Shown: positions 1 to 64,000 of the stretch, one piece after another
Layout of the letters: the number at the start of each line of letters is the position of its first letter
Numbering within the stretch: the first letter of the stretch is position 1
Assembly: GCA_902588255.1 (NCBI GenBank)
Contig: CACIOK010000001.1
Coordinates: 43,141 to 107,140 of the forward strand
Direction: 5' to 3'
Length of the DNA stretch: 64,000 nt
Source: an uncultured Pelagibacteraceae bacterium
Lineage (GTDB): Bacteria > Pseudomonadota > Alphaproteobacteria > Pelagibacterales > Pelagibacteraceae
Notes under the pieces: model-generated
Databases searched by the model: none
What the model was told of the DNA's origin: nothing
The model's input: the letters and a program-made list of their open reading frames with translations, nothing else
Translations under genes and position numbers: made by a program

Positions 1-400
1 ACATATTCAACAGAGCTACATCAGTTGTAAGTTTTGAAATAAATTTACCAGTATGCATTTTATCAATATACTGAGTGTCTGAATAAATTAGAGATTTAAT
101 CATATCTTTTTGAACACTTGTTTTAACTTCTTCTCCAACATTTATCATAAGTAATTTGGCGATATAAACAGACAGCCCCTTTATGGCAAAAGCAACTATG
201 ATAAAAAAAGGTATTAAATAAATTAGAGTTTTATCCTTTTCTATAAAAATTTTTTCAATAGCAGGATCTAATAAATATGCAATAGCCGAAGTACTGCCTG
301 CAACCAGGAATGAAAGTAAAATGGCTAATAAAATTTTTTTTGCATGCTTAAGTGTGTAATCTTTATAAAGTCTTTTTATGATATCGATATCTTTAAACAT
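1..400 (-). CDS. ABC transporter transmembrane/ATP-binding protein, MsbA-like (N-terminal part, runs off window)
   Basis: Reverse-strand reading from ATG at 400: MFKDIDIIKRLYKDYTLKHAKKILLAILLSFLVAGSTSAIAYLLDPAIEKIF... resembles type-I ABC exporter TM domain; open to window edge. Confidence 0.75.
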   Translation of the reverse strand, partial: MFKDIDIIKRLYKDYTLKHAKKILLAILLSFLVAGSTSAIAYLLDPAIEKIFIEKDKTLIYLIPFFIIVAFAIKGLSVYIAKLLMINVGEEVKTSVQKDMIKSLIYSDTQYIDKMHTGKFISKLTTDVALLNM

Positions 401-1265
401 TAAAAAGCTTTCCAATTAAAATATTTATAAAAATCAAAAATCCAAAAAAATTGTTACTTTTAAAAATTTTTAAACAATTATCAGTATCATTTAATCTGAA
501 TTTTTTTATTTGATAAAAAAATAAATGAAAAATAGGAACTGATAAGAAAAAATAAAAAAAATAACTAAATTTCATATATATCCCTACCGTTAGTATAGAT
601 AACATAAATATTAAATAACATATTATTAAAAATAAATTTGGATTCTTTTTAAATTTTATAGAAGTTGATTTTACACCTATTATTTCATCATCTTTTAAGT
701 CTTGATATCCATATATTGTGTCGTAACCAAGTGTCCAAAATATGGCTCCTAAATAAAATACTATAGGTATGATATCTAAATTATTTTTTACAGCTACCCA
801 GCCAAGAATTAGACCATAGTTAAATGTAATTCCTAAAAATAATTGAGGCCAATAGGTAAATCTCTTCATCAAAGGGTAAGTAAAGGCTAAAGGCATAGAT
901 CCTAAAGCAAGTAAAATTGTGTAAATATTAAAATTAACTAATACTAGAAGAGCTAGCAAACATAGCATTGCAGTATATACCAAGGCTAATCTTATTGAGA
1001 TTTTTCCTGCAGCGATAGGTCTATTTTTGGTTCTTGAAACTTTTTTATCAAATTCTTTATCTGATATATCGTTTACTATACAGCCAGCTGATCTCATTAA
1101 AATTGATCCCAGCAAAAACAAAAATAGATAAAAAAAATAATTATCAAGATTATTTGTAAAATCAAATGCAATTGTTAGACCCCATGCGCAAGGCCAAAAT
1201 AACAGCATAAAACCTATTGGCTTTTTTAATCTTGTAAGTTCTATAAAAAGATTTAGCTGATTCAT
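393..1265 (-). CDS. ubiA: 4-hydroxybenzoate octaprenyltransferase
   Basis: UbiA family motifs (NDISDKEFDKKVSRTKNRPIAAGKIS; GYDTIYGYQDLKDDEIIGVKSTSIKF), multi-TM. Confidence 0.93.
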   Translation of the reverse strand: MNQLNLFIELTRLKKPIGFMLLFWPCAWGLTIAFDFTNNLDNYFFYLFLFLLGSILMRSAGCIVNDISDKEFDKKVSRTKNRPIAAGKISIRLALVYTAMLCLLALLVLVNFNIYTILLALGSMPLAFTYPLMKRFTYWPQLFLGITFNYGLILGWVAVKNNLDIIPIVFYLGAIFWTLGYDTIYGYQDLKDDEIIGVKSTSIKFKKNPNLFLIICYLIFMLSILTVGIYMKFSYFFYFFLSVPIFHLFFYQIKKFRLNDTDNCLKIFKSNNFFGFLIFINILIGKLFNV

Positions 1266-1308
1266 TAAATTTTACTTGTAAATAGCAAAGGCTAGATTCA
1301 TAATCAAA

Positions 1309-1722
1309 TTGATTCGTATGAATATAGATTATACCGTAACAGCTTTAATGTTTCCTGCTATACCATTGCTAATGAGCGTCTATAGCAACAGGTTTCACAC
1401 TCTTAGTAAATTAATAAGAGAGCTTCATGATGAACATGTTTATGAAAAGCATATACCCCCAGAATGGAAAAAACAGTTTATAAACCTTAGTAGCAGAATA
1501 TCAATTCTTAGATGGACAATAATGTTCGCTGCATTTGGTTTCTTATTCAATATGCTTACGGTCTTTGCTCTTTATCTTGATGAAGTATTTATAGCGAGAG
1601 TCATATTTGGATCATGCTGTTTATCTATGATAATTTCAATAATATTTTTTATCAGGGAAATTCAAACCTCAACTAATGCACTTAATTTGCATATGTCTGA
1701 CATGGATGTTAAAATAGATTAA
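1309..1722 (+). CDS. DUF2721-type membrane protein
   Basis: 137 aa, ALMFPAIPLLMSVYSNRFHTLSKLIREL N-terminus and TM segments typical of DUF2721 family. Confidence 0.65.
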   Translation: MIRMNIDYTVTALMFPAIPLLMSVYSNRFHTLSKLIRELHDEHVYEKHIPPEWKKQFINLSSRISILRWTIMFAAFGFLFNMLTVFALYLDEVFIARVIFGSCCLSMIISIIFFIREIQTSTNALNLHMSDMDVKID

Positions 1723-2693
1723 TTTGGAACTATAATTGCTGGTCCTAAAATTTTTCGAGACTCTAAATCTTTATGAGCCTCAACAACATTATCTAAGCTA
1801 TATTTTTTAAAAATTTCAATTTTAATTTTACCAGTTTCAATTTTTTCAAATAATAATTTTGCACCTTCTTCAATTTGTTTCTTTGTTCCTAAATAATGTT
1901 GCATTGAAGGTCGAACAAGATACAAGCCTTTTGGTTGAAGTAGCTTGGGAACATTTACATCAGATAAAGGTCCAGAAGCATTTCCAAAAGATACCATCAT
2001 ACCTCTTATCTCTAAGCAGTTTAATGATCCTTCAAACGTATTTTTCCCAACTCCATCATAAACAACAGGAACACCTTTTTCAGCTGTAATTTCTAAAACT
2101 TTTTTTGAAAAATTTTCTTTGTTATAATTTATAACTTCGTCATAACCATAACTTTTTGCTTTACTTATTTTTTCGTCAGATCCTACAGTTCCTATAACTT
2201 TACATCCCAGAGATTTTGCCCATTGACCAAATATTTGACCAACGCCACCTGCTGCTGCATGAAACAGTATAGTTTGACCTGATTTGACCGGATAAGTTTT
2301 GTGTAATAAATAAAAAGTTGTTAAGCCTTTAGTCATTAACGTTGCAGCTACTTCAAGATCAATACCATCAGGAACTTTTACGATATTTTTAGTTGGATAA
2401 TTTCTATGTGTTGAGTAAGCCCCAAGAGGCATTCCTGCGTAAGAAACTTTATCACCAACTTTAAATTCTTTTACATTTGATCCAATTTCTTTAATTATTC
2501 CTGCACCTTCAGCTCCAATTCCAGATGGAAGTTTTAAAGGATAAAGTCCCGATCTATGATAAGTGTCAATATAATTTAGGCCTATAGCCTTATGTTCTAT
2601 CGTAACTTCATCTTCTTTAGGTTTGCTAAGTTTTATGTCTTTTATTTCTAGTACTTCTGGACCACCATTTTTTGAAATTTGGATAGCTTTCAT
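1719..2693 (-). CDS. NADPH:quinone oxidoreductase (zinc-independent MDR family)
   Basis: GLNYIDTYHRSGLYPLKLPSGIGAEGAGII and AAAGGVGQIFGQWAKSLG motifs of Qor-type enzymes. Confidence 0.93.
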   Translation of the reverse strand: MKAIQISKNGGPEVLEIKDIKLSKPKEDEVTIEHKAIGLNYIDTYHRSGLYPLKLPSGIGAEGAGIIKEIGSNVKEFKVGDKVSYAGMPLGAYSTHRNYPTKNIVKVPDGIDLEVAATLMTKGLTTFYLLHKTYPVKSGQTILFHAAAGGVGQIFGQWAKSLGCKVIGTVGSDEKISKAKSYGYDEVINYNKENFSKKVLEITAEKGVPVVYDGVGKNTFEGSLNCLEIRGMMVSFGNASGPLSDVNVPKLLQPKGLYLVRPSMQHYLGTKKQIEEGAKLLFEKIETGKIKIEIFKKYSLDNVVEAHKDLESRKILGPAIIVPN

Positions 2694-3526
2694 TTTACAA
2701 AAGTTCCATTATGATAATCATTAACAGCCTCAAGTATTTCTGATTTTGTATTCATAACAAACGGACCACCTCTCGCAATTTCTTCATTAATAGGTTTTCC
2801 AGAAATAAGCAAGAATTTTGAATTTAATTTACTTTTAATTTTAAGTTCTTCACCTTTAGTTAACAATATTAGAGTGGACCTTTTAACAGTATTATGTTTT
2901 TTTTCTCCAATTATTATTTCTCCATCAACAAGATAAACAAAAGAATTATGAGTAGTTGGTAGTTTAAAATGAAATTCTTTACCTTTTTTTAATTCTACAT
3001 CAAAATAGATTGGTTCTACATTGTGCTCTTTTATCGGTCCTTCAGCATTTTGAAATTTTCCTGCTATTGTTTTTACTTCTTTATCTTCATCCTTATAAAC
3101 TTTCACTTCATTAGCATTAATATAAATATAGTCAGGTTTACTCATTTTAAGTTTAGCTGGCATATTTATCCATAATTGAAACCCTTGAAGCTTTCCACCA
3201 GACATTGCTGGCATTTCAGAGTGTATTATACCACTTCCAGTTTTCATCCATTGAACGTCTCCAGCTTTCATTCTTCCTTTTGCTCCGGTACTATCCTGAT
3301 GTTCAAATTCTCCATGCAACATATAAGTTACTGTTTCAATTCCTCTGTGAGGGTGGGCAGGAAAACCACCAATATAATCATCTTTATCTTCTGATCCAAA
3401 TTCATCTAACATTAAAAAAGGATCAAAATAGTTAGGTTCAACACCAATACTTCTTTTTAATTTAACTCCAGCACCATCAGATGCCTGAATTGGATTAATA
3501 ATTCTATTTACTTCAATTTTTTTCAA
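2690..3526 (-). CDS. Pirin family protein
   Basis: FPAHPHRGIETVTYMLHGEFEHQDSTG...GDVQWMKTGSGIIHSE pirin cupin motif. Confidence 0.95.
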   Translation of the reverse strand: MKKIEVNRIINPIQASDGAGVKLKRSIGVEPNYFDPFLMLDEFGSEDKDDYIGGFPAHPHRGIETVTYMLHGEFEHQDSTGAKGRMKAGDVQWMKTGSGIIHSEMPAMSGGKLQGFQLWINMPAKLKMSKPDYIYINANEVKVYKDEDKEVKTIAGKFQNAEGPIKEHNVEPIYFDVELKKGKEFHFKLPTTHNSFVYLVDGEIIIGEKKHNTVKRSTLILLTKGEELKIKSKLNSKFLLISGKPINEEIARGGPFVMNTKSEILEAVNDYHNGTFVK

Positions 3527-3952
3527 TTATTTATTTCCTTTAATTAAAAAATATAAAGCAATTATAAAAAGAAAAATTTGTTCACTGGTAAATAGCTTTG
3601 TTGTAATGAACCAATCTCTATGAGCTAATGCAAAAGCATTAATCATAACAATAGTAATAGCTAATGCGCTTACTCTCGTCATTAGATTACCAATAGAACC
3701 TTTTATAAGGCCGCCAATAATTAAAAATAATCCAGCTCCTAATTCAGTAAGTGCAACAAACGATGCAAGAAAAGGAGAAAAACCAAAATATTCTATCAAA
3801 ACTTCTGGTGGCAATGGAAATTTACTTAACCCATGAATACTAAAAGCTATCCCAAGACCCAATCTTATTAACCAAGGAGATAAAAATTGTAAGCTTGAAA
3901 AAAACTTATTTAACTTATTATCTAATTTATCCATATCTTTTTTTATCCACAT
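3527..3952 (-). CDS. DoxX family membrane protein
   Basis: RLGLGIAFSIHGLSKF...ELGAGLFLIIGGL DoxX-like TM pattern. Confidence 0.85.
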   Translation of the reverse strand: MWIKKDMDKLDNKLNKFFSSLQFLSPWLIRLGLGIAFSIHGLSKFPLPPEVLIEYFGFSPFLASFVALTELGAGLFLIIGGLIKGSIGNLMTRVSALAITIVMINAFALAHRDWFITTKLFTSEQIFLFIIALYFLIKGNK

Positions 3953-4134
3953 CTATTACAACGAATTGTTGCAAACATTTCATCCCACTCAGAATCTTTT
4001 TCTTCAACATAATCAAGAAGACATCTGAGAGCCTTAGATTTGTCTGGCAAATCGTATTTTTCCACTATTTGATCAAGCAATTTTTTTGAGTCTGAATTTA
4101 TCTCAAAAGAAACATCTATTTTATCACCAGCCAT
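3943..4134 (-). CDS. Small ribbon-helix-helix-like protein with C-terminal CNRC motif
   Basis: 63 aa; N-terminal strand plus two predicted helices; good SD (ggagaaaat) and promoter upstream. Confidence 0.6.
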   Translation of the reverse strand: MAGDKIDVSFEINSDSKKLLDQIVEKYDLPDKSKALRCLLDYVEEKDSEWDEMFATIRCNRCG

Positions 4135-4166
4135 TATTTTCTCCTTTAATTAATTTAATAAACTCT

Positions 4167-4196
4167 ATTATATTTAAATTTTTTTACACATGCCAA
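4167..4196 (-). promoter_or_regulatory. Sigma70-like promoter for the RHH-DoxX-pirin-qor operon
   Basis: On minus strand TTGGCA-N18-TATAAT upstream of ATG at 4134. Confidence 0.6.
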
Positions 4197-4209
4197 AAGA
4201 GCGCTACTA

Positions 4210-4872
4210 TTAGACAATATCAAGTAATTGATTTAAGTTTTTAACTTCATCTTTAGGCTTGTAGTCAAGATTATCAAAAATACTATTATTTCTGTTTACC
4301 CAAATAGAACTATAACCATAATTTCCTCCACCAGAAATATCCCACGTATTTGCACTTAAAAATACAACCTCTTCTTTTTGTATTTTATATTTTTTAATTG
4401 GCATGTCATAAACTTTTGCGTCTGGCTTATAAATTCCAACTTCTTCAATCGAAAAAATATCATCAAATATATTATCCAGATTATTACTTTTGACTAATTC
4501 ATTAAGAAGAGCAGGTGTTCCATTTGAGAGAATTGCAAGTTTATAATTTTTTTCTTTCAATTTATTTAAAACATCTTTTACCTCTGGAAATGTGTTTAGA
4601 ACTTTATATAAATTTAAAAGTTCATTTTTCATTGCTTTATCTATTTTAAATGTATTCATTGATTTTTCTAAACTATCCTCAGTAACTTGCCAAAAGTCTT
4701 TATGTCTTTTCATTAAACTTCTAAGCCAAGTATATTCTAATTGAGTAGTTCGCCAGAAATTTGCAAAACCTTCCCACTTATCACCAATTTTGTCTTTACA
4801 TTTTTCTGCAGCGGAATTTACATCAAATAATGTTCCGTAAGCGTCAAAAATTATTGCTTTAACATTTTTCAT
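4210..4872 (-). CDS. (S)-2-haloacid dehalogenase type II (HAD superfamily)
   Basis: DAYGTLFDV, WRTTQLEYTWLRSLM, SNGTP, YKPDAKVYDM, SANTWDISGGGNYG motifs. Confidence 0.9.
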   Translation of the reverse strand: MKNVKAIIFDAYGTLFDVNSAAEKCKDKIGDKWEGFANFWRTTQLEYTWLRSLMKRHKDFWQVTEDSLEKSMNTFKIDKAMKNELLNLYKVLNTFPEVKDVLNKLKEKNYKLAILSNGTPALLNELVKSNNLDNIFDDIFSIEEVGIYKPDAKVYDMPIKKYKIQKEEVVFLSANTWDISGGGNYGYSSIWVNRNNSIFDNLDYKPKDEVKNLNQLLDIV

Positions 4873-4889
4873 AAATTAATCTAAGAATT

Positions 4890-5600
4890 ATGAGCAATAT
4901 TAGATTATTTTTTCCAAAAAGTTTATCACTTAATTTAACTTCAAAGCTAGATAAACCACAATCTCACTATATTAGTAAAGTTATGAGAATTAAATCAAAT
5001 GAGGTTTTTTCTTTATTTAATAAGAGTGGAGAGTGGGAAGCAAAAATAAGTGAAATTTCAAAAGGAATAGTAGAATTTAATATTACTAAACAGCTAAGAC
5101 AAACCAAAAATAGTAAAGAAATATGGTTAGCTTTTTCACCAATTAAATCTAACTATTTTAATTTTATGATACAAAAGGCAACAGAATTAGGAGTGACCAA
5201 GTTTATACCAATTATTTTTGAGAGATCAGTCGTTAGAAAAATTAACAGCAATAGAATAGAAAAAATTATTATAGAGGCCTGTGAACAGTCAAATCGTATT
5301 GATATTCCCATGTTAGAAAAGTGTCAAAACCTAAAGAATTTTTTAGGAAAAAATAGTGCAAAAATAGAATTAATATTTACTGATCTAAATACTGAAAATA
5401 AAAAATTACACATAAAAAAACAAATAGATAAACCTATTTGTATTATTGTTGGACCCGAAGGAGATTTTTCTGAAAAAGAAAGAAAAGAGATTTTATCTTT
5501 TGAAGGTGTTAATAAAATTAAAATTAATGAAAATATTCTAAGATCAGAAACAGCAGTTATTTCAGCTTTATCAATCGTTAATTACGCTTATAATTTATAA
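4890..5600 (+). CDS. rsmE: 16S rRNA m3U1498 methyltransferase
   Basis: C-terminal IIVGPEGDFSEKERKEI...LRSETAVISALSIV SPOUT motif. Confidence 0.92.
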   Translation: MSNIRLFFPKSLSLNLTSKLDKPQSHYISKVMRIKSNEVFSLFNKSGEWEAKISEISKGIVEFNITKQLRQTKNSKEIWLAFSPIKSNYFNFMIQKATELGVTKFIPIIFERSVVRKINSNRIEKIIIEACEQSNRIDIPMLEKCQNLKNFLGKNSAKIELIFTDLNTENKKLHIKKQIDKPICIIVGPEGDFSEKERKEILSFEGVNKIKINENILRSETAVISALSIVNYAYNL

Positions 5601-6179
5601 ATATTTTTTAATTATTTTTAAAGATTTTTTAATATCATCTCGATGAGATATTCTAGCAACATATTTTCCATCTTTGAGCAATATAACAGGAGAACTATGG
5701 TCTATGTTATATTCACCATTTTCTGTAAATACTTTTTGGCTCATGATCCCCCAAGACTTGTAAAGTAAAAATATTTTTTCTTTTTCTCCAGTAATTCCTA
5801 CAAAATTATTTTCATAAGAACTTAAATAATCTTTAATAACCTCGGGTGTATCTCTTTCTGGATCAACACTAACAAAAAATAATTTTATTTGTTCTTTATC
5901 TTTTTTCAACTTATCTAAAACAATATCCATTTTGTTTAACGTCATTGGGCAAACATCTGGACAATTTGTGAATCCAAAAAAAATTGCCGTTAAGGGTCCA
6001 TTGAATGACTTTTCATTGATGACATTATTATTCATATCTTTGAGAGAAAATTCTGAACCTTTAAAAGATGCGACATAATCATCTTTTTTAGACTGTGTTG
6101 ACAAGAAGATAGGAAGCATGACAAATATAAAGATTACCAAGCAACCGCAGATTACAATTATAGATGTTTTTATTTTCAT
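5595..6179 (-). CDS. SCO1/SenC/PrrC copper chaperone
   Basis: GFTNCPDVCPMTL CxxxC motif, FVSVDPERDTPEVIKDYL. Confidence 0.95.
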   Translation of the reverse strand: MKIKTSIIVICGCLVIFIFVMLPIFLSTQSKKDDYVASFKGSEFSLKDMNNNVINEKSFNGPLTAIFFGFTNCPDVCPMTLNKMDIVLDKLKKDKEQIKLFFVSVDPERDTPEVIKDYLSSYENNFVGITGEKEKIFLLYKSWGIMSQKVFTENGEYNIDHSSPVILLKDGKYVARISHRDDIKKSLKIIKKYL

Positions 6180-6215
6180 TATTGATTAAATTATATTTGT
6201 GATTATATAAAATTT

Positions 6216-6896
6216 ATGAGCAACTTAATAAAGAAACTTTTTGGCACATTATTACAAAAACCTTGGGATAAAGACCAGATGGTCTTGGATACATCTCACA
6301 CAGGTAAAACTTTTGATATTTCATCACAAAAATCTGCAGTAATAATTATATTTGGTATCGCAACAGTTTTATTCAGTTTAATTTTTACCGCTTACATTTA
6401 TTCTATACCTCCAGGCCAAGACACAATGTATTTATTAAAACCAAATTTACTTTGGGCAAATACTATAATTCTTTTTTTTGTAGCATATTTTTTTAGTAGA
6501 ATTACTAAAGATTTAGAAAAAAAAGAAACTTCAAAAATTAAAAAAAATCTAATAATTGTTGGAGGGCTAAGTTATATATTTCTTTTTGGACAATTGATTT
6601 TTTGGACACAATTAATGAAAAGTGGAAACTATGTAACAACTAATACCTATTTCTCATCTTTTTATATATTTACAGCAATTCACGGATTACATCTTTTAGG
6701 TGGATTATTTTTTTGGGGAAAAGTTTCTTCTAGAGTTCTTAAATTAGAACAAAATAAAATCTTAGACGAGGAAAAAAATATTTCAGCACTCTCTTGGTAT
6801 TGGACCTTTTTACTAATTGTATGGCTAGGTTTTTTTCTTATGATTTATGTTTTTAATGATACATTTATAGATTGGTGTAAATCATTAGTTTCTTAA
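6216..6896 (+). CDS. Cytochrome c oxidase subunit III-like protein (second copy)
   Basis: AIHGLHLLGGLFFWGKV ... SWYWTFLLIVWLGFFLMIY heme-copper oxidase subunit III signature. Confidence 0.8.
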   Translation: MSNLIKKLFGTLLQKPWDKDQMVLDTSHTGKTFDISSQKSAVIIIFGIATVLFSLIFTAYIYSIPPGQDTMYLLKPNLLWANTIILFFVAYFFSRITKDLEKKETSKIKKNLIIVGGLSYIFLFGQLIFWTQLMKSGNYVTTNTYFSSFYIFTAIHGLHLLGGLFFWGKVSSRVLKLEQNKILDEEKNISALSWYWTFLLIVWLGFFLMIYVFNDTFIDWCKSLVS

Positions 6897-6900
6897 GAGT

Positions 6901-7092
6901 TTAAAGAAATAAAACTAAAATAGCCCCAACTACAGCAATTATAATTAATAATATATTTACGGACTTTAAATATCTTTTTGTTTCAGGCTTTACTTTATCT
7001 TTTGAAAATGCTCCTGCTCCAAAAGATATTACAAAGAAGAAAAGTAAAACTAAAACGAGTATTGTTATTAATATTCCAATTTTGCTAAGCAT
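6901..7092 (-). CDS. Small two-TM membrane protein
   Basis: 63 aa ORF with two hydrophobic segments in an otherwise empty gap. Confidence 0.5.
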   Translation of the reverse strand: MLSKIGILITILVLVLLFFFVISFGAGAFSKDKVKPETKRYLKSVNILLIIIAVVGAILVLFL

Positions 7093-7130
7093 ATTATTGT
7101 TGATTATATTAGTTTATTTCAATAATTTTC

Positions 7131-7160
7131 ATGACATTTTGTCATAGGTAATTATATAAT
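7131..7160 (+). promoter_or_regulatory. Candidate cox operon promoter with embedded palindrome
   Basis: ATGACA-N18-TATAAT; the -35 is one arm of ATGACA-ttt-TGTCAT (7131-7145); 21 nt before coxB ATG. Confidence 0.55.
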
Positions 7161-7181
7161 ATTTATTCTATATAAACGTAT

Positions 7182-8024
7182 ATGCATCCAGGTATTATAT
7201 TTTTTTTGGTTATTCTAGGGTCAGTATTATTTCATATTTTCACCCCTTGGTATTGGACAGACGTTGCTTCCAACTGGGGAGGAATGGACGATACTATAAC
7301 TTTAACATTTTGGATTGGAGGAGGTGTTTTTATAGCTGTATGCCTTTTCATGGTTTACTGTGTTTTTAAGTTTTCTTATAAAGAAGAGAGAAGAGCGGAG
7401 TATAAACCTGAAGATAAAAGATTAGAAAAAATACTTACATGGGCGACTACAATAGGTGTTGTAGCTTTATTAGCTCCGGGACTGGTGATCTGGAATAATT
7501 ATGTTAACGTTCCTAAGAATGCAATTGAAGTTGATGTAATGGCTTGGCAGTGGGGATGGCAATATAGACTTCCAGGAAAAGATGGAAAATTAGGTACAAC
7601 CCAAATAGTTAACATAAATGATGATAATCCTTTTGGAATTAACTCAGACGATCCTTATGGAAAAGATGATGTAATGATACAAAGCGATGTTTTAAATCTT
7701 CAAAATGATAAACCAGTTAAAATATTACTAAGATCAGTTGATGTTCTTCACAATTGGTATGTTCCTCAATTTAGAGCAAAGATGGATGCAGTTCCAGGAA
7801 TTGTAACTTATTACTGGTTCGAACCTAATAAAGTAGGAGAGTATGAAGTTTTGTGTGTTGAATATTGCGGTGTAGGACATTATGCAATGAGAGGTGGAGT
7901 TATCGTTCAGGATGAAAAAGATTATAAAAACTGGCTTGGACAGCAAGAAACTTATTCGGATTTAATAGCAAAACAGGAAAATAAAGAAATTAACAAAAAA
8001 CAATTAGCAAAAAAAACTGATTAA
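7182..8024 (+). CDS. coxB: Cytochrome c oxidase subunit II
   Basis: CuA motif CVEYCGVGHYAM and WQWGWQY. Confidence 0.97.
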   Translation: MHPGIIFFLVILGSVLFHIFTPWYWTDVASNWGGMDDTITLTFWIGGGVFIAVCLFMVYCVFKFSYKEERRAEYKPEDKRLEKILTWATTIGVVALLAPGLVIWNNYVNVPKNAIEVDVMAWQWGWQYRLPGKDGKLGTTQIVNINDDNPFGINSDDPYGKDDVMIQSDVLNLQNDKPVKILLRSVDVLHNWYVPQFRAKMDAVPGIVTYYWFEPNKVGEYEVLCVEYCGVGHYAMRGGVIVQDEKDYKNWLGQQETYSDLIAKQENKEINKKQLAKKTD

Positions 8025-8058
8025 ATGATAAACATATTAATATATATAAAGGAAAAAA

Positions 8059-9897
8059 ATGTCAGAAGAATTTAACGATAATAAAACAATTCACGCTCAA
8101 TCTTCAGAAACTATTTCCGGTGGTGGTTCTAGTGCTGCACCAGATATAGATTATGTAAGACCTGCTGAAGTAGAAGAGCAAGATTTGTATCATGGACACA
8201 GTTTTATTACTAAATGGGTTTTCTGTCAGGACGCTAAGGTTATAGGTGTACAATATTTTCTTCTAGCAACATTTACTGGAATAGTTGGCCTTATTCTTTC
8301 ATGGTTAATGCGTTTACAATTAGGGTTTCCAGGAGCAGCCGGTTTTATGACTGCAGAGCACTACTATCAGTTTGTTACCATGCATGGAATGATAATGGTG
8401 GTTTATTTTTTAACCGCACTTTTTCTTGGAGGCTTTGGAAATTACTTAATTCCACTAATGGTTGGAGCTAGAGATATGGTCTTTCCTTATCTTAACATGG
8501 TCAGTTTTTGGATGTTTTTTATTGCTGTTGGAGTTTTAATGGCAAGCTTTTTTGTTCCAGGTGGACCAACTGGAGCTGGATGGACACTTTATCCTCCACA
8601 AACTATTTTAGAAGGAACTCCAGGATCTGGAGCGGGAATATTACTAATGTGTTTATCATTAATTTTATTTGTAGCTGGATTTACTATGGGAGGACTAAAC
8701 TACTTAATTACTATCTTACAAGCACGTACTAGGGGCATGACATTAATGAGGATGCCTTTGACAGTTTGGGGTATTTTTACAGCAACTGTTCTAGCGATGC
8801 TAGCTTTCCCAGCCTTATTAGTAGGCGCTCTAATGATGAGCTTAGATAAAGTTCTTGGGACAAGTTTTTTTATGCCAACGATATTAAAAGCTGGTGAAGT
8901 ATTAGAATATGGCGGAGGAAGTCCAATTCTTTTTCAACACTTGTTTTGGTTTTTTGGGCATCCAGAAGTTTATATTGTTGCATTACCTGCTTTTGGAATA
9001 GTTTCAGATTTAATTTCTGTTCATTCTAGAAAAAATATATTTGGCTATAGAATGATGGTTTGGGCCATCGTTGGTATTGGAGCTTTAAGCTTTTTTGTTT
9101 GGGCTCACCATATGTATGTTAGCGGTATGAATCCATGGTTTGGTTTCTTTTTTGCAACTACAACACTTATTATAGCAGTTCCCACCGCAATGAAGGTGTA
9201 CAATTGGATTTTAACTCTTTGGAGAGGAAATATTAGAATGAATACCGTTATGCTTTGGTGTCTTGGTTTTATCGTTACATTTGTAAACGGAGGTATTACA
9301 GGTATTTTCTTAGGGAATGTTTCTGTTGATGTACCATTATCAGATACATATTTTGTTATCGCACACTTTCATATGGTGATGGGTATAGCACCACTTATGG
9401 TAATTATGGGAGCGGTTTACCATTGGTTTCCTTTAGTATCAGGAAGATTCTTAGATGAAAAATTAGGAAAGTGGCATTTTTGGACAACCTTTTTAGGAGC
9501 TTATTCAATATATTTCCCAATGCATTACTTAGGATTTATTGGAGTACCAAGAAGATACTTTGAAATGTATGACAGCCCATATATGACATCGGCAGTTGGA
9601 ATGAACGAATTTATAAGTCTTGCAGCTTTCCTAGTTGGAGCTGCACAATTTATATTAATTTATAACATTATAAAAACTTTGAAAACAGGGAAACGAGCAG
9701 GATCTAATCCTTGGAAAGCATGTTCGCTAGAATGGCTTACACCATCAGTTCCACCAGAACATGGAAATTGGGGCGATAGACTCCCAGTGGTTCATAGATG
9801 GTGTTACGACTACAGTGTTCCAGGAGCAAAAGAGGATTTTATAACTCAAACAACTCCTCCAAGTGAAGTTCAAAATACCGGAGTAGAAAAAACATAG
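8059..9897 (+). CDS. coxA: Cytochrome c oxidase subunit I
   Basis: HLFWFFGHPEVYIVALP, WAHHMY, AHFHMVMG motifs. Confidence 0.98.
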   Translation: MSEEFNDNKTIHAQSSETISGGGSSAAPDIDYVRPAEVEEQDLYHGHSFITKWVFCQDAKVIGVQYFLLATFTGIVGLILSWLMRLQLGFPGAAGFMTAEHYYQFVTMHGMIMVVYFLTALFLGGFGNYLIPLMVGARDMVFPYLNMVSFWMFFIAVGVLMASFFVPGGPTGAGWTLYPPQTILEGTPGSGAGILLMCLSLILFVAGFTMGGLNYLITILQARTRGMTLMRMPLTVWGIFTATVLAMLAFPALLVGALMMSLDKVLGTSFFMPTILKAGEVLEYGGGSPILFQHLFWFFGHPEVYIVALPAFGIVSDLISVHSRKNIFGYRMMVWAIVGIGALSFFVWAHHMYVSGMNPWFGFFFATTTLIIAVPTAMKVYNWILTLWRGNIRMNTVMLWCLGFIVTFVNGGITGIFLGNVSVDVPLSDTYFVIAHFHMVMGIAPLMVIMGAVYHWFPLVSGRFLDEKLGKWHFWTTFLGAYSIYFPMHYLGFIGVPRRYFEMYDSPYMTSAVGMNEFISLAAFLVGAAQFILIYNIIKTLKTGKRAGSNPWKACSLEWLTPSVPPEHGNWGDRLPVVHRWCYDYSVPGAKEDFITQTTPPSEVQNTGVEKT

Positions 9898-9909
9898 ATA
9901 ATCAATAAT

Positions 9910-10620
9910 ATGTCAGACCCTAAAATAGAAGGACTGGAACTTAAACCTGGATTTAGAGGCATGGCTCAAGACACTGGTTCTGACCAAACCATGTTTAAAG
10001 GTGTACATTGGGGAAAAGCAATGATGTGGATCTTTTTATTAAGTGATACATTTATATTTAGTTGTTTTTTAATTTCATACATGAAAGGGAGAGGATCGAC
10101 GCCAGTTGAGTGGCCTAATCCAAGCGAAGTATTTGCTCTTAATGCATTTGGAGTTCCGGTTCCACTTTTATTGATTGCGATAATGACATTTGTTTTGATT
10201 ACGAGCAGTGGAACAATGGCGCTTGCAGTTAAATATGGATATGAAAAAAATAGAAAGATGTGTGGTTGGCTTGTATTAGCTACTGCACTAGGTGGATTAA
10301 CTTTTGTTGGTATGCAGGCATTTGAATGGTCAAAACTCATTCATGAAGGGGTAAGGCCATGGGAAAATCCTTTTGGCGCTCCTCAATTTGGTTCTTTTTT
10401 CTTTATGATAACAGGGTTTCATGGGACCCACGTTACGTTTGGAGTAATTTTCTTATTTATTTATGCATATAAAGTATTTGCAGGCCATTATGACGAAGGC
10501 AAAAGAGGTTGGTTTACTACAATGAAGGGTGATTATGTAGAAATCGAAATTCTTGGATTGTATTGGCACTTTGTTGATTTAGTATGGGTATTTATTTTTG
10601 CATTTTTTTATTTATGGTAA
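9910..10620 (+). CDS. coxC: Cytochrome c oxidase subunit III
   Basis: TGFHGTHVTFGVIFL ... VEIEILGLYWHFVDLVWVFIF signature. Confidence 0.96.
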   Translation: MSDPKIEGLELKPGFRGMAQDTGSDQTMFKGVHWGKAMMWIFLLSDTFIFSCFLISYMKGRGSTPVEWPNPSEVFALNAFGVPVPLLLIAIMTFVLITSSGTMALAVKYGYEKNRKMCGWLVLATALGGLTFVGMQAFEWSKLIHEGVRPWENPFGAPQFGSFFFMITGFHGTHVTFGVIFLFIYAYKVFAGHYDEGKRGWFTTMKGDYVEIEILGLYWHFVDLVWVFIFAFFYLW

Positions 10621-10628
10621 TTTAATAT

Positions 10629-10964
10629 ATGGATGAAACAAAAAAAAAAGAACAAGCTTCAACTCATAAGATAGGAATTTATCTTTGGATATGGGGCCTA
10701 TTGTTTGTTTTAAGTTTTTTTTCATATATGGTCGATTGGTATCAGTTTCAGGGCATGCTTAGATGGTCGTTAATATTGTTTTTTATGTTTTTGAAAGCCG
10801 GGCTTATTATGGCTTTTTTTATGCACTTGTTTTGGGAGAGGTATGCATTAGTAAATGTTCTTTTATGGCCAATGACAGCAATTGCGTGTTTTATATTTCT
10901 TATGGTTGCTGAATTTGAATACACTCTCTTTACTAGAATATTTTATTTTGCAGTAGGAGGATAA
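10629..10964 (+). CDS. Cytochrome c oxidase subunit IV family protein
   Basis: 111 aa three-TM protein at the expected operon position. Confidence 0.8.
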   Translation: MDETKKKEQASTHKIGIYLWIWGLLFVLSFFSYMVDWYQFQGMLRWSLILFFMFLKAGLIMAFFMHLFWERYALVNVLLWPMTAIACFIFLMVAEFEYTLFTRIFYFAVGG

Positions 10965-10970
10965 AGATTA

Positions 10971-11234
10971 ATGGATGGATATTCTATACTTGCTGGATTT
11001 TTATTATTTTTTCTTTTATTTATTTACATAACTTGGTTTGGTTTTTCTATAAAAGTTGAGAATGAAAAAGAACAAGGAAAAGAAATAAAAATAAATCCTT
11101 ACGATAATTTGCCGATACATAGAAAACTTATCGATAAAAAAAATAGTAAAGTCGAAATATTTGATTTAGGTAATCATATACTTATTATTGGAATGATCTT
11201 ATTGGTAGTATTTGTTTCAATAAATGTGGATTAA
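10971..11234 (+). CDS. Hypothetical two-TM protein within cox operon
   Basis: 87 aa ORF, 6 nt after the subunit IV gene. Confidence 0.65.
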   Translation: MDGYSILAGFLLFFLLFIYITWFGFSIKVENEKEQGKEIKINPYDNLPIHRKLIDKKNSKVEIFDLGNHILIIGMILLVVFVSINVD

Positions 11235-11236
11235 CC

Positions 11237-12148
11237 TTGTCTAGTGATACTTTAAAAAATCAAACATCTTCATTTAACTTAATAAGTTATTTTAAATCAT
11301 TAATTTTATTAATGAAGCCAAGAGTAATGTCTCTTGTTATATTTACTTGTGCAGTTGGCTTGTTAACTTCTCCACAAACCATTCCTTTATTTGACGCCAT
11401 GATAAGTATTTTCTTTGTTACCATTGGCGCAGGTGCAGCTGGTGCATTGAACATGTGGTATGAGGCAGACCTTGATAAACTAATGACAAGAACTTGTCTT
11501 AGACCAATTCCAACGGGAAAAATTAATAAGGAACATGCCTTAATTTATGGAATAGTTTTATCAATTATTTCTATTTATGGACTTTATTATTTTTCTAATT
11601 TCTTATCTGCATTTTTGTTATTCATAACAATTTCTTTTTATCTTTTTGTTTATACAATTTGGCTAAAGAGAAAAACTCCACAAAATATTGTAATTGGAGG
11701 AGCCGCCGGCGCTTTGCCACCTGTTATTGGATGGACTATTGCGACAAATACTTTAACTCTTGAACCAATTACATTTTTTTTAATAATATTTTATTGGACG
11801 CCATCACATTTTTGGGCCTTGAGTCTTTACAAGGCTGAGGATTATGCAAAAGCCAAAATTCCAATGCTTCCTATCACGAATGGAATTGAAGAAACAAAGA
11901 AAAAGATTTTTGTTTATTCTTTGTTTATGCTCCCAATAGTTATAGTGCCATATATTATAGGTTTTACAGGTGAAGTTTTTCTTATCATTTCTTTGCTGCT
12001 TACGTTTTATTATAATTATATTTGTTATGATTTATATAAATTCAAAAAAAATGAATTTGTTTTAAAAAAAGCAAAAAAAGTCTTTGGATATTCGATTATA
12101 TATTTATTTTTGATTTTTGTATTGTTCTTAGTAGATAATTTAATTTAA
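11237..12148 (+). CDS. ctaB: Protoheme IX farnesyltransferase (heme O synthase), TTG start
   Basis: MKPRVMSLVIFTCAVGL, NMWYEADLDKLMTRTCLRPIPTGKI motifs. Confidence 0.96.
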   Translation: MSSDTLKNQTSSFNLISYFKSLILLMKPRVMSLVIFTCAVGLLTSPQTIPLFDAMISIFFVTIGAGAAGALNMWYEADLDKLMTRTCLRPIPTGKINKEHALIYGIVLSIISIYGLYYFSNFLSAFLLFITISFYLFVYTIWLKRKTPQNIVIGGAAGALPPVIGWTIATNTLTLEPITFFLIIFYWTPSHFWALSLYKAEDYAKAKIPMLPITNGIEETKKKIFVYSLFMLPIVIVPYIIGFTGEVFLIISLLLTFYYNYICYDLYKFKKNEFVLKKAKKVFGYSIIYLFLIFVLFLVDNLI

Positions 12149-12196
12149 AGATTGCGCCCCAAAAAAATTTTGCTAGAGTGTTTTTGAATACCCTAG

Positions 12197-13564
12197 ATGA
12201 AATATATAAGCACAAGAAGCAAAGAAAAAGAATACAGTTTTGGAGAAGTTTTTTTAAAAGGACTTGGTGACGATGGAGGTCTTTATGTACCAAAATCATT
12301 AAAAACATGTAGCAAAGAAGAATTATTAAAGCTCAAAAATTTAAATTATAACGAATTATCTACTGAAATAATAAGTCAATTTTCAGCAGATTTTATATCA
12401 AGAGACGAACTTTCATCTTTAATTAAAAAATCATATTCAACATTTAGAGAAAAAGAAGTAGTTAAAATTTCAAATGTTGGAGATATGAAATTATTAGAAT
12501 TATTTCACGGACCAACATTAGCATTTAAAGATATTGCAATGCAGTTCATTGGTAATTTGTATGAATATTATTTAAGTAAAAATGATAAAAAAATAAATAT
12601 AGTTGTTGCAACTTCTGGTGATACCGGAGCAGCAGCTATAGATGCCATTAAAGGAAAATCTAATTTAAATATTTTTGTCTTACATCCAAACAATAAAATT
12701 TCTTCTGTTCAAAGAAAGATAATGACAACTGTTGAAGAAAATAATGTTTTCAATATTGCAATTGATGGAAACTTTGATGATTGTCAAAATATCGTAAAAC
12801 AAATGTTTTCTGATCTAGAGTTTTCTAGATCTATAAATATGTCAGGTGTGAACTCAATTAATTGGGCAAGAATTATTGCTCAAGCAGTGTATTATTTTTA
12901 CTCATATTTTAAATTAGGGAAAGAAACTATTTCATTTTCTGTTCCAACTGGAAACTTTGGTGATGTTTTTGCAGGCTATCTAGCAAAGAAAATGGGTTTG
13001 CCAATTGATAAATTAATTGTTGCGACAAACGAAAATGATATTTTGCATAGAGCGATTTCAAAAGGAGATTATGTTTCTAAAGAAGTTAAAGAAACATTGT
13101 CACCGAGTATGGATATTCAATTAGCAAGTAACTTTGAAAGGTTAATTTACTATGTAAATAATTCCGATTCTAAAAAAACAGCAGAAATTATGAAAGAAGT
13201 TAAGCAAAATTCTTATCAAATTGAAAAGAACAATTTAGATGTAATTCAAAAGGATTTTTTATCTGAAAGTTGTAATGAACAAGAAACTTTAGATATTATT
13301 AAAAAAAATTATGAAGAAAATAATATAATATTAGATCCGCATACAGCTGTTGGAGTAGGGGTTGCAAAAAAACTATCTTTTAATGATTGTGTTGTTTTAT
13401 CAACAGCACACCCATGTAAATTCCCAGATGCTTCAAATGATGCAATAAATAAGCACGAAAAATTACCCAAGGAACTTCAGCATGTGCTAAATAAAGATGA
13501 AAATTTTCAAGTATTAAAAAACAATACAGAGGATGTAAAAAACTTTATTAAAAGCAAAATTTAG
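12197..13564 (+). CDS. thrC: Threonine synthase
   Basis: FHGPTLAFKDIAMQF, VATSGDTGAAAIDAI motifs. Confidence 0.96.
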   Translation: MKYISTRSKEKEYSFGEVFLKGLGDDGGLYVPKSLKTCSKEELLKLKNLNYNELSTEIISQFSADFISRDELSSLIKKSYSTFREKEVVKISNVGDMKLLELFHGPTLAFKDIAMQFIGNLYEYYLSKNDKKINIVVATSGDTGAAAIDAIKGKSNLNIFVLHPNNKISSVQRKIMTTVEENNVFNIAIDGNFDDCQNIVKQMFSDLEFSRSINMSGVNSINWARIIAQAVYYFYSYFKLGKETISFSVPTGNFGDVFAGYLAKKMGLPIDKLIVATNENDILHRAISKGDYVSKEVKETLSPSMDIQLASNFERLIYYVNNSDSKKTAEIMKEVKQNSYQIEKNNLDVIQKDFLSESCNEQETLDIIKKNYEENNIILDPHTAVGVGVAKKLSFNDCVVLSTAHPCKFPDASNDAINKHEKLPKELQHVLNKDENFQVLKNNTEDVKNFIKSKI

Positions 13565-13570
13565 AAGCTT

Positions 13571-14125
13571 GTGTTTAAAAAAATTGTAATCATCTTTTTT
13601 ATTGGAATTTTAAACATCAATAACAGTGCCTTTTCTGATGATAAAATTTTAAAATCCCTTAAAGAAGGTAAAAAATTAATTTTTATAAGACATGCCATTG
13701 CACCTGGAAATGGTGATCCAAATAATTTTGATATAAATGATTGCTCTACCCAAAGAAATTTGGATGAAAAAGGTATCGAGGAGTCTGAAAAAATTGGTTT
13801 ATTTTTTAAAAATAATAAAATAAAAATTGATAAAGTACTTTCAAGCCAATGGTGCAGATGTAAAGATACAGCAAAATACGCATTTAAAAATTTTGAAACA
13901 TTTAATGCTCTAAACTCATTTTATGATGAGAAATTTGCCCCAAATGAAGCAAAACAAATTAAAGATTTAAAAAATTATATTAAAAACTGGAATAGTGATA
14001 AAAATTTAGTTTTAATAACTCACTTTGTAGTTATTTCATCAATTTTAAATACAGGATCATCTTCTGGTGAAATTATAATTTCTGATAAAAATTTTAAAAT
14101 TATTGGCAGTATTGATATGATGTAA
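13571..14125 (+). CDS. Exported histidine phosphatase family protein
   Basis: Signal peptide then LIFIRHAIAPGNGDP, SSQWCRCKDTA. Confidence 0.8.
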   Translation: MFKKIVIIFFIGILNINNSAFSDDKILKSLKEGKKLIFIRHAIAPGNGDPNNFDINDCSTQRNLDEKGIEESEKIGLFFKNNKIKIDKVLSSQWCRCKDTAKYAFKNFETFNALNSFYDEKFAPNEAKQIKDLKNYIKNWNSDKNLVLITHFVVISSILNTGSSSGEIIISDKNFKIIGSIDMM

Positions 14126-14194
14126 GAGGTGTTCTGTTACCAGGTGTGTCAAAATTGATACTATTTAATTTTTTAAACTAGTTTTATTTAAATT

Positions 14195-14692
14195 ATGAAA
14201 AAAATTATATTATTATTGATTTTAATACCAAGTATCTCTTTTGGTGGCTCGATGAATATGATAGGTGAAAAAGGAGATCCAGCTGAAATTTCTAAAGTTA
14301 TCATAGTTAAAATGTATGACAATTATTATGAGCCAAATAAATTTGAAATAAAAAAAAACCAAACTATAAAGTTTATTGTTTATAATTATGGGGAACTAGT
14401 TCATGAATTTAATATTGCTACTAAAGCTATGCACCTGAACCACCAACAAGAAATGACGAAAATGGTAGAAAATGAAATATTATTAATTGATAAAATTGAT
14501 AAAAAAAAAATGAAAGAATTATCAAAAAAAGATCATTCTATGAGTCATTCTCATTCTAATAGCGTGTTGTTAGAACCAAATCAGAGTACTGAATTAATTT
14601 GGAAATTTAACACTAATGCTGATCTCGAGGCGGCGTGTAACGTTCCTGGTCACTACGAAGCGGGCATGATTGCAAAAATAAATAATTTATAG
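14195..14692 (+). CDS. Periplasmic cupredoxin-like protein with His/Met-rich insert
   Basis: Signal peptide; FIVYNYGELVHEFNI...ACNVPGHYEAGM type-1 Cu ligands; DHSMSHSHSNS insert. Confidence 0.85.
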   Translation: MKKIILLLILIPSISFGGSMNMIGEKGDPAEISKVIIVKMYDNYYEPNKFEIKKNQTIKFIVYNYGELVHEFNIATKAMHLNHQQEMTKMVENEILLIDKIDKKKMKELSKKDHSMSHSHSNSVLLEPNQSTELIWKFNTNADLEAACNVPGHYEAGMIAKINNL

Positions 14693-14704
14693 CCAAGGCT
14701 TATT

Positions 14705-14770
14705 TCAAACTACCATCATTATAAGTACGAATATAATCAAAACAATAAAGGGAGCAAAAAAATATTGCAT
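14705..14770 (-). CDS. Candidate 21-aa single-TM micropeptide
   Basis: MQYFFAPFIVLIIFVLIMMVV*, start 18 nt after rnhA stop; not in supplied ORF track. Confidence 0.3.
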   Translation of the reverse strand: MQYFFAPFIVLIIFVLIMMVV

Positions 14771-14788
14771 ATTCTTATTCTACATATT

Positions 14789-15211
14789 TTATAAATTTGC
14801 AGCTTCTCTTGCAATCAAATCTACTTCATTATTTAATTCATCAGTTGAATGTGCTTTTACCCAATTCCAACTTATTTCAAATTCATTATTTAGAAGATCT
14901 AACTCTGTCCAAAGTTCTTTATTTTTAACTTCTTGTTTGTTTGCAGTTTTCCATCCATTTTTTTTCCAATTATGGATCCATTCTGTTATTCCTGACTTAA
15001 CATACTTAGAGTCTGTAAAAATTTGAACTTTGCTACCTTTGGGAATTTTCTTTAATGCTTCAATAGGAGCAAGCAACTCCATTTGATTATTTGTAGTATT
15101 TTTTTTATTTCCTTTAATCTGAGTTTTTTTTCCATCATCAATAATTATTGCTGCCCATCCACCATTTCCTGGATTTTCTAAACAAGAACCATCAGTATAA
15201 ATTTTAATCAT
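14789..15211 (-). CDS. rnhA: Ribonuclease HI
   Basis: IYTDGSCLENPGNGGWAAII, TNNQMELLAPIEAL. Confidence 0.96.
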   Translation of the reverse strand: MIKIYTDGSCLENPGNGGWAAIIIDDGKKTQIKGNKKNTTNNQMELLAPIEALKKIPKGSKVQIFTDSKYVKSGITEWIHNWKKNGWKTANKQEVKNKELWTELDLLNNEFEISWNWVKAHSTDELNNEVDLIAREAANL

Positions 15212-16191
15212 TAATTTAAATATTCTTTAAAGGATTTAATATTTCTATGAAAGTTTAACTTTTGAACATACTCCTTTGGATCTTTAATTTTAATTACTGC
15301 ACTTTTTGGCGTATTTAAATAATCATACGATCTAGTCAAAAGATATCTCAAAGCAGATCCTCTACAAATTGTATTAAAATTTTGCTTTTCTTCACTTGTT
15401 AGTTTTCTTACTATTTCATAACCTTTAATCAATTTTGAAGATTTATTTTTATTCAATAAAAATTTATTGTTTTTTTTATCAAAACATAACGCATTAACAG
15501 AAGTTGCAAGCTCGTATGTTAAAAAATCATTTGAGGCAAAATAAAAATCAATAAAACCATAAAATTTTCTCTTATAGAAAAAAATATTATCAACAAATAA
15601 ATCACAATGTATCACTCCACTAGGAAGTCGTTTTGGCCAATTTTTTTTTATTATTTTTAGATCACTTTTCATAGTGTATTTAAGATTTTTTGAAACTTTA
15701 TTAATTCTGTTATCTATTTTATTTAACATCTTAGGCCATGATTGAACTGAAAATGAATTTTTTCTAAATAACTTAATTTTAGCAGATACTTTATGAAGTT
15801 TTGCAATATTTTTACCAACCGTAAAACAATCATTAGCGTTTAGTTTTTTTTTATCTTGCCCCTGGAGAAATGTGACAATACATGCATTTTTATTCTTCAA
15901 TTTAAATATAAACCTTCCTTTTCTATTTTTAAGTGGCTTAGGACATTTGATTTTTAATTTTGAAAGTTTTGACATTAAATTCATAAAAAAAGGAAGATCC
16001 TTACTTTTACATCCTCCATGAATTCTCTTTTCAAAAATTGTCAATATATATTTATTTTTTTTAGTTTGAAGAAGGTAATTTGTATTTTCAATACCTTTTT
16101 TAATACCTTTGAATATTTTTATTTCCCCCAAGTTAAATTGACTTTCAATCTGAGAAATATCTTTAATATTTATTTTTGTAAAAACAGCCAT
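15211..16191 (-). CDS. thrB: Homoserine kinase (ThrB type II, APH fold)
   Basis: FKGIKKGIENTNYLL, GVIHCDLFVDNIFF motifs. Confidence 0.9.
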   Translation of the reverse strand: MAVFTKINIKDISQIESQFNLGEIKIFKGIKKGIENTNYLLQTKKNKYILTIFEKRIHGGCKSKDLPFFMNLMSKLSKLKIKCPKPLKNRKGRFIFKLKNKNACIVTFLQGQDKKKLNANDCFTVGKNIAKLHKVSAKIKLFRKNSFSVQSWPKMLNKIDNRINKVSKNLKYTMKSDLKIIKKNWPKRLPSGVIHCDLFVDNIFFYKRKFYGFIDFYFASNDFLTYELATSVNALCFDKKNNKFLLNKNKSSKLIKGYEIVRKLTSEEKQNFNTICRGSALRYLLTRSYDYLNTPKSAVIKIKDPKEYVQKLNFHRNIKSFKEYLN

Positions 16192-17135
16192 TAACTTAAT
16201 TTTGCAGGAATTTTAAAAGTAACTTCTTCTTTAATTATTTCTATTTCTTCCATTTTTAATACGAATTTTTTTTTTAAGTTTTTAATAAATTCATCAACTA
16301 AAATCTCTGGTGCTGATGCCCCAGAAGATATACCTATTGTAGAACAATTTGCAATTTTTTCGTACGGTATAACACTTTCTGAATGGATTAATTCAGCTTT
16401 AGAACATCCAGAATTTTTTGCCACTTCTACCAGTCTAACTGAATTAGAGGAGTTTCTACTGCCAATTATAAAAAACATTTCACATTTTTTGGCTATTTTT
16501 TTTACTGCCGCCTGCCTATTAGTTGTTGCATAGCAAATATCTTCCTTTTTTGGTTCTTTTATATTTGGAAATTTTTTTTTTAATTTATCGATAATTTCTT
16601 TTGTATCGTCAACAGAAAGAGTTGTTTGAGTTACAAAAGCTAAATCTTTGTTTTCTTTATTTTCATATTTATTAACATCTTCAACACTTTCAACTAAATC
16701 AATACCTCCTTTGGGGATTTGACCCATTGTTCCAACTACCTCAGGATGGTTTTTATGACCTATAAGAATTATATGAGAACCAGACTTGTGTAAATTTTCT
16801 GCTTCTCTATGAACTTTGGAAACTAGAGGACAAGTAGCATCAATATATTGCATATTTAAATTTATTGCTTCTTCAGGAACAGTTTTAGGTACACCATGTG
16901 CAGAAAAAATTACTGGTCTAGTTTTATCCTCAATCTCACTTAACTCTTCAACAAAGATTGCACCAATTTTTTTTAAGTTTTCAACTACATGCTTGTTATG
17001 AACTATCTCGTGTCTAACGTAAATTGGAGGTCCATACTTTTCAATACTTTTTTTTACGATTTCAATAGCTCTATCCACTCCTGCACAAAAACCTCTAGGT
17101 GCTGCTAATAAAATTTTTAGTTCTTTATTCTTCAT
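16191..17135 (-). CDS. ispH: 4-hydroxy-3-methylbut-2-enyl diphosphate reductase
   Basis: AAPRGFCAGVDRAI, VFSAHGVP, DATCPLV, GASAPEILVDEFI. Confidence 0.97.
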   Translation of the reverse strand: MKNKELKILLAAPRGFCAGVDRAIEIVKKSIEKYGPPIYVRHEIVHNKHVVENLKKIGAIFVEELSEIEDKTRPVIFSAHGVPKTVPEEAINLNMQYIDATCPLVSKVHREAENLHKSGSHIILIGHKNHPEVVGTMGQIPKGGIDLVESVEDVNKYENKENKDLAFVTQTTLSVDDTKEIIDKLKKKFPNIKEPKKEDICYATTNRQAAVKKIAKKCEMFFIIGSRNSSNSVRLVEVAKNSGCSKAELIHSESVIPYEKIANCSTIGISSGASAPEILVDEFIKNLKKKFVLKMEEIEIIKEEVTFKIPAKLS

Positions 17136-18027
17136 TTTTTTCTATTAAATATTCGAGCAATATATGTGGAAAAGTTAAAGACGCCAAACCAATAAAAATA
17201 ACTTTATAGATAGCCTGATCTAATTCATAGTAGTTATTTATATAATGTATTGAAGCTAAATAGATTACTGCCGTAATTAAAGTTAAAGGGATAGCTTTTT
17301 TAACAAAATTTCTAAAACCTCTATAAATATTATTATCAAGTTCAAATATTAATGAAAGAGAATGTCGAATAGAATGAAGAAAACAAAAATAAATTGTGAA
17401 AGCTAAAATTGGATTTAAAAAATAATTAAGCACTAGAACTGAAAGATAATCCATTATTAATAACAATTTTAAATCTATTTTTTTTTTAGATACTAAATAA
17501 AGACTTGATGCCAGACTAGCAATCAAAAAAAAATATAAAAATTTATCTCCAACTATAATAACTTCAGAAATATTAAAATTTAAAGAATTAAAAATCTCAA
17601 TAGCTTCATTTTTATGGAAGATTAACGGCGCTACTATTATCAAAGACCCTTTTAAAAAATATAGTAGATCAATTTTTAAATTTTTTTTATCTACTATAAA
17701 ATCTGTATCCTCTTTTCCAAAATGATATGAGGCAATAATTAAAAACGATACCAATAAAAATTTTGGAAAAAAAAACCAAATTAAAATTATAAATAAACTT
17801 ATAAAAATATAAACAATATAAAATATAGAAATTGATTTAATTTTAAAAAACTTAAGTAATTTTTTACCTTTAATATTATCTAAAGCACCATGAGAAATAC
17901 CAATTGTTAATATTAAAAATAAACAAATTAAAATTAAACTATTATTTCTTAAATATTCGATCGCTGAAAAAATTATGCACAAATTAAAAAATATTAAAGA
18001 GTGTTTAAAATTTATTTCTCTAATCAT
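17125..18027 (-). CDS. blh: Brp/Blh family beta-carotene 15,15'-dioxygenase
   Basis: GISHGALDN, SYHFGKEDTDF, CFLHSIRHS His motifs; follows crtY. Confidence 0.87.
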   Translation of the reverse strand: MIREINFKHSLIFFNLCIIFSAIEYLRNNSLILICLFLILTIGISHGALDNIKGKKLLKFFKIKSISIFYIVYIFISLFIILIWFFFPKFLLVSFLIIASYHFGKEDTDFIVDKKNLKIDLLYFLKGSLIIVAPLIFHKNEAIEIFNSLNFNISEVIIVGDKFLYFFLIASLASSLYLVSKKKIDLKLLLIMDYLSVLVLNYFLNPILAFTIYFCFLHSIRHSLSLIFELDNNIYRGFRNFVKKAIPLTLITAVIYLASIHYINNYYELDQAIYKVIFIGLASLTFPHILLEYLIEKNEE

Positions 18028-19098
18028 TTATTTACCAAATAAAGCTTTAATAAAAATGATTTTGGGCATTTTTAGAATTATTGAAAAATCTTCTAGAAAA
18101 TTACTTTTATTAGATAAAAATTTTATAACTTTGTTTGTTGATGCGTTAAACATATTAAAAAATATATCAGGCATTTTTTCTGGATTTTTTTCTAAAACTT
18201 TTAAAAATATTTTATCTAATAATTGGTATTTTTTTTTAATTTGAAAGTGTTTAATATTTTTAATGTTTTCGATATTCATTCTTATATATTTACTATGTTC
18301 TTGGATATTAAGAAATGTATATCCAGTACTTAATCTTGTCATACCTCCGGCAGTTCCAATATTTATTTTATTTATTTCGTTAGTATTTGATGGATAGAAA
18401 AGTGGTATTGCACCTTGTTCTTTGTAAACTATCTCATAGTTTTTTATTTTTAAATTTTGTTCTATATACTTTTTTATTTGATTGTCATAATCTTTCAGAG
18501 AGTCATCAGTCATTTTTGATAACCAAGTCGTTTCTATTAGAGCTTTATTTTTTTGAAAAGGCAAAGTGTAAAAAAAATGAACACTGTCTTTTTGTTCACA
18601 GTCAAAGTCCATCAAATTAATTATTCCATCATCAAAAATATTTTCTTTTGTTTTAATTTCAACTCCATAAAAATGTTGCCAAAGACTATTTTTTTCGGTT
18701 TTGATTGATGGAACACTATTAAATATAAAAGAATTATCTTGGTTTACTTCTTTAATATTTTTAAAAAAACTTATATTTTTATTTTCCTTTAATTTATTAA
18801 TTACCTTTTTATAAAATAATCCACTATCAATGCTTTGGTAAGGATAATTATTGCATTTCAAGTGTTTCGTTTTAGAGGGCACATTAATAGAAAAATCTTC
18901 CCAATTTTTTTTAACACAATCATCAAAATTATGTTTTTCTACTCTCCAAAAGGACCAAGTTTTATCCTTTTTATATTCTAATCTTGGTTCAATAATTGCT
19001 AAACTTTTATTTTCTAGTTTTTTATGAATTTCCAACTCATAGGCCAGAGATAATCCTGCGCAACCACCTCCTATAATTATAAAATCAAAATCTTTCAT
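18028..19098 (-). CDS. crtY: Lycopene beta-cyclase
   Basis: DFIIIGGGCAGLSLAYEL, KTWSFW, GGMTRLSTGYTF. Confidence 0.93.
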   Translation of the reverse strand: MKDFDFIIIGGGCAGLSLAYELEIHKKLENKSLAIIEPRLEYKKDKTWSFWRVEKHNFDDCVKKNWEDFSINVPSKTKHLKCNNYPYQSIDSGLFYKKVINKLKENKNISFFKNIKEVNQDNSFIFNSVPSIKTEKNSLWQHFYGVEIKTKENIFDDGIINLMDFDCEQKDSVHFFYTLPFQKNKALIETTWLSKMTDDSLKDYDNQIKKYIEQNLKIKNYEIVYKEQGAIPLFYPSNTNEINKINIGTAGGMTRLSTGYTFLNIQEHSKYIRMNIENIKNIKHFQIKKKYQLLDKIFLKVLEKNPEKMPDIFFNMFNASTNKVIKFLSNKSNFLEDFSIILKMPKIIFIKALFGK

Positions 19099-19936
19099 CT
19101 AAATTTATCTCTTCCTTAATGATTAAATGTTCTTTATCTCTAAAATCATATTTACCCTGAACTAATGATAGTCTTAACAAGTCAAATATACAAAAAAAAG
19201 TTTGAATAATTTTACCAAAATTTGAAATATAGATTTTTCCTGAATTATTATAATTTTCTATATTTTTTTTTTTAAGAATTTTATAGCCGATTTGCCTATA
19301 AACTCGTCTTGCAACTAATATTGCAAAGCGTAAGTTTAATGGAATTTCCTTAATAGATGTAAAGGAACTATCATAAAATAAATCAGCAAGTTTAATAGTT
19401 TCTCTAATCGATTCAAAATTTGCAGAAATATATGATCTATTATTTTTTGCATCTTCCAAAACATCTCTAGATATATTTGTTAACTGCATTGCAATACCAA
19501 GGTCAATTGCAGATTTAAGCGCAACTTGATTTTTCACATTTAAAATTTTTGCCATCATCAAACCTACTGTGCCAGCTACTCTATAAGAGTAAACTAACAA
19601 ATCTTTTTTTGAGTTTAATTGAATTTTATCTTTTAAATCAGACTCAGCTCCATCAAATAAATCATTAATTATTTTAGTCGAAATTTTATAATCATTTATA
19701 AGTTCCCACATATTTTTAATTATAGGATTATCGTCTTGTTTATTATTAAAACTATTTTTGAAACTTATTAATTTTTTTTTTTTTAAATTGAGATTCTCAC
19801 TGTCATCCGCAATATTATCAATTGTCCTACAAAAATCATATAAAGCAGAGCACTTTATATAAATTTTTTTTGGAAGAAAAAAACCTGCCCAATTAAATGA
19901 TTTTGCATAAATGGACAAATAATTATTATTGGACAT
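19085..19936 (-). CDS. crtB: Phytoene synthase
   Basis: YDFCRTIDNIADD, MQLTNISRDVLEDAKNNRSYI. Confidence 0.95.
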   Translation of the reverse strand: MSNNNYLSIYAKSFNWAGFFLPKKIYIKCSALYDFCRTIDNIADDSENLNLKKKKLISFKNSFNNKQDDNPIIKNMWELINDYKISTKIINDLFDGAESDLKDKIQLNSKKDLLVYSYRVAGTVGLMMAKILNVKNQVALKSAIDLGIAMQLTNISRDVLEDAKNNRSYISANFESIRETIKLADLFYDSSFTSIKEIPLNLRFAILVARRVYRQIGYKILKKKNIENYNNSGKIYISNFGKIIQTFFCIFDLLRLSLVQGKYDFRDKEHLIIKEEINLDERF

Positions 19937-21393
19937 TATAAAATTTTATCTAATACCTTTGCGGAAGATAACACGCCTGGCACACCTGCACCAGGATGAG
20001 TACCAGCGCCAACAAAATAAAGACCATCACACACTTCTGATTTATTATGAAATCTAAAATAAGCAGACTGACTGAATTTAGGTTGAATTGAAAAACCAGA
20101 TCCATATTTTGTATTTAGCTCTTTTTCAAAATAATCTGGTGTTAGATAAAAATCTTCAACAATATTTTCTCTGAGATTAGGTAACAATGATTTTTCCATT
20201 TTATCTATTACGAGATTTTTAATTTTATCACCTTCAATTGACCAATCTATTCCAGATTGGTTGTTGGGTACGGGAACTAATACATAAAAACAATCATGGT
20301 CTTTAGGTGCCATTGATTTGTCAGTTGCAGAGGGTCGATGTAAGTAGTAACTAATATCTTCGTTTAATTTTTTTCTATCAAAAATGTCCTGTAAATGCTC
20401 TTTATATTTATTTCCAAATTTAATTGTATGATGTTCAACGTCTTCATAAACTTTTTTTGTTCCAAAATAATAAACAAATAAACCCATTGAATAATCCATT
20501 CGTTTTTTTTTCCAATTAAAAAAATTGTTTTTCTTTTTGTTTATTAGCATTTTTTCATAAACAGCTGGAGGATCTGCATTACATATTACATTGTCAGCAT
20601 CAAATTCTTTTTGATTATTAATTGTTACACTTTTAATTTTATTTTGATTTAAATTTATACTTGTAACTTCTGAATCTTTTAAAATTTTAATTTTTTCTTC
20701 AATCATCAATCTTTCTAAACCTTTAATAATATTACCAGTCCCACCCATTGAATAATGAATGCCCCACTTTTTTTCTAAATATAGAATTAATCCGTATATT
20801 GAAGTGGTAGTGAATGGATTACCTCCAACAAGTAATGGATGCATGCTAAGCAAACGTCTTAGTTTTTCATTTTTAATATAAGATGAAACAAGAGAATAAA
20901 CTGATTTATAACTTTTAAGATTTATTAATGCAGGAAGTTGTTTCATCATAAATAATGGTTTGTCAAAAGGTACATCGGACAACTCTAAAAAACCCTTATC
21001 AAAAATTTTCTTAGTAAATTTAACTAAATTTTCATACCCTTTAACATCTTCCTTGTTAACTTTTTCTATTTGCATTTTCATTTCATCTTCGTTTCCTGAA
21101 TAGTCAAACTTCATTCCATCTTCAAAAACAAATCTATACCAAGTTTTAAGAGGAATTATTTCGATATAATCTTTTGGGTTTTTATTAAATAATTCAAATA
21201 ACTCATTAATTAAATATGGAGCAGTTATTACAGTGGGACCTCCATCAAAAGTAAATCCATTTTTTTTAAATACTCTTGCTCTACCACCGAGATCTTTTTG
21301 TTTTTCAATTAGGGTAACATCATAATTCTTTGCCCTAAGTCTTAATGCTGCAGCAATACCACCAAATCCAGAACCTATAACTATAGATTTCAT
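19936..21393 (-). CDS. crtI: Phytoene desaturase
   Basis: VIGSGFGGIAAALRL, C-terminal GAGTHPGAGVPGVLSSAKVL. Confidence 0.96.
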   Translation of the reverse strand: MKSIVIGSGFGGIAAALRLRAKNYDVTLIEKQKDLGGRARVFKKNGFTFDGGPTVITAPYLINELFELFNKNPKDYIEIIPLKTWYRFVFEDGMKFDYSGNEDEMKMQIEKVNKEDVKGYENLVKFTKKIFDKGFLELSDVPFDKPLFMMKQLPALINLKSYKSVYSLVSSYIKNEKLRRLLSMHPLLVGGNPFTTTSIYGLILYLEKKWGIHYSMGGTGNIIKGLERLMIEEKIKILKDSEVTSINLNQNKIKSVTINNQKEFDADNVICNADPPAVYEKMLINKKKNNFFNWKKKRMDYSMGLFVYYFGTKKVYEDVEHHTIKFGNKYKEHLQDIFDRKKLNEDISYYLHRPSATDKSMAPKDHDCFYVLVPVPNNQSGIDWSIEGDKIKNLVIDKMEKSLLPNLRENIVEDFYLTPDYFEKELNTKYGSGFSIQPKFSQSAYFRFHNKSEVCDGLYFVGAGTHPGAGVPGVLSSAKVLDKIL

Positions 21394-21432
21394 TATAATA
21401 ATTTATATTTTTTTTTAAAAATTGTAAGTGAA

Positions 21433-21969
21433 TTATGAATTGATTTTTTTTAGTGCAGCTTTAGTTTCTTCTAAATTTTTACTAAAAAGATTATCAAGTT
21501 TTGATTTATCTACTGAAGTAGTTATGATTTTTTTAACAGAATCAATTGCTATTTTTATAGAAGTATCTTTAATTTCTTTAATTGCTGCCTCTTTCATCTG
21601 TACTATTTTATTTTCAGCTAAATTTTTTTTAAGCTCAGCACTTTTATGAAATTTGTCGTTTGTTTCAATAATTAAGTTTTCACTATCTTTTTTTGCTTGC
21701 TCTAGAATATCCTTATTTATTTTTTCAGCAGTGTCTAATTTAGCTTGAGCATTATCTAATAATATTTTTGCTTCAGATCTAAGTTTTTCGCTTTCATCCA
21801 GTTCATTTTTTATATCTGATATAAGTTTGTTTAAAACAGTGTTAATCTTTTGAGGTATTTTTAAATAAATCAATGCACCTAAAAAAATTATAAAGGAGAT
21901 TGCTACCCAGAACGATGCATCAATTGCCATAATATTCACTCTTCTTTCTTTTTGATAAATCTTCAACAA
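21433..21969 (-). CDS. atpF: F1Fo ATP synthase subunit b (true start probably ~21930)
   Basis: Single TM plus coiled coil, follows b'; MAIDASFWVAISF likely real N-terminus. Confidence 0.88.
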   Translation of the reverse strand: MLKIYQKERRVNIMAIDASFWVAISFIIFLGALIYLKIPQKINTVLNKLISDIKNELDESEKLRSEAKILLDNAQAKLDTAEKINKDILEQAKKDSENLIIETNDKFHKSAELKKNLAENKIVQMKEAAIKEIKDTSIKIAIDSVKKIITTSVDKSKLDNLFSKNLEETKAALKKINS

Positions 21970-22510
21970 TTGCCGATATACTACTGTTATTTACTTCAAC
22001 TCCAATCAACTGTTTTATTAAATCATTTGAAGTTTCGATTGCAATTTTTGTAATTTTTTCAGGTGATTTATTTTTAAGATCTTGAATATCTAGCTCTGCT
22101 TTTTTTATCTCTTCATTAAGATCATTATCTAGTTTTTCTTTTTTTTTACTTATATCTTTAAGTATTTTTTCTCTAGCTTGGTTGAAGTAATTTTTAGCTT
22201 TGATTTTGCTATCTTGGATGATTTTATTATATTCTTTTATTTTTTCTTCACTTTCTTTACGCTGACTTTCTGCAGCTTCAATATTCTCTAAAATTTGAGA
22301 TTTTCTAATTTCAAGATTATTGCTGATCTTTGGAAGTATAAGTTTAGAAAGTACAATATATAATATTCCAAAAGTTATAGTTAACCAAAAAATTTGTGAA
22401 ACCCAAAATTCTGGGTTTAACTGTGGCATACCTCCACTTTCAGCTGCAAAAGTTTTTACTAAAAATAGAAAACTTAAAAATATACTTTGAAAAAAAATTT
22501 TTTTGATCAT
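21920..22510 (-). CDS. atpG: F1Fo ATP synthase subunit b'
   Basis: GGMPQLNPEFWVSQIFWLTITFGILYIVLSKLILPKI typical b'. Confidence 0.9.
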   Translation of the reverse strand: MIKKIFFQSIFLSFLFLVKTFAAESGGMPQLNPEFWVSQIFWLTITFGILYIVLSKLILPKISNNLEIRKSQILENIEAAESQRKESEEKIKEYNKIIQDSKIKAKNYFNQAREKILKDISKKKEKLDNDLNEEIKKAELDIQDLKNKSPEKITKIAIETSNDLIKQLIGVEVNNSSISAIVEDLSKRKKSEYYGN

Positions 22511-22515
22511 TAACC

Positions 22516-22743
22516 TTAAAATGCAAATAAAATAATCAATGCAACTACTAGTCCAAATAAACCCGTTGCTTCAGCCAAAGCAAATCCTAATAATAAATTA
22601 GGAAATTGTTTTTGTGCTGCAGATGGATTTCTCATTGCACCAGAAAGGTAATTTCCAAAAATAATTCCAATTCCAACACCTGCTCCTGCCAGAGCTATTG
22701 CTGCCAAACCTGCTCCTATCATTTTTGCTGCTTCTAATTCCAT
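22516..22743 (-). CDS. atpE: F1Fo ATP synthase subunit c
   Basis: 75 aa; GAGVGIGIIFGNYLSGAMRNPSA, LGFALAEATGLFGLVVALIILF. Confidence 0.97.
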   Translation of the reverse strand: MELEAAKMIGAGLAAIALAGAGVGIGIIFGNYLSGAMRNPSAAQKQFPNLLLGFALAEATGLFGLVVALIILFAF

Positions 22744-22762
22744 TATGTCCTCCTTATGTTAA

Positions 22763-23497
22763 TTAATGGTGTAAATTTAATGCATCATTTAAATAGATGC
22801 ATGTTAAAATTGCAAAAACATATGCTTGAAGAAAAGCAACTAGTATCTCCAAACCAGTTAAAGCAACCGAAAAACTCAGTGGAAGCCATCCACCGATAAT
22901 TCCGAGACTTATAACGAAGCCTCCGAAAACTTTCATCATAGTATGACCAGCCATCATGTTAGCAAAAAGTCTAACCGAAAGACTAATTGGTCTACTTAAA
23001 TAAGAAATAATTTCAATAACAACGATTAAAGGTAGCAATACTGTTGGTACCCCACTGGGTACAAATAATTTTAGATATCCTAAGCCATGTTTAATAAACC
23101 CAATAATTGTTACTCCAATAAATATAAATGCAGCCAACATAAAAGTTACAATAATATGGCTGGTTACAGTAAATGTGTAAGGTATCATACCAAACATGTT
23201 ACAGAATAAAACAAACATAAAAATAGAAAATATAAAAGAAAAATATGGTTTTGCTTTTGAACCAGCTGTATCACTGATCATTTTAGAGACAAATGAGTAA
23301 CTTAATTCTGCTAAAAGCTGCATCTTATTTGGTATGACTGATTTATTTTTTGATCCCAAGCTGAAGACTAGCAAAATAGCAAATGAGCTTATAACCATAA
23401 ATAAACTTGCATTAGTAAAAGATATATCTATTGCACCTAATTTAATTTCTGGACCAATTCTATAAACTTCGAATTGGTGCATTGGATTTGTTGCCAT
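22763..23497 (-). CDS. atpB: F1Fo ATP synthase subunit a
   Basis: PISLSVRLFANMMAGHTMMKV, LEILVAFLQAYVFAILTCIYLNDAL. Confidence 0.97.
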   Translation of the reverse strand: MATNPMHQFEVYRIGPEIKLGAIDISFTNASLFMVISSFAILLVFSLGSKNKSVIPNKMQLLAELSYSFVSKMISDTAGSKAKPYFSFIFSIFMFVLFCNMFGMIPYTFTVTSHIIVTFMLAAFIFIGVTIIGFIKHGLGYLKLFVPSGVPTVLLPLIVVIEIISYLSRPISLSVRLFANMMAGHTMMKVFGGFVISLGIIGGWLPLSFSVALTGLEILVAFLQAYVFAILTCIYLNDALNLHH

Positions 23498-23507
23498 TTT
23501 TTATAAT

Positions 23508-23783
23508 CTATTTTTGCATTTTTTTCGCAGATTTGATCACATTCATAATACCAGCTACCACTCCCACAAAAAAAAAAATTAATATTAACCAGGGTTTAGT
23601 ACCAAAGGTTTTGTCTAAAATAAACCCAATAATTGTCCCAACAGCTACTGCGGACACTAATTCAGTACTCATTTTGAATGCAGTTCCAATAGAAGATGAA
23701 GGTTTTTTATTATTATATAAATTTCTCTTCGAAACTTTATTCTTTGCAATCTCTAAGCGAGTTTTAAACGTTTCTTTAGGCAT
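23508..23783 (-). CDS. atpI: AtpI/AtpZ-family ATP synthase assembly protein
   Basis: 91 aa, GTIIGFILDKTFGTKPWLILIFFFVGVVAGIMNVIK. Confidence 0.88.
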   Translation of the reverse strand: MPKETFKTRLEIAKNKVSKRNLYNNKKPSSSIGTAFKMSTELVSAVAVGTIIGFILDKTFGTKPWLILIFFFVGVVAGIMNVIKSAKKMQK

Positions 23784-23788
23784 ATGGT

Positions 23789-26185
23789 TTATGCCACCAT
23801 GCTCTCAGCTTTTTGTAAATCAACAGCAACAATTTGGCTAATTCCTTTTTCAGGCATTGTTACACCGTAAAGCCTGTCCATTTTAGACATTGTTAGTGCA
23901 TGGTGAGTTACAATTATAAATCTAGTGCTAGTAATTTTTGTTAGTTCTTCTAAAAGGTTACAAAATCTTGTAACGTTAGCATCATCTAAAGGTGCATCAA
24001 CTTCATCTAACACACAAATTGGAGAAGGGTTAGTTAGAAATACTGCAAAAATTAGAGATAAAGCAGTTAAGGCTTGTTCACCACCAGACAATAAAGTTAT
24101 AGATTGTAATCTTTTACCAGGAGGACTTACTAAAAGTTCTAATCCTGCTTCCAATGGATCCTCGTCATCAACAAGTTCTAGTTTTGCATTTCCTCCATTA
24201 AACAATTTTGTGTAGACTTCGTTAAATTTTCTATTAACTTTTTCAAAAGCCTCCAAAAGTCTCTCTCGTCCTTTTTGATTCAGTTCATTTATACTTTCTT
24301 TAAGTTTAATGATTGCCGTCACTAAATCTTGTCTATCTTTTTCCATTTTTTTTATTTCTTCTTCATATTTATTTGTTTCTTCATCAGCTCTTAGGTTTAC
24401 TGATCCTAATTTTTCTCTTTCTCTCTTTTTTTCGTCTAACTTTTCTTCTTGGCTCACCGCATCAGGTAATTCTTCAAGATCTTTTAAATCAGAATTTTCA
24501 AGAATATTATTTTCATTTAAATTTAATTCAACATCAACCCTATCTAATAAATCATCTTTTCTTTTTTTTAAGCCCTCAACTGTTGCGCTTGAACTCGCTT
24601 TTCTTTCTCTAATTTGTATGGTCTTTTCCTGAATTTCATTAAGTTGTAATCTTAAAGAATTTATTTTATTTTCTAATTCTTCAATTAAAGTTTGATTTTC
24701 ATTATTTTCACTTTCTGCAGCTCTTAAGCTTTCTGAAATTTGACCTTTTTTTTCGGCCTGAGTTTGGGGTTGTTTTTCAAGAACATCTAGTTGGTTTAAT
24801 AATTTATTTTTTCTTTCATTAAGCTGATTTACCATTTTTTCAGAATTTATAAGAAGATTTTTCCAGCTTTCTATTTCATTATCAATAATCTTTATTCTTT
24901 CTTTTCTTTTTACAGATTCATTTTTTATATTTTGATTTTTACTATAACTGTCTGCATATGCTTCTATAATTTTTTTACAATTATCAAGAACATTTATTGC
25001 TTCATCATTTTTTTTGGCATTTATTAATTCCTTAACTTTATCAATCTCAATTTTTAATTTATTTTTTGTTTCGTCTAAATCTTCATTAGACCTCTTTTCA
25101 GTATCATAATATTTAGAGTCTATTTCAATTAATTCGTTTTTTTCTTCTTTTAATCTTTTTTCATTAGAGGTTGCATCAATAACAATACTTTTTTCTCTAT
25201 CGACATCTTCATCTATTGTATTTGAAGATTTTTTAATACTTTGAATATCGTTTTGTATTCTTTCATTCTCTTCATCCAATCCTTTTAATTCAAGGTTCAA
25301 TCTTTGTAACTTCGAAACATTTTCAATATTTTTTTCTCTTAATGGAGAAACTTTATCTGTTTCATCTTTAATCAATTTTTCAAAATTATTAATTTGATCA
25401 TTATAAGAACCTACTTCATTACTCGCTTCATCATTAATTTCATTTTCTAATTTTATTTCATGATCAATATCTTTAAGTCTTAAATAATAAAGTCCAGCTT
25501 CTGTTTTTTTTATTTCTTCAGAAATAATTTTATATTTTGTTGCTTCCTCCGCTTGTTTTTGTAGACTTACTAGTTGTTTTTCTTGTTGCCTTCTTAATTC
25601 GTCGGCTCTTTTAAGATTATTTTCTGCTGCTCCAAGTCTTAATTCCGCCTCATGTCTTCTCACGTGAAGACCCGCAATGCCAGCTGCTTCTTCTAAAATT
25701 GCCCTTCTATCTGTCGGTTTAGCCGTTACTAATGCACCAATACGTCCCTGACTAATTATAGAAGGCGAATGCGCTCCAGTAGAAAGATCTGCAAAAAACA
25801 TTTGAGCATCTTTTGCTCTAACTTCTTTTTCATTGATGTAAAATTTTGAACCCTTGTCTTTTTCAATTTTTCTTCTTATTTCAACATGATCAAGATTTTT
25901 ATATTGTATAGGGCCACCTTTATTTTCATTTTTAATTCCCACAGAAACTTCTGCAATATTTTTTGAGGGTTTATTTGATGTTCCAGAAAAAATTACATCT
26001 TCCATTCCAGATCCACGCATACTTTTAGCTGAAGTTTCTCCCATTACCCATCTTAATGACTCTACAATATTGGATTTGCCGCAACCATTTGGTCCAACTA
26101 TCCCTGTTAAACCATTCTCTATAAGAATAGTTGTTTTTTCTGCAAAAGATTTAAATCCATTGAGTTGGATTTTTTTAAACTCCAT
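23789..26185 (-). CDS. smc: Chromosome segregation SMC protein, short form without recognisable hinge
   Basis: Walker A GPNGCGKSNIVESLRWVMGE; signature LLSGGEQALTALSLIFA; Walker B CVLDEVDAPLDDANV; 798 aa only. Confidence 0.93.
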   Translation of the reverse strand: MEFKKIQLNGFKSFAEKTTILIENGLTGIVGPNGCGKSNIVESLRWVMGETSAKSMRGSGMEDVIFSGTSNKPSKNIAEVSVGIKNENKGGPIQYKNLDHVEIRRKIEKDKGSKFYINEKEVRAKDAQMFFADLSTGAHSPSIISQGRIGALVTAKPTDRRAILEEAAGIAGLHVRRHEAELRLGAAENNLKRADELRRQQEKQLVSLQKQAEEATKYKIISEEIKKTEAGLYYLRLKDIDHEIKLENEINDEASNEVGSYNDQINNFEKLIKDETDKVSPLREKNIENVSKLQRLNLELKGLDEENERIQNDIQSIKKSSNTIDEDVDREKSIVIDATSNEKRLKEEKNELIEIDSKYYDTEKRSNEDLDETKNKLKIEIDKVKELINAKKNDEAINVLDNCKKIIEAYADSYSKNQNIKNESVKRKERIKIIDNEIESWKNLLINSEKMVNQLNERKNKLLNQLDVLEKQPQTQAEKKGQISESLRAAESENNENQTLIEELENKINSLRLQLNEIQEKTIQIRERKASSSATVEGLKKRKDDLLDRVDVELNLNENNILENSDLKDLEELPDAVSQEEKLDEKKREREKLGSVNLRADEETNKYEEEIKKMEKDRQDLVTAIIKLKESINELNQKGRERLLEAFEKVNRKFNEVYTKLFNGGNAKLELVDDEDPLEAGLELLVSPPGKRLQSITLLSGGEQALTALSLIFAVFLTNPSPICVLDEVDAPLDDANVTRFCNLLEELTKITSTRFIIVTHHALTMSKMDRLYGVTMPEKGISQIVAVDLQKAESMVA

Positions 26186-26192
26186 TAAAGAA

Positions 26193-26774
26193 CTATATCA
26201 GCTTTTCTATTATTTTTTTTAAATTTTTGAAGTTAAGGGTTTTTTCGAACTTTTTTCCATTGATAATTATTGTAGGAGTTGAATTTACTTTATATTTTTT
26301 TACACCTTCGATTCGTTCATTAATTACGAAATCTTCTATATCTTTATTATTCGTACATTTTTCAAAGTCTAAATCCAAATTTTCAGATTTTATTAAATCT
26401 TTAAGATTTTTGTTTAACTCATCAATTGTGTCTCCTTTAACCCACTTTTCCTGATTTTCAAAAAGTAGATGCAAAATTTCAGATTTTCCATCATTTTTAC
26501 AATGCGCAATTTTTGATGCATTAAGAGCGGCCAGGTCTAATGGAAAACTTTTAAATTCTATTCTTACCAAACCTTTATCAATATAATCTGTTTTAAGAGA
26601 AGGATAAATTTTTTTATGAAAGTTCGCGCAAAAACTACAAGTTAGAGACTCATATACTATAATATCAACTTTAGAATTTTCTTTACCTACAATTATTGGA
26701 TTAATTCTTATATCAGCATTTAAAAAAATTAAATTAGATGAAAATATAACTATAAATATAAAAATTTTTTTCAT
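26193..26774 (-). CDS. DsbA-like thioredoxin-fold protein
   Basis: Signal peptide, YESLTCSFCANFHKKIYP CxxC, VNSTPTIIINGKKF. Confidence 0.9.
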   Translation of the reverse strand: MKKIFIFIVIFSSNLIFLNADIRINPIIVGKENSKVDIIVYESLTCSFCANFHKKIYPSLKTDYIDKGLVRIEFKSFPLDLAALNASKIAHCKNDGKSEILHLLFENQEKWVKGDTIDELNKNLKDLIKSENLDLDFEKCTNNKDIEDFVINERIEGVKKYKVNSTPTIIINGKKFEKTLNFKNLKKIIEKLI

Positions 26775-27130
26775 TTTTTTTTATCCTTAAAAGTTGAAAG
26801 TTTGATTTTGTTAACAAACTCATATCCTAAAAATTTATTAATTCTTTTAATTATAAAATTTCTTGAATATTCAACGTCAACTTCATTTCCTCTTTTAACC
26901 ATTAAATTTAGTCTCTTTATAGACAATTCTTTATAATTTTTAAAAGATTTTGGGTAGCAAGCGTCAAAAAGATCATTTCCAACAATTTTCTTCCAGTTAT
27001 CAACAATTTTGGAATAAACTTTGGCCTTTTTAAAAATAGTTTCTTTAATATTTTTTGGTAAGCTATCTTTAAAAGGTCTTAGGCCTTGAATTGACTTTTT
27101 TCTCTGCCTAATATTATTTTTTAATCGCAT
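26771..27130 (-). CDS. DUF721/DciA-like protein
   Basis: VDNWKKIVGNDLFDACYPKSFKN pattern of DUF721. Confidence 0.8.
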   Translation of the reverse strand: MRLKNNIRQRKKSIQGLRPFKDSLPKNIKETIFKKAKVYSKIVDNWKKIVGNDLFDACYPKSFKNYKELSIKRLNLMVKRGNEVDVEYSRNFIIKRINKFLGYEFVNKIKLSTFKDKKK

Positions 27131-28123
27131 ATGAAGAAAGAAAACATATCAAAAAAAATTCTATATTGGTACGATAATAATAAAAGAATTCTTCCATGGA
27201 GAAAAACTACATCCAAAAAAAATAAATATTATTACACTTTAGTGAGCGAATTTATGCTCCAACAAACGCAAGTTAAAACAGTAATCCCTTATTTTGAAAA
27301 TTTTGTAAAAAAAATTCCAAATCTTAAAAAACTTTCTGAGGTAAACGACAAGAAGTTAATGAAATGTTGGCAAGGTCTTGGGTATTATTCAAGAGCAAGA
27401 AATCTTAAAAAAACTGCAAAAAAAATATTTTTAAATTTTAAAGGAAACTTACCAAATAACTTAGAGGATCTAAAAACTCTTCCAGGAATCGGAGAATATA
27501 CAGCAAGAGCTATAATGGCTATCGCTTTTAATATCCCTGTTATTCCAATGGATGGCAATGTTGAGAGAGTACTAAAAAGATTTTTTTATCTTAAAAAAGA
27601 TAATGAAATTTCTAAAGATAACTTAAATAAAAAAAAATCTTTCTTTGGCATTTCAGAAAGATCTAGCGATTATGCCCAAGCATTGATGGAGATTGGAGCG
27701 ATAATTTGCAAACCTGCATCTCCATTATGTACCAAATGCCCTTTGTCATCAAAATGTATTTCATTTAAAAAAAATGATTTTGAAATAAAATCTAAAAAAA
27801 AATTAAATAAAGTAAAATATTTTGAAGCTAGAATTTATGGTAATAATGATAAATACTTATTAATAAAAAATAATAAATTTAATTTTTTAAAAAATCTACT
27901 CATTTTTCCAATGAAAGAAGTTAAAAAAAATGAATTTCAAACTTCAATTGATAATAAGGTAAATATTAAAATGTCAAACATGGATATGAAAATTATTTTA
28001 AATAAAAATACTATAAATAAAAAAATAAAAGGTGATTTTATGTTGGATAGAAATAATATTAATAAAATTATTTTACCATCATTTACTAAAAAAATATTTA
28101 AAACTCTTTCAAAACAGAAATGA
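27131..28123 (+). CDS. mutY: A/G-specific adenine glycosylase
   Basis: LPWR, EFMLQQTQVKTVIPYF, LPGIGEYTARAI, CKPASPLCTKCPLSSKC. Confidence 0.95.
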   Translation: MKKENISKKILYWYDNNKRILPWRKTTSKKNKYYYTLVSEFMLQQTQVKTVIPYFENFVKKIPNLKKLSEVNDKKLMKCWQGLGYYSRARNLKKTAKKIFLNFKGNLPNNLEDLKTLPGIGEYTARAIMAIAFNIPVIPMDGNVERVLKRFFYLKKDNEISKDNLNKKKSFFGISERSSDYAQALMEIGAIICKPASPLCTKCPLSSKCISFKKNDFEIKSKKKLNKVKYFEARIYGNNDKYLLIKNNKFNFLKNLLIFPMKEVKKNEFQTSIDNKVNIKMSNMDMKIILNKNTINKKIKGDFMLDRNNINKIILPSFTKKIFKTLSKQK

Positions 28124-29253
28124 AAAAAATTGCTATTATTGGATGTGGAATCTCAGGTTTATATTTTGCAAATAAATTGTTAAGTGAAAAAACTTATGAC
28201 TTCACTATTTATGAAAAAAAATCTGAGCTTGATTTAAACGATGGTTACGGAATTCAGCTTTCAGTTAACAGCGTTAGATTGCTTAATGAAATAGGTTTTA
28301 ATAGAATAGCTGCCAGTGAAGTATCTTTCCCAAAAAAAGTTAATTTTTTTGAAGCTAAAACTTCAAAAAAAATATGTGAAATTGATATTTCAAAGTTTAA
28401 TAGTGAAAATAAAAGATATACCACTCTTAAAAGATCATTTTTAATTAAATTTCTTTTAAATAATATTCCGGCTGAAAAAATTAAAAATAATTTAGAATTA
28501 ACTGGTGTGGAACGAGGGCAAAAAATTAAACTTTCTTTATCAAACAATTTAACTGAAGAATTTGATTATCTAATTGTTTCCGACGGAGTCTTCTCAAAAA
28601 CCAAATCAATTATTTTAGAAAAGGACACAAGTCCAAAGTTTTTTAACTCGGTAGCCTTAAGAGGAAATATTAAAAATCTGGATAATAACGATATTGCATT
28701 ATATCTAGGTCCAAATTTTCATTTTGTAATATATCCAGTAAACCAAAATAAGGAATTTAATTTTATATCCATAATCAGAAAAAAACTAAGTAAAAATGAA
28801 ATTTTAAATCAGAATCTTTTTGAAAGTAGTGATTTTTTAAAATCCTTATGCAATGAAGTATATCAAAAAACTGCTATGAATTTGAATGACAAGTTAGAAA
28901 ATATTAAATCTTTTCCTATTTATGTAAGTAAAAAATTTGAAGATTTTAATTATAAAAATATCTATTTTATAGGAGATGCGTTATTTACTTTCCCCCCCTC
29001 TTTTGCACAAGGCGCTTCTCAGTCAATAGAAGCTGCACAAGAAGCATTTGAGGAAATAAATAATAATTCTAATAGTTATTATGAAAAAAGAGGTTTAAAA
29101 ATTAAAAAAGTTAATTGGAGATCAAAATTAAACCATTTCGCATTCCATCTTTCAAACCCTATTATTGTTTTGTTTAGAAATTTAATCTTAAAAATATTGG
29201 TTAATAATAAAAATTTTTTAAATAACTATTTAGGTAGAATTTATAAGGATTAA
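28120..29253 (+). CDS. FAD-dependent monooxygenase
   Basis: [49 protein letters not shown]. Confidence 0.88.
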
Positions 29254-30323
29254 TTACTAGGCCTTAATCTTTGTCTTAATTCATCTATTGGCTTAAGTGA
29301 GTTTCCTGATCTATAATGCCAATATGTCCAGCCATTGCAACTTTCAGCACCCAATATTTTAGCAGCAATTTTATGAATAGAACCCTCAGACTTTTGGTAT
29401 TTAATACTTCCATCAACCATAATTTTAGCATTAACTTTTTCTTTTTGATCATATATTTCTGTACCTGGTTTAATGATACCCATTTCCACCAATGAGCCAA
29501 AAGGAATTCTAGGTTTGGATCGATTGTTTTGTAATGAGTCTAAATAGTTATCTTCTATTGGTTTTGTATTTTTAATTCTTATATTCGCAGCTTCAAAGTA
29601 ATTTTTTTCTTTCTCAATTCCATAAAAAATTCTCCCAAGTTTTTTTGCAACTACAGCGGTAGTTCCAGATCCTGAAAACGGATCTAAAATAAAATCATTT
29701 TTATTTGTAGAAGCCAAAAGTATTCTATGAAGCAATGCCTCTGGTTTTTGAGTGGAATGAACTTTCTTACCTTTTTTCTTTAATCTTTCATTGCCACCAC
29801 AAATAGGCAAACTCCAAGTTGATCTCATTTGAAGATCGTCATTTAAACATTTTAAAGATTGATAATTAAAAGTATATTTTGATTTTTCATCTTTAGAGGC
29901 CCAAATTAAAGTTTCATGAGCATTTGTAAATCTTGTTCCTCTAAAATTTGGCATAGGGTTATTCTTGTTCCAAATTACATCATTTAATATCCAAAAACCC
30001 AAATCTTGAATTTTTGCGCCAACTCTAAAAATATTATGATAACTACCTATAACCCAAATACTTCCATTTTTTTTTAAAATTCTTTTACATTCTGTAAGCC
30101 ACTTAATTGTAAAATCGTCATAAGTTTTAAAACTTTCAAATTTATCCCATTTATCATTAACTGCATCTACTTTAGATCTGTCGGGTCTAACTAATTTATT
30201 TTTTAATTGTAAATTGTACGGAGGATCAGCAAACACAAGATCAAAAGTTTCATCAGGAATTTTTTTTAATTCATTAAGGCTATCCCCATTAATAATTTTA
30301 TTTTTTAAATTTAAATTATTCAT
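29250..30323 (-). CDS. ccrM: CcrM-type adenine-N6 DNA methyltransferase (GANTC)
   Basis: [28 protein letters not shown], CcrM-type C-terminal domain ([11 protein letters not shown]...ELRQRLRP). Confidence 0.95.
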
Positions 30324-30340
30324 TTTATAAAAAACAATTA

Positions 30341-30418
30341 GACTCTAGCTTTGAGTCTCCGTCAACCTGAGATTGAATTAATTTGAGTCCTAATAGTTGT
30401 TTGAAATTTTATCGACTC
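30341..30418. promoter_or_regulatory. Cluster of four GANTC sites between rnhB and ccrM
   Basis: GACTC 30341, GAGTC 30353, GAGTC 30385, GACTC 30414. Confidence 0.6.
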
Positions 30419-30978
30419 AATATGTTGTATACTGGTTGAAATGTTTTTCTGTGGTGTTTTGTTACTCCAAATTTTCTAATGGATTTTAAATGTTCGTTTG
30501 TTCCATACCCAGCGTTTTTATCCCAATTGTAATTTTTATATTTTTTTGCCATTTTCGTTATCAAACGATCTCTAGATACTTTTGCTATTATTGATGCAGC
30601 AGAAATTTCAGGTATTTTTTGATCACCTTTAATTACATTTTTTATCTTATAATTTTGTAATTTTGGAACTTTATTTCCATCTATTAATACTAATTCAGGT
30701 TTTTTTTTAAGTTTTTTAATCGCTCTTTTCATAGCTAATAAACTTGCATTTAAAATATTTAACTTTTCTATTTCAATAATAGAAGCATAGCTAATAGACC
30801 AAAAAGAATTTTTTTTTATATATTTTTCTAAAATTTCACGTTTAGCTTTCGATAATTTTTTAGAGTCTTTAAGTTTTTTTTTGTTTATTTTTGTATTCAA
30901 TATTACAGCAGCAGCAAAAACAGGACCAATGAGACTACCTCTTCCCACTTCATCAACACCTGCTATAAGTTTCTTCAT
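30409..30978 (-). CDS. rnhB: Ribonuclease HII
   Basis: IAGVDEVGRGSLIGPVFAAAVIL, SIIAKVSRDRLI. Confidence 0.96.
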   Translation of the reverse strand: MKKLIAGVDEVGRGSLIGPVFAAAVILNTKINKKKLKDSKKLSKAKREILEKYIKKNSFWSISYASIIEIEKLNILNASLLAMKRAIKKLKKKPELVLIDGNKVPKLQNYKIKNVIKGDQKIPEISAASIIAKVSRDRLITKMAKKYKNYNWDKNAGYGTNEHLKSIRKFGVTKHHRKTFQPVYNILSR

Positions 30979-31682
30979 CTAAAATTTATTTTTAATTCGT
31001 CCACTTTTTTTTTGATTTTTTTTAAATCTACCCAGGAATATTTTTTTTGATCTGCTTGCCTTAATAAATATGCAGGATGAAAAGTTATCATTGCAAGATA
31101 TGTTTTATTATTAATAATTAATTCTTTCCAATCACCTCTTTCTTTAGAAATTTTAATTTTTGTTCCAAACAGTGCCTCCATAGCGGTACTTCCCATAATA
31201 ACTAATATTTTTGGATCAATTATTGAAATATGATTTTTTAAAAAATTTGAATATTTTTTTATTTCATTAGAATCTGGTTTTCTATCATTAGGCGGTCTAA
31301 AGTTCACAACATTCGTTACATAAACATTTTTTCGATTAATATTAATAGCCGTAAGCATTTTATTCAAAAGCATTCCCGAATCACCCACAAATGGCTTGCC
31401 TAACTCATCTTCTTTTTGACCAGGTCCTTCACCAACTATCATTATAGGGCTATCAATATTACCTTCAGCAAAGACTATCTTTGTTGCATTTTTTTTTAAT
31501 TTACAATCTTCTATATTTTGAATTTTTTCCTCAAGTTTTTTCAATTCTTCGGTTTTATTTACAATCAAGGGCTCTTTTTTGACCCTATTAATTGGATTAT
31601 TACTAAAAATGTAATCAAAATCATAAGAATTAATTATTTCAGTGTTGATTATGTCGTTTTGATTTAATATTTTTTTAGTCAT
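30975..31682 (-). CDS. Uracil-DNA glycosylase, family 4-like
   Basis: IVGEGPGQKEDELGKPFVGDSGMLLNKML, VVNFRPPNDRKP, MITFHPAYLLR. Confidence 0.92.
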   Translation of the reverse strand: MTKKILNQNDIINTEIINSYDFDYIFSNNPINRVKKEPLIVNKTEELKKLEEKIQNIEDCKLKKNATKIVFAEGNIDSPIMIVGEGPGQKEDELGKPFVGDSGMLLNKMLTAININRKNVYVTNVVNFRPPNDRKPDSNEIKKYSNFLKNHISIIDPKILVIMGSTAMEALFGTKIKISKERGDWKELIINNKTYLAMITFHPAYLLRQADQKKYSWVDLKKIKKKVDELKINFR

Positions 31683-31694
31683 AATAGTGTATTT

Positions 31695-33380
31695 ATGTTT
31701 AACAATATTTTAAAAATATTAATTTTAATACTATTTTTAAATATTAAGCCAGTATACTCTAAAATTACAAATAATAATGATTTTAAAACAAAAAATTTAT
31801 CTAGCTATTTTTCAGCTCTTGTATCTTTTGAAAATCAACAAAATAAAGAATCATTAAAATATTTTAATTCATCAAAATCTTTAATTCATTTTCATAGCCC
31901 ATATTTAAAAAAGTATATAAATTCTCTTATTCAAGACGGAAAAATCAAAAAGGCAGCATACGAATTAAAACTTGCTTCTAGAAAAAATGCTTTAAATTTT
32001 TTTGAGTCTTATTTGATACTTTTTCTGGATGCAATTAAAAAAGAGGATATTAATCAAAGTACTAAATATTTAAAAAATCTAACAAACTATAAAAAAGAAG
32101 GATCTTTTGAAAATATTATAGTTCAGTCATTGGAAGATTTTTTTTATGTTTTTACAAACAAAAAAATTAAAAAAACAAGAAATAATCTTGGCGAACTAGG
32201 ATTAATAAATTTAATTTTTCAAAGTTGTTATTTGGAAAAAAATAATTCAGATGACTATTTTCAAAATTTGCTTAACAAAACCCAACTTGATTATTCTAGA
32301 TATATATTTTTTTATGTTAATTATTTAATCTCTTTAGGAAAAAATGAAGAAGCAAAAAATATTATAAACAGTTTAGACCCTATAAATAGCAATCTTTTAA
32401 TTTTGCAAACTAAAAATTGGATTGAGGCAGACCAATTTATTAAAATTAGTTCGATATTTTCTTGTAAAAAAGAAACAGATATTTTAGGTGAATTTTTTTA
32501 TTTAATTGCAAGCTTATACTCTTCAGAGGAGAGCTATGCAAAATCAAATTTTTATTTGAAAATATCTAATTTTTTAAATCCAAAATTTAAATTTAATTTA
32601 ACATTAATTTCAGAAAATTTTTATATAAATGACAAGTATTCTCAAAGCAAACTTGCTACCAAAGACTTTAATAAGGAAGAAGTTATTTACTATTGGTATA
32701 AAATTAAAAGAAATAGTCAAATTATTTTGAAAGAGAAGGGAACAGAAGAATCTTTAAATTATCTTAAAGAAAACTTCCAAAGAATTAAAAATCCATCTGA
32801 AAAAATTCTTTTTGATATGGCAAATTTATTAAAAAGTTTTAAAAAATATGATGAAGCAATCAAATATTACAATAAAATTTTATTAAATCTAAATAAAGAT
32901 TCTTCTACTTACGCTACAGTTCTGTATAGAAGAGGAAGTGGATTTGAAAGATTGGGGAAATATGCACAATCAGACAAAGATCTTATAAAATGTTTAGAAA
33001 TAGAACCAGATGACGCTTATGTTTTAAATTATTTAGCTTATTCATGGTTAGAAAGAAATTACAAAATAGATGAAGCAATGAAAATGCTTAAAAAAGCTTA
33101 CGAACAAGAACCAGACAGTGCATTTATTATAGACTCAATCGGATGGGCTCATTATTTAACTGGAAACTTTATTGAAGCAGAAAAATTATTAAAAAAAGCA
33201 ATACAAATAATGCCTAACGACCCAATAGTAAATGATCACTATGGAGATATTTTATGGAAACTAAATAGGAAGATGGAAGCAAAATATTTTTGGGAAAGTG
33301 TCCTAACTTTTGAGGACTCAGAAGAGGAGATGAAAAATAAAGTTTATATAAAAATTTTAAAAGGGTTACAAAAAATATAA
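31695..33380 (+). CDS. TPR repeat protein
   Basis: Signal peptide and TPR repeats (ALYRRGSGFERLGKYAQSDKDLIKCLEIEPDDAYVLNYLAYSW). Confidence 0.88.
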   Translation: MFNNILKILILILFLNIKPVYSKITNNNDFKTKNLSSYFSALVSFENQQNKESLKYFNSSKSLIHFHSPYLKKYINSLIQDGKIKKAAYELKLASRKNALNFFESYLILFLDAIKKEDINQSTKYLKNLTNYKKEGSFENIIVQSLEDFFYVFTNKKIKKTRNNLGELGLINLIFQSCYLEKNNSDDYFQNLLNKTQLDYSRYIFFYVNYLISLGKNEEAKNIINSLDPINSNLLILQTKNWIEADQFIKISSIFSCKKETDILGEFFYLIASLYSSEESYAKSNFYLKISNFLNPKFKFNLTLISENFYINDKYSQSKLATKDFNKEEVIYYWYKIKRNSQIILKEKGTEESLNYLKENFQRIKNPSEKILFDMANLLKSFKKYDEAIKYYNKILLNLNKDSSTYATVLYRRGSGFERLGKYAQSDKDLIKCLEIEPDDAYVLNYLAYSWLERNYKIDEAMKMLKKAYEQEPDSAFIIDSIGWAHYLTGNFIEAEKLLKKAIQIMPNDPIVNDHYGDILWKLNRKMEAKYFWESVLTFEDSEEEMKNKVYIKILKGLQKI

Positions 33381-33383
33381 TAA

Positions 33384-34232
33384 ATGCGACTTTTAAAAAT
33401 TAAATCGTATGCAAAAATAAATCTTTCTTTAAATATAATTAAAAAAATACCAAAAAAACATCACTTAATTGAAAGTTTAGTAACATTTATCAATTTTTAT
33501 GATTTAATATATATTAGAGAAACTAAAACTTTAAAACACAAAATAAAATTTCTTGGAAAATTTTCAAAAAATATATCTAAGAACAACTCAGTAAATAAAT
33601 TACTTAATTTACTTGATGAAAAAGACTTGCTTAAAGGAAGAAAATTCGAAATTAAAATAATAAAAAATATTCCCCAAAAATCTGGAATGGGTGGAGGTTC
33701 AATGAACGCTTCAACCCTTGCAAAATTTTTTTTGAAAAGAAAAATCGTAAATTTAAGCAAAAAAAATATGTGCAATATTCTTAAATCAATTGGTTCAGAC
33801 GTTCCACTTGGAATGAATTTTAAGAACACCGTTATGTCAAAAACAGGCAAATTGACTATAAATGAAAAAAAAATTGGTCTTTACACTTTGATTGTTAAGC
33901 CCAATTTTGGTTGCTCTACAAAAATTATTTACTCAAAAAATAAAGAACAAACTAAACCAAAGTACAATAATCCTAAATCAAGTTTATTTACTATAAAAAA
34001 TATAACCAATTCAAAAAATGATTTAGAAAAAGCTGCGTTTAAATTAAATCCAAAATTAAAAAACCTAAAATTATTTTTATCAAGTTTGCCTAATACAATG
34101 TGTGTTAGAATGACAGGATCAGGATCATGCTTAGTAGCGTACTATCAGTCTAAAAAAAAAGCTCTAAAAGGACTTGGATTATTCAAAAAGAAATATAAAA
34201 ATTACTGGTGTATAGTATCTAAAACTGTATAA
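33384..34232 (+). CDS. ispE: 4-diphosphocytidyl-2-C-methyl-D-erythritol kinase
   Basis: SYAKINLSLNI, IPQKSGMGGGSMNASTL, MTGSGSCLVAYY. Confidence 0.93.
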   Translation: MRLLKIKSYAKINLSLNIIKKIPKKHHLIESLVTFINFYDLIYIRETKTLKHKIKFLGKFSKNISKNNSVNKLLNLLDEKDLLKGRKFEIKIIKNIPQKSGMGGGSMNASTLAKFFLKRKIVNLSKKNMCNILKSIGSDVPLGMNFKNTVMSKTGKLTINEKKIGLYTLIVKPNFGCSTKIIYSKNKEQTKPKYNNPKSSLFTIKNITNSKNDLEKAAFKLNPKLKNLKLFLSSLPNTMCVRMTGSGSCLVAYYQSKKKALKGLGLFKKKYKNYWCIVSKTV

Positions 34233-34264
34233 ATTTTTTTTTTTATGCTATATGAATTTAATTT

Positions 34265-34339
34265 TGGGGCGTAGCCAAGTGGTAAGGCAGCGGTTTTTGG
34301 TACCGCCATTCCTAGGTTCGAATCCTAGCGCCCCAGCCA
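34265..34339 (+). tRNA. tRNA-Gln (anticodon TTG), CCA encoded
   Basis: Cloverleaf: TGGGGCG/CGCCCCA acceptor, GCGGT-TTTTGGT-ACCGC anticodon arm, GGTTCGAATCC T arm, then GCCA. Confidence 0.95.
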
Positions 34340-34342
34340 AAT

Positions 34343-35614
34343 ATGATAGAAATTTTAAATAAATTTTTTTTACGTTCGAAAAATCTTGGAAATCTAAATA
34401 TAGGATTTCAAGAATTAAGAAAAAAAACTGAGATAGAATTACTTTTTCGAGCTGTAGAAAGCTATTCAGATGAGAGTGAGATCAGGTACGTAGGAGGGTG
34501 TGTAAGAAAAATTTTAAAAAATGAGAAAGTTAATGATATTGATCTTGCGACAAATTTAAATCCCGAACAAATAATACAAGTTTGTAAGAAAAAAAATATA
34601 AAATTTTACGAAACCGGATTAGAGCATGGAACTATTACAGCAATTATTAATGATTATAAGTTTGAAATTACATCCTTAAGGAAAGACATAAAAACTGACG
34701 GAAGACACGCAGATGTTATTTTTACTAATGATTGGAAAGAGGATGCATCAAGAAGAGATTTTTCAATTAATTCAATTTATTCAGATTTGGAAGGAAATAT
34801 ATTTGATCCTTTTAATGGAAAGAAAGATCTTGAAGATGGAAAAATAAGTTTTATTGGAGATGCAGAAAAAAGGATAAGAGAAGATTATCTAAGAATTTTG
34901 CGTTATATCAGATTTTTTTTAAATTATAGTAAACACGGTCACAATATAGATGTTACCAAGACTATAAAAAAGAATCTTGAAGGAGTTTCTAAAATTTCTT
35001 CTGAGAGATTGATTGATGAGTTTAAAAAACTATTTAATTCTGATGGATTTTTAAATTTAAATGATGATGAATTTAGCTGTGAAATTATAAGTTTAATATT
35101 TCCACAATTTAAAAATATTCATTTAATTAAAAATCTAAATAAATATGCAAAGGACAATATAAAAAAAATAGATTTCATTTTTTTAATTTCTTTAATGGTT
35201 GTAGATGGAACAGATAATGCTGATTATTTTATTTATAAGTTTAATATTTCTAAAAAAGACCAAAAAAGAATTTTATTTTTAAATGATTATTTAAAAGAAA
35301 AAAATAATAGAAATCTTAATATAAAGAATCTTTGGAAAGTTTTATATTTCAAAGGGAAAGAGTCCTTGTTAGATTTGATTAATTTTCATATTTTTAGGTC
35401 AAAAAAAGTAGATAAAAAATTATTAAACTTTATAGAATTTTTTAAAGATAAAGAAGTACCTATATTACCTTTAAGAGCAATCACACTAATGACTAAATAT
35501 AATATCCCCGAAGGTGAGGAGCTAGGACTAAAATTAAAGCAAATTGAAAACAAGTGGGTTGATAATGATTTCACAATTTCTGAAAAGGAAGTTGAAAAAC
35601 TTATAAATGGCTAA
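34343..35614 (+). CDS. cca: CCA tRNA nucleotidyltransferase / poly(A) polymerase family
   Basis: [39 protein letters not shown]. Confidence 0.94.
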
Positions 35615-36087
35615 ATATATTTGACATCTTTTATTTCAAAATTTTTAATTCCAGCTGGTGTTTTAATCTCTACTAGATCATTTTTATTTTTACCTATTAA
35701 TCCTTTACCCACTGGTGATTGAAAGTAGATAAGTTTATTTTTTAAGTCAGCTTCATCTTTGCCAACTATTTTATATTCAATTTTTTCGCCATTATCTAAA
35801 TTTTCTAAAAAAACAGTTGAACCAAAAATAATTTTCCCATCATTATTTATTTTAGTTACATCAATTACGTTTGCTCTTGCTATGACATCATTAATTTGTT
35901 CTATTCTTCCTTCATTGTGTGATTGTTGTTCTTTTGCAGCATGATATTCTGCATTTTCTTTGAGATCACCATGTGATCTTGCTTCAGCTATAGCAGAAAC
36001 TATTTCTGGTCTTTTTTTTTCTTTTAAAAAAACTAATTCTTCTTTTAATTTTTCAAGACCTTGGATTGTAATTGGTTCTTTGTCCAT
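35611..36087 (-). CDS. greA: Transcription elongation factor GreA
   Basis: [31 protein letters not shown]. Confidence 0.97.
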
Positions 36088-36088
36088 A

Positions 36089-36916
36089 TCATTTCCATTT
36101 TGCCAAAGGAGGCAATGACATTAAAATTGCTTCAGTATTTCCACCTGTTTGTAACCCAAATTTTGTTCCTTTATCATATATTAAGTTAAACTCAACATAT
36201 CTACCTCTTTTTAAATATTGTAGCTCCTTTTGTTTTGCATTCCATTTTTTTTTATATTTCTTTAATATTATTGTTTTGAAAATATTTTTAAAAGTTATTC
36301 CAACATCTCTAACAAATGCAAAATCTTTTTCCCAGTTTTTCTTCTTATAATCAAAAAAGATTCCTCCTATGCCTCTCATTTCTTTTCTATGAGGTAAATA
36401 AAAATATTGGTCACACCATTTTTTATATTTTTTGTAGTAATTTTTATTATGAAAATCACAAGTTCTTTTAAGCTCTTTGTGAAACCATTTTTTTTCTTTT
36501 AAATCTTTTATAGAAGGAGTTATATCCATTCCTCCACCAAACCATCCAAATGAAGTATAAATATATCTAGTATTAAAATGCATTGCAGGTATGTTGGGAT
36601 TTTTCATATGCATTACAATTGATATTCCAGAAGCCCAAAAATTTCCATTTTTTTTTGTTCCTGGTATTTTTTTTCTTATATCTTTAGAAAACTTGCCACT
36701 AACTTCTGAAAAATTTACTCCAACTTTTTCAAATATTTTTCCATTTTTTAGGATTCTATATTCACCACCACCGTCATTTTTTTTTGGATTCTTTTCCCAT
36801 TTCCTAGATATAAACTTCACTGATGAATTTTCTAATCTTTCAATCTCCAAACAAATGATATTTTGAAGTATTTTAAACCAATTCTTGGCGATTTTTTTTT
36901 TAACTTCTTTATCCAT
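36089..36916 (-). CDS. hemF: Oxygen-dependent coproporphyrinogen III oxidase
   Basis: [52 protein letters not shown]. Confidence 0.96.
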
Positions 36917-37391
36917 GATTTATGAATTTATTTTGTCTTAAATTTTCAGCCAAAACTATAGCAACAGATGAAGCTATATTTAAAGATCTTTTTTTTTTCA
37001 TCATTGGTATTTTAAGTTTATTCTTAATTATCCTATGGATTTCTTTTGGTACGCCAGCACTTTCCCGACCAAATAAAAGCGTATCATTTATTTTGAATTT
37101 GAAAGAAGTGTACGATTTAGATGCTTTTGTAGTCAATAAAATAATCCTTTCTTTTGATTTATCATTAAGAAAATGATCAACTCCAGAATAAAATTTTATC
37201 ATTTTTTTGTCCATATAGTCCATCACTACTCTCTTAAACCTTTTATCGTTTATGAGAAATCCACATGGTTCAATAATTTCCAGATCAGCACCTAGGCAAG
37301 CGCAAGTTCTTATAATTGCCGCTGTATTTTGGGGTATGTCCGGTTCGTATAATGCAATTTTAGGCCTTAAACGGCTATTTTTGTGTGTCAT
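36909..37391 (-). CDS. trmL: tRNA (cytidine/uridine-2'-O)-methyltransferase, SPOUT
   Basis: ALYEPDIPQNTAAIIRTCACLGADLEIIEPCGF, LLFGRESAGVP. Confidence 0.93.
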   Translation of the reverse strand: MTHKNSRLRPKIALYEPDIPQNTAAIIRTCACLGADLEIIEPCGFLINDKRFKRVVMDYMDKKMIKFYSGVDHFLNDKSKERIILLTTKASKSYTSFKFKINDTLLFGRESAGVPKEIHRIIKNKLKIPMMKKKRSLNIASSVAIVLAENLRQNKFINHG

Positions 37392-37466
37392 TGTTTCTGT
37401 AGAAAAAAATCATTTTTATATTATATGAAAACATATATTAGATAAAAATAAATAAAAAAATTATAA

Positions 37467-37979
37467 ATGTCCGAAAAGAAAAAAATCGAAAGAAGAGATT
37501 TCATTTTTACAGCCTCTTACGCTCTTGGTGCGGTAGGTGTTGGAGCAGTCGTTTGGCCTCTTGTAGATCAAATGAATCCCGACAGATCTGTAAAAGCTCT
37601 AGCGAGCACAGAAGTTGATGTTAGTTCATTAGAGCCAGGTAAATCAATTACCGTACTATGGAGAGGAAAACCTGTTTTTATTAAAAGACGAACCCAAGAT
37701 GAAATTGCCGAAGCAAGAAATGTTAAAATTGAAGATCTTCCACATCCAGAAAAAGATGAAGATAGAGCAAAAAATCCAGAATGGCTAGTTATGCTAGGGA
37801 TATGCACACACCTTGGCTGTGTTCCTTTAGGAGATAAGGGCGAGTACAATGGATGGTTTTGTCCTTGCCATGGATCTCACTATGATACTTCGGGCAGAAT
37901 AAGAAAAGGTCCAGCCCCAACAAACATGGAAATTCCAAAATATGAATTTGTTAATAGCAACACAATTAAAATTGGTTAG
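37467..37979 (+). CDS. petA: Ubiquinol-cytochrome c reductase Rieske iron-sulfur subunit
   Basis: [28 protein letters not shown]; Tat-like RRDF. Confidence 0.97.
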
Positions 37980-37987
37980 AAAATAAT

Positions 37988-39244
37988 ATGAGTGATCACA
38001 ATTATGTTCCATCATCAAAATTAGGCAAATGGTTTAATGATAGATTGCCTTTACTAACTTTAGCTGATCATTTGAAAGAATATCCGACGCCAAAAAATTT
38101 AAATTACTGGTGGACATTTGGAGGGATCTTAACTTTTTGTTTGATGACTCAAATAATTACGGGAATAGTTTTAGCAATGCATTATGTGGCTCATGCCGAT
38201 TTAGCTTTTGATAGCGTTGAACATATAATGAGAGATGTGAACTATGGCTGGTTAATTAGGTATGTTCATGCAAACGGTGCGTCTATGTTTTTTTTGGCTG
38301 TTTATATTCATATATTTAGATCTTTGTATTATGGATCTTATAAGGCTCCTAGAGAAGTCATATGGATTTTAGGAATGATAATCTACTTATTAATGATGAT
38401 GACAGCTTTTATGGGCTATGTTCTTCCTTGGGGACAAATGAGCTTTTGGGGAGCAACCGTAATAACGAATTTATTTAGCGCCGTACCATTTTTTGGTGAA
38501 GGCATTACTAATTGGTTGTGGGGAGGATATTCTGTAGATAACCCAACTTTGACAAGATTTTTTAGTTTACATTATCTACTACCTTTTATGATTTTGGGCT
38601 TAGTTGTCTTACACATTTGGGCCCTCCATGTTCCTGGAAATAATAACCCAATAGGAATTGATTTAAAAAAACCATCTAAAGATACTGTTCCGTTCCATCC
38701 ATATATAGTGATTAAAGATTTGTTTGCTTTGTTATTATTTTTAATTGTATTTGCTTTTTTTGTTTTTTATTCGCCAAATATTTTGGGACACTCAGATAAT
38801 TATATTGAAGCTAATCCACTAGTTACTCCTGCACATATTGTGCCCGAGTGGTATTTATTACCTTTCTATGCAATTTTACGTTCGGTGCCTGATAAATTGT
38901 TGGGAGTTATAGCAATGTTTGCGTCAATTTTTATTTTAGTAATACTTCCATGGCTTGATACATCAAAAATAAGGTCAGCAATATTCAGACCAATATATAA
39001 ACAGCTTTACTGGATACTAGTCTTAGATGTATTAATTTTAGGTTATATGGGAGCTATGCCTGCAGAGGGAACTTACCTATTAATTGCTAGAGTAGCCACT
39101 GCATATTATTTTATTCATTTTTTAATTATTCTTCCGCTATTAGGAAAAAGAGAAAAAACCTTATCCGTTCCTTTGAGTATTACTGAACCAGTCTTAGGCG
39201 GTTCTCCTAATCCACAAATGATCAAAAAGAAAGAACTTGATTAA
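37988..39244 (+). CDS. petB: Cytochrome b
   Basis: [58 protein letters not shown]. Confidence 0.98.
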
Positions 39245-39247
39245 ATT

Positions 39248-40030
39248 ATGAAAAATATTATTAAATTATTTTTCATAATTTTTTTGTCCTCAATATTTTT
39301 AAATAAAGCTCATTCCGCTGGTGAAAAAATAAGTTTATTACCAGTCGATTGGAGTTTTAAAGGATTTTTTGGAAAGTTTGATAGAGGCTCATTACAAAGA
39401 GGTTATCAAGTCTACACGGAAGTGTGTGCCTCATGTCATTCAATGAAGTATCTATCTTACAGAAATCTTTTGGAAGAAGGTGGACCTGAATTTACAGAAC
39501 AACAGGCAAAAGCAATTGCATCAAATTTTGAAGTAACAGACGGTCCAAATGCGGATGGAGAAATGTTTACAAGACCTGCAAAATTATCCGATAAATTTGT
39601 TATGCCTTATGCAAATGTTGAAGAAGCAAAAGTCTCTAATGGAGGGGCTTATCCTCCAGATATGTCTGTACTTGTAAAGGCAAGATCAGGAGGCGCTGAT
39701 TATATTTACTCAGTTTTGTTAGGATATGAAGATCCTCCAGAGGGAATGATATTAGATGATGGAGTTTATTATAATAAATATATGTATGGAAATAAAATTA
39801 AAATGCCTCAACAACTTTATGATGATTTAGTTACTTATAATGACGGAACACCAGCAACTCCAGAACAGATGGCAAAAGATGTAGTAACATTCATGGCATG
39901 GTCTGCAGAACCACACTTAGAAGCAAGACACAAAATTGGATTTAGGGCGCTAATTTATTTATTTATTATAACCATACTAGTTTATTTTAGTATGAAGAAA
40001 ATTTGGTCACGTGTTGAATCTGAAGTTTAA
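39248..40030 (+). CDS. petC: Cytochrome c1
   Basis: CASCHSMKYLSYRNL heme motif; C-terminal TM anchor. Confidence 0.96.
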   Translation: MKNIIKLFFIIFLSSIFLNKAHSAGEKISLLPVDWSFKGFFGKFDRGSLQRGYQVYTEVCASCHSMKYLSYRNLLEEGGPEFTEQQAKAIASNFEVTDGPNADGEMFTRPAKLSDKFVMPYANVEEAKVSNGGAYPPDMSVLVKARSGGADYIYSVLLGYEDPPEGMILDDGVYYNKYMYGNKIKMPQQLYDDLVTYNDGTPATPEQMAKDVVTFMAWSAEPHLEARHKIGFRALIYLFIITILVYFSMKKIWSRVESEV

Positions 40031-41080
40031 TACATCTCCGTCTTTTACAATATAATCTTTACCTTCAAGTCTCATTTTTCCATTTGTTTTTGAATTAAGC
40101 CAGCCTTGATTAACTATAAAATCCTGATACGTAACTGTTTCTGCTCTTATAAATCCTTTTTCAAAATCTGTATGTATTTCTCCTGCTGCTTTAGGTGCGG
40201 TACAATTTTTTTGAATTGTCCAGGCCCTTGTTTCTTCAGGTCCAGAGGTAAAATAAGTCTCTAATTCTAGGATTTTATATCCTTTTTGAATTAGAATATT
40301 TAAACCCGTTTCTTTTAAACCTATCATTTTCATATAATTTTTTTTTTCATCTCCAGACAATTCATTTATTTGATTTTCAATATCTGCAGAAATAATTATT
40401 GTATTTTTATTTCCAAATTTATTAATAAAATTTTCTGTATATTTATTACCTTTTTCAATGCTTTTTTCATCAACATTACATACAAAGATTTTTGGCTTAA
40501 CAGATAGTAAGCCACTAAGTTTTAATGCTTTTTTACTAAAATTATCATTTAAAATATCAATATTTTTATTTTTATTTATACAATCTAGTGCTGTTTCTAG
40601 TATAGAAAGTTGCTCATTTTCCATATTTTTTTTATTTTTTTTATCAAGTCTTTTTTGAATAGACTCTAAATCTGCCAACATCATTTCAGTTTCAATAATC
40701 TCAAGGTCTCTAATTGGATTAACATCCGGGTTGACATTTTGAATATCACTTGAGTCAAAACATCTAATCATATGAATTATTGCGTCGACTTCTCTAATAT
40801 GGGATAAAAATTTATTACCCAGTCCTTCACCTTTTGAAGCGCCTTTAACTAGTCCCGCTATATCGACAAAAGATATAGTGGTATTAATTTTTTTTTTTGA
40901 TTGAGAGATTTTAGTTAATTGATCAAGTCTATCATCAGGCACTGGTACAATTCCTATATTTGGATCGATTGTACAAAATGGAAAATTTTCAGCTTGTGCC
41001 TTGCTAGAATTCGTTAGTGCATTGAATAATGTTGATTTACCAACATTTGGTAATCCAACTATACCACACTTAAAACTCAT
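40007..41080 (-). CDS. ychF: Redox-regulated ATPase YchF
   Basis: [19 protein letters not shown]-terminal FRFN tail. Confidence 0.97.
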
Positions 41081-41640
41081 TATTTATTGTTAACTGTACT
41101 TGAAAAAAGATCTAATTTTTTATCAATTAATATTTGCAATGAACCAGTTATATTTTCTGTAACCTTTTTTAATTCTACAATCTCTTCTTCATCAAAATCT
41201 TTAAGAACGTGATCAACTACATTAGATTTTGAATTTGGTTTACCTATTCCAATTCTTACTCTAGAATAATCTTTACCAATAAACTTATCTATTGACTCAA
41301 TTCCATTATGTCCAGCACTGGAACCTCCAAACTTTGTTTTTATTTTGCCAAAATCAATATCTAAATCGTCATGAAATACGATTACATTCTCTGCATCTAT
41401 TTTGAAGTACTCAATTAACTCACGAATACAAATGCCTGAGTTATTCATAAAAGTTAAAGGTTTAATAGCAAAAACCTTTTTACTATTTATATTACCAGTC
41501 GTAAGTAAACCTTTAAATTTTGGTTTTTGTTTTGATAAACAAAATTTTTTATTTATAGCGTCAATAATTTTAAAACCAATATTATGTCTATTGTTTTCAC
41601 TATCAGGTGTTGGATTTCCTAGACCTACAAATAAAAGCAT
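41080..41640 (-). CDS. pth: Peptidyl-tRNA hydrolase
   Basis: VGLGNPTPDSENNRHNIGF, FHDDLDIDFGKIKTKFGGSSAGHNGIESI. Confidence 0.96.
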   Translation of the reverse strand: MLLFVGLGNPTPDSENNRHNIGFKIIDAINKKFCLSKQKPKFKGLLTTGNINSKKVFAIKPLTFMNNSGICIRELIEYFKIDAENVIVFHDDLDIDFGKIKTKFGGSSAGHNGIESIDKFIGKDYSRVRIGIGKPNSKSNVVDHVLKDFDEEEIVELKKVTENITGSLQILIDKKLDLFSSTVNNK

Positions 41641-41669
41641 AATTGTTTAGTTGTTTACTGTGATTTTCA

Positions 41670-42422
41670 CTATTTTTTTTCTTTAGGAGCTTCTTTTTTT
41701 TCGGGTGTTTTTTTATCACCATCTTTTTTGTCTTTATCAGCTTCCTTCTTATCGCCTTCGGCTGCTACTTTTGTTTCTCCTTCAGCTCCTTCTGTGCCTT
41801 CAGCTCCTTCTGCACCTTCTGTTCCTTCTGCTGTTCCTTCCGCAGGTTTTTCTGGTTCTTTAATAATAGTTGGTGCCGCTAAAGTAGCAATCACAAAATC
41901 ACGTCCCTGAATTGTTGGAGTAACATTTTCTGGTAATTTAATTGAAGAGATTTTAAAACTATCACCAATATCTACACCATCTAAATCTATAATTAGTTCT
42001 GTCGGTATATTTTCTGTAGGACACTTTAATTCAACTTTTCTTCTTACTATATTTAATACGCCTCCTCTTTTAAGGCCAGGTGATTTTTCATTATTAATAA
42101 ATTTAACAGGTATTTCTAAAATTATTTTAGTTCCTTCAACAATTCTTAAAAAATCTAAATGAATTGGTTCATCTGTAAGTATGTCATATTTAATTTCTCT
42201 AGGTAGTACTTTTTGATCTTTTCCATCAAGTTTAAGCGCTAATACATTTGATAAAAAGTTTTCTTTTTCTAATAGAATCTTAATTTCTTTTTTAGAAACA
42301 GAAACCTTTTGGTTTTGATCTTTTCCACCATATATTATTCCTGGCACTATACCTTTTTTTCTTAACGCGCCAAGCTCGCCTTTGGTATTCGTATTTCTAA
42401 TGGTTGCTTCAATTGAATTCAT
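41670..42422 (-). CDS. rplY: 50S ribosomal protein L25/Ctc with acidic/basic C-terminal extension
   Basis: Ctc-type L25/TL5 domains; EGAEGTEGAEGE low-complexity tail. Confidence 0.93.
   Translation of the reverse strand: MNSIEATIRNTNTKGELGALRKKGIVPGIIYGGKDQNQKVSVSKKEIKILLEKENFLSNVLALKLDGKDQKVLPREIKYDILTDEPIHLDFLRIVEGTKIILEIPVKFINNEKSPGLKRGGVLNIVRRKVELKCPTENIPTELIIDLDGVDIGDSFKISSIKLPENVTPTIQGRDFVIATLAAPTIIKEPEKPAEGTAEGTEGAEGAEGTEGAEGETKVAAEGDKKEADKDKKDGDKKTPEKKEAPKEKK
41778..41843. repeat. In-frame tandem repeat encoding (T/A)EG units in rplY
   Basis: Repeated cctTCwgcT/gtt units, translated EGTAEGTEGAEGAEGTEGAEG. Confidence 0.75.
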
Positions 42423-42468
42423 AAAAAAACAAGGTTTTATAACTTAAATAAAAAATAACTCAAGAAGA

Positions 42469-43401
42469 TTATTTGAACAAGTCAGAAACAGATGTAGAAT
42501 TAGATATTCGTTTAATCGCTTCACCCATTAAGTTTGAAATTGATAGCACTTCAATATTGTTTGCTGTATTAGTTTTGCCTATGTTATCTATTGTATCAGT
42601 AATTACTAATTTTTTTATTATTGAGTTTTTAATTTTTTTAACTGCATCACCACTTAAAACGCCATGAGTTATATATACATATACTTCTTTTGCACCTCTA
42701 TCTTTTAAAGCTTTTGCCGCATTAACAATTGTTCCGCCTGAGTCGATGATATCATCAACCAATATGCATGTTTTACCTTTAACATTTCCAATTACATTCA
42801 TTACTTGGGATTTCCCTGGAGCTGGTCTTCTTTTATCAACTATCGCTAAACCAACATCTAACAATTTTCCTAAAGCTCTTGCTCTTTCTGTTCCCCCAAC
42901 ATCAGGAGCAACACAAATAATATTTTTACTTTTAATATTTTTTTTAATATGTCTAGCAAAGATTGGAGTTCCAAATAAGTTATCTACTGGTATGTCAAAA
43001 AATCCCTGAATTTGTCCAGCATGCAAATCAACGGTTACAACTCTATCTGCTCCAGCTTTAGTTATTAAATTAGAAACCAGCTTGGCAGATATTGAAGTTC
43101 TTGGAACAACTTTTCTGTCTTGTCGAGCATAACCAAAATAAGGTATTACGGCAGTAATATTTTTTGCTGAAGATCTTTTAAGAGCATCTATACATAATAA
43201 TAATTCCATTAAATTATCATTGGCAGGTGAAGATATAGATTGTATTATGAAAATACTATTACCTCTTATATTTTCGTTTATTTCTACGTAAATTTCTCCA
43301 TCTGCAAATTTTCTAATACTTGAGTTTATTAATTTTGATTTTAAATTTTTAGCAATTTTTTTGCTTAGGTTTTTATTACTATTTCCAGTTAGCAATTTCA
43401 T
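42469..43401 (-). CDS. prs: Ribose-phosphate pyrophosphokinase
   Basis: [36 protein letters not shown]. Confidence 0.97.
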
Positions 43402-43410
43402 TGAGATACC

Positions 43411-44172
43411 CTAATTAATCATAATTATTGAAATATTTCTACCATAATCATTTTCTTTTTTATGTATAGATCTTCTTGCGCTAAAAAAGTTATTTTTGTG
43501 ATTGTAAGTATCTTTATCAATAATATCTATTTTTTTTAACCCCAAACTTTTCAATTGGTAGTAAACATACTTATTTAGGCAAAAATATGTTTTATTTTTA
43601 ATTTTTTTGAAAAAAATTTCATTTTTTTTACTTTGCCTTAAAAATCTGGTTTTAAAATCTTTCCTAATTTCGTAACTTTTTTGAGAAATACATGGCCCTA
43701 TCGCTGCAATCAGATTTTTTGATTCGCAGCCATTTTTTAATAGAAATTTTACGACTTTTTTGACAATTCCTTTAAATGCACCTTTCCATCCAGCATGGAT
43801 AGCAGAAACAATTTTACGATTTTTATCATAAATTAATATCGGGACACAATCAGCAGTTAAAACCCCAATAATTAAATTTCTTTGATTTGTAACTAAAGCA
43901 TCACCTGTGAGTTTTGTTTTATATTTTTTATAATTTTTGCCTAAAAAATGAAACTTATTACTGTGTATTTGATTTAATAAAATAAGCTTTTCGTAATAAG
44001 GACTAAGTTTTTTGCAAGCAATTTCAAGGTTTTTACTAACGTTTTTTTTGTTATCTGCAGATCCTATACCGCAGTTTAAACTTTTATATATTCCTTTTGA
44101 TTTACCACCTTTACTATTAAAGAATCCATGTTGTAATGCTCTATATTTTGAGAGTTTTTTAGATTTTATCAA
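43411..44172 (-). CDS. pgeF: Purine nucleoside phosphorylase / polyphenol oxidase family (laccase domain)
   Basis: LNQIHSNKFHFL, DALVTNQ...LTADCVPILIYD, AIHAGWKGAFKGI. Confidence 0.92.
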   Translation of the reverse strand: MIKSKKLSKYRALQHGFFNSKGGKSKGIYKSLNCGIGSADNKKNVSKNLEIACKKLSPYYEKLILLNQIHSNKFHFLGKNYKKYKTKLTGDALVTNQRNLIIGVLTADCVPILIYDKNRKIVSAIHAGWKGAFKGIVKKVVKFLLKNGCESKNLIAAIGPCISQKSYEIRKDFKTRFLRQSKKNEIFFKKIKNKTYFCLNKYVYYQLKSLGLKKIDIIDKDTYNHKNNFFSARRSIHKKENDYGRNISIIMIN

Positions 44173-45221
44173 TTTTTAAATCCTATTTTGAATGTTATAT
44201 TTTTTTTAGATACAAACATAACTTTGAATAATTTTCCCATTTCATTTTCGTCGATTAATTTTTTAATTCTAAAATATATATTTGCTTTTTCAGAAAATTG
44301 TAAATTTTTTGAAATTATTTCAGCCCTTTCTAATATACCTAGTTCTTGTAAAAAATTTTTTTGACTCGTTATTCCATTAACTTTTAATCCAAATTTTTTT
44401 ACAATTTTTTCAAAGAGTTTAAAGCTTATATCGTAAGATATATCAGACTTACCAAAGTTTTCTAAAATATTGCTCAGCTTATGTTTTGAAATAGATTTAA
44501 GAGTATTTTTCATTTTCTCATCCGTATACCCATAATCTATGATTAATATGCCCCCACCTTTATTTTTTATTATTTTGGAGATAAATTTCAAATACTTTAT
44601 AGAAGATGGTGAATATTCAATGAATTTTTGCTTATGAGATATTTTAAAACCAATCTTTTTTTCGAATTTTTTTATATTTATTAATTTATCTACAAATTTT
44701 GGTTTTTCTAACTTTGAAAATTTTACATTTTTTTCATACCATTTATCTTTTTTTTTAACTAACTGCTTTACAGGTAAAGCATCAAAAAATTCATTTGCAA
44801 TAAATATTGTTGGTAAATTTGATAAAGAACTTAAATTATTTATCCAGTTTACATTATAATGTTCTAATTTTTTTTTTTGTATTTTTTTTAAGTAAATACT
44901 TTTTTCTAAAATACTAATTTTACAAGATTTTTTTAGCAACGGGAATTTTTCAAATGTTTTAAGTATTTGCAAAATCATCTCTCCGTTACCGGCACCAAGC
45001 TCCACAAGATTAAATTTTTTTGGAGATTTTAAATTTTTCCAGAATAAAGCTATCCAGATTGCAATCATTTCAGAAAATAATATAGAAATATTAGGCGAAG
45101 TAATATAATCACCGCTTTTTCCAAAAGGGTCAACATTCATGTAATAACCAGACTTTTTATTGTATAAAGCTTCAAAAATGTATTTGTCTAGTGTGAAAGT
45201 TTTATCTTTTCTAAGCAGCAT
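44169..45221 (-). CDS. SAM-dependent methyltransferase, MidA/NDUFAF7 family
   Basis: FGKSGDYITSPNISILFSEMIAIW, VELGAGNGEMILQIL, ANEFFDALPVKQLV. Confidence 0.93.
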   Translation of the reverse strand: MLLRKDKTFTLDKYIFEALYNKKSGYYMNVDPFGKSGDYITSPNISILFSEMIAIWIALFWKNLKSPKKFNLVELGAGNGEMILQILKTFEKFPLLKKSCKISILEKSIYLKKIQKKKLEHYNVNWINNLSSLSNLPTIFIANEFFDALPVKQLVKKKDKWYEKNVKFSKLEKPKFVDKLINIKKFEKKIGFKISHKQKFIEYSPSSIKYLKFISKIIKNKGGGILIIDYGYTDEKMKNTLKSISKHKLSNILENFGKSDISYDISFKLFEKIVKKFGLKVNGITSQKNFLQELGILERAEIISKNLQFSEKANIYFRIKKLIDENEMGKLFKVMFVSKKNITFKIGFKN

Positions 45222-45984
45222 TATTTTTTTTTAAAAATAAACAAATTCCCAAAACAAAGAAGATAATGCTAAGAACCTGTCCTAAACTTAAATTAAAAAT
45301 AATATAACCGATTTGTACATCTGGTACTCTAAAAAACTCCATTAAAAATCTAAAAAGAGAATATAATATTAAAAAAAATGCAGAAATCAAACCAGGCTCG
45401 GTAAATATTTTTTTTGTATACATATAATTTAACAAAATAAATAATATTACACCTTCTAAAATTGCTTCATAAATTTGCGAGGGATGCCTTTGAATACTAT
45501 CAATAGCTAAAAATTTAACAGACCACAAAACATCTGTTTCTTTTCCGTAAAGTTCTGAATTAATAAAATTTGCTAATCTACCAAAAAAAATACCTATAGG
45601 AGCAACTAAAGAAATTAAATCTAAAAAAATAAATGCATTTATTTTATGTTTTTTACTATAAAAAAAAACTGCAATAATCACTCCAATCAAACCTCCATGA
45701 AATGACATTCCTCCATTCCAAATCATAAAAATTTCAGAAGTATTTTCTAAATAATATTTAAAGTTATAAATAAATACATAACCTAATCTTCCACCTATAA
45801 TGACTCCAAAGATTATGTAGATTATTGAATCATCAAATAAATTAAGAATTTTGTTGTCTTGAATTAATTTTTTTTTACAGTAGCTCCAGCCCAATACAAT
45901 TCCTAGAATATATGAAATTGAGTACCATTTAATTTGTAATGAAAAAAAACTGAATGCAACCGGGTCAAAATTGTTTATAAACAT
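45211..45984 (-). CDS. lgt: Prolipoprotein diacylglyceryl transferase
   Basis: GGRLGYVFIYN, MSFHGGLIGVI, GRLANFINSELYG, RHPSQIYEA. Confidence 0.96.
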   Translation of the reverse strand: MFINNFDPVAFSFFSLQIKWYSISYILGIVLGWSYCKKKLIQDNKILNLFDDSIIYIIFGVIIGGRLGYVFIYNFKYYLENTSEIFMIWNGGMSFHGGLIGVIIAVFFYSKKHKINAFIFLDLISLVAPIGIFFGRLANFINSELYGKETDVLWSVKFLAIDSIQRHPSQIYEAILEGVILFILLNYMYTKKIFTEPGLISAFFLILYSLFRFLMEFFRVPDVQIGYIIFNLSLGQVLSIIFFVLGICLFLKKNNAA

Positions 45985-46029
45985 TTTAATTATATAAATT
46001 TAGAGTATATTAGATTTTTAAAGGAATGT

Positions 46030-46281
46030 ATGTCAAAATCAAAATTTGTAATTGATAAATTGGCCAAATTATTTGAACAGGGACTTGTATCTTACAAAGA
46101 TTTAAGTGATGAAATTTTAAATATTCTAAGATCAAAAAGAGATGAGATAATTTTCAAGATGAAAATAACTAGTAAAGAAGAAACAGAAGTACAAAATAGA
46201 AGAATTGAAAATTTAGAAAAAAAATTAGAAAAAATTGAAAAGAGTATTAAAGTAAAATCTAAAAGGGGAAAAAAACTTTAA
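46030..46281 (+). CDS. Accessory factor UbiK family protein
   Basis: 83 aa BMFP-type coiled-coil protein. Confidence 0.75.
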   Translation: MSKSKFVIDKLAKLFEQGLVSYKDLSDEILNILRSKRDEIIFKMKITSKEETEVQNRRIENLEKKLEKIEKSIKVKSKRGKKL

Positions 46282-47572
46282 CTCTTAGTCCTTTCATTGG
46301 CGATATATCCAAGGTTATATTTCCCCCATGAGATCTAATAATGTCCGATGCAATTGATAAACCAAGACCAACACTTGATTTTGAGTCTCCTCGACTTTTA
46401 TTTATTTTGTAAAATGGTTTAAATACGTTTTCATGCTCTTTTTTATCTATTCCTGGTCCATTGTCATCAATAATTATAATGTTATGATTATTACTTTTTG
46501 TTAGTTGGATATGAACTTTATTCGCATATTTAATACTATTATCAATTAAATTATTTATACATCTTATTACTAAGTTTTTTCTACCATCCATAAATATATT
46601 TTTGTTGATTTCTGAGCTTATATTTTTATTTTCATATTTTTTAATAATATCAATTATTAAATTGGTTAAATTGAAATTTTCATTCTTTTCTAAAGAGCGA
46701 GAGCTTGCAAACTGTAAATACTCATTAAGCATTTTTTCCATTTCTGAGACATCATTTGATAATTTCTTTGAAATTTCTTTGTCTTTGATTAATGCAAGCT
46801 GTAATTTCATTCTTGTTAAAGGAGTTCTAAGGTCGTGGCTAATTCCAGATAACATTTCCGATCTTTGGTTTAAATGTTTCATTATCCTTTTTCTCATTTT
46901 ATCAAATTCGTATCCAGCTTGTCTAATTTCTAAAGCACCAGATGGTCTAAATTCATCAACATTTTCACCCCTACCAAATTTTGCTGAAGCTTTAGCTAAA
47001 TTGATAATTGGTCTGGTTTGATTTTTTAAAAATATTAGAGCAATTATAATTAATAAAAAGGCTGGAAAAGTTATCCACATGGCAAAAATTCTTGCCGAGG
47101 AGTTTGTTACTCTATCCTTAGGAACAATGAATTGAAAATATCCATTTAAATATTTTATTTTTAAATCAATTAATTCTTTCATAGAAGTTGTATCGAACCA
47201 ATGGCCAGCAAACTGAGATTTAAGTTCTCTTCTTAACGTTCTATCCATTGGACTAAACCATCTTTCATGATCATCTTTTGGCAAAGCTTTGTGAGGAAAA
47301 TATTTAACTTTTAAATTATGCGCCTCTGAAAAAAGATTCGTTAAAGAGTCTTTATTGTATTGCTCGTTATCGTATGCATCTATAAAAAACTTAATTTCAC
47401 CTACAAGAGCTCTTGTCATTCCTTTATTAGTTTTTATCCAAAGACTATCAAAAAAAACTATGGAGATTATTATTTGCAAGATAATAATTGGAGTCGCAAC
47501 AATAAGTAAAGCTCTGTAAAATAATTGTTTTGGCAGTAAATTTTTTATGAACTTATTCAACCCATAAAACAT
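46259..47572 (-). CDS. EnvZ-like sensor histidine kinase
   Basis: Two TM, HAMP, H-box MLSGISHDLRTPLTRMKLQL, IIIDDNGPGIDKKE, GLGLSIASDI. Confidence 0.93.
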   Translation of the reverse strand: MFYGLNKFIKNLLPKQLFYRALLIVATPIIILQIIISIVFFDSLWIKTNKGMTRALVGEIKFFIDAYDNEQYNKDSLTNLFSEAHNLKVKYFPHKALPKDDHERWFSPMDRTLRRELKSQFAGHWFDTTSMKELIDLKIKYLNGYFQFIVPKDRVTNSSARIFAMWITFPAFLLIIIALIFLKNQTRPIINLAKASAKFGRGENVDEFRPSGALEIRQAGYEFDKMRKRIMKHLNQRSEMLSGISHDLRTPLTRMKLQLALIKDKEISKKLSNDVSEMEKMLNEYLQFASSRSLEKNENFNLTNLIIDIIKKYENKNISSEINKNIFMDGRKNLVIRCINNLIDNSIKYANKVHIQLTKSNNHNIIIIDDNGPGIDKKEHENVFKPFYKINKSRGDSKSSVGLGLSIASDIIRSHGGNITLDISPMKGLRVKVFFPF

Positions 47573-48230
47573 AACCAGCTCCTCTTATTGTTTGAAGATA
47601 TTTTGGATTTTTTGGATCAATTTCAATTTTTTTTCTAAGTCTTGTTATTATAACATCTACCGATCTTTCTTTATCAATGTTAATTAAGTTTCCAATGGAC
47701 TCCCTTGAAAAAGTTTCACCAGGTGCATTAATCATTTTTTCAAGAATGATTTTTTCAGTGTTGTTTATTTTGAATTCATTATTATTTTTAACAATTAGCA
47801 ATTTATTTAGATCGATTTTAATATTATCAAACTCCACGAATTTTTTCTGGTATTTGCTTTTGGTTTTATTTAAAATATTTTTTATTCTAAGTACAAGTTC
47901 TTTTGGCTCAAAAGGTTTAGGTAGATAATCATCAGCACCTATTTCTAATCCTTCAACTCTTTCTTCGGTCTCTCCTCTTGCAGTTAATAAAATAATAGGA
48001 GTATTAATTTTTTCTTTATTTTCTATTGTAAACTCCAATCCACTTTTTCCAGGCATCATTACATCCAAAACAATTAAATCAAATTTTATGATAGAAGTTT
48101 TTTCTTTAGCATCCTCAGCGCTGATAGCAGTGGTAATTAAGTAATTATTTTCATTTAAGTATTGTTTAACTAAGTTTCTTATACCCTCATCATCATCAAC
48201 AACTAGAATATGTGCATCAAATTTATTCAT
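47553..48230 (-). CDS. OmpR-family response regulator
   Basis: ILVVDDDEGIRNLVKQYL, DLIVLDVMMPGKSG, winged-helix C-terminus. Confidence 0.95.
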   Translation of the reverse strand: MNKFDAHILVVDDDEGIRNLVKQYLNENNYLITTAISAEDAKEKTSIIKFDLIVLDVMMPGKSGLEFTIENKEKINTPIILLTARGETEERVEGLEIGADDYLPKPFEPKELVLRIKNILNKTKSKYQKKFVEFDNIKIDLNKLLIVKNNNEFKINNTEKIILEKMINAPGETFSRESIGNLINIDKERSVDVIITRLRKKIEIDPKNPKYLQTIRGAGYVLWVE

Positions 48231-48660
48231 TAATTATTTTTTTTAAAACATTATCAAAAAATAAAACTTCCTCTGATTTAGAACTTAAGAAAGCTTTATA
48301 AATTCTTTTTTTTTGTACAGAAAAAATTTCATTAAAAAGTTTTTGTCCTTTTTCATTTAAAAAAACATGTTTTAGTCTGCTATCTCTTTTATCTTTTTCA
48401 AAAGAAATAACATCAAGTTTAATTAAATCTTTCAAAATTCTGTTTAAACTTTGTTTAGTAACTTTGAGTTTTTTTAAAAGTTCAGAAACTGTAATTCCTT
48501 CATATATTGACAAAAGGTGAATAACCTTATGATGGGCTATTCCTATTGAATGCTTTTCTAAAACTTTTTTTGCATCTCCAAAAGACTCCCTGTATCCCAT
48601 GAACAGTTTTTCAACAAATCCTTTTAATTGATCATCTTTTAAATATAAAAGTTCTTTCAT
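48223..48660 (-). CDS. MarR-family transcriptional regulator
   Basis: VSELLKKLKVTKQSLNRILKDLIKLDVISFEKDKRDSRLKHVFL wHTH. Confidence 0.9.
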   Translation of the reverse strand: MKELLYLKDDQLKGFVEKLFMGYRESFGDAKKVLEKHSIGIAHHKVIHLLSIYEGITVSELLKKLKVTKQSLNRILKDLIKLDVISFEKDKRDSRLKHVFLNEKGQKLFNEIFSVQKKRIYKAFLSSKSEEVLFFDNVLKKIINE

Positions 48661-48675
48661 AATTGGTAAGTTATA

Positions 48676-48704
48676 TTGACATATTATAGATACAAAGATA
48701 TTTT
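48676..48704 (+). promoter_or_regulatory. Sigma70-like promoter for ilvE
   Basis: TTGACA-N17-TATTTT in the marR/ilvE divergent gap. Confidence 0.5.
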
Positions 48705-48724
48705 TTTAAAAAAATAAATCTTTA

Positions 48725-49606
48725 ATGATAACTTACGATAAAAGATCAGGTAAAATCTGGTATAATAATGAACTGGTTGATTGGGGTGATGTTAAACTTC
48801 ATGTTTTAAGTCACGGTTTGCATTATGCAAGCTGTGTATTTGAGGGAGAAAGAGTTTATGACGGGGCCATTTTTAAACTTGAAGAACATACATCAAGATT
48901 TTTCCACTCAGCAAAAAGAATGGGCTTTCAAATACCTTATTCAGAAAAAGAAATAAATAATGCCTGTAATAAAATAATTTCAGTTCAAAATGTTCAAAAT
49001 GGTTATGTTAGACCAGTTGCATGGAGAGGTAGTGAGATGATGGCTATTTCTGCGCAGCAAACAAAAATTCATGTTGCAATAGCAACTTGGGAATGGGGAT
49101 CTTATTTTGATCCTAAACTTAAAGTTGAAGGTATAAAATTAAATATTTCTAAATGGAGAAGACCTGCGCCAGATACAATACCTTGGGATACAAAAGCCTC
49201 AGGTTTATATATGATTTGTACTTTATCTAAACATGAAGCCGAACAGCAAGGATTTACAGATTCACTCATGTTAGACCACGAAGGCAATGTTGCGGAAGCT
49301 ACTGGAGCTAATGTTTTTTTTAAAGATAGCGAGGGAAGTTTGCATACGCCTACGCCAGATTCTTTTTTAGATGGTATTACTAGAAGGACAGTAATTGAAA
49401 TTGCAAAATCAAAAAAAATTAAGGTTATTGAAAGAAAAATATCACCTGATGAATTGTCAAAATTTGTTGGATGTTTTTTAACAGGAACAGCAGCCGAAGT
49501 AACCCCAGTTTCGTGTATTGATAAATATAAATTTAAAGTTTGTGATACAATTTTGGATTTAAATGAAAGCTATCAGGCATTAGTTAGAAAAAAAAAAGCA
49601 GCTTAA
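48725..49606 (+). CDS. ilvE: Branched-chain amino acid aminotransferase
   Basis: HGLHYASCVFEGERVYDG, DSLMLDHEGNVAEATGANVFF, GTAAEVTPV. Confidence 0.96.
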   Translation: MITYDKRSGKIWYNNELVDWGDVKLHVLSHGLHYASCVFEGERVYDGAIFKLEEHTSRFFHSAKRMGFQIPYSEKEINNACNKIISVQNVQNGYVRPVAWRGSEMMAISAQQTKIHVAIATWEWGSYFDPKLKVEGIKLNISKWRRPAPDTIPWDTKASGLYMICTLSKHEAEQQGFTDSLMLDHEGNVAEATGANVFFKDSEGSLHTPTPDSFLDGITRRTVIEIAKSKKIKVIERKISPDELSKFVGCFLTGTAAEVTPVSCIDKYKFKVCDTILDLNESYQALVRKKKAA

Positions 49607-50187
49607 TTTTTTTCATCTTCAGATATTGCGTGATCTATCCCTTTTATTATATATTCATAGCCTGTGTACAAAGTTAAAAATGCAGAAAACCATAATAAAA
49701 TTATTCCTATAGTTTGAGCATCATAATCTTGAAAATTTATTATTTTTTTTCCTGTTTCGCCTGTTAACAAAATTGCAATAGAAAACATTTGTAAGAAAGT
49801 TTTTAATTTTGCTAAGTTTGAAACTGGTAATTTTATCTGTCCTTTGGCTAAAAATTCTCTTAAACCAGATATTAAAATTTCTCTTGTTAAGATTATAATA
49901 GCTGCAATTACTTCAAAATTTTTAATTGTTCCATTCATTACTAAAAGTATGAGTGCAGCAGCAACAATGATTTTGTCTGCTATTGGATCTAAAAGTTCTC
50001 CTAGCTTAGACTCTTCTTGAAACATTCTTGCTAATAATCCATCTAGAAAATCAGTGAATGAAGCTATAATAAATAGAGCAAAAGGAATTACATCCCCATA
50101 TAAACCTGGAAGATAAAAAGAAAAAACAAAAATAGGAACAATTATTATTCTGCCGATAGTTAGTATATTTGGTATTTTTATTTTCAT
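49603..50187 (-). CDS. pgsA: CDP-diacylglycerol-glycerol-3-phosphate 3-phosphatidyltransferase
   Basis: CDP-alcohol phosphatidyltransferase motif DFLDGLLARMFQEESKLGELLDPIADK. Confidence 0.95.
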   Translation of the reverse strand: MKIKIPNILTIGRIIIVPIFVFSFYLPGLYGDVIPFALFIIASFTDFLDGLLARMFQEESKLGELLDPIADKIIVAAALILLVMNGTIKNFEVIAAIIILTREILISGLREFLAKGQIKLPVSNLAKLKTFLQMFSIAILLTGETGKKIINFQDYDAQTIGIILLWFSAFLTLYTGYEYIIKGIDHAISEDEKN

Positions 50188-50189
50188 AA

Positions 50190-52055
50190 TTATTCGTGAA
50201 AAAAATTATATATCTTTTTAGCAACTTTTTCTTCTACTCCCTCGACTGACTTAATTTCATCTAAGCTTGCAGATTCTACCGCTCGAGCTGATCCAAAGTG
50301 ATTTAATATGGCTCTCTTTCTTATAGATCCAATGCCATTAATTTGATCTAAAAGAGATCTACTTATTGCTTTTTTTCTTTTTGCTCTATGGGCACTTATT
50401 GCAAATCTGTGAGCTTCATCTCTAAGCCTTTGAAGAAAGAAAAGGGTAGGGTCGTTTTTTTCAAAACTATATTCTTTTCCATTATGAAAAAATTTTTCAT
50501 TTCCACTGTTTCTAAACTTGCCTTTGGCAATAGCAATTATAGGTATATCGTATAGGCCCAATTCGTTTATGGTATCTCTAGCTACAGAATATTGGCCTTT
50601 TCCACCATCTATTAATACCAGGTCAGGAAATGTTAGATAGTTATCTTTTTCTTGTAGAGCTCTTTTAAATCTTCTATTTAACACTTCTTTAATCATACCG
50701 TAATCATCTTTTTCATTTTTTTGTATTTTGATATTAAATTTTCTATATCTTTTTTTAACAAAACCTTCTTCACCGTAGGTTATCAAAGCACCAACGCTAT
50801 GACTTCCTTGAATGTGACTATTATCGTAAACTTCAACCAAGCTAATATTTGTTTGTAAATTAAATTTTTGTGAAACTTCCTCAAATAGATTTTTATTATT
50901 TTGGCTTTCATAAAGCTTTCTATTTAAACTATCTTTCGCGTTATTTAATGCTAAGTCTATAACTTTTAGTTTAGATCCTTTTTTTGCAACAGAAATATTT
51001 ATACTTTTATTTTCTTTTTGAGATAATGTTTTTTCAATTAATACTCTTTCTTTTATTTGGTGACTCAAAATAATATTTTGTGGTACATTTTTATTTTCAT
51101 AAAATTGAGCAATAAAAGAATTAATTATATTTTCTATACTTTCATCTGTGTCATGCTTTGGAAAAAAGGCCTGGTTTCCCCAGTTTTGTTTTGATCTATA
51201 AAAGAAAACTTGTATACATGTTTTTCCTGATTCTTTATAACCAGCGATAACGTCTGCCTCTACTAAATTTGCCTCATTAATTCTTTGAGACGACTGAATA
51301 ATATTTAAAGATTTAATTCTATCTCTTAAGATTGTGGCTTTTTCAAAATCAAGCTCTTCGCTTGCTTTTTCCATTTGATTTGAAAGATTTTTTTGAATTT
51401 TTCTAGATTTTCCCGAGACAAACTCTATTGCATCTTCTACAGTTTTTTTATAATCAACTTCATTTATATTTCCAACACAAGGACCTGAACATCTTTTAAT
51501 TTGATATAAAATACATGGTCTTTCACGATTTTTAAAAACTGTGTCATCACAAACTCTCAATTGGAAAATTTTTTGGATCATTTTTATAGTCCAATTTGCA
51601 GATCCAGCTGATGCAAAAGGACCAAAAAAGAAACCATCTTTTATTTTTTTACCTCTATGTTTTGTAATTTGAGGCCATTTGTCTTTGTTGCCTATATAAA
51701 TAAAAGGGAATGATTTATCGTCTCTTAAAAGAATATTAAATTTAGGTTTAAATTTTTTGATTAAATTTGCCTCTAACAATAAGGCTTCGCTTTCATTTGA
51801 TGTTGTAGTTATCTCAATCTTTTTTGTTTGAGATAGCATTCTTTCTGTTCTAATAATATGATTTCTTTCTGTTACATAAGATTTTAATCTATTGGGTAGA
51901 TTTTTTGCTTTTCCTACGTATAAAATTTCATTTTTTTCATTAAGCATTCTATAAACACCAGGTAATTTTGGTATTACGGGTAGTTCTTTTTTAATTACTT
52001 CTTTGCCAATATCAGACTTTTTCATGACTTCTTTTTTTAGAAATTTGAATCCCAA
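50190..52055 (-). CDS. uvrC: Excinuclease ABC subunit C (start probably at internal ATG ~52025)
   Basis: [45 protein letters not shown], HhH C-terminus. Confidence 0.96.
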
Positions 52056-52431
52056 CAGATGAGCAGTCCTTTAAAATTTCCAATTTCTCAATCTTAAGAG
52101 TTATTTTATCAATTCTTTTATCTTTAAATAGTTCATCAAAAACGTCTTCTGCCAAGGTCTCTAAGAAATTGTAATGTTTATTTTTAACTAATTTTTTTAC
52201 TAATTTTACAATTTTGCCGTAGTTTACAATTGACTTTAAATCCCTGTCATTTGTGGGCTTTTTATCCTTATAATCTATTTCTAGATTAAATTTTACTTTT
52301 TGGGCTTTTTCTTTTTCAAATTCATAGTATCCAAGTTTTAAATCTAAAATTAATTCTTTAATTAAAACTTTTTTTTCGTAGTTAAATAAAGATTTACCTA
52401 ACTTAATAACTTTGAGATTACTTTTTTTCAT
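52012..52431 (-). CDS. Dihydroneopterin aldolase-like protein
   Basis: FolB-fold: [34 protein letters not shown]. Confidence 0.8.
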
Positions 52432-53183
52432 TCTTTTCCTCCCATTATATCAGGAGTTTGCCAGTTTAAACTTTGACCACTATCTATTGAAATTACTTGT
52501 CCTGTAATTGACCTATTCTTGATAAAAAATTCGACAGCATTACAAATTTCACTTGCTTCTACTTGTTTTTTTAATGGAGTTGCCAAATATTGTTTTTTAA
52601 AATGTTTATCTGATTGTCTTTTATTTTTTAAAGTTGGACCAGGTGCGATGCCATTTACACGTATGTTCGGAGCCAAACTCATAGCACTAGTTTTTGTAAG
52701 AGTGAAAAGCCCAGTTTTACTAATTGTGTAAGAAAAGAAAAATGGCGTTAATTTAAAAATTCTTTGGTCAATAATGTTAATTATATTGTTATTTTTACCT
52801 CTAATATTTTTAGCAAATTCTTTAGATAGCATTGCCGGTGTTCTTAAATTAGTTCTTAAATGGCGTCCCCAGCTATTTGTGGTAAAATTTTCAATCTTGT
52901 CATTTTCGAATAATGAAGCATTATTAATTAAGCAATCAAAATACTTCAATTTAGATTTAGCAAATTTTACTATTTTATTTACATCTTTTTCTTTACTTAG
53001 ATCACCCTTCACTAGAAAAATTTTTGTTTGATTTTTTGATAGTTCATTTTTTAAATTTTCAGCTTTTTGCTTTGATTTGTTGTAATGAATAATTATTTCT
53101 TTTCCAGGTCCAGATAATTTTTTAGCGATCGCTGCGCCAATCCGTGTTGCTCCACCTGTTATTATTATCTTTTTGGCTTCCAT
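52428..53183 (-). CDS. SDR oxidoreductase, pteridine reductase (FolM/PTR1)-like
   Basis: [12 protein letters not shown] with Arg in the TGxxxRxG motif; [17 protein letters not shown]. Confidence 0.85.
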
Positions 53184-55339
53184 TTTTTATCTCTCTTTTT
53201 TTTAACCTTTGTTCCAGGCATCCCTAAAGTTGATCTGCCCTTTGGATATAATCTATTTTTGACATCGTACTGTCTTATTTTTGGATTTAAAGTTATTTCT
53301 AATTCTGTAGCCTCCAATTTTCTTATTTCGTCTCTAATTTTTGCTGCTTCCTCGAATTCTAGATTTGATGCAGCATCCTTCATTTTTTTATTTAATCCTT
53401 TTAAATGTTTTTTAAGATTACCCCCAATATTTGAATTTTCACTTACTTTTATATAATCCTTCTCATAAACACTTTCTAAAATATCACTAATTTCTTTCTT
53501 AACTGAAGTAGCATTAATATTATTTTTTTTGTTATAATCTAATTGTATTTGCCTTCTTCTATTCGTCTCTTCAATTGCTTTTTTAATACTTTTTGTTTCT
53601 TTGTCGGCATAAAGAATAACTCTTCCCTCTATATTTCTTGCAGCTCTTCCAATTGTTTGTATTAGTGAAGTTTCTGATCTTAAAAAACCTTCTTTGTCAG
53701 CATCTAATATTCCAACTAAGGAACATTCGGGAATATCAAGACCCTCTCTTAATAGATTAATTCCAACCAAAACATCAAAGACACCCATTCTAAGATCTCT
53801 CATAATTTCAATTCTTTCAAGTGTGTCGATATCAGAGTGAAGGTATCTTACTTTAATTCCATTTTCGTGAAGATACTCAGTTAAATCTTCTGCCATTTTT
53901 TTTGTAAGTGTTGTTACAAGAACTCTGTGATTTTTTTCTACAACTTTTTTACATTCATACATAAGATCATCAACTTGATTTTTAGCTGGTCTTATTTCTA
54001 CATCTGGGTCTATTAAACCTGTAGGCCTGATAACTTGGTCTATAAATTTACCTTTTGTTTGCTCAAGTTCCCATGGCCCTGGAGTTGCAGAAACGAATAT
54101 TGTTTGCGTCCTCATTAAGTCCCATTCTTCAAATTTTAGTGGTCTGTTATCCATACATGAAGGCAATCTGAAACCATACTCTGCAAGTGTACTTTTTCTA
54201 GACCTGTCTCCTTTAAACATTCCATTTAGCTGAGGAACTGTTACGTGACACTCATCAACAAAAATTAAAGTATTATCAGGAAAATATTCAAATAAAGTTG
54301 GAGGTGGTTCACCAGGTTTTCTTCCAGATAAAAATCTTGAATAGTTCTCAATTCCGGCACAAGATCCAGTTGCTTCAATCATCTCTAAATCAAATTTAGT
54401 TCTTTCCTCTAATCTTTGTGCCTCTAGTAGTTTATTTTCAGCTTTATGTTTTTTAAGTGTTAGCTCTAGTTCTTTTCTAATATTTATAATTGCTTGTTCA
54501 ATTGTAGGTTTTGGCGTGATGTAATGACTGTTAGCATAAACTTTTACTAAATTTAAATCTCTAACTTGATCTCCTGTTAATGGATCAAATTCTTCAATTT
54601 TTTCAAGTTTATCTCCGAACAAACTTAATCTCCAAGCTCTATCTTCTAAATGAGAAGGAAAAATTTCAAGATACTCCCCTCTAGCTCTAAAGGTCCCTCT
54701 ATAAAAATTCTGATCATTTCTTTTATATTGAAGAGCAACTAAAGATTTAATTATTTGTTCTCTATTATAATCATAATTTTTTTGGAGCGTTAAAGTCATC
54801 TTGCTGTAAGCTTCAACAGATCCAAGTCCATAAATACATGAAACACTAGCTACAATTAAAACGTCATCTCTTTCGAGTAAAGATCTAGTAGCAGAGTGTC
54901 TCATTCTATCAATTTGTTCATTAATAGAAGCCTCTTTTTCGATATAAGTATCTGATCTTGGAACGTATGCTTCAGGTGTATAATAATCATAATAGGATAC
55001 GAAATATTCAACTGCATTTTCTGGAAAAAAACTTTTCATTTCTCCATAAAGCTGAGCCGCCAAAGTTTTATTAGGTGCTAATATTAAAGCGGGTCTATTT
55101 GTTTGTTCAATAATTTTAGCCATTGTAAAAGTTTTTCCGGATCCCGTGACTCCAAGGAGAACTTGATTAAACTCTCCTTTATTGGCACTTTGAACCAATT
55201 TTTTTATAGCCTCCGGCTGATCTCCAGCAGGTTTAAAATCAGATTTAATTTTGAATTTTTTACCACCCTCAAGTTTTCCACTAATTTTTGGATTTTTACT
55301 CTGAATATCTGTAATTAAATCTTGATAAGTATTTTCCAT
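53165..55339 (-). CDS. uvrB: Excinuclease ABC subunit B
   Basis: [16 protein letters not shown], beta-hairpin [36 protein letters not shown]. Confidence 0.98.
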
Positions 55340-55363
55340 ATATTAAACAACGTAGTAGAATAA

Positions 55364-57577
<2,214 letters not shown>

Positions 57578-57588
57578 AATTTATTATT

Positions 57589-57621
57589 TAGCAATATTGC
57601 TATATTAACAAAGGTTAATAT
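57589..57621. promoter_or_regulatory. Two adjacent dyads between trxB and the epimerase gene
   Basis: TAGCAATATTGCTA (57589-57602) and ATATTAAC-aaag-GTTAATAT (57602-57621). Confidence 0.45.
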
Positions 57622-57645
57622 TGAATTTCTGCTATGCATGTTTTG

Positions 57646-58590
57646 CTAATGAGATAAAAATTTTTCAGCTTCAAGTGCTGCCATACAGCCCATGCCTGCT
57701 GCAGTAACAGCTTGTCTAAAAATTTTATCTTTTACGTCTCCTGCAGCAAATACACCAGGGACGTTTGTTTCTGTAGAGTCCGGTTTTGTTGTTAAATAAC
57801 CTTCTTTATCCATATCTAATTGATCTTTAAATAAATGAGTTGCAGGATCGTGCCCGATGGCAATGAAAAGTCCATCTATTTTTAATTCTTCTACTTTATT
57901 AGTTTTTACATTTTTAATTTTTAAACCTTTTACATTTTTAGGTTCATTGTCTCCAATCACCTCTTCAACTACGCTATCCCAAATTATTTCAATTTTTTGA
58001 TTATCCATTAATTTTTTTTGAAGCATTTTTTCTGCTCTCAGCGAGTCTCTTCTGTGAATTAATTGAACCTTTGATGCAAACTTTGTAAGAAATATTGCTT
58101 CCTCGACAGCTGCGTTTCCCCCTCCAACAACGGCCACTGTTTTGTCTTTAAAGAAAAAACCGTCACATGTTGCACATGCAGAAACTCCAAATCCTCTAAA
58201 TTTTTTTTCAGACTCTATGTTAAGCCATCTAGCTTGTGCTCCTGTTGAGATAATAATTGAGTCCGCAGTATATTTTTGGCCGCCATCTCCTGTAGCTTCA
58301 AAAGGTTTAGATTTTAAATTTACTGATGAGATTTGATCCTGAACCATCTCGGTTCCCACTGCTTCTGCCTGTTCTTTCATTTGCTCCATTAGCCAAGGAC
58401 CTTGTATTACTTTTGCAAATCCTGGATAATTTTCAACATCAGTTGTGGTTGTTAATTGTCCTCCTGGCTCCATACCAGAAACCATTATAGGTTTTAACAT
58501 TGCTCTTGCTGCATAAACAGCAGCGGTATATCCAGCTGGGCCAGATCCAATTATCAACACTTTTGTGTGTTTAGTTGGATTTTGTTTCAT
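57646..58590 (-). CDS. trxB: Thioredoxin-disulfide reductase
   Basis: IIGSGPAGYTAAVYAARA, CATCDGFFF, GVFAAGDVKDKIFRQAVTAAGMG. Confidence 0.97.
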   Translation of the reverse strand: MKQNPTKHTKVLIIGSGPAGYTAAVYAARAMLKPIMVSGMEPGGQLTTTTDVENYPGFAKVIQGPWLMEQMKEQAEAVGTEMVQDQISSVNLKSKPFEATGDGGQKYTADSIIISTGAQARWLNIESEKKFRGFGVSACATCDGFFFKDKTVAVVGGGNAAVEEAIFLTKFASKVQLIHRRDSLRAEKMLQKKLMDNQKIEIIWDSVVEEVIGDNEPKNVKGLKIKNVKTNKVEELKIDGLFIAIGHDPATHLFKDQLDMDKEGYLTTKPDSTETNVPGVFAAGDVKDKIFRQAVTAAGMGCMAALEAEKFLSH

Positions 58591-58611
58591 ATCAAAGCTA
58601 TATAGTAATTT

Positions 58612-59565
58612 ATGTCCAAATTAAAAGGTTTATTATTAACAGAAGGCATGCACGGAATGGTAAGCCAAGTTGAGGGATTAGCTAAAGCTCTGAACTTAAA
58701 TTTTATACACGAAAAAATTGAACTTAACAATTTTTGGAAATTTTTACCCCCAAAGATAACCCCAGTTAAAAGTTTTGTTTTTAAAAATAAAATCAATCAA
58801 CATTTTAATATTGTAATTTCATGTGGCCGAAAAAGTGTTATTCCCTCATTATATTTAAAAAATAAATATAAAAGCAAAATTATCAATATTCATATTCAAG
58901 ACCCCAAAGTATCATTAAATAATTTTGATTTCGTTATAGCCCCAGAACACGATAGAATAACTGGATCAAATGTTTTAACTACCAAAGGTGCAATACATTA
59001 TTTGACAAAAGATGAACTGGTTTTAAGTCAAAATTATCTTAAATCTAAAATAGATCCAAAAAAAAAAATAGTTTCATTTATTATTGGAGGTCCAAATAAA
59101 TATTATAGTTATAATGATCGTGTAATTGATGGCATTTTTTCTAGAGTCAAGAAAAGCTTCGTACAAAATAATTATCAGGCTATAATTATACCTTCAATGA
59201 GAACACCCAAAAAAATTATTGAAATGGCTCAAAATTATTTTGATAACAATCAAATTGTAATTACAAATGTAGATAAAAAAGCTTATTTATCCTCTTTACA
59301 GCTAGCAGATCATATTGTTGTAACTTGTGATTCTACTTCTATGATTTCAGAGGCAGCCTTAACTGGCAAACCAATATATGTAGCACAAATGCCAGCTATC
59401 AAGAAAAATAATAGGTTTAAAGACTTTTTTGAATTATTTGAGAGCTTAAATATTATTAAAAGTCTTGGAACGTCAATTGAGGATTGGAATTATGAAAAAT
59501 TAGATGAAACCCAAAGAATATCAAGTTATATAAAAGATAAAATTGAAAAATATGATTTTTCTTAA
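58612..59565 (+). CDS. ELM1-family (mitochondrial fission ELM1-like) protein
   Basis: EGMHGMVSQVEGLAKAL, CGRKSVIPSLYLK, HIQDPKVSLNNFDFVIAPEHDRI. Confidence 0.85.
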   Translation: MSKLKGLLLTEGMHGMVSQVEGLAKALNLNFIHEKIELNNFWKFLPPKITPVKSFVFKNKINQHFNIVISCGRKSVIPSLYLKNKYKSKIINIHIQDPKVSLNNFDFVIAPEHDRITGSNVLTTKGAIHYLTKDELVLSQNYLKSKIDPKKKIVSFIIGGPNKYYSYNDRVIDGIFSRVKKSFVQNNYQAIIIPSMRTPKKIIEMAQNYFDNNQIVITNVDKKAYLSSLQLADHIVVTCDSTSMISEAALTGKPIYVAQMPAIKKNNRFKDFFELFESLNIIKSLGTSIEDWNYEKLDETQRISSYIKDKIEKYDFS

Positions 59566-60214
59566 TTCAATATTAAATAAATCAAAAAAATCGGACATCC
59601 CTTTTGAGCATTGGGAATACAATGATCCATTAACTGAAGAGTCAATACAAGAGATAATAAATGCAGATATAGCTGACGTTAATGAACATAATTTAACTTA
59701 TGATGGAACAAGAGCAATTGATGGAGGAGCAGCTGAATTTAGAGAAGGTATAGCCTCAGGCGGCAAAGCTATAAAATTTAGATGTTTTATAACAAAAGAA
59801 AATTCTCAAAATTTTCCTAATTTAGTAAAATTTATTAAAGAATTACAATCAAAGAAAACTTACGAAATACTCTCCAAATTAATTAAAAAAGATTTATCCA
59901 ATTCATATGTAAGGGTTGAAGTTATATGTGATAGGAAAGGGTTTTGGTTAAAACCTCACTGCGATATTAAGGAAAAAATATTATCGGGTCTAATATTTGT
60001 GAATAAATTAAATGAGTCTGAGGATTTGGGCACAGATTTATATAATGAAAAATTGGAAAAAATTAAGACTGTTCCATACAAAAATAACTATGGATACTTT
60101 TTTACAAGTGGACCAAATACTTGGCATGGTATGGAAAAAAAAGAAATAATCAGAGAAAGACGATGCTTACAAGTGAACTATGTAACATTTCCAACTGATT
60201 GGAAAGTAGAATAA
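59543..60214 (+). CDS. 2OG-Fe(II) oxygenase-like protein
   Basis: KPHCDIKEKILSGLIFVN ... GPNTWHGMEKK HxD...H arrangement. Confidence 0.6.
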   Translation: MKNMIFLNSILNKSKKSDIPFEHWEYNDPLTEESIQEIINADIADVNEHNLTYDGTRAIDGGAAEFREGIASGGKAIKFRCFITKENSQNFPNLVKFIKELQSKKTYEILSKLIKKDLSNSYVRVEVICDRKGFWLKPHCDIKEKILSGLIFVNKLNESEDLGTDLYNEKLEKIKTVPYKNNYGYFFTSGPNTWHGMEKKEIIRERRCLQVNYVTFPTDWKVE

Positions 60215-63200
60215 CTATATATCTTGGATAGGAGTCGCAGTAATTGGTAGTGTTTTTAGAGATTTAATGCCTTTCAAACAAGCTTGCGCTGTAGACATGT
60301 TTGTACAATAAGGCACTTTATTTATTAAAGTCGCTCTTCTTAAGGCGATCGCATCATTAAGCCTGTGTTCACTCTTTCCTCCTCCGGTATTAATTACTAA
60401 AGCAATTTTTTTTGAATTTAATACATCAACTATATGTGGGGATCCTCCACTAACCTTATTTATTTTTTTGCATTTCATGCCATGTTTACGTATGAAGTTT
60501 GCAGTTCCCTTTGTAGCAGACAAAGTAAAATTTAATTTTAATAATTGTTTGGCTAAATCAATACCTTCCTCTTTATGACTATTTTTTAAAGATATAAATG
60601 CTAGTCCTTTAGTTGGTAATGAATTTGATGATGCTATTTGACTTTTTGCATATGCTAACCCAAAATCTTTATCTAGTCCCATAACTTCACCAGTAGACTT
60701 CATTTCGGGACCTAATAACACATCTACATTTGGAAACTTATTAAATGGAAAAACAGCTTCTTTAACTGCATACATATTTTTATTTTTATTTTTTAAATTG
60801 AATTTTGATAATTTTTCTCCTGTCATTATTCTCGATGCAATTTTGGCTAAAGAAATCCCTTTTGCTTTTGATACAAACGGAACTGTTCTACTGGCTCTTG
60901 GGTTTACTTCAATAATAAAAATTTTATCATTTTTTATTGCGTACTGAACATTCATAAAACCTACAACTTTTAATGCTATGGCTAATTTTTTTGTTTGAAC
61001 TTTAATCTCTTCAATTAAACTTTTTTTAATAGCAATCGGTGGTAAACAACATGCTGAGTCGCCCGAATGTATGCCAGCTTCTTCAATGTGTTGCATAATA
61101 CCTGCAACAAAAACCTCTTTGCCATCCGAAATAGCATCTACGTCAACTTCCATTGCGTTGTTTATGAATTTATCTATTAAAATTGGGTTATTTTCTCCAG
61201 CTATAAATGCCTCTTCAACAAACTCTTTAAGTTGGCTTTTTTCATAGACTATTTCCATTGCTCTTCCGCCTAATACATAAGAAGGTCTAACCATTAACGG
61301 TAATCCAATTCTTAAAGCAATTTTAATTGCCTCATCATATGTTTTTGCAATTCCACTTTCTGCTTGTTTTAATTTTAATTTTGTTAAGAGATTTCTAAAT
61401 CTATCTCTATCCTCAGCAAGATCGATTGAAGAATATTGTGTTCCTATAATTGGTAATGAATTTTCATGGAGAAATTTTGCAAGTTTAATAGGAGTTTGAC
61501 CACCAAATTGTGCAATTATTCCAACTAAATTTCCATTCGATTTTTCTTTTAAGATTATATTATGAACATATTCTTCTATTAAAGGCTCAAAATAAAGTCT
61601 ATCACTTGTATCATAATCTGTAGAGACCGTTTCTGGATTACAATTTATCATTATAGTTTCAAAACCAGCATCCTTTAAAGCGTAGCTTGCTTGACAACAG
61701 CAATAATCAAATTCAATTCCTTGACCTATTCTATTGGGTCCACCACCTAAAATAATAATTTTCTTTTTTGAACTTGGATCAGCTTCACATTCAGTCTTTA
61801 TTGAAAAATTTCTTTGATATGTAGAATACATATAAGGTGTGAATGACTTAAATTCAGCTGCACAGGTATCTACCTTCTTATAGACAGGGAAAACTTTTAG
61901 CGCTGTTCTTTTTTGTTTCACTATTTTTTCATTTGTTGCAGAAAGTTCAGATATTTTCTTATCTGAAAAACCCATAGATTTTAATTTATTAAAATCTTCA
62001 AAGTTTTTTGGAACTCCATTCTTTTTTATTTTATTTTCTTCTTCTACAATTTCTTTTATTTGATCTAAAAACCATGAATCAATACCAGAGAGTTTTTGGA
62101 TTTTTTTAAGCTTTATTTTTTTTCTTATAGCCTCTGCAACTAAAAGTAATTTATTCGGAATATTTATTTTTAGTTTTTTCTCAATTTCTTTTTTGCTAAG
62201 ATTAAAAATTCTATCTAGACCTGATAGGCCAATTTCTAGAGATGATAATGCTTTTTGAAGAGACTCTTTGAAGTTTCTTCCAATTGCCATCGCTTCTCCT
62301 ACAGATTTCATTGATGTTCCCAAAATCGCCGGAGATTGAGAAAATTTTTCAAAAGTAAACCTAGGAATTTTTGTCACAACATAATCAATTGTTGGTTCAA
62401 AAGATGCAGGTGTTGTTTTGGTTATTTCATTTTTTAATTCGTCAAGCGTATATCCTACAGCTAGCTTTGCTGCAACTTTTGCAATAGGAAACCCAGTTGC
62501 TTTAGATGCTAAGGCTGATGATCTTGAAACCCTTGGGTTCATCTCTATTATAACCATTCTTCCGTTCTTCGGATTAATTGCAAACTGGACATTTGATCCA
62601 CCAGTTTCAACGCCAATTTTTCTTAGACATGCTATAGATGCATTTCTCATTACTTGATATTCTTTATCCGTGAGCGTCAAAGCCGGAGCAATTGTAATGG
62701 AGTCGCCTGTATGAATACCCATAGGGTCCACATTTTCTATTGAACATATTATTATACAGTTATCATTTTTATCTCTAACAACTTCCATTTCAAATTCTTT
62801 CCACCCTTCGAGACATTCTTCTATTAATACCTGACTGACAGGAGACTCATGCAAACCATTTTTTACTATTTTAAAAAAATCATTTTTATTTTTTGCAATA
62901 CCACCTCCAAGCCCACCCAAAGTAAATGCCGGTCTAATTATTGCAGGCAAACCAATTTTTCTTAAAGCTAGAGCAGCGTCTTTGTTTTTTTTGATAATTT
63001 TTGATTTAGGAAGGTCTAAACCAATATCTAGCATATTTTTTCTAAACCTTTTTCTATCTTCAGCGTTTTCGATAGCTTTGGATTTTGCTCCAATAAGTTC
63101 AATTTTGTATTTTTTTAAAATGCCTTTTTTTTCAGCTTCCATTGCTAAGTTTAGTGCTGTTTGGCCACCCATTGTTGGCAAGACTGCATCAGGTTTTTCT

Positions 63201-63439
63201 TTTTGAATTATTTTTTCTAAAATTTCTAAAGTAATAGGCTCTATATAGGTTTTATCAGCAACATTAGGGTCCGTCATAATTGTTGCTGGGTTAGAATTAA
63301 TTAAAATGACTTTGTAACCTTCATCTTTAAGAGCTTTGCAAGCTTGTGTCCCTGAATAATCAAATTCACATGCTTGGCCAATTACTATAGGTCCCGCACC
63401 AACAACTAAAATTTTTTTAAGATCTTTTCTTTTTGGCAT
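60215..63439 (-). CDS. carB: Carbamoyl-phosphate synthase large subunit
   Basis: 1074 aa; two ATP-grasp halves, [45 protein letters not shown]. Confidence 0.98.
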
Positions 63440-64000
63440 TTTTTTTCATATTGTTAATAAATTCTTGAAACAAATAAACACTGTCTTGAGGACCAGGGTT
63501 AGATTCGGGATGATATTGAACTGAGAATACAGGTTTGTTTTTCAACCTAATTCCCTCAATGCTATTATCAAATAAGGAAGTATGAGTTATTTGAATATTT
63601 TTTGGTAAACCTTCTTTAATTATTTCAAAACCATGATTTTGGCTTGTAATTTCAACTTTATTTTCTGTTAAATTTTTTACAGGATGATTTGCTCCTCTAT
63701 GGCCAAGTTTCATTTTTTTTGTTTTTGCACCAAGTGCCAAACCTAATATTTGATGGCCTAGGCATATTCCAAAAACAGGTAAATCTTTTGTTATTAGCTC
63801 TTTAATTATTCCAATAGCATATTTTCCTGTAGCAGCAGGGTCTCCAGGTCCATTAGATAAAAAAATACCATTTGGTTTTAGTTTTAATATTTTTTCGACA
63901 CTAGTTTTGCATGAAACAATATTAACATTGCAGTTAAAATCTGAAAAATATCTTAAAATATTTTTTTTATTCCATAATCTATTGCAACAACATTAAGTGA
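63417..64000 (-). CDS. carA: Carbamoyl-phosphate synthase small subunit, 3' part, with apparent frameshift at 63961-63968
   Basis: Conceptual reading ...[57 protein letters not shown]...[32 protein letters not shown]; the two parts lie in different frames. Confidence 0.9.

Follow-up and report, generated by a model that had tools for sequence, protein, structure and literature searches.

Two near-fixed GANTC sites in the putative ccrM promoter of SAR11 bacteria suggest methylation-gated control of ccrM

Two GANTC sites upstream of ccrM, the gene for the GANTC adenine methyltransferase, likely lie within a conserved sigma70-type promoter; the promoter-like geometry is seen in the sequences, and from it we infer promoter activity. 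We regard methylation-gated control of ccrM, probably via GcrA, as the best explanation of this arrangement (probability of roughly 0.7), its dependence on methylation and its sign being predicted rather than observed. The observations behind it are promoter-like geometry, conservation within SAR11 and across the class, a GANTC-type constraint at the spacer site (site 1), and the homology of CcrM and GcrA.

GANTC sites at the rnhB-ccrM locus

The window, the 64-kb stretch of DNA analysed here, comes from a SAR11-type genome (901,504 bases in 48 contigs, 73% complete) whose closest named relatives are uncultured Pelagibacteraceae. The ccrM product combines a methylase domain and a C-terminal RAMA domain with full-length similarity to Caulobacter CcrM (structure 6PBD; E = 6.6e-139; residues 9 to 354 of 357 covered); by these features it is CcrM, and GANTC methylation is assigned to it from homology. 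Its upstream neighbour rnhB lies on the same (minus) strand across an 85-bp gap, and the order rnhB then ccrM was found in 130 of 130 family loci (110 ccrM loci from a family search and genome collection, plus 20 obtained by coordinates). A contig titled "Parcubacteria group bacterium" (L055, NYYU01000038.1) carries a SAR11 rnhB-ccrM locus with 84% identity and is probably a mis-binned metagenome contig.

The original prediction described four GANTC sites here, and all four are present in the window sequence (Table 1), three of them inside the rnhB-ccrM gap and the fourth within the final codons of rnhB. It also took one site per 350 to 400 bp as the expected frequency, which holds for shuffled sequence but not for the real genome, where GANTC is depleted: the window has 98 sites per 64 kb versus 160 in shuffles, and a 464-kb genome sample, made up of the window and 20 further stretches, has one per 694 bp. 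Because of this depletion, the local enrichment is larger than first stated. The ccrM upstream region was the single case of four sites within 78 bp in the 464-kb sample, and the supposed rarity of equally dense clusters thus held up. By itself, GANTC density is weak, suggestive evidence for function, and we rejected it as proof, given that 0.12 such clusters are expected per 464 kb (Poisson) and that two of six control palindromes also show one 4-in-78-bp cluster in the same sample. The next densest cluster, four to five GANTC in ∼115 bp, lies within an amidinotransferase-like coding sequence (L269, 11763 to 11877). Three GATTC fall within the 57 bp from 1259 to 1315 of the window, where a UbiA-like gene (393 to 1265, minus strand) and a small membrane-protein ORF (1309 to 1722, plus strand) start divergently.

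Table 1. Features of the rnhB-ccrM locus in window coordinates
Feature	Position	Strand	Evidence
ccrM, GANTC adenine methyltransferase, 357 aa	29250..30323	-	ORF; Pfam N6_N4_Mtase + RAMA
RF01784 bablM match, here read as ccrM promoter	30320..30389	-	59.6 bits vs gathering score of 38
Predicted transcription start, 5-8 nt before ATG	30328..30331	-	Caulobacter RpoD 34-37 bp rule (PMC4287350)
Putative -10 TCTAAT, 17-bp spacer	30337..30342	-	Invariant in 114 genus sequences; activity predicted
GANTC site 2 (-22 site, GACTC), overlaps upstream edge of -10	30341..30345		98/99 distinct genus sequences
GANTC site 1 (-34 site, GAGTC), in -35/-10 spacer	30353..30357		90/99 distinct genus sequences; N varies
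Putative -35 TTGACG	30360..30365	-	TTGAC invariant in 114 genus sequences; recurs upstream of ccrM class-wide; activity predicted
TTCAATC block, left arm of imperfect dyad, possible operator	30371..30377	-	114 genus sequences
GANTC site 3 (-66 site, GAGTC), upstream of promoter core	30385..30389		62/99 distinct genus sequences; N varies
rnhB, ribonuclease HII, gene preceding ccrM	30409..30978	-	Pfam RNase_HII
GANTC site 4 (-94 site, GACTC), last codons of rnhB	30414..30418		70/99 distinct genus sequences; always GAGTC when present

A putative ccrM promoter conserved within the genus

Conservation, not density, is the strong evidence that the GANTC cluster is a real feature. A lack of conservation in relatives, which would have spoken against the original prediction, was not seen: each site is kept in most of the 99 distinct genus sequences (Table 1). 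The original prediction had treated the four sites as equals; only the two nearest ccrM have fixed promoter geometry. Site 3 has an accessory role at most, and the conservation of site 4, which is rnhB coding sequence and always GAGTC, is sufficiently explained by rnhB coding constraint. Sites 1 and 2 fall between the putative -35 and -10 of ccrM, within its likely core promoter. The -10 hexamer has an unusual C at its second position. Caulobacter RpoD promoters have their motif 34 to 37 bp before the start site (PMC4287350), and the 42 bp from the start of TTGAC to the ccrM ATG would thus imply a leader of 5 to 8 nt.

When 97 distinct genus promoters were aligned on TTGAC, the CAATC and GGTTGAC (GTTGAC plus one G) blocks were invariant, a GANTC stood at +8 or +9 in 88 of the 97, and GAGTCTAAT, beginning at +20, was invariant bar one change at its first base. 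By parsimony on the ccrM tree of 114 sequences, each column of GAGTCTAAT changed at most once, and third codon positions of ccrM changed a mean of 12 times. At site 1 the same tree gave 3 changes at G, 3 at A, 7 at N, 0 at T and 4 at C. That GA and TC are held while N is freer points to methylation and not to one fixed binding sequence; site 1 is indeed conserved as GANTC, with C, A, G and T all found at N across the genus. Site 2 lies within the invariant block, and judging from the alignment its GANTC is, within the genus, inseparable from the promoter sequence.

In 781 kb from 110 genus ccrM loci, GANTC followed TTGAC at +20 in 112 instances, and none of the other offsets between 10 and 25 occurred more than twice. 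No genome-wide regulon sharing the layout was found: TTGAC-N10-20-GANTCTA gave 5 matches in the genome versus 12 for its reversed control, and among 453 sampled gene starts ccrM alone had the two-site promoter. Upstream of the putative -35, six of the seven bases of TTCAATC are invariant in the 114 genus sequences, the remaining base having changed in two. Its imperfect dyad partner, GGTTGA (30361 to 30366), lies over the putative -35, and some regulator may bind this TTCAATC/GGTTGA dyad. In other SAR11 genera, a TTCAA-N7-TTGAA dyad lies close to the -10 or to the start instead; a search for a regulon with this dyad showed, in one variant, a slight excess of spacing 7 and no clear regulon.

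The promoter layout across SAR11 and the Alphaproteobacteria

Outside the family, TTGAC-N2-7-GANTC-N3-8-GANTC was found in 34 of 88 ccrM upstream regions across the class, compared to 0.01 expected from shuffles and 0 on the opposite strand. Of the 74 class-level regions having TTGAC, 36 have site 2 at +19 from it; where the -10 would lie, the hexamer is mostly CANNNT. Across 112 kb of class-level loci, the +19 arrangement turned up 17 times, each time upstream of ccrM. The N of site 2 varies across families while GA and TC stay. A sister family in the same order retains the class layout, and most other SAR11 genera retain one or both proximal sites; in the genus of the window, site 2 is at +20, one base off the +19 of most other families. 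Retention in a very reduced genome, which the original prediction had singled out, is therefore nothing special, since many alphaproteobacterial families share the layout. Its recurrence across so many of them probably reflects an old self-control switch.

Alternative readings of the conserved stretch

The stretch between rnhB and the methylase gene is also filed in Rfam as a structured RNA, RF01784 (bablM), from which it would follow that the ccrM leader encodes a regulatory RNA acting after transcription start. The covariance model does score above the Rfam gathering threshold (Table 1), Meyer et al. (2009; PMC2704228) proposed a structured RNA on the basis of SAR11 data, and the fold is weakly better than shuffles (z = -1.8). 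However, bablM was proposed as a less well supported candidate with a first stem free of mutations, and a search of the text of that paper found mention of neither GANTC nor CcrM. The first stem includes the TTGA of the putative -35; the second consists of the two GANTC palindromes, whose N bases the Rfam consensus leaves unpaired. We found no compensatory changes in 77 distinct sequences (rows with site 1 at +9 being in the right register for stem 2), and the N-N pair forms in just 42 of the 77. Covariation measures were no higher than in shuffles, in a test in which the +9 rows were out of register for stem 2. RNAalifold retained only the invariant stem, N bases pair in 9 of 34 class-level promoters and outer flanks in 3 of 34, and the predicted transcription start lies downstream of both stems. 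Promoter DNA fits better than RNA because the RF01784 stretch shows no covariation; why the stretch is conserved, why its spacing is fixed and how it is distributed outside SAR11 are all explained by a promoter but not by an RNA. We therefore consider an RNA quite unlikely. The listing of RF01784 as a structured RNA looks like a misreading, and the pairing evidence argues for re-examining and correcting the entry.

Pairing also bears on the 6-bp dyad AGACTC-N7-GAGTCT noted in the original prediction, which is present but lacks conserved pairing and is a by-product of two palindromes. Read as an intrinsic terminator or attenuator separating rnhB from ccrM, this hairpin has in its favor a stem with a T-rich tail in the window sequence (1 found versus 0.1 in shuffles), yet its middle pair is broken in 40 of the 89 genus sequences with both sites, the tail is missing in many relatives (e.g., L003 and L008), and transcription would stop just ∼17 nt before the ccrM ATG; such a role is very improbable, and RNA hairpin and terminator alike were rejected on pairing and covariation. 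It is more conceivable, but still unlikely, that the GANTC conservation is incidental to an ordinary strong promoter or to some regulator's site, with methylation playing no role. The inclusion of site 2 in a block invariant within the genus would suit such a coincidence, as would the invariant TTCAATC block, which suggests another regulator. Difficult to reconcile with it are the constancy of GA and TC around a variable N (within the genus for site 1, across families for site 2), the recurrence of two sites at near-fixed spacing in many families (34 regions against the 0.01 expected), and the overall depletion of GANTC in the window.

Regulators and methylation

Methylation-gated control of ccrM would call for a reader of the methylated promoter, and GcrA is the most likely one, as judged by analogy. 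In Caulobacter, GcrA is known as a sigma70-binding factor that drives methylated promoters, and YGAKTCG is reported as its extended motif. Of 118 family genomes, 107 encode GcrA, among them that of the window, whose protein matches both functional parts (DNA-binding and sigma-binding) of Caulobacter GcrA, and a GANTC lies between the predicted -35 and -10, as in GcrA-sigma70 promoters. The genus sites do not fit YGAKTCG: most share one of its three distinguishing positions, which is below background, whereas class-level site 2 has two or three of the three in 34 of 34 cases. The strict layout also occurs in several genomes that seem to lack GcrA, where a diverged GcrA may have been missed, and some SAR11 genera and several other families have GcrA but no GANTC in the promoter. 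In the window genome, the stretch examined upstream of gcrA contained no GANTC.

A search of SAR11 with one (Rhodobacterales) CtrA model returned distant response regulators only and no clear CtrA (best match, 139 bits versus a cut-off of 350), consistent with the reported absence of ctrA from Pelagibacter (Brilli et al., PMC2877005). The CtrA activation of a Caulobacter-type ccrM promoter has no clear counterpart here. GANTC is methylated in Pelagibacter, with 3,477 of 3,482 sites fully methylated in one culture of a genome other than that of the window (PMC9516812).

Proposed mechanism and relation to known systems

We propose that ccrM is transcribed from a promoter in the 85-bp gap, of sigma70 type (TTGACG, 17-bp spacer, TCTAAT), with two CcrM targets in its core: one in the spacer and, about one helical turn on, one overlapping the -10 at its upstream edge. 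CcrM would methylate its own promoter, replication would leave the sites hemimethylated, and CcrM would later restore full methylation, so that promoter activity could follow replication and the level of CcrM. GcrA, encoded in the window genome, would likely read the methylated promoter.

Caulobacter crescentus ccrM offers the closest parallel, with an orthologous enzyme and GANTC in the ccrM promoter (presence, not exact positions, being compared), and the gene's own methylation state most probably influences its transcription (PMC3973325; PMC2217572). It differs in being activated by CtrA (PMC2217572), of which no clear homologue was found in SAR11. In Caulobacter, promoters that carry GANTC between -35 and -10 make up a cell cycle class of their own (PMC4287350). 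The GcrA-sigma70 promoters, with ctrA P1 and mipZ among those bound by GcrA, resemble the SAR11 promoter in their sigma70 type and in this GANTC placement (PMC4287350), and the window genome encodes a GcrA with both functional parts. They differ in that the genus sites misfit YGAKTCG, which class-level sites fit better, and GcrA binding here is putative.

On balance, we lean toward a wider reading, in which the two near-fixed CcrM sites represent an ancestral alphaproteobacterial self-methylation loop without CtrA that has persisted in SAR11, where conserved GANTC promoters are very few, the bablM "RNA" being that promoter. With a near-fixed layout across the class, ccrM autoregulation would become a testable rule of general reach and not a detail of one model organism, and the layout suggests how an abundant ocean bacterium, apparently lacking CtrA, could still couple methylation to replication. 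An earlier survey held that methylation control cannot be derived from site counts (PMC2877005); unlike in that approach, the signal here is carried by site position rather than count.

Natural variants of the ccrM promoter

Six SAR11 loci (L163 to L165, L168, L169, and L174) have no GANTC in the ccrM promoter, as do several families outside SAR11. Others of the same SAR11 genera have ccrM and gcrA, and these promoters are natural losses. In many families (L181, L184, L222, L252, L255, L262, and others), TTGAC lies just 34 to 38 bp before the ccrM ATG, a distance pointing to a ccrM mRNA with little or no leader in those families.
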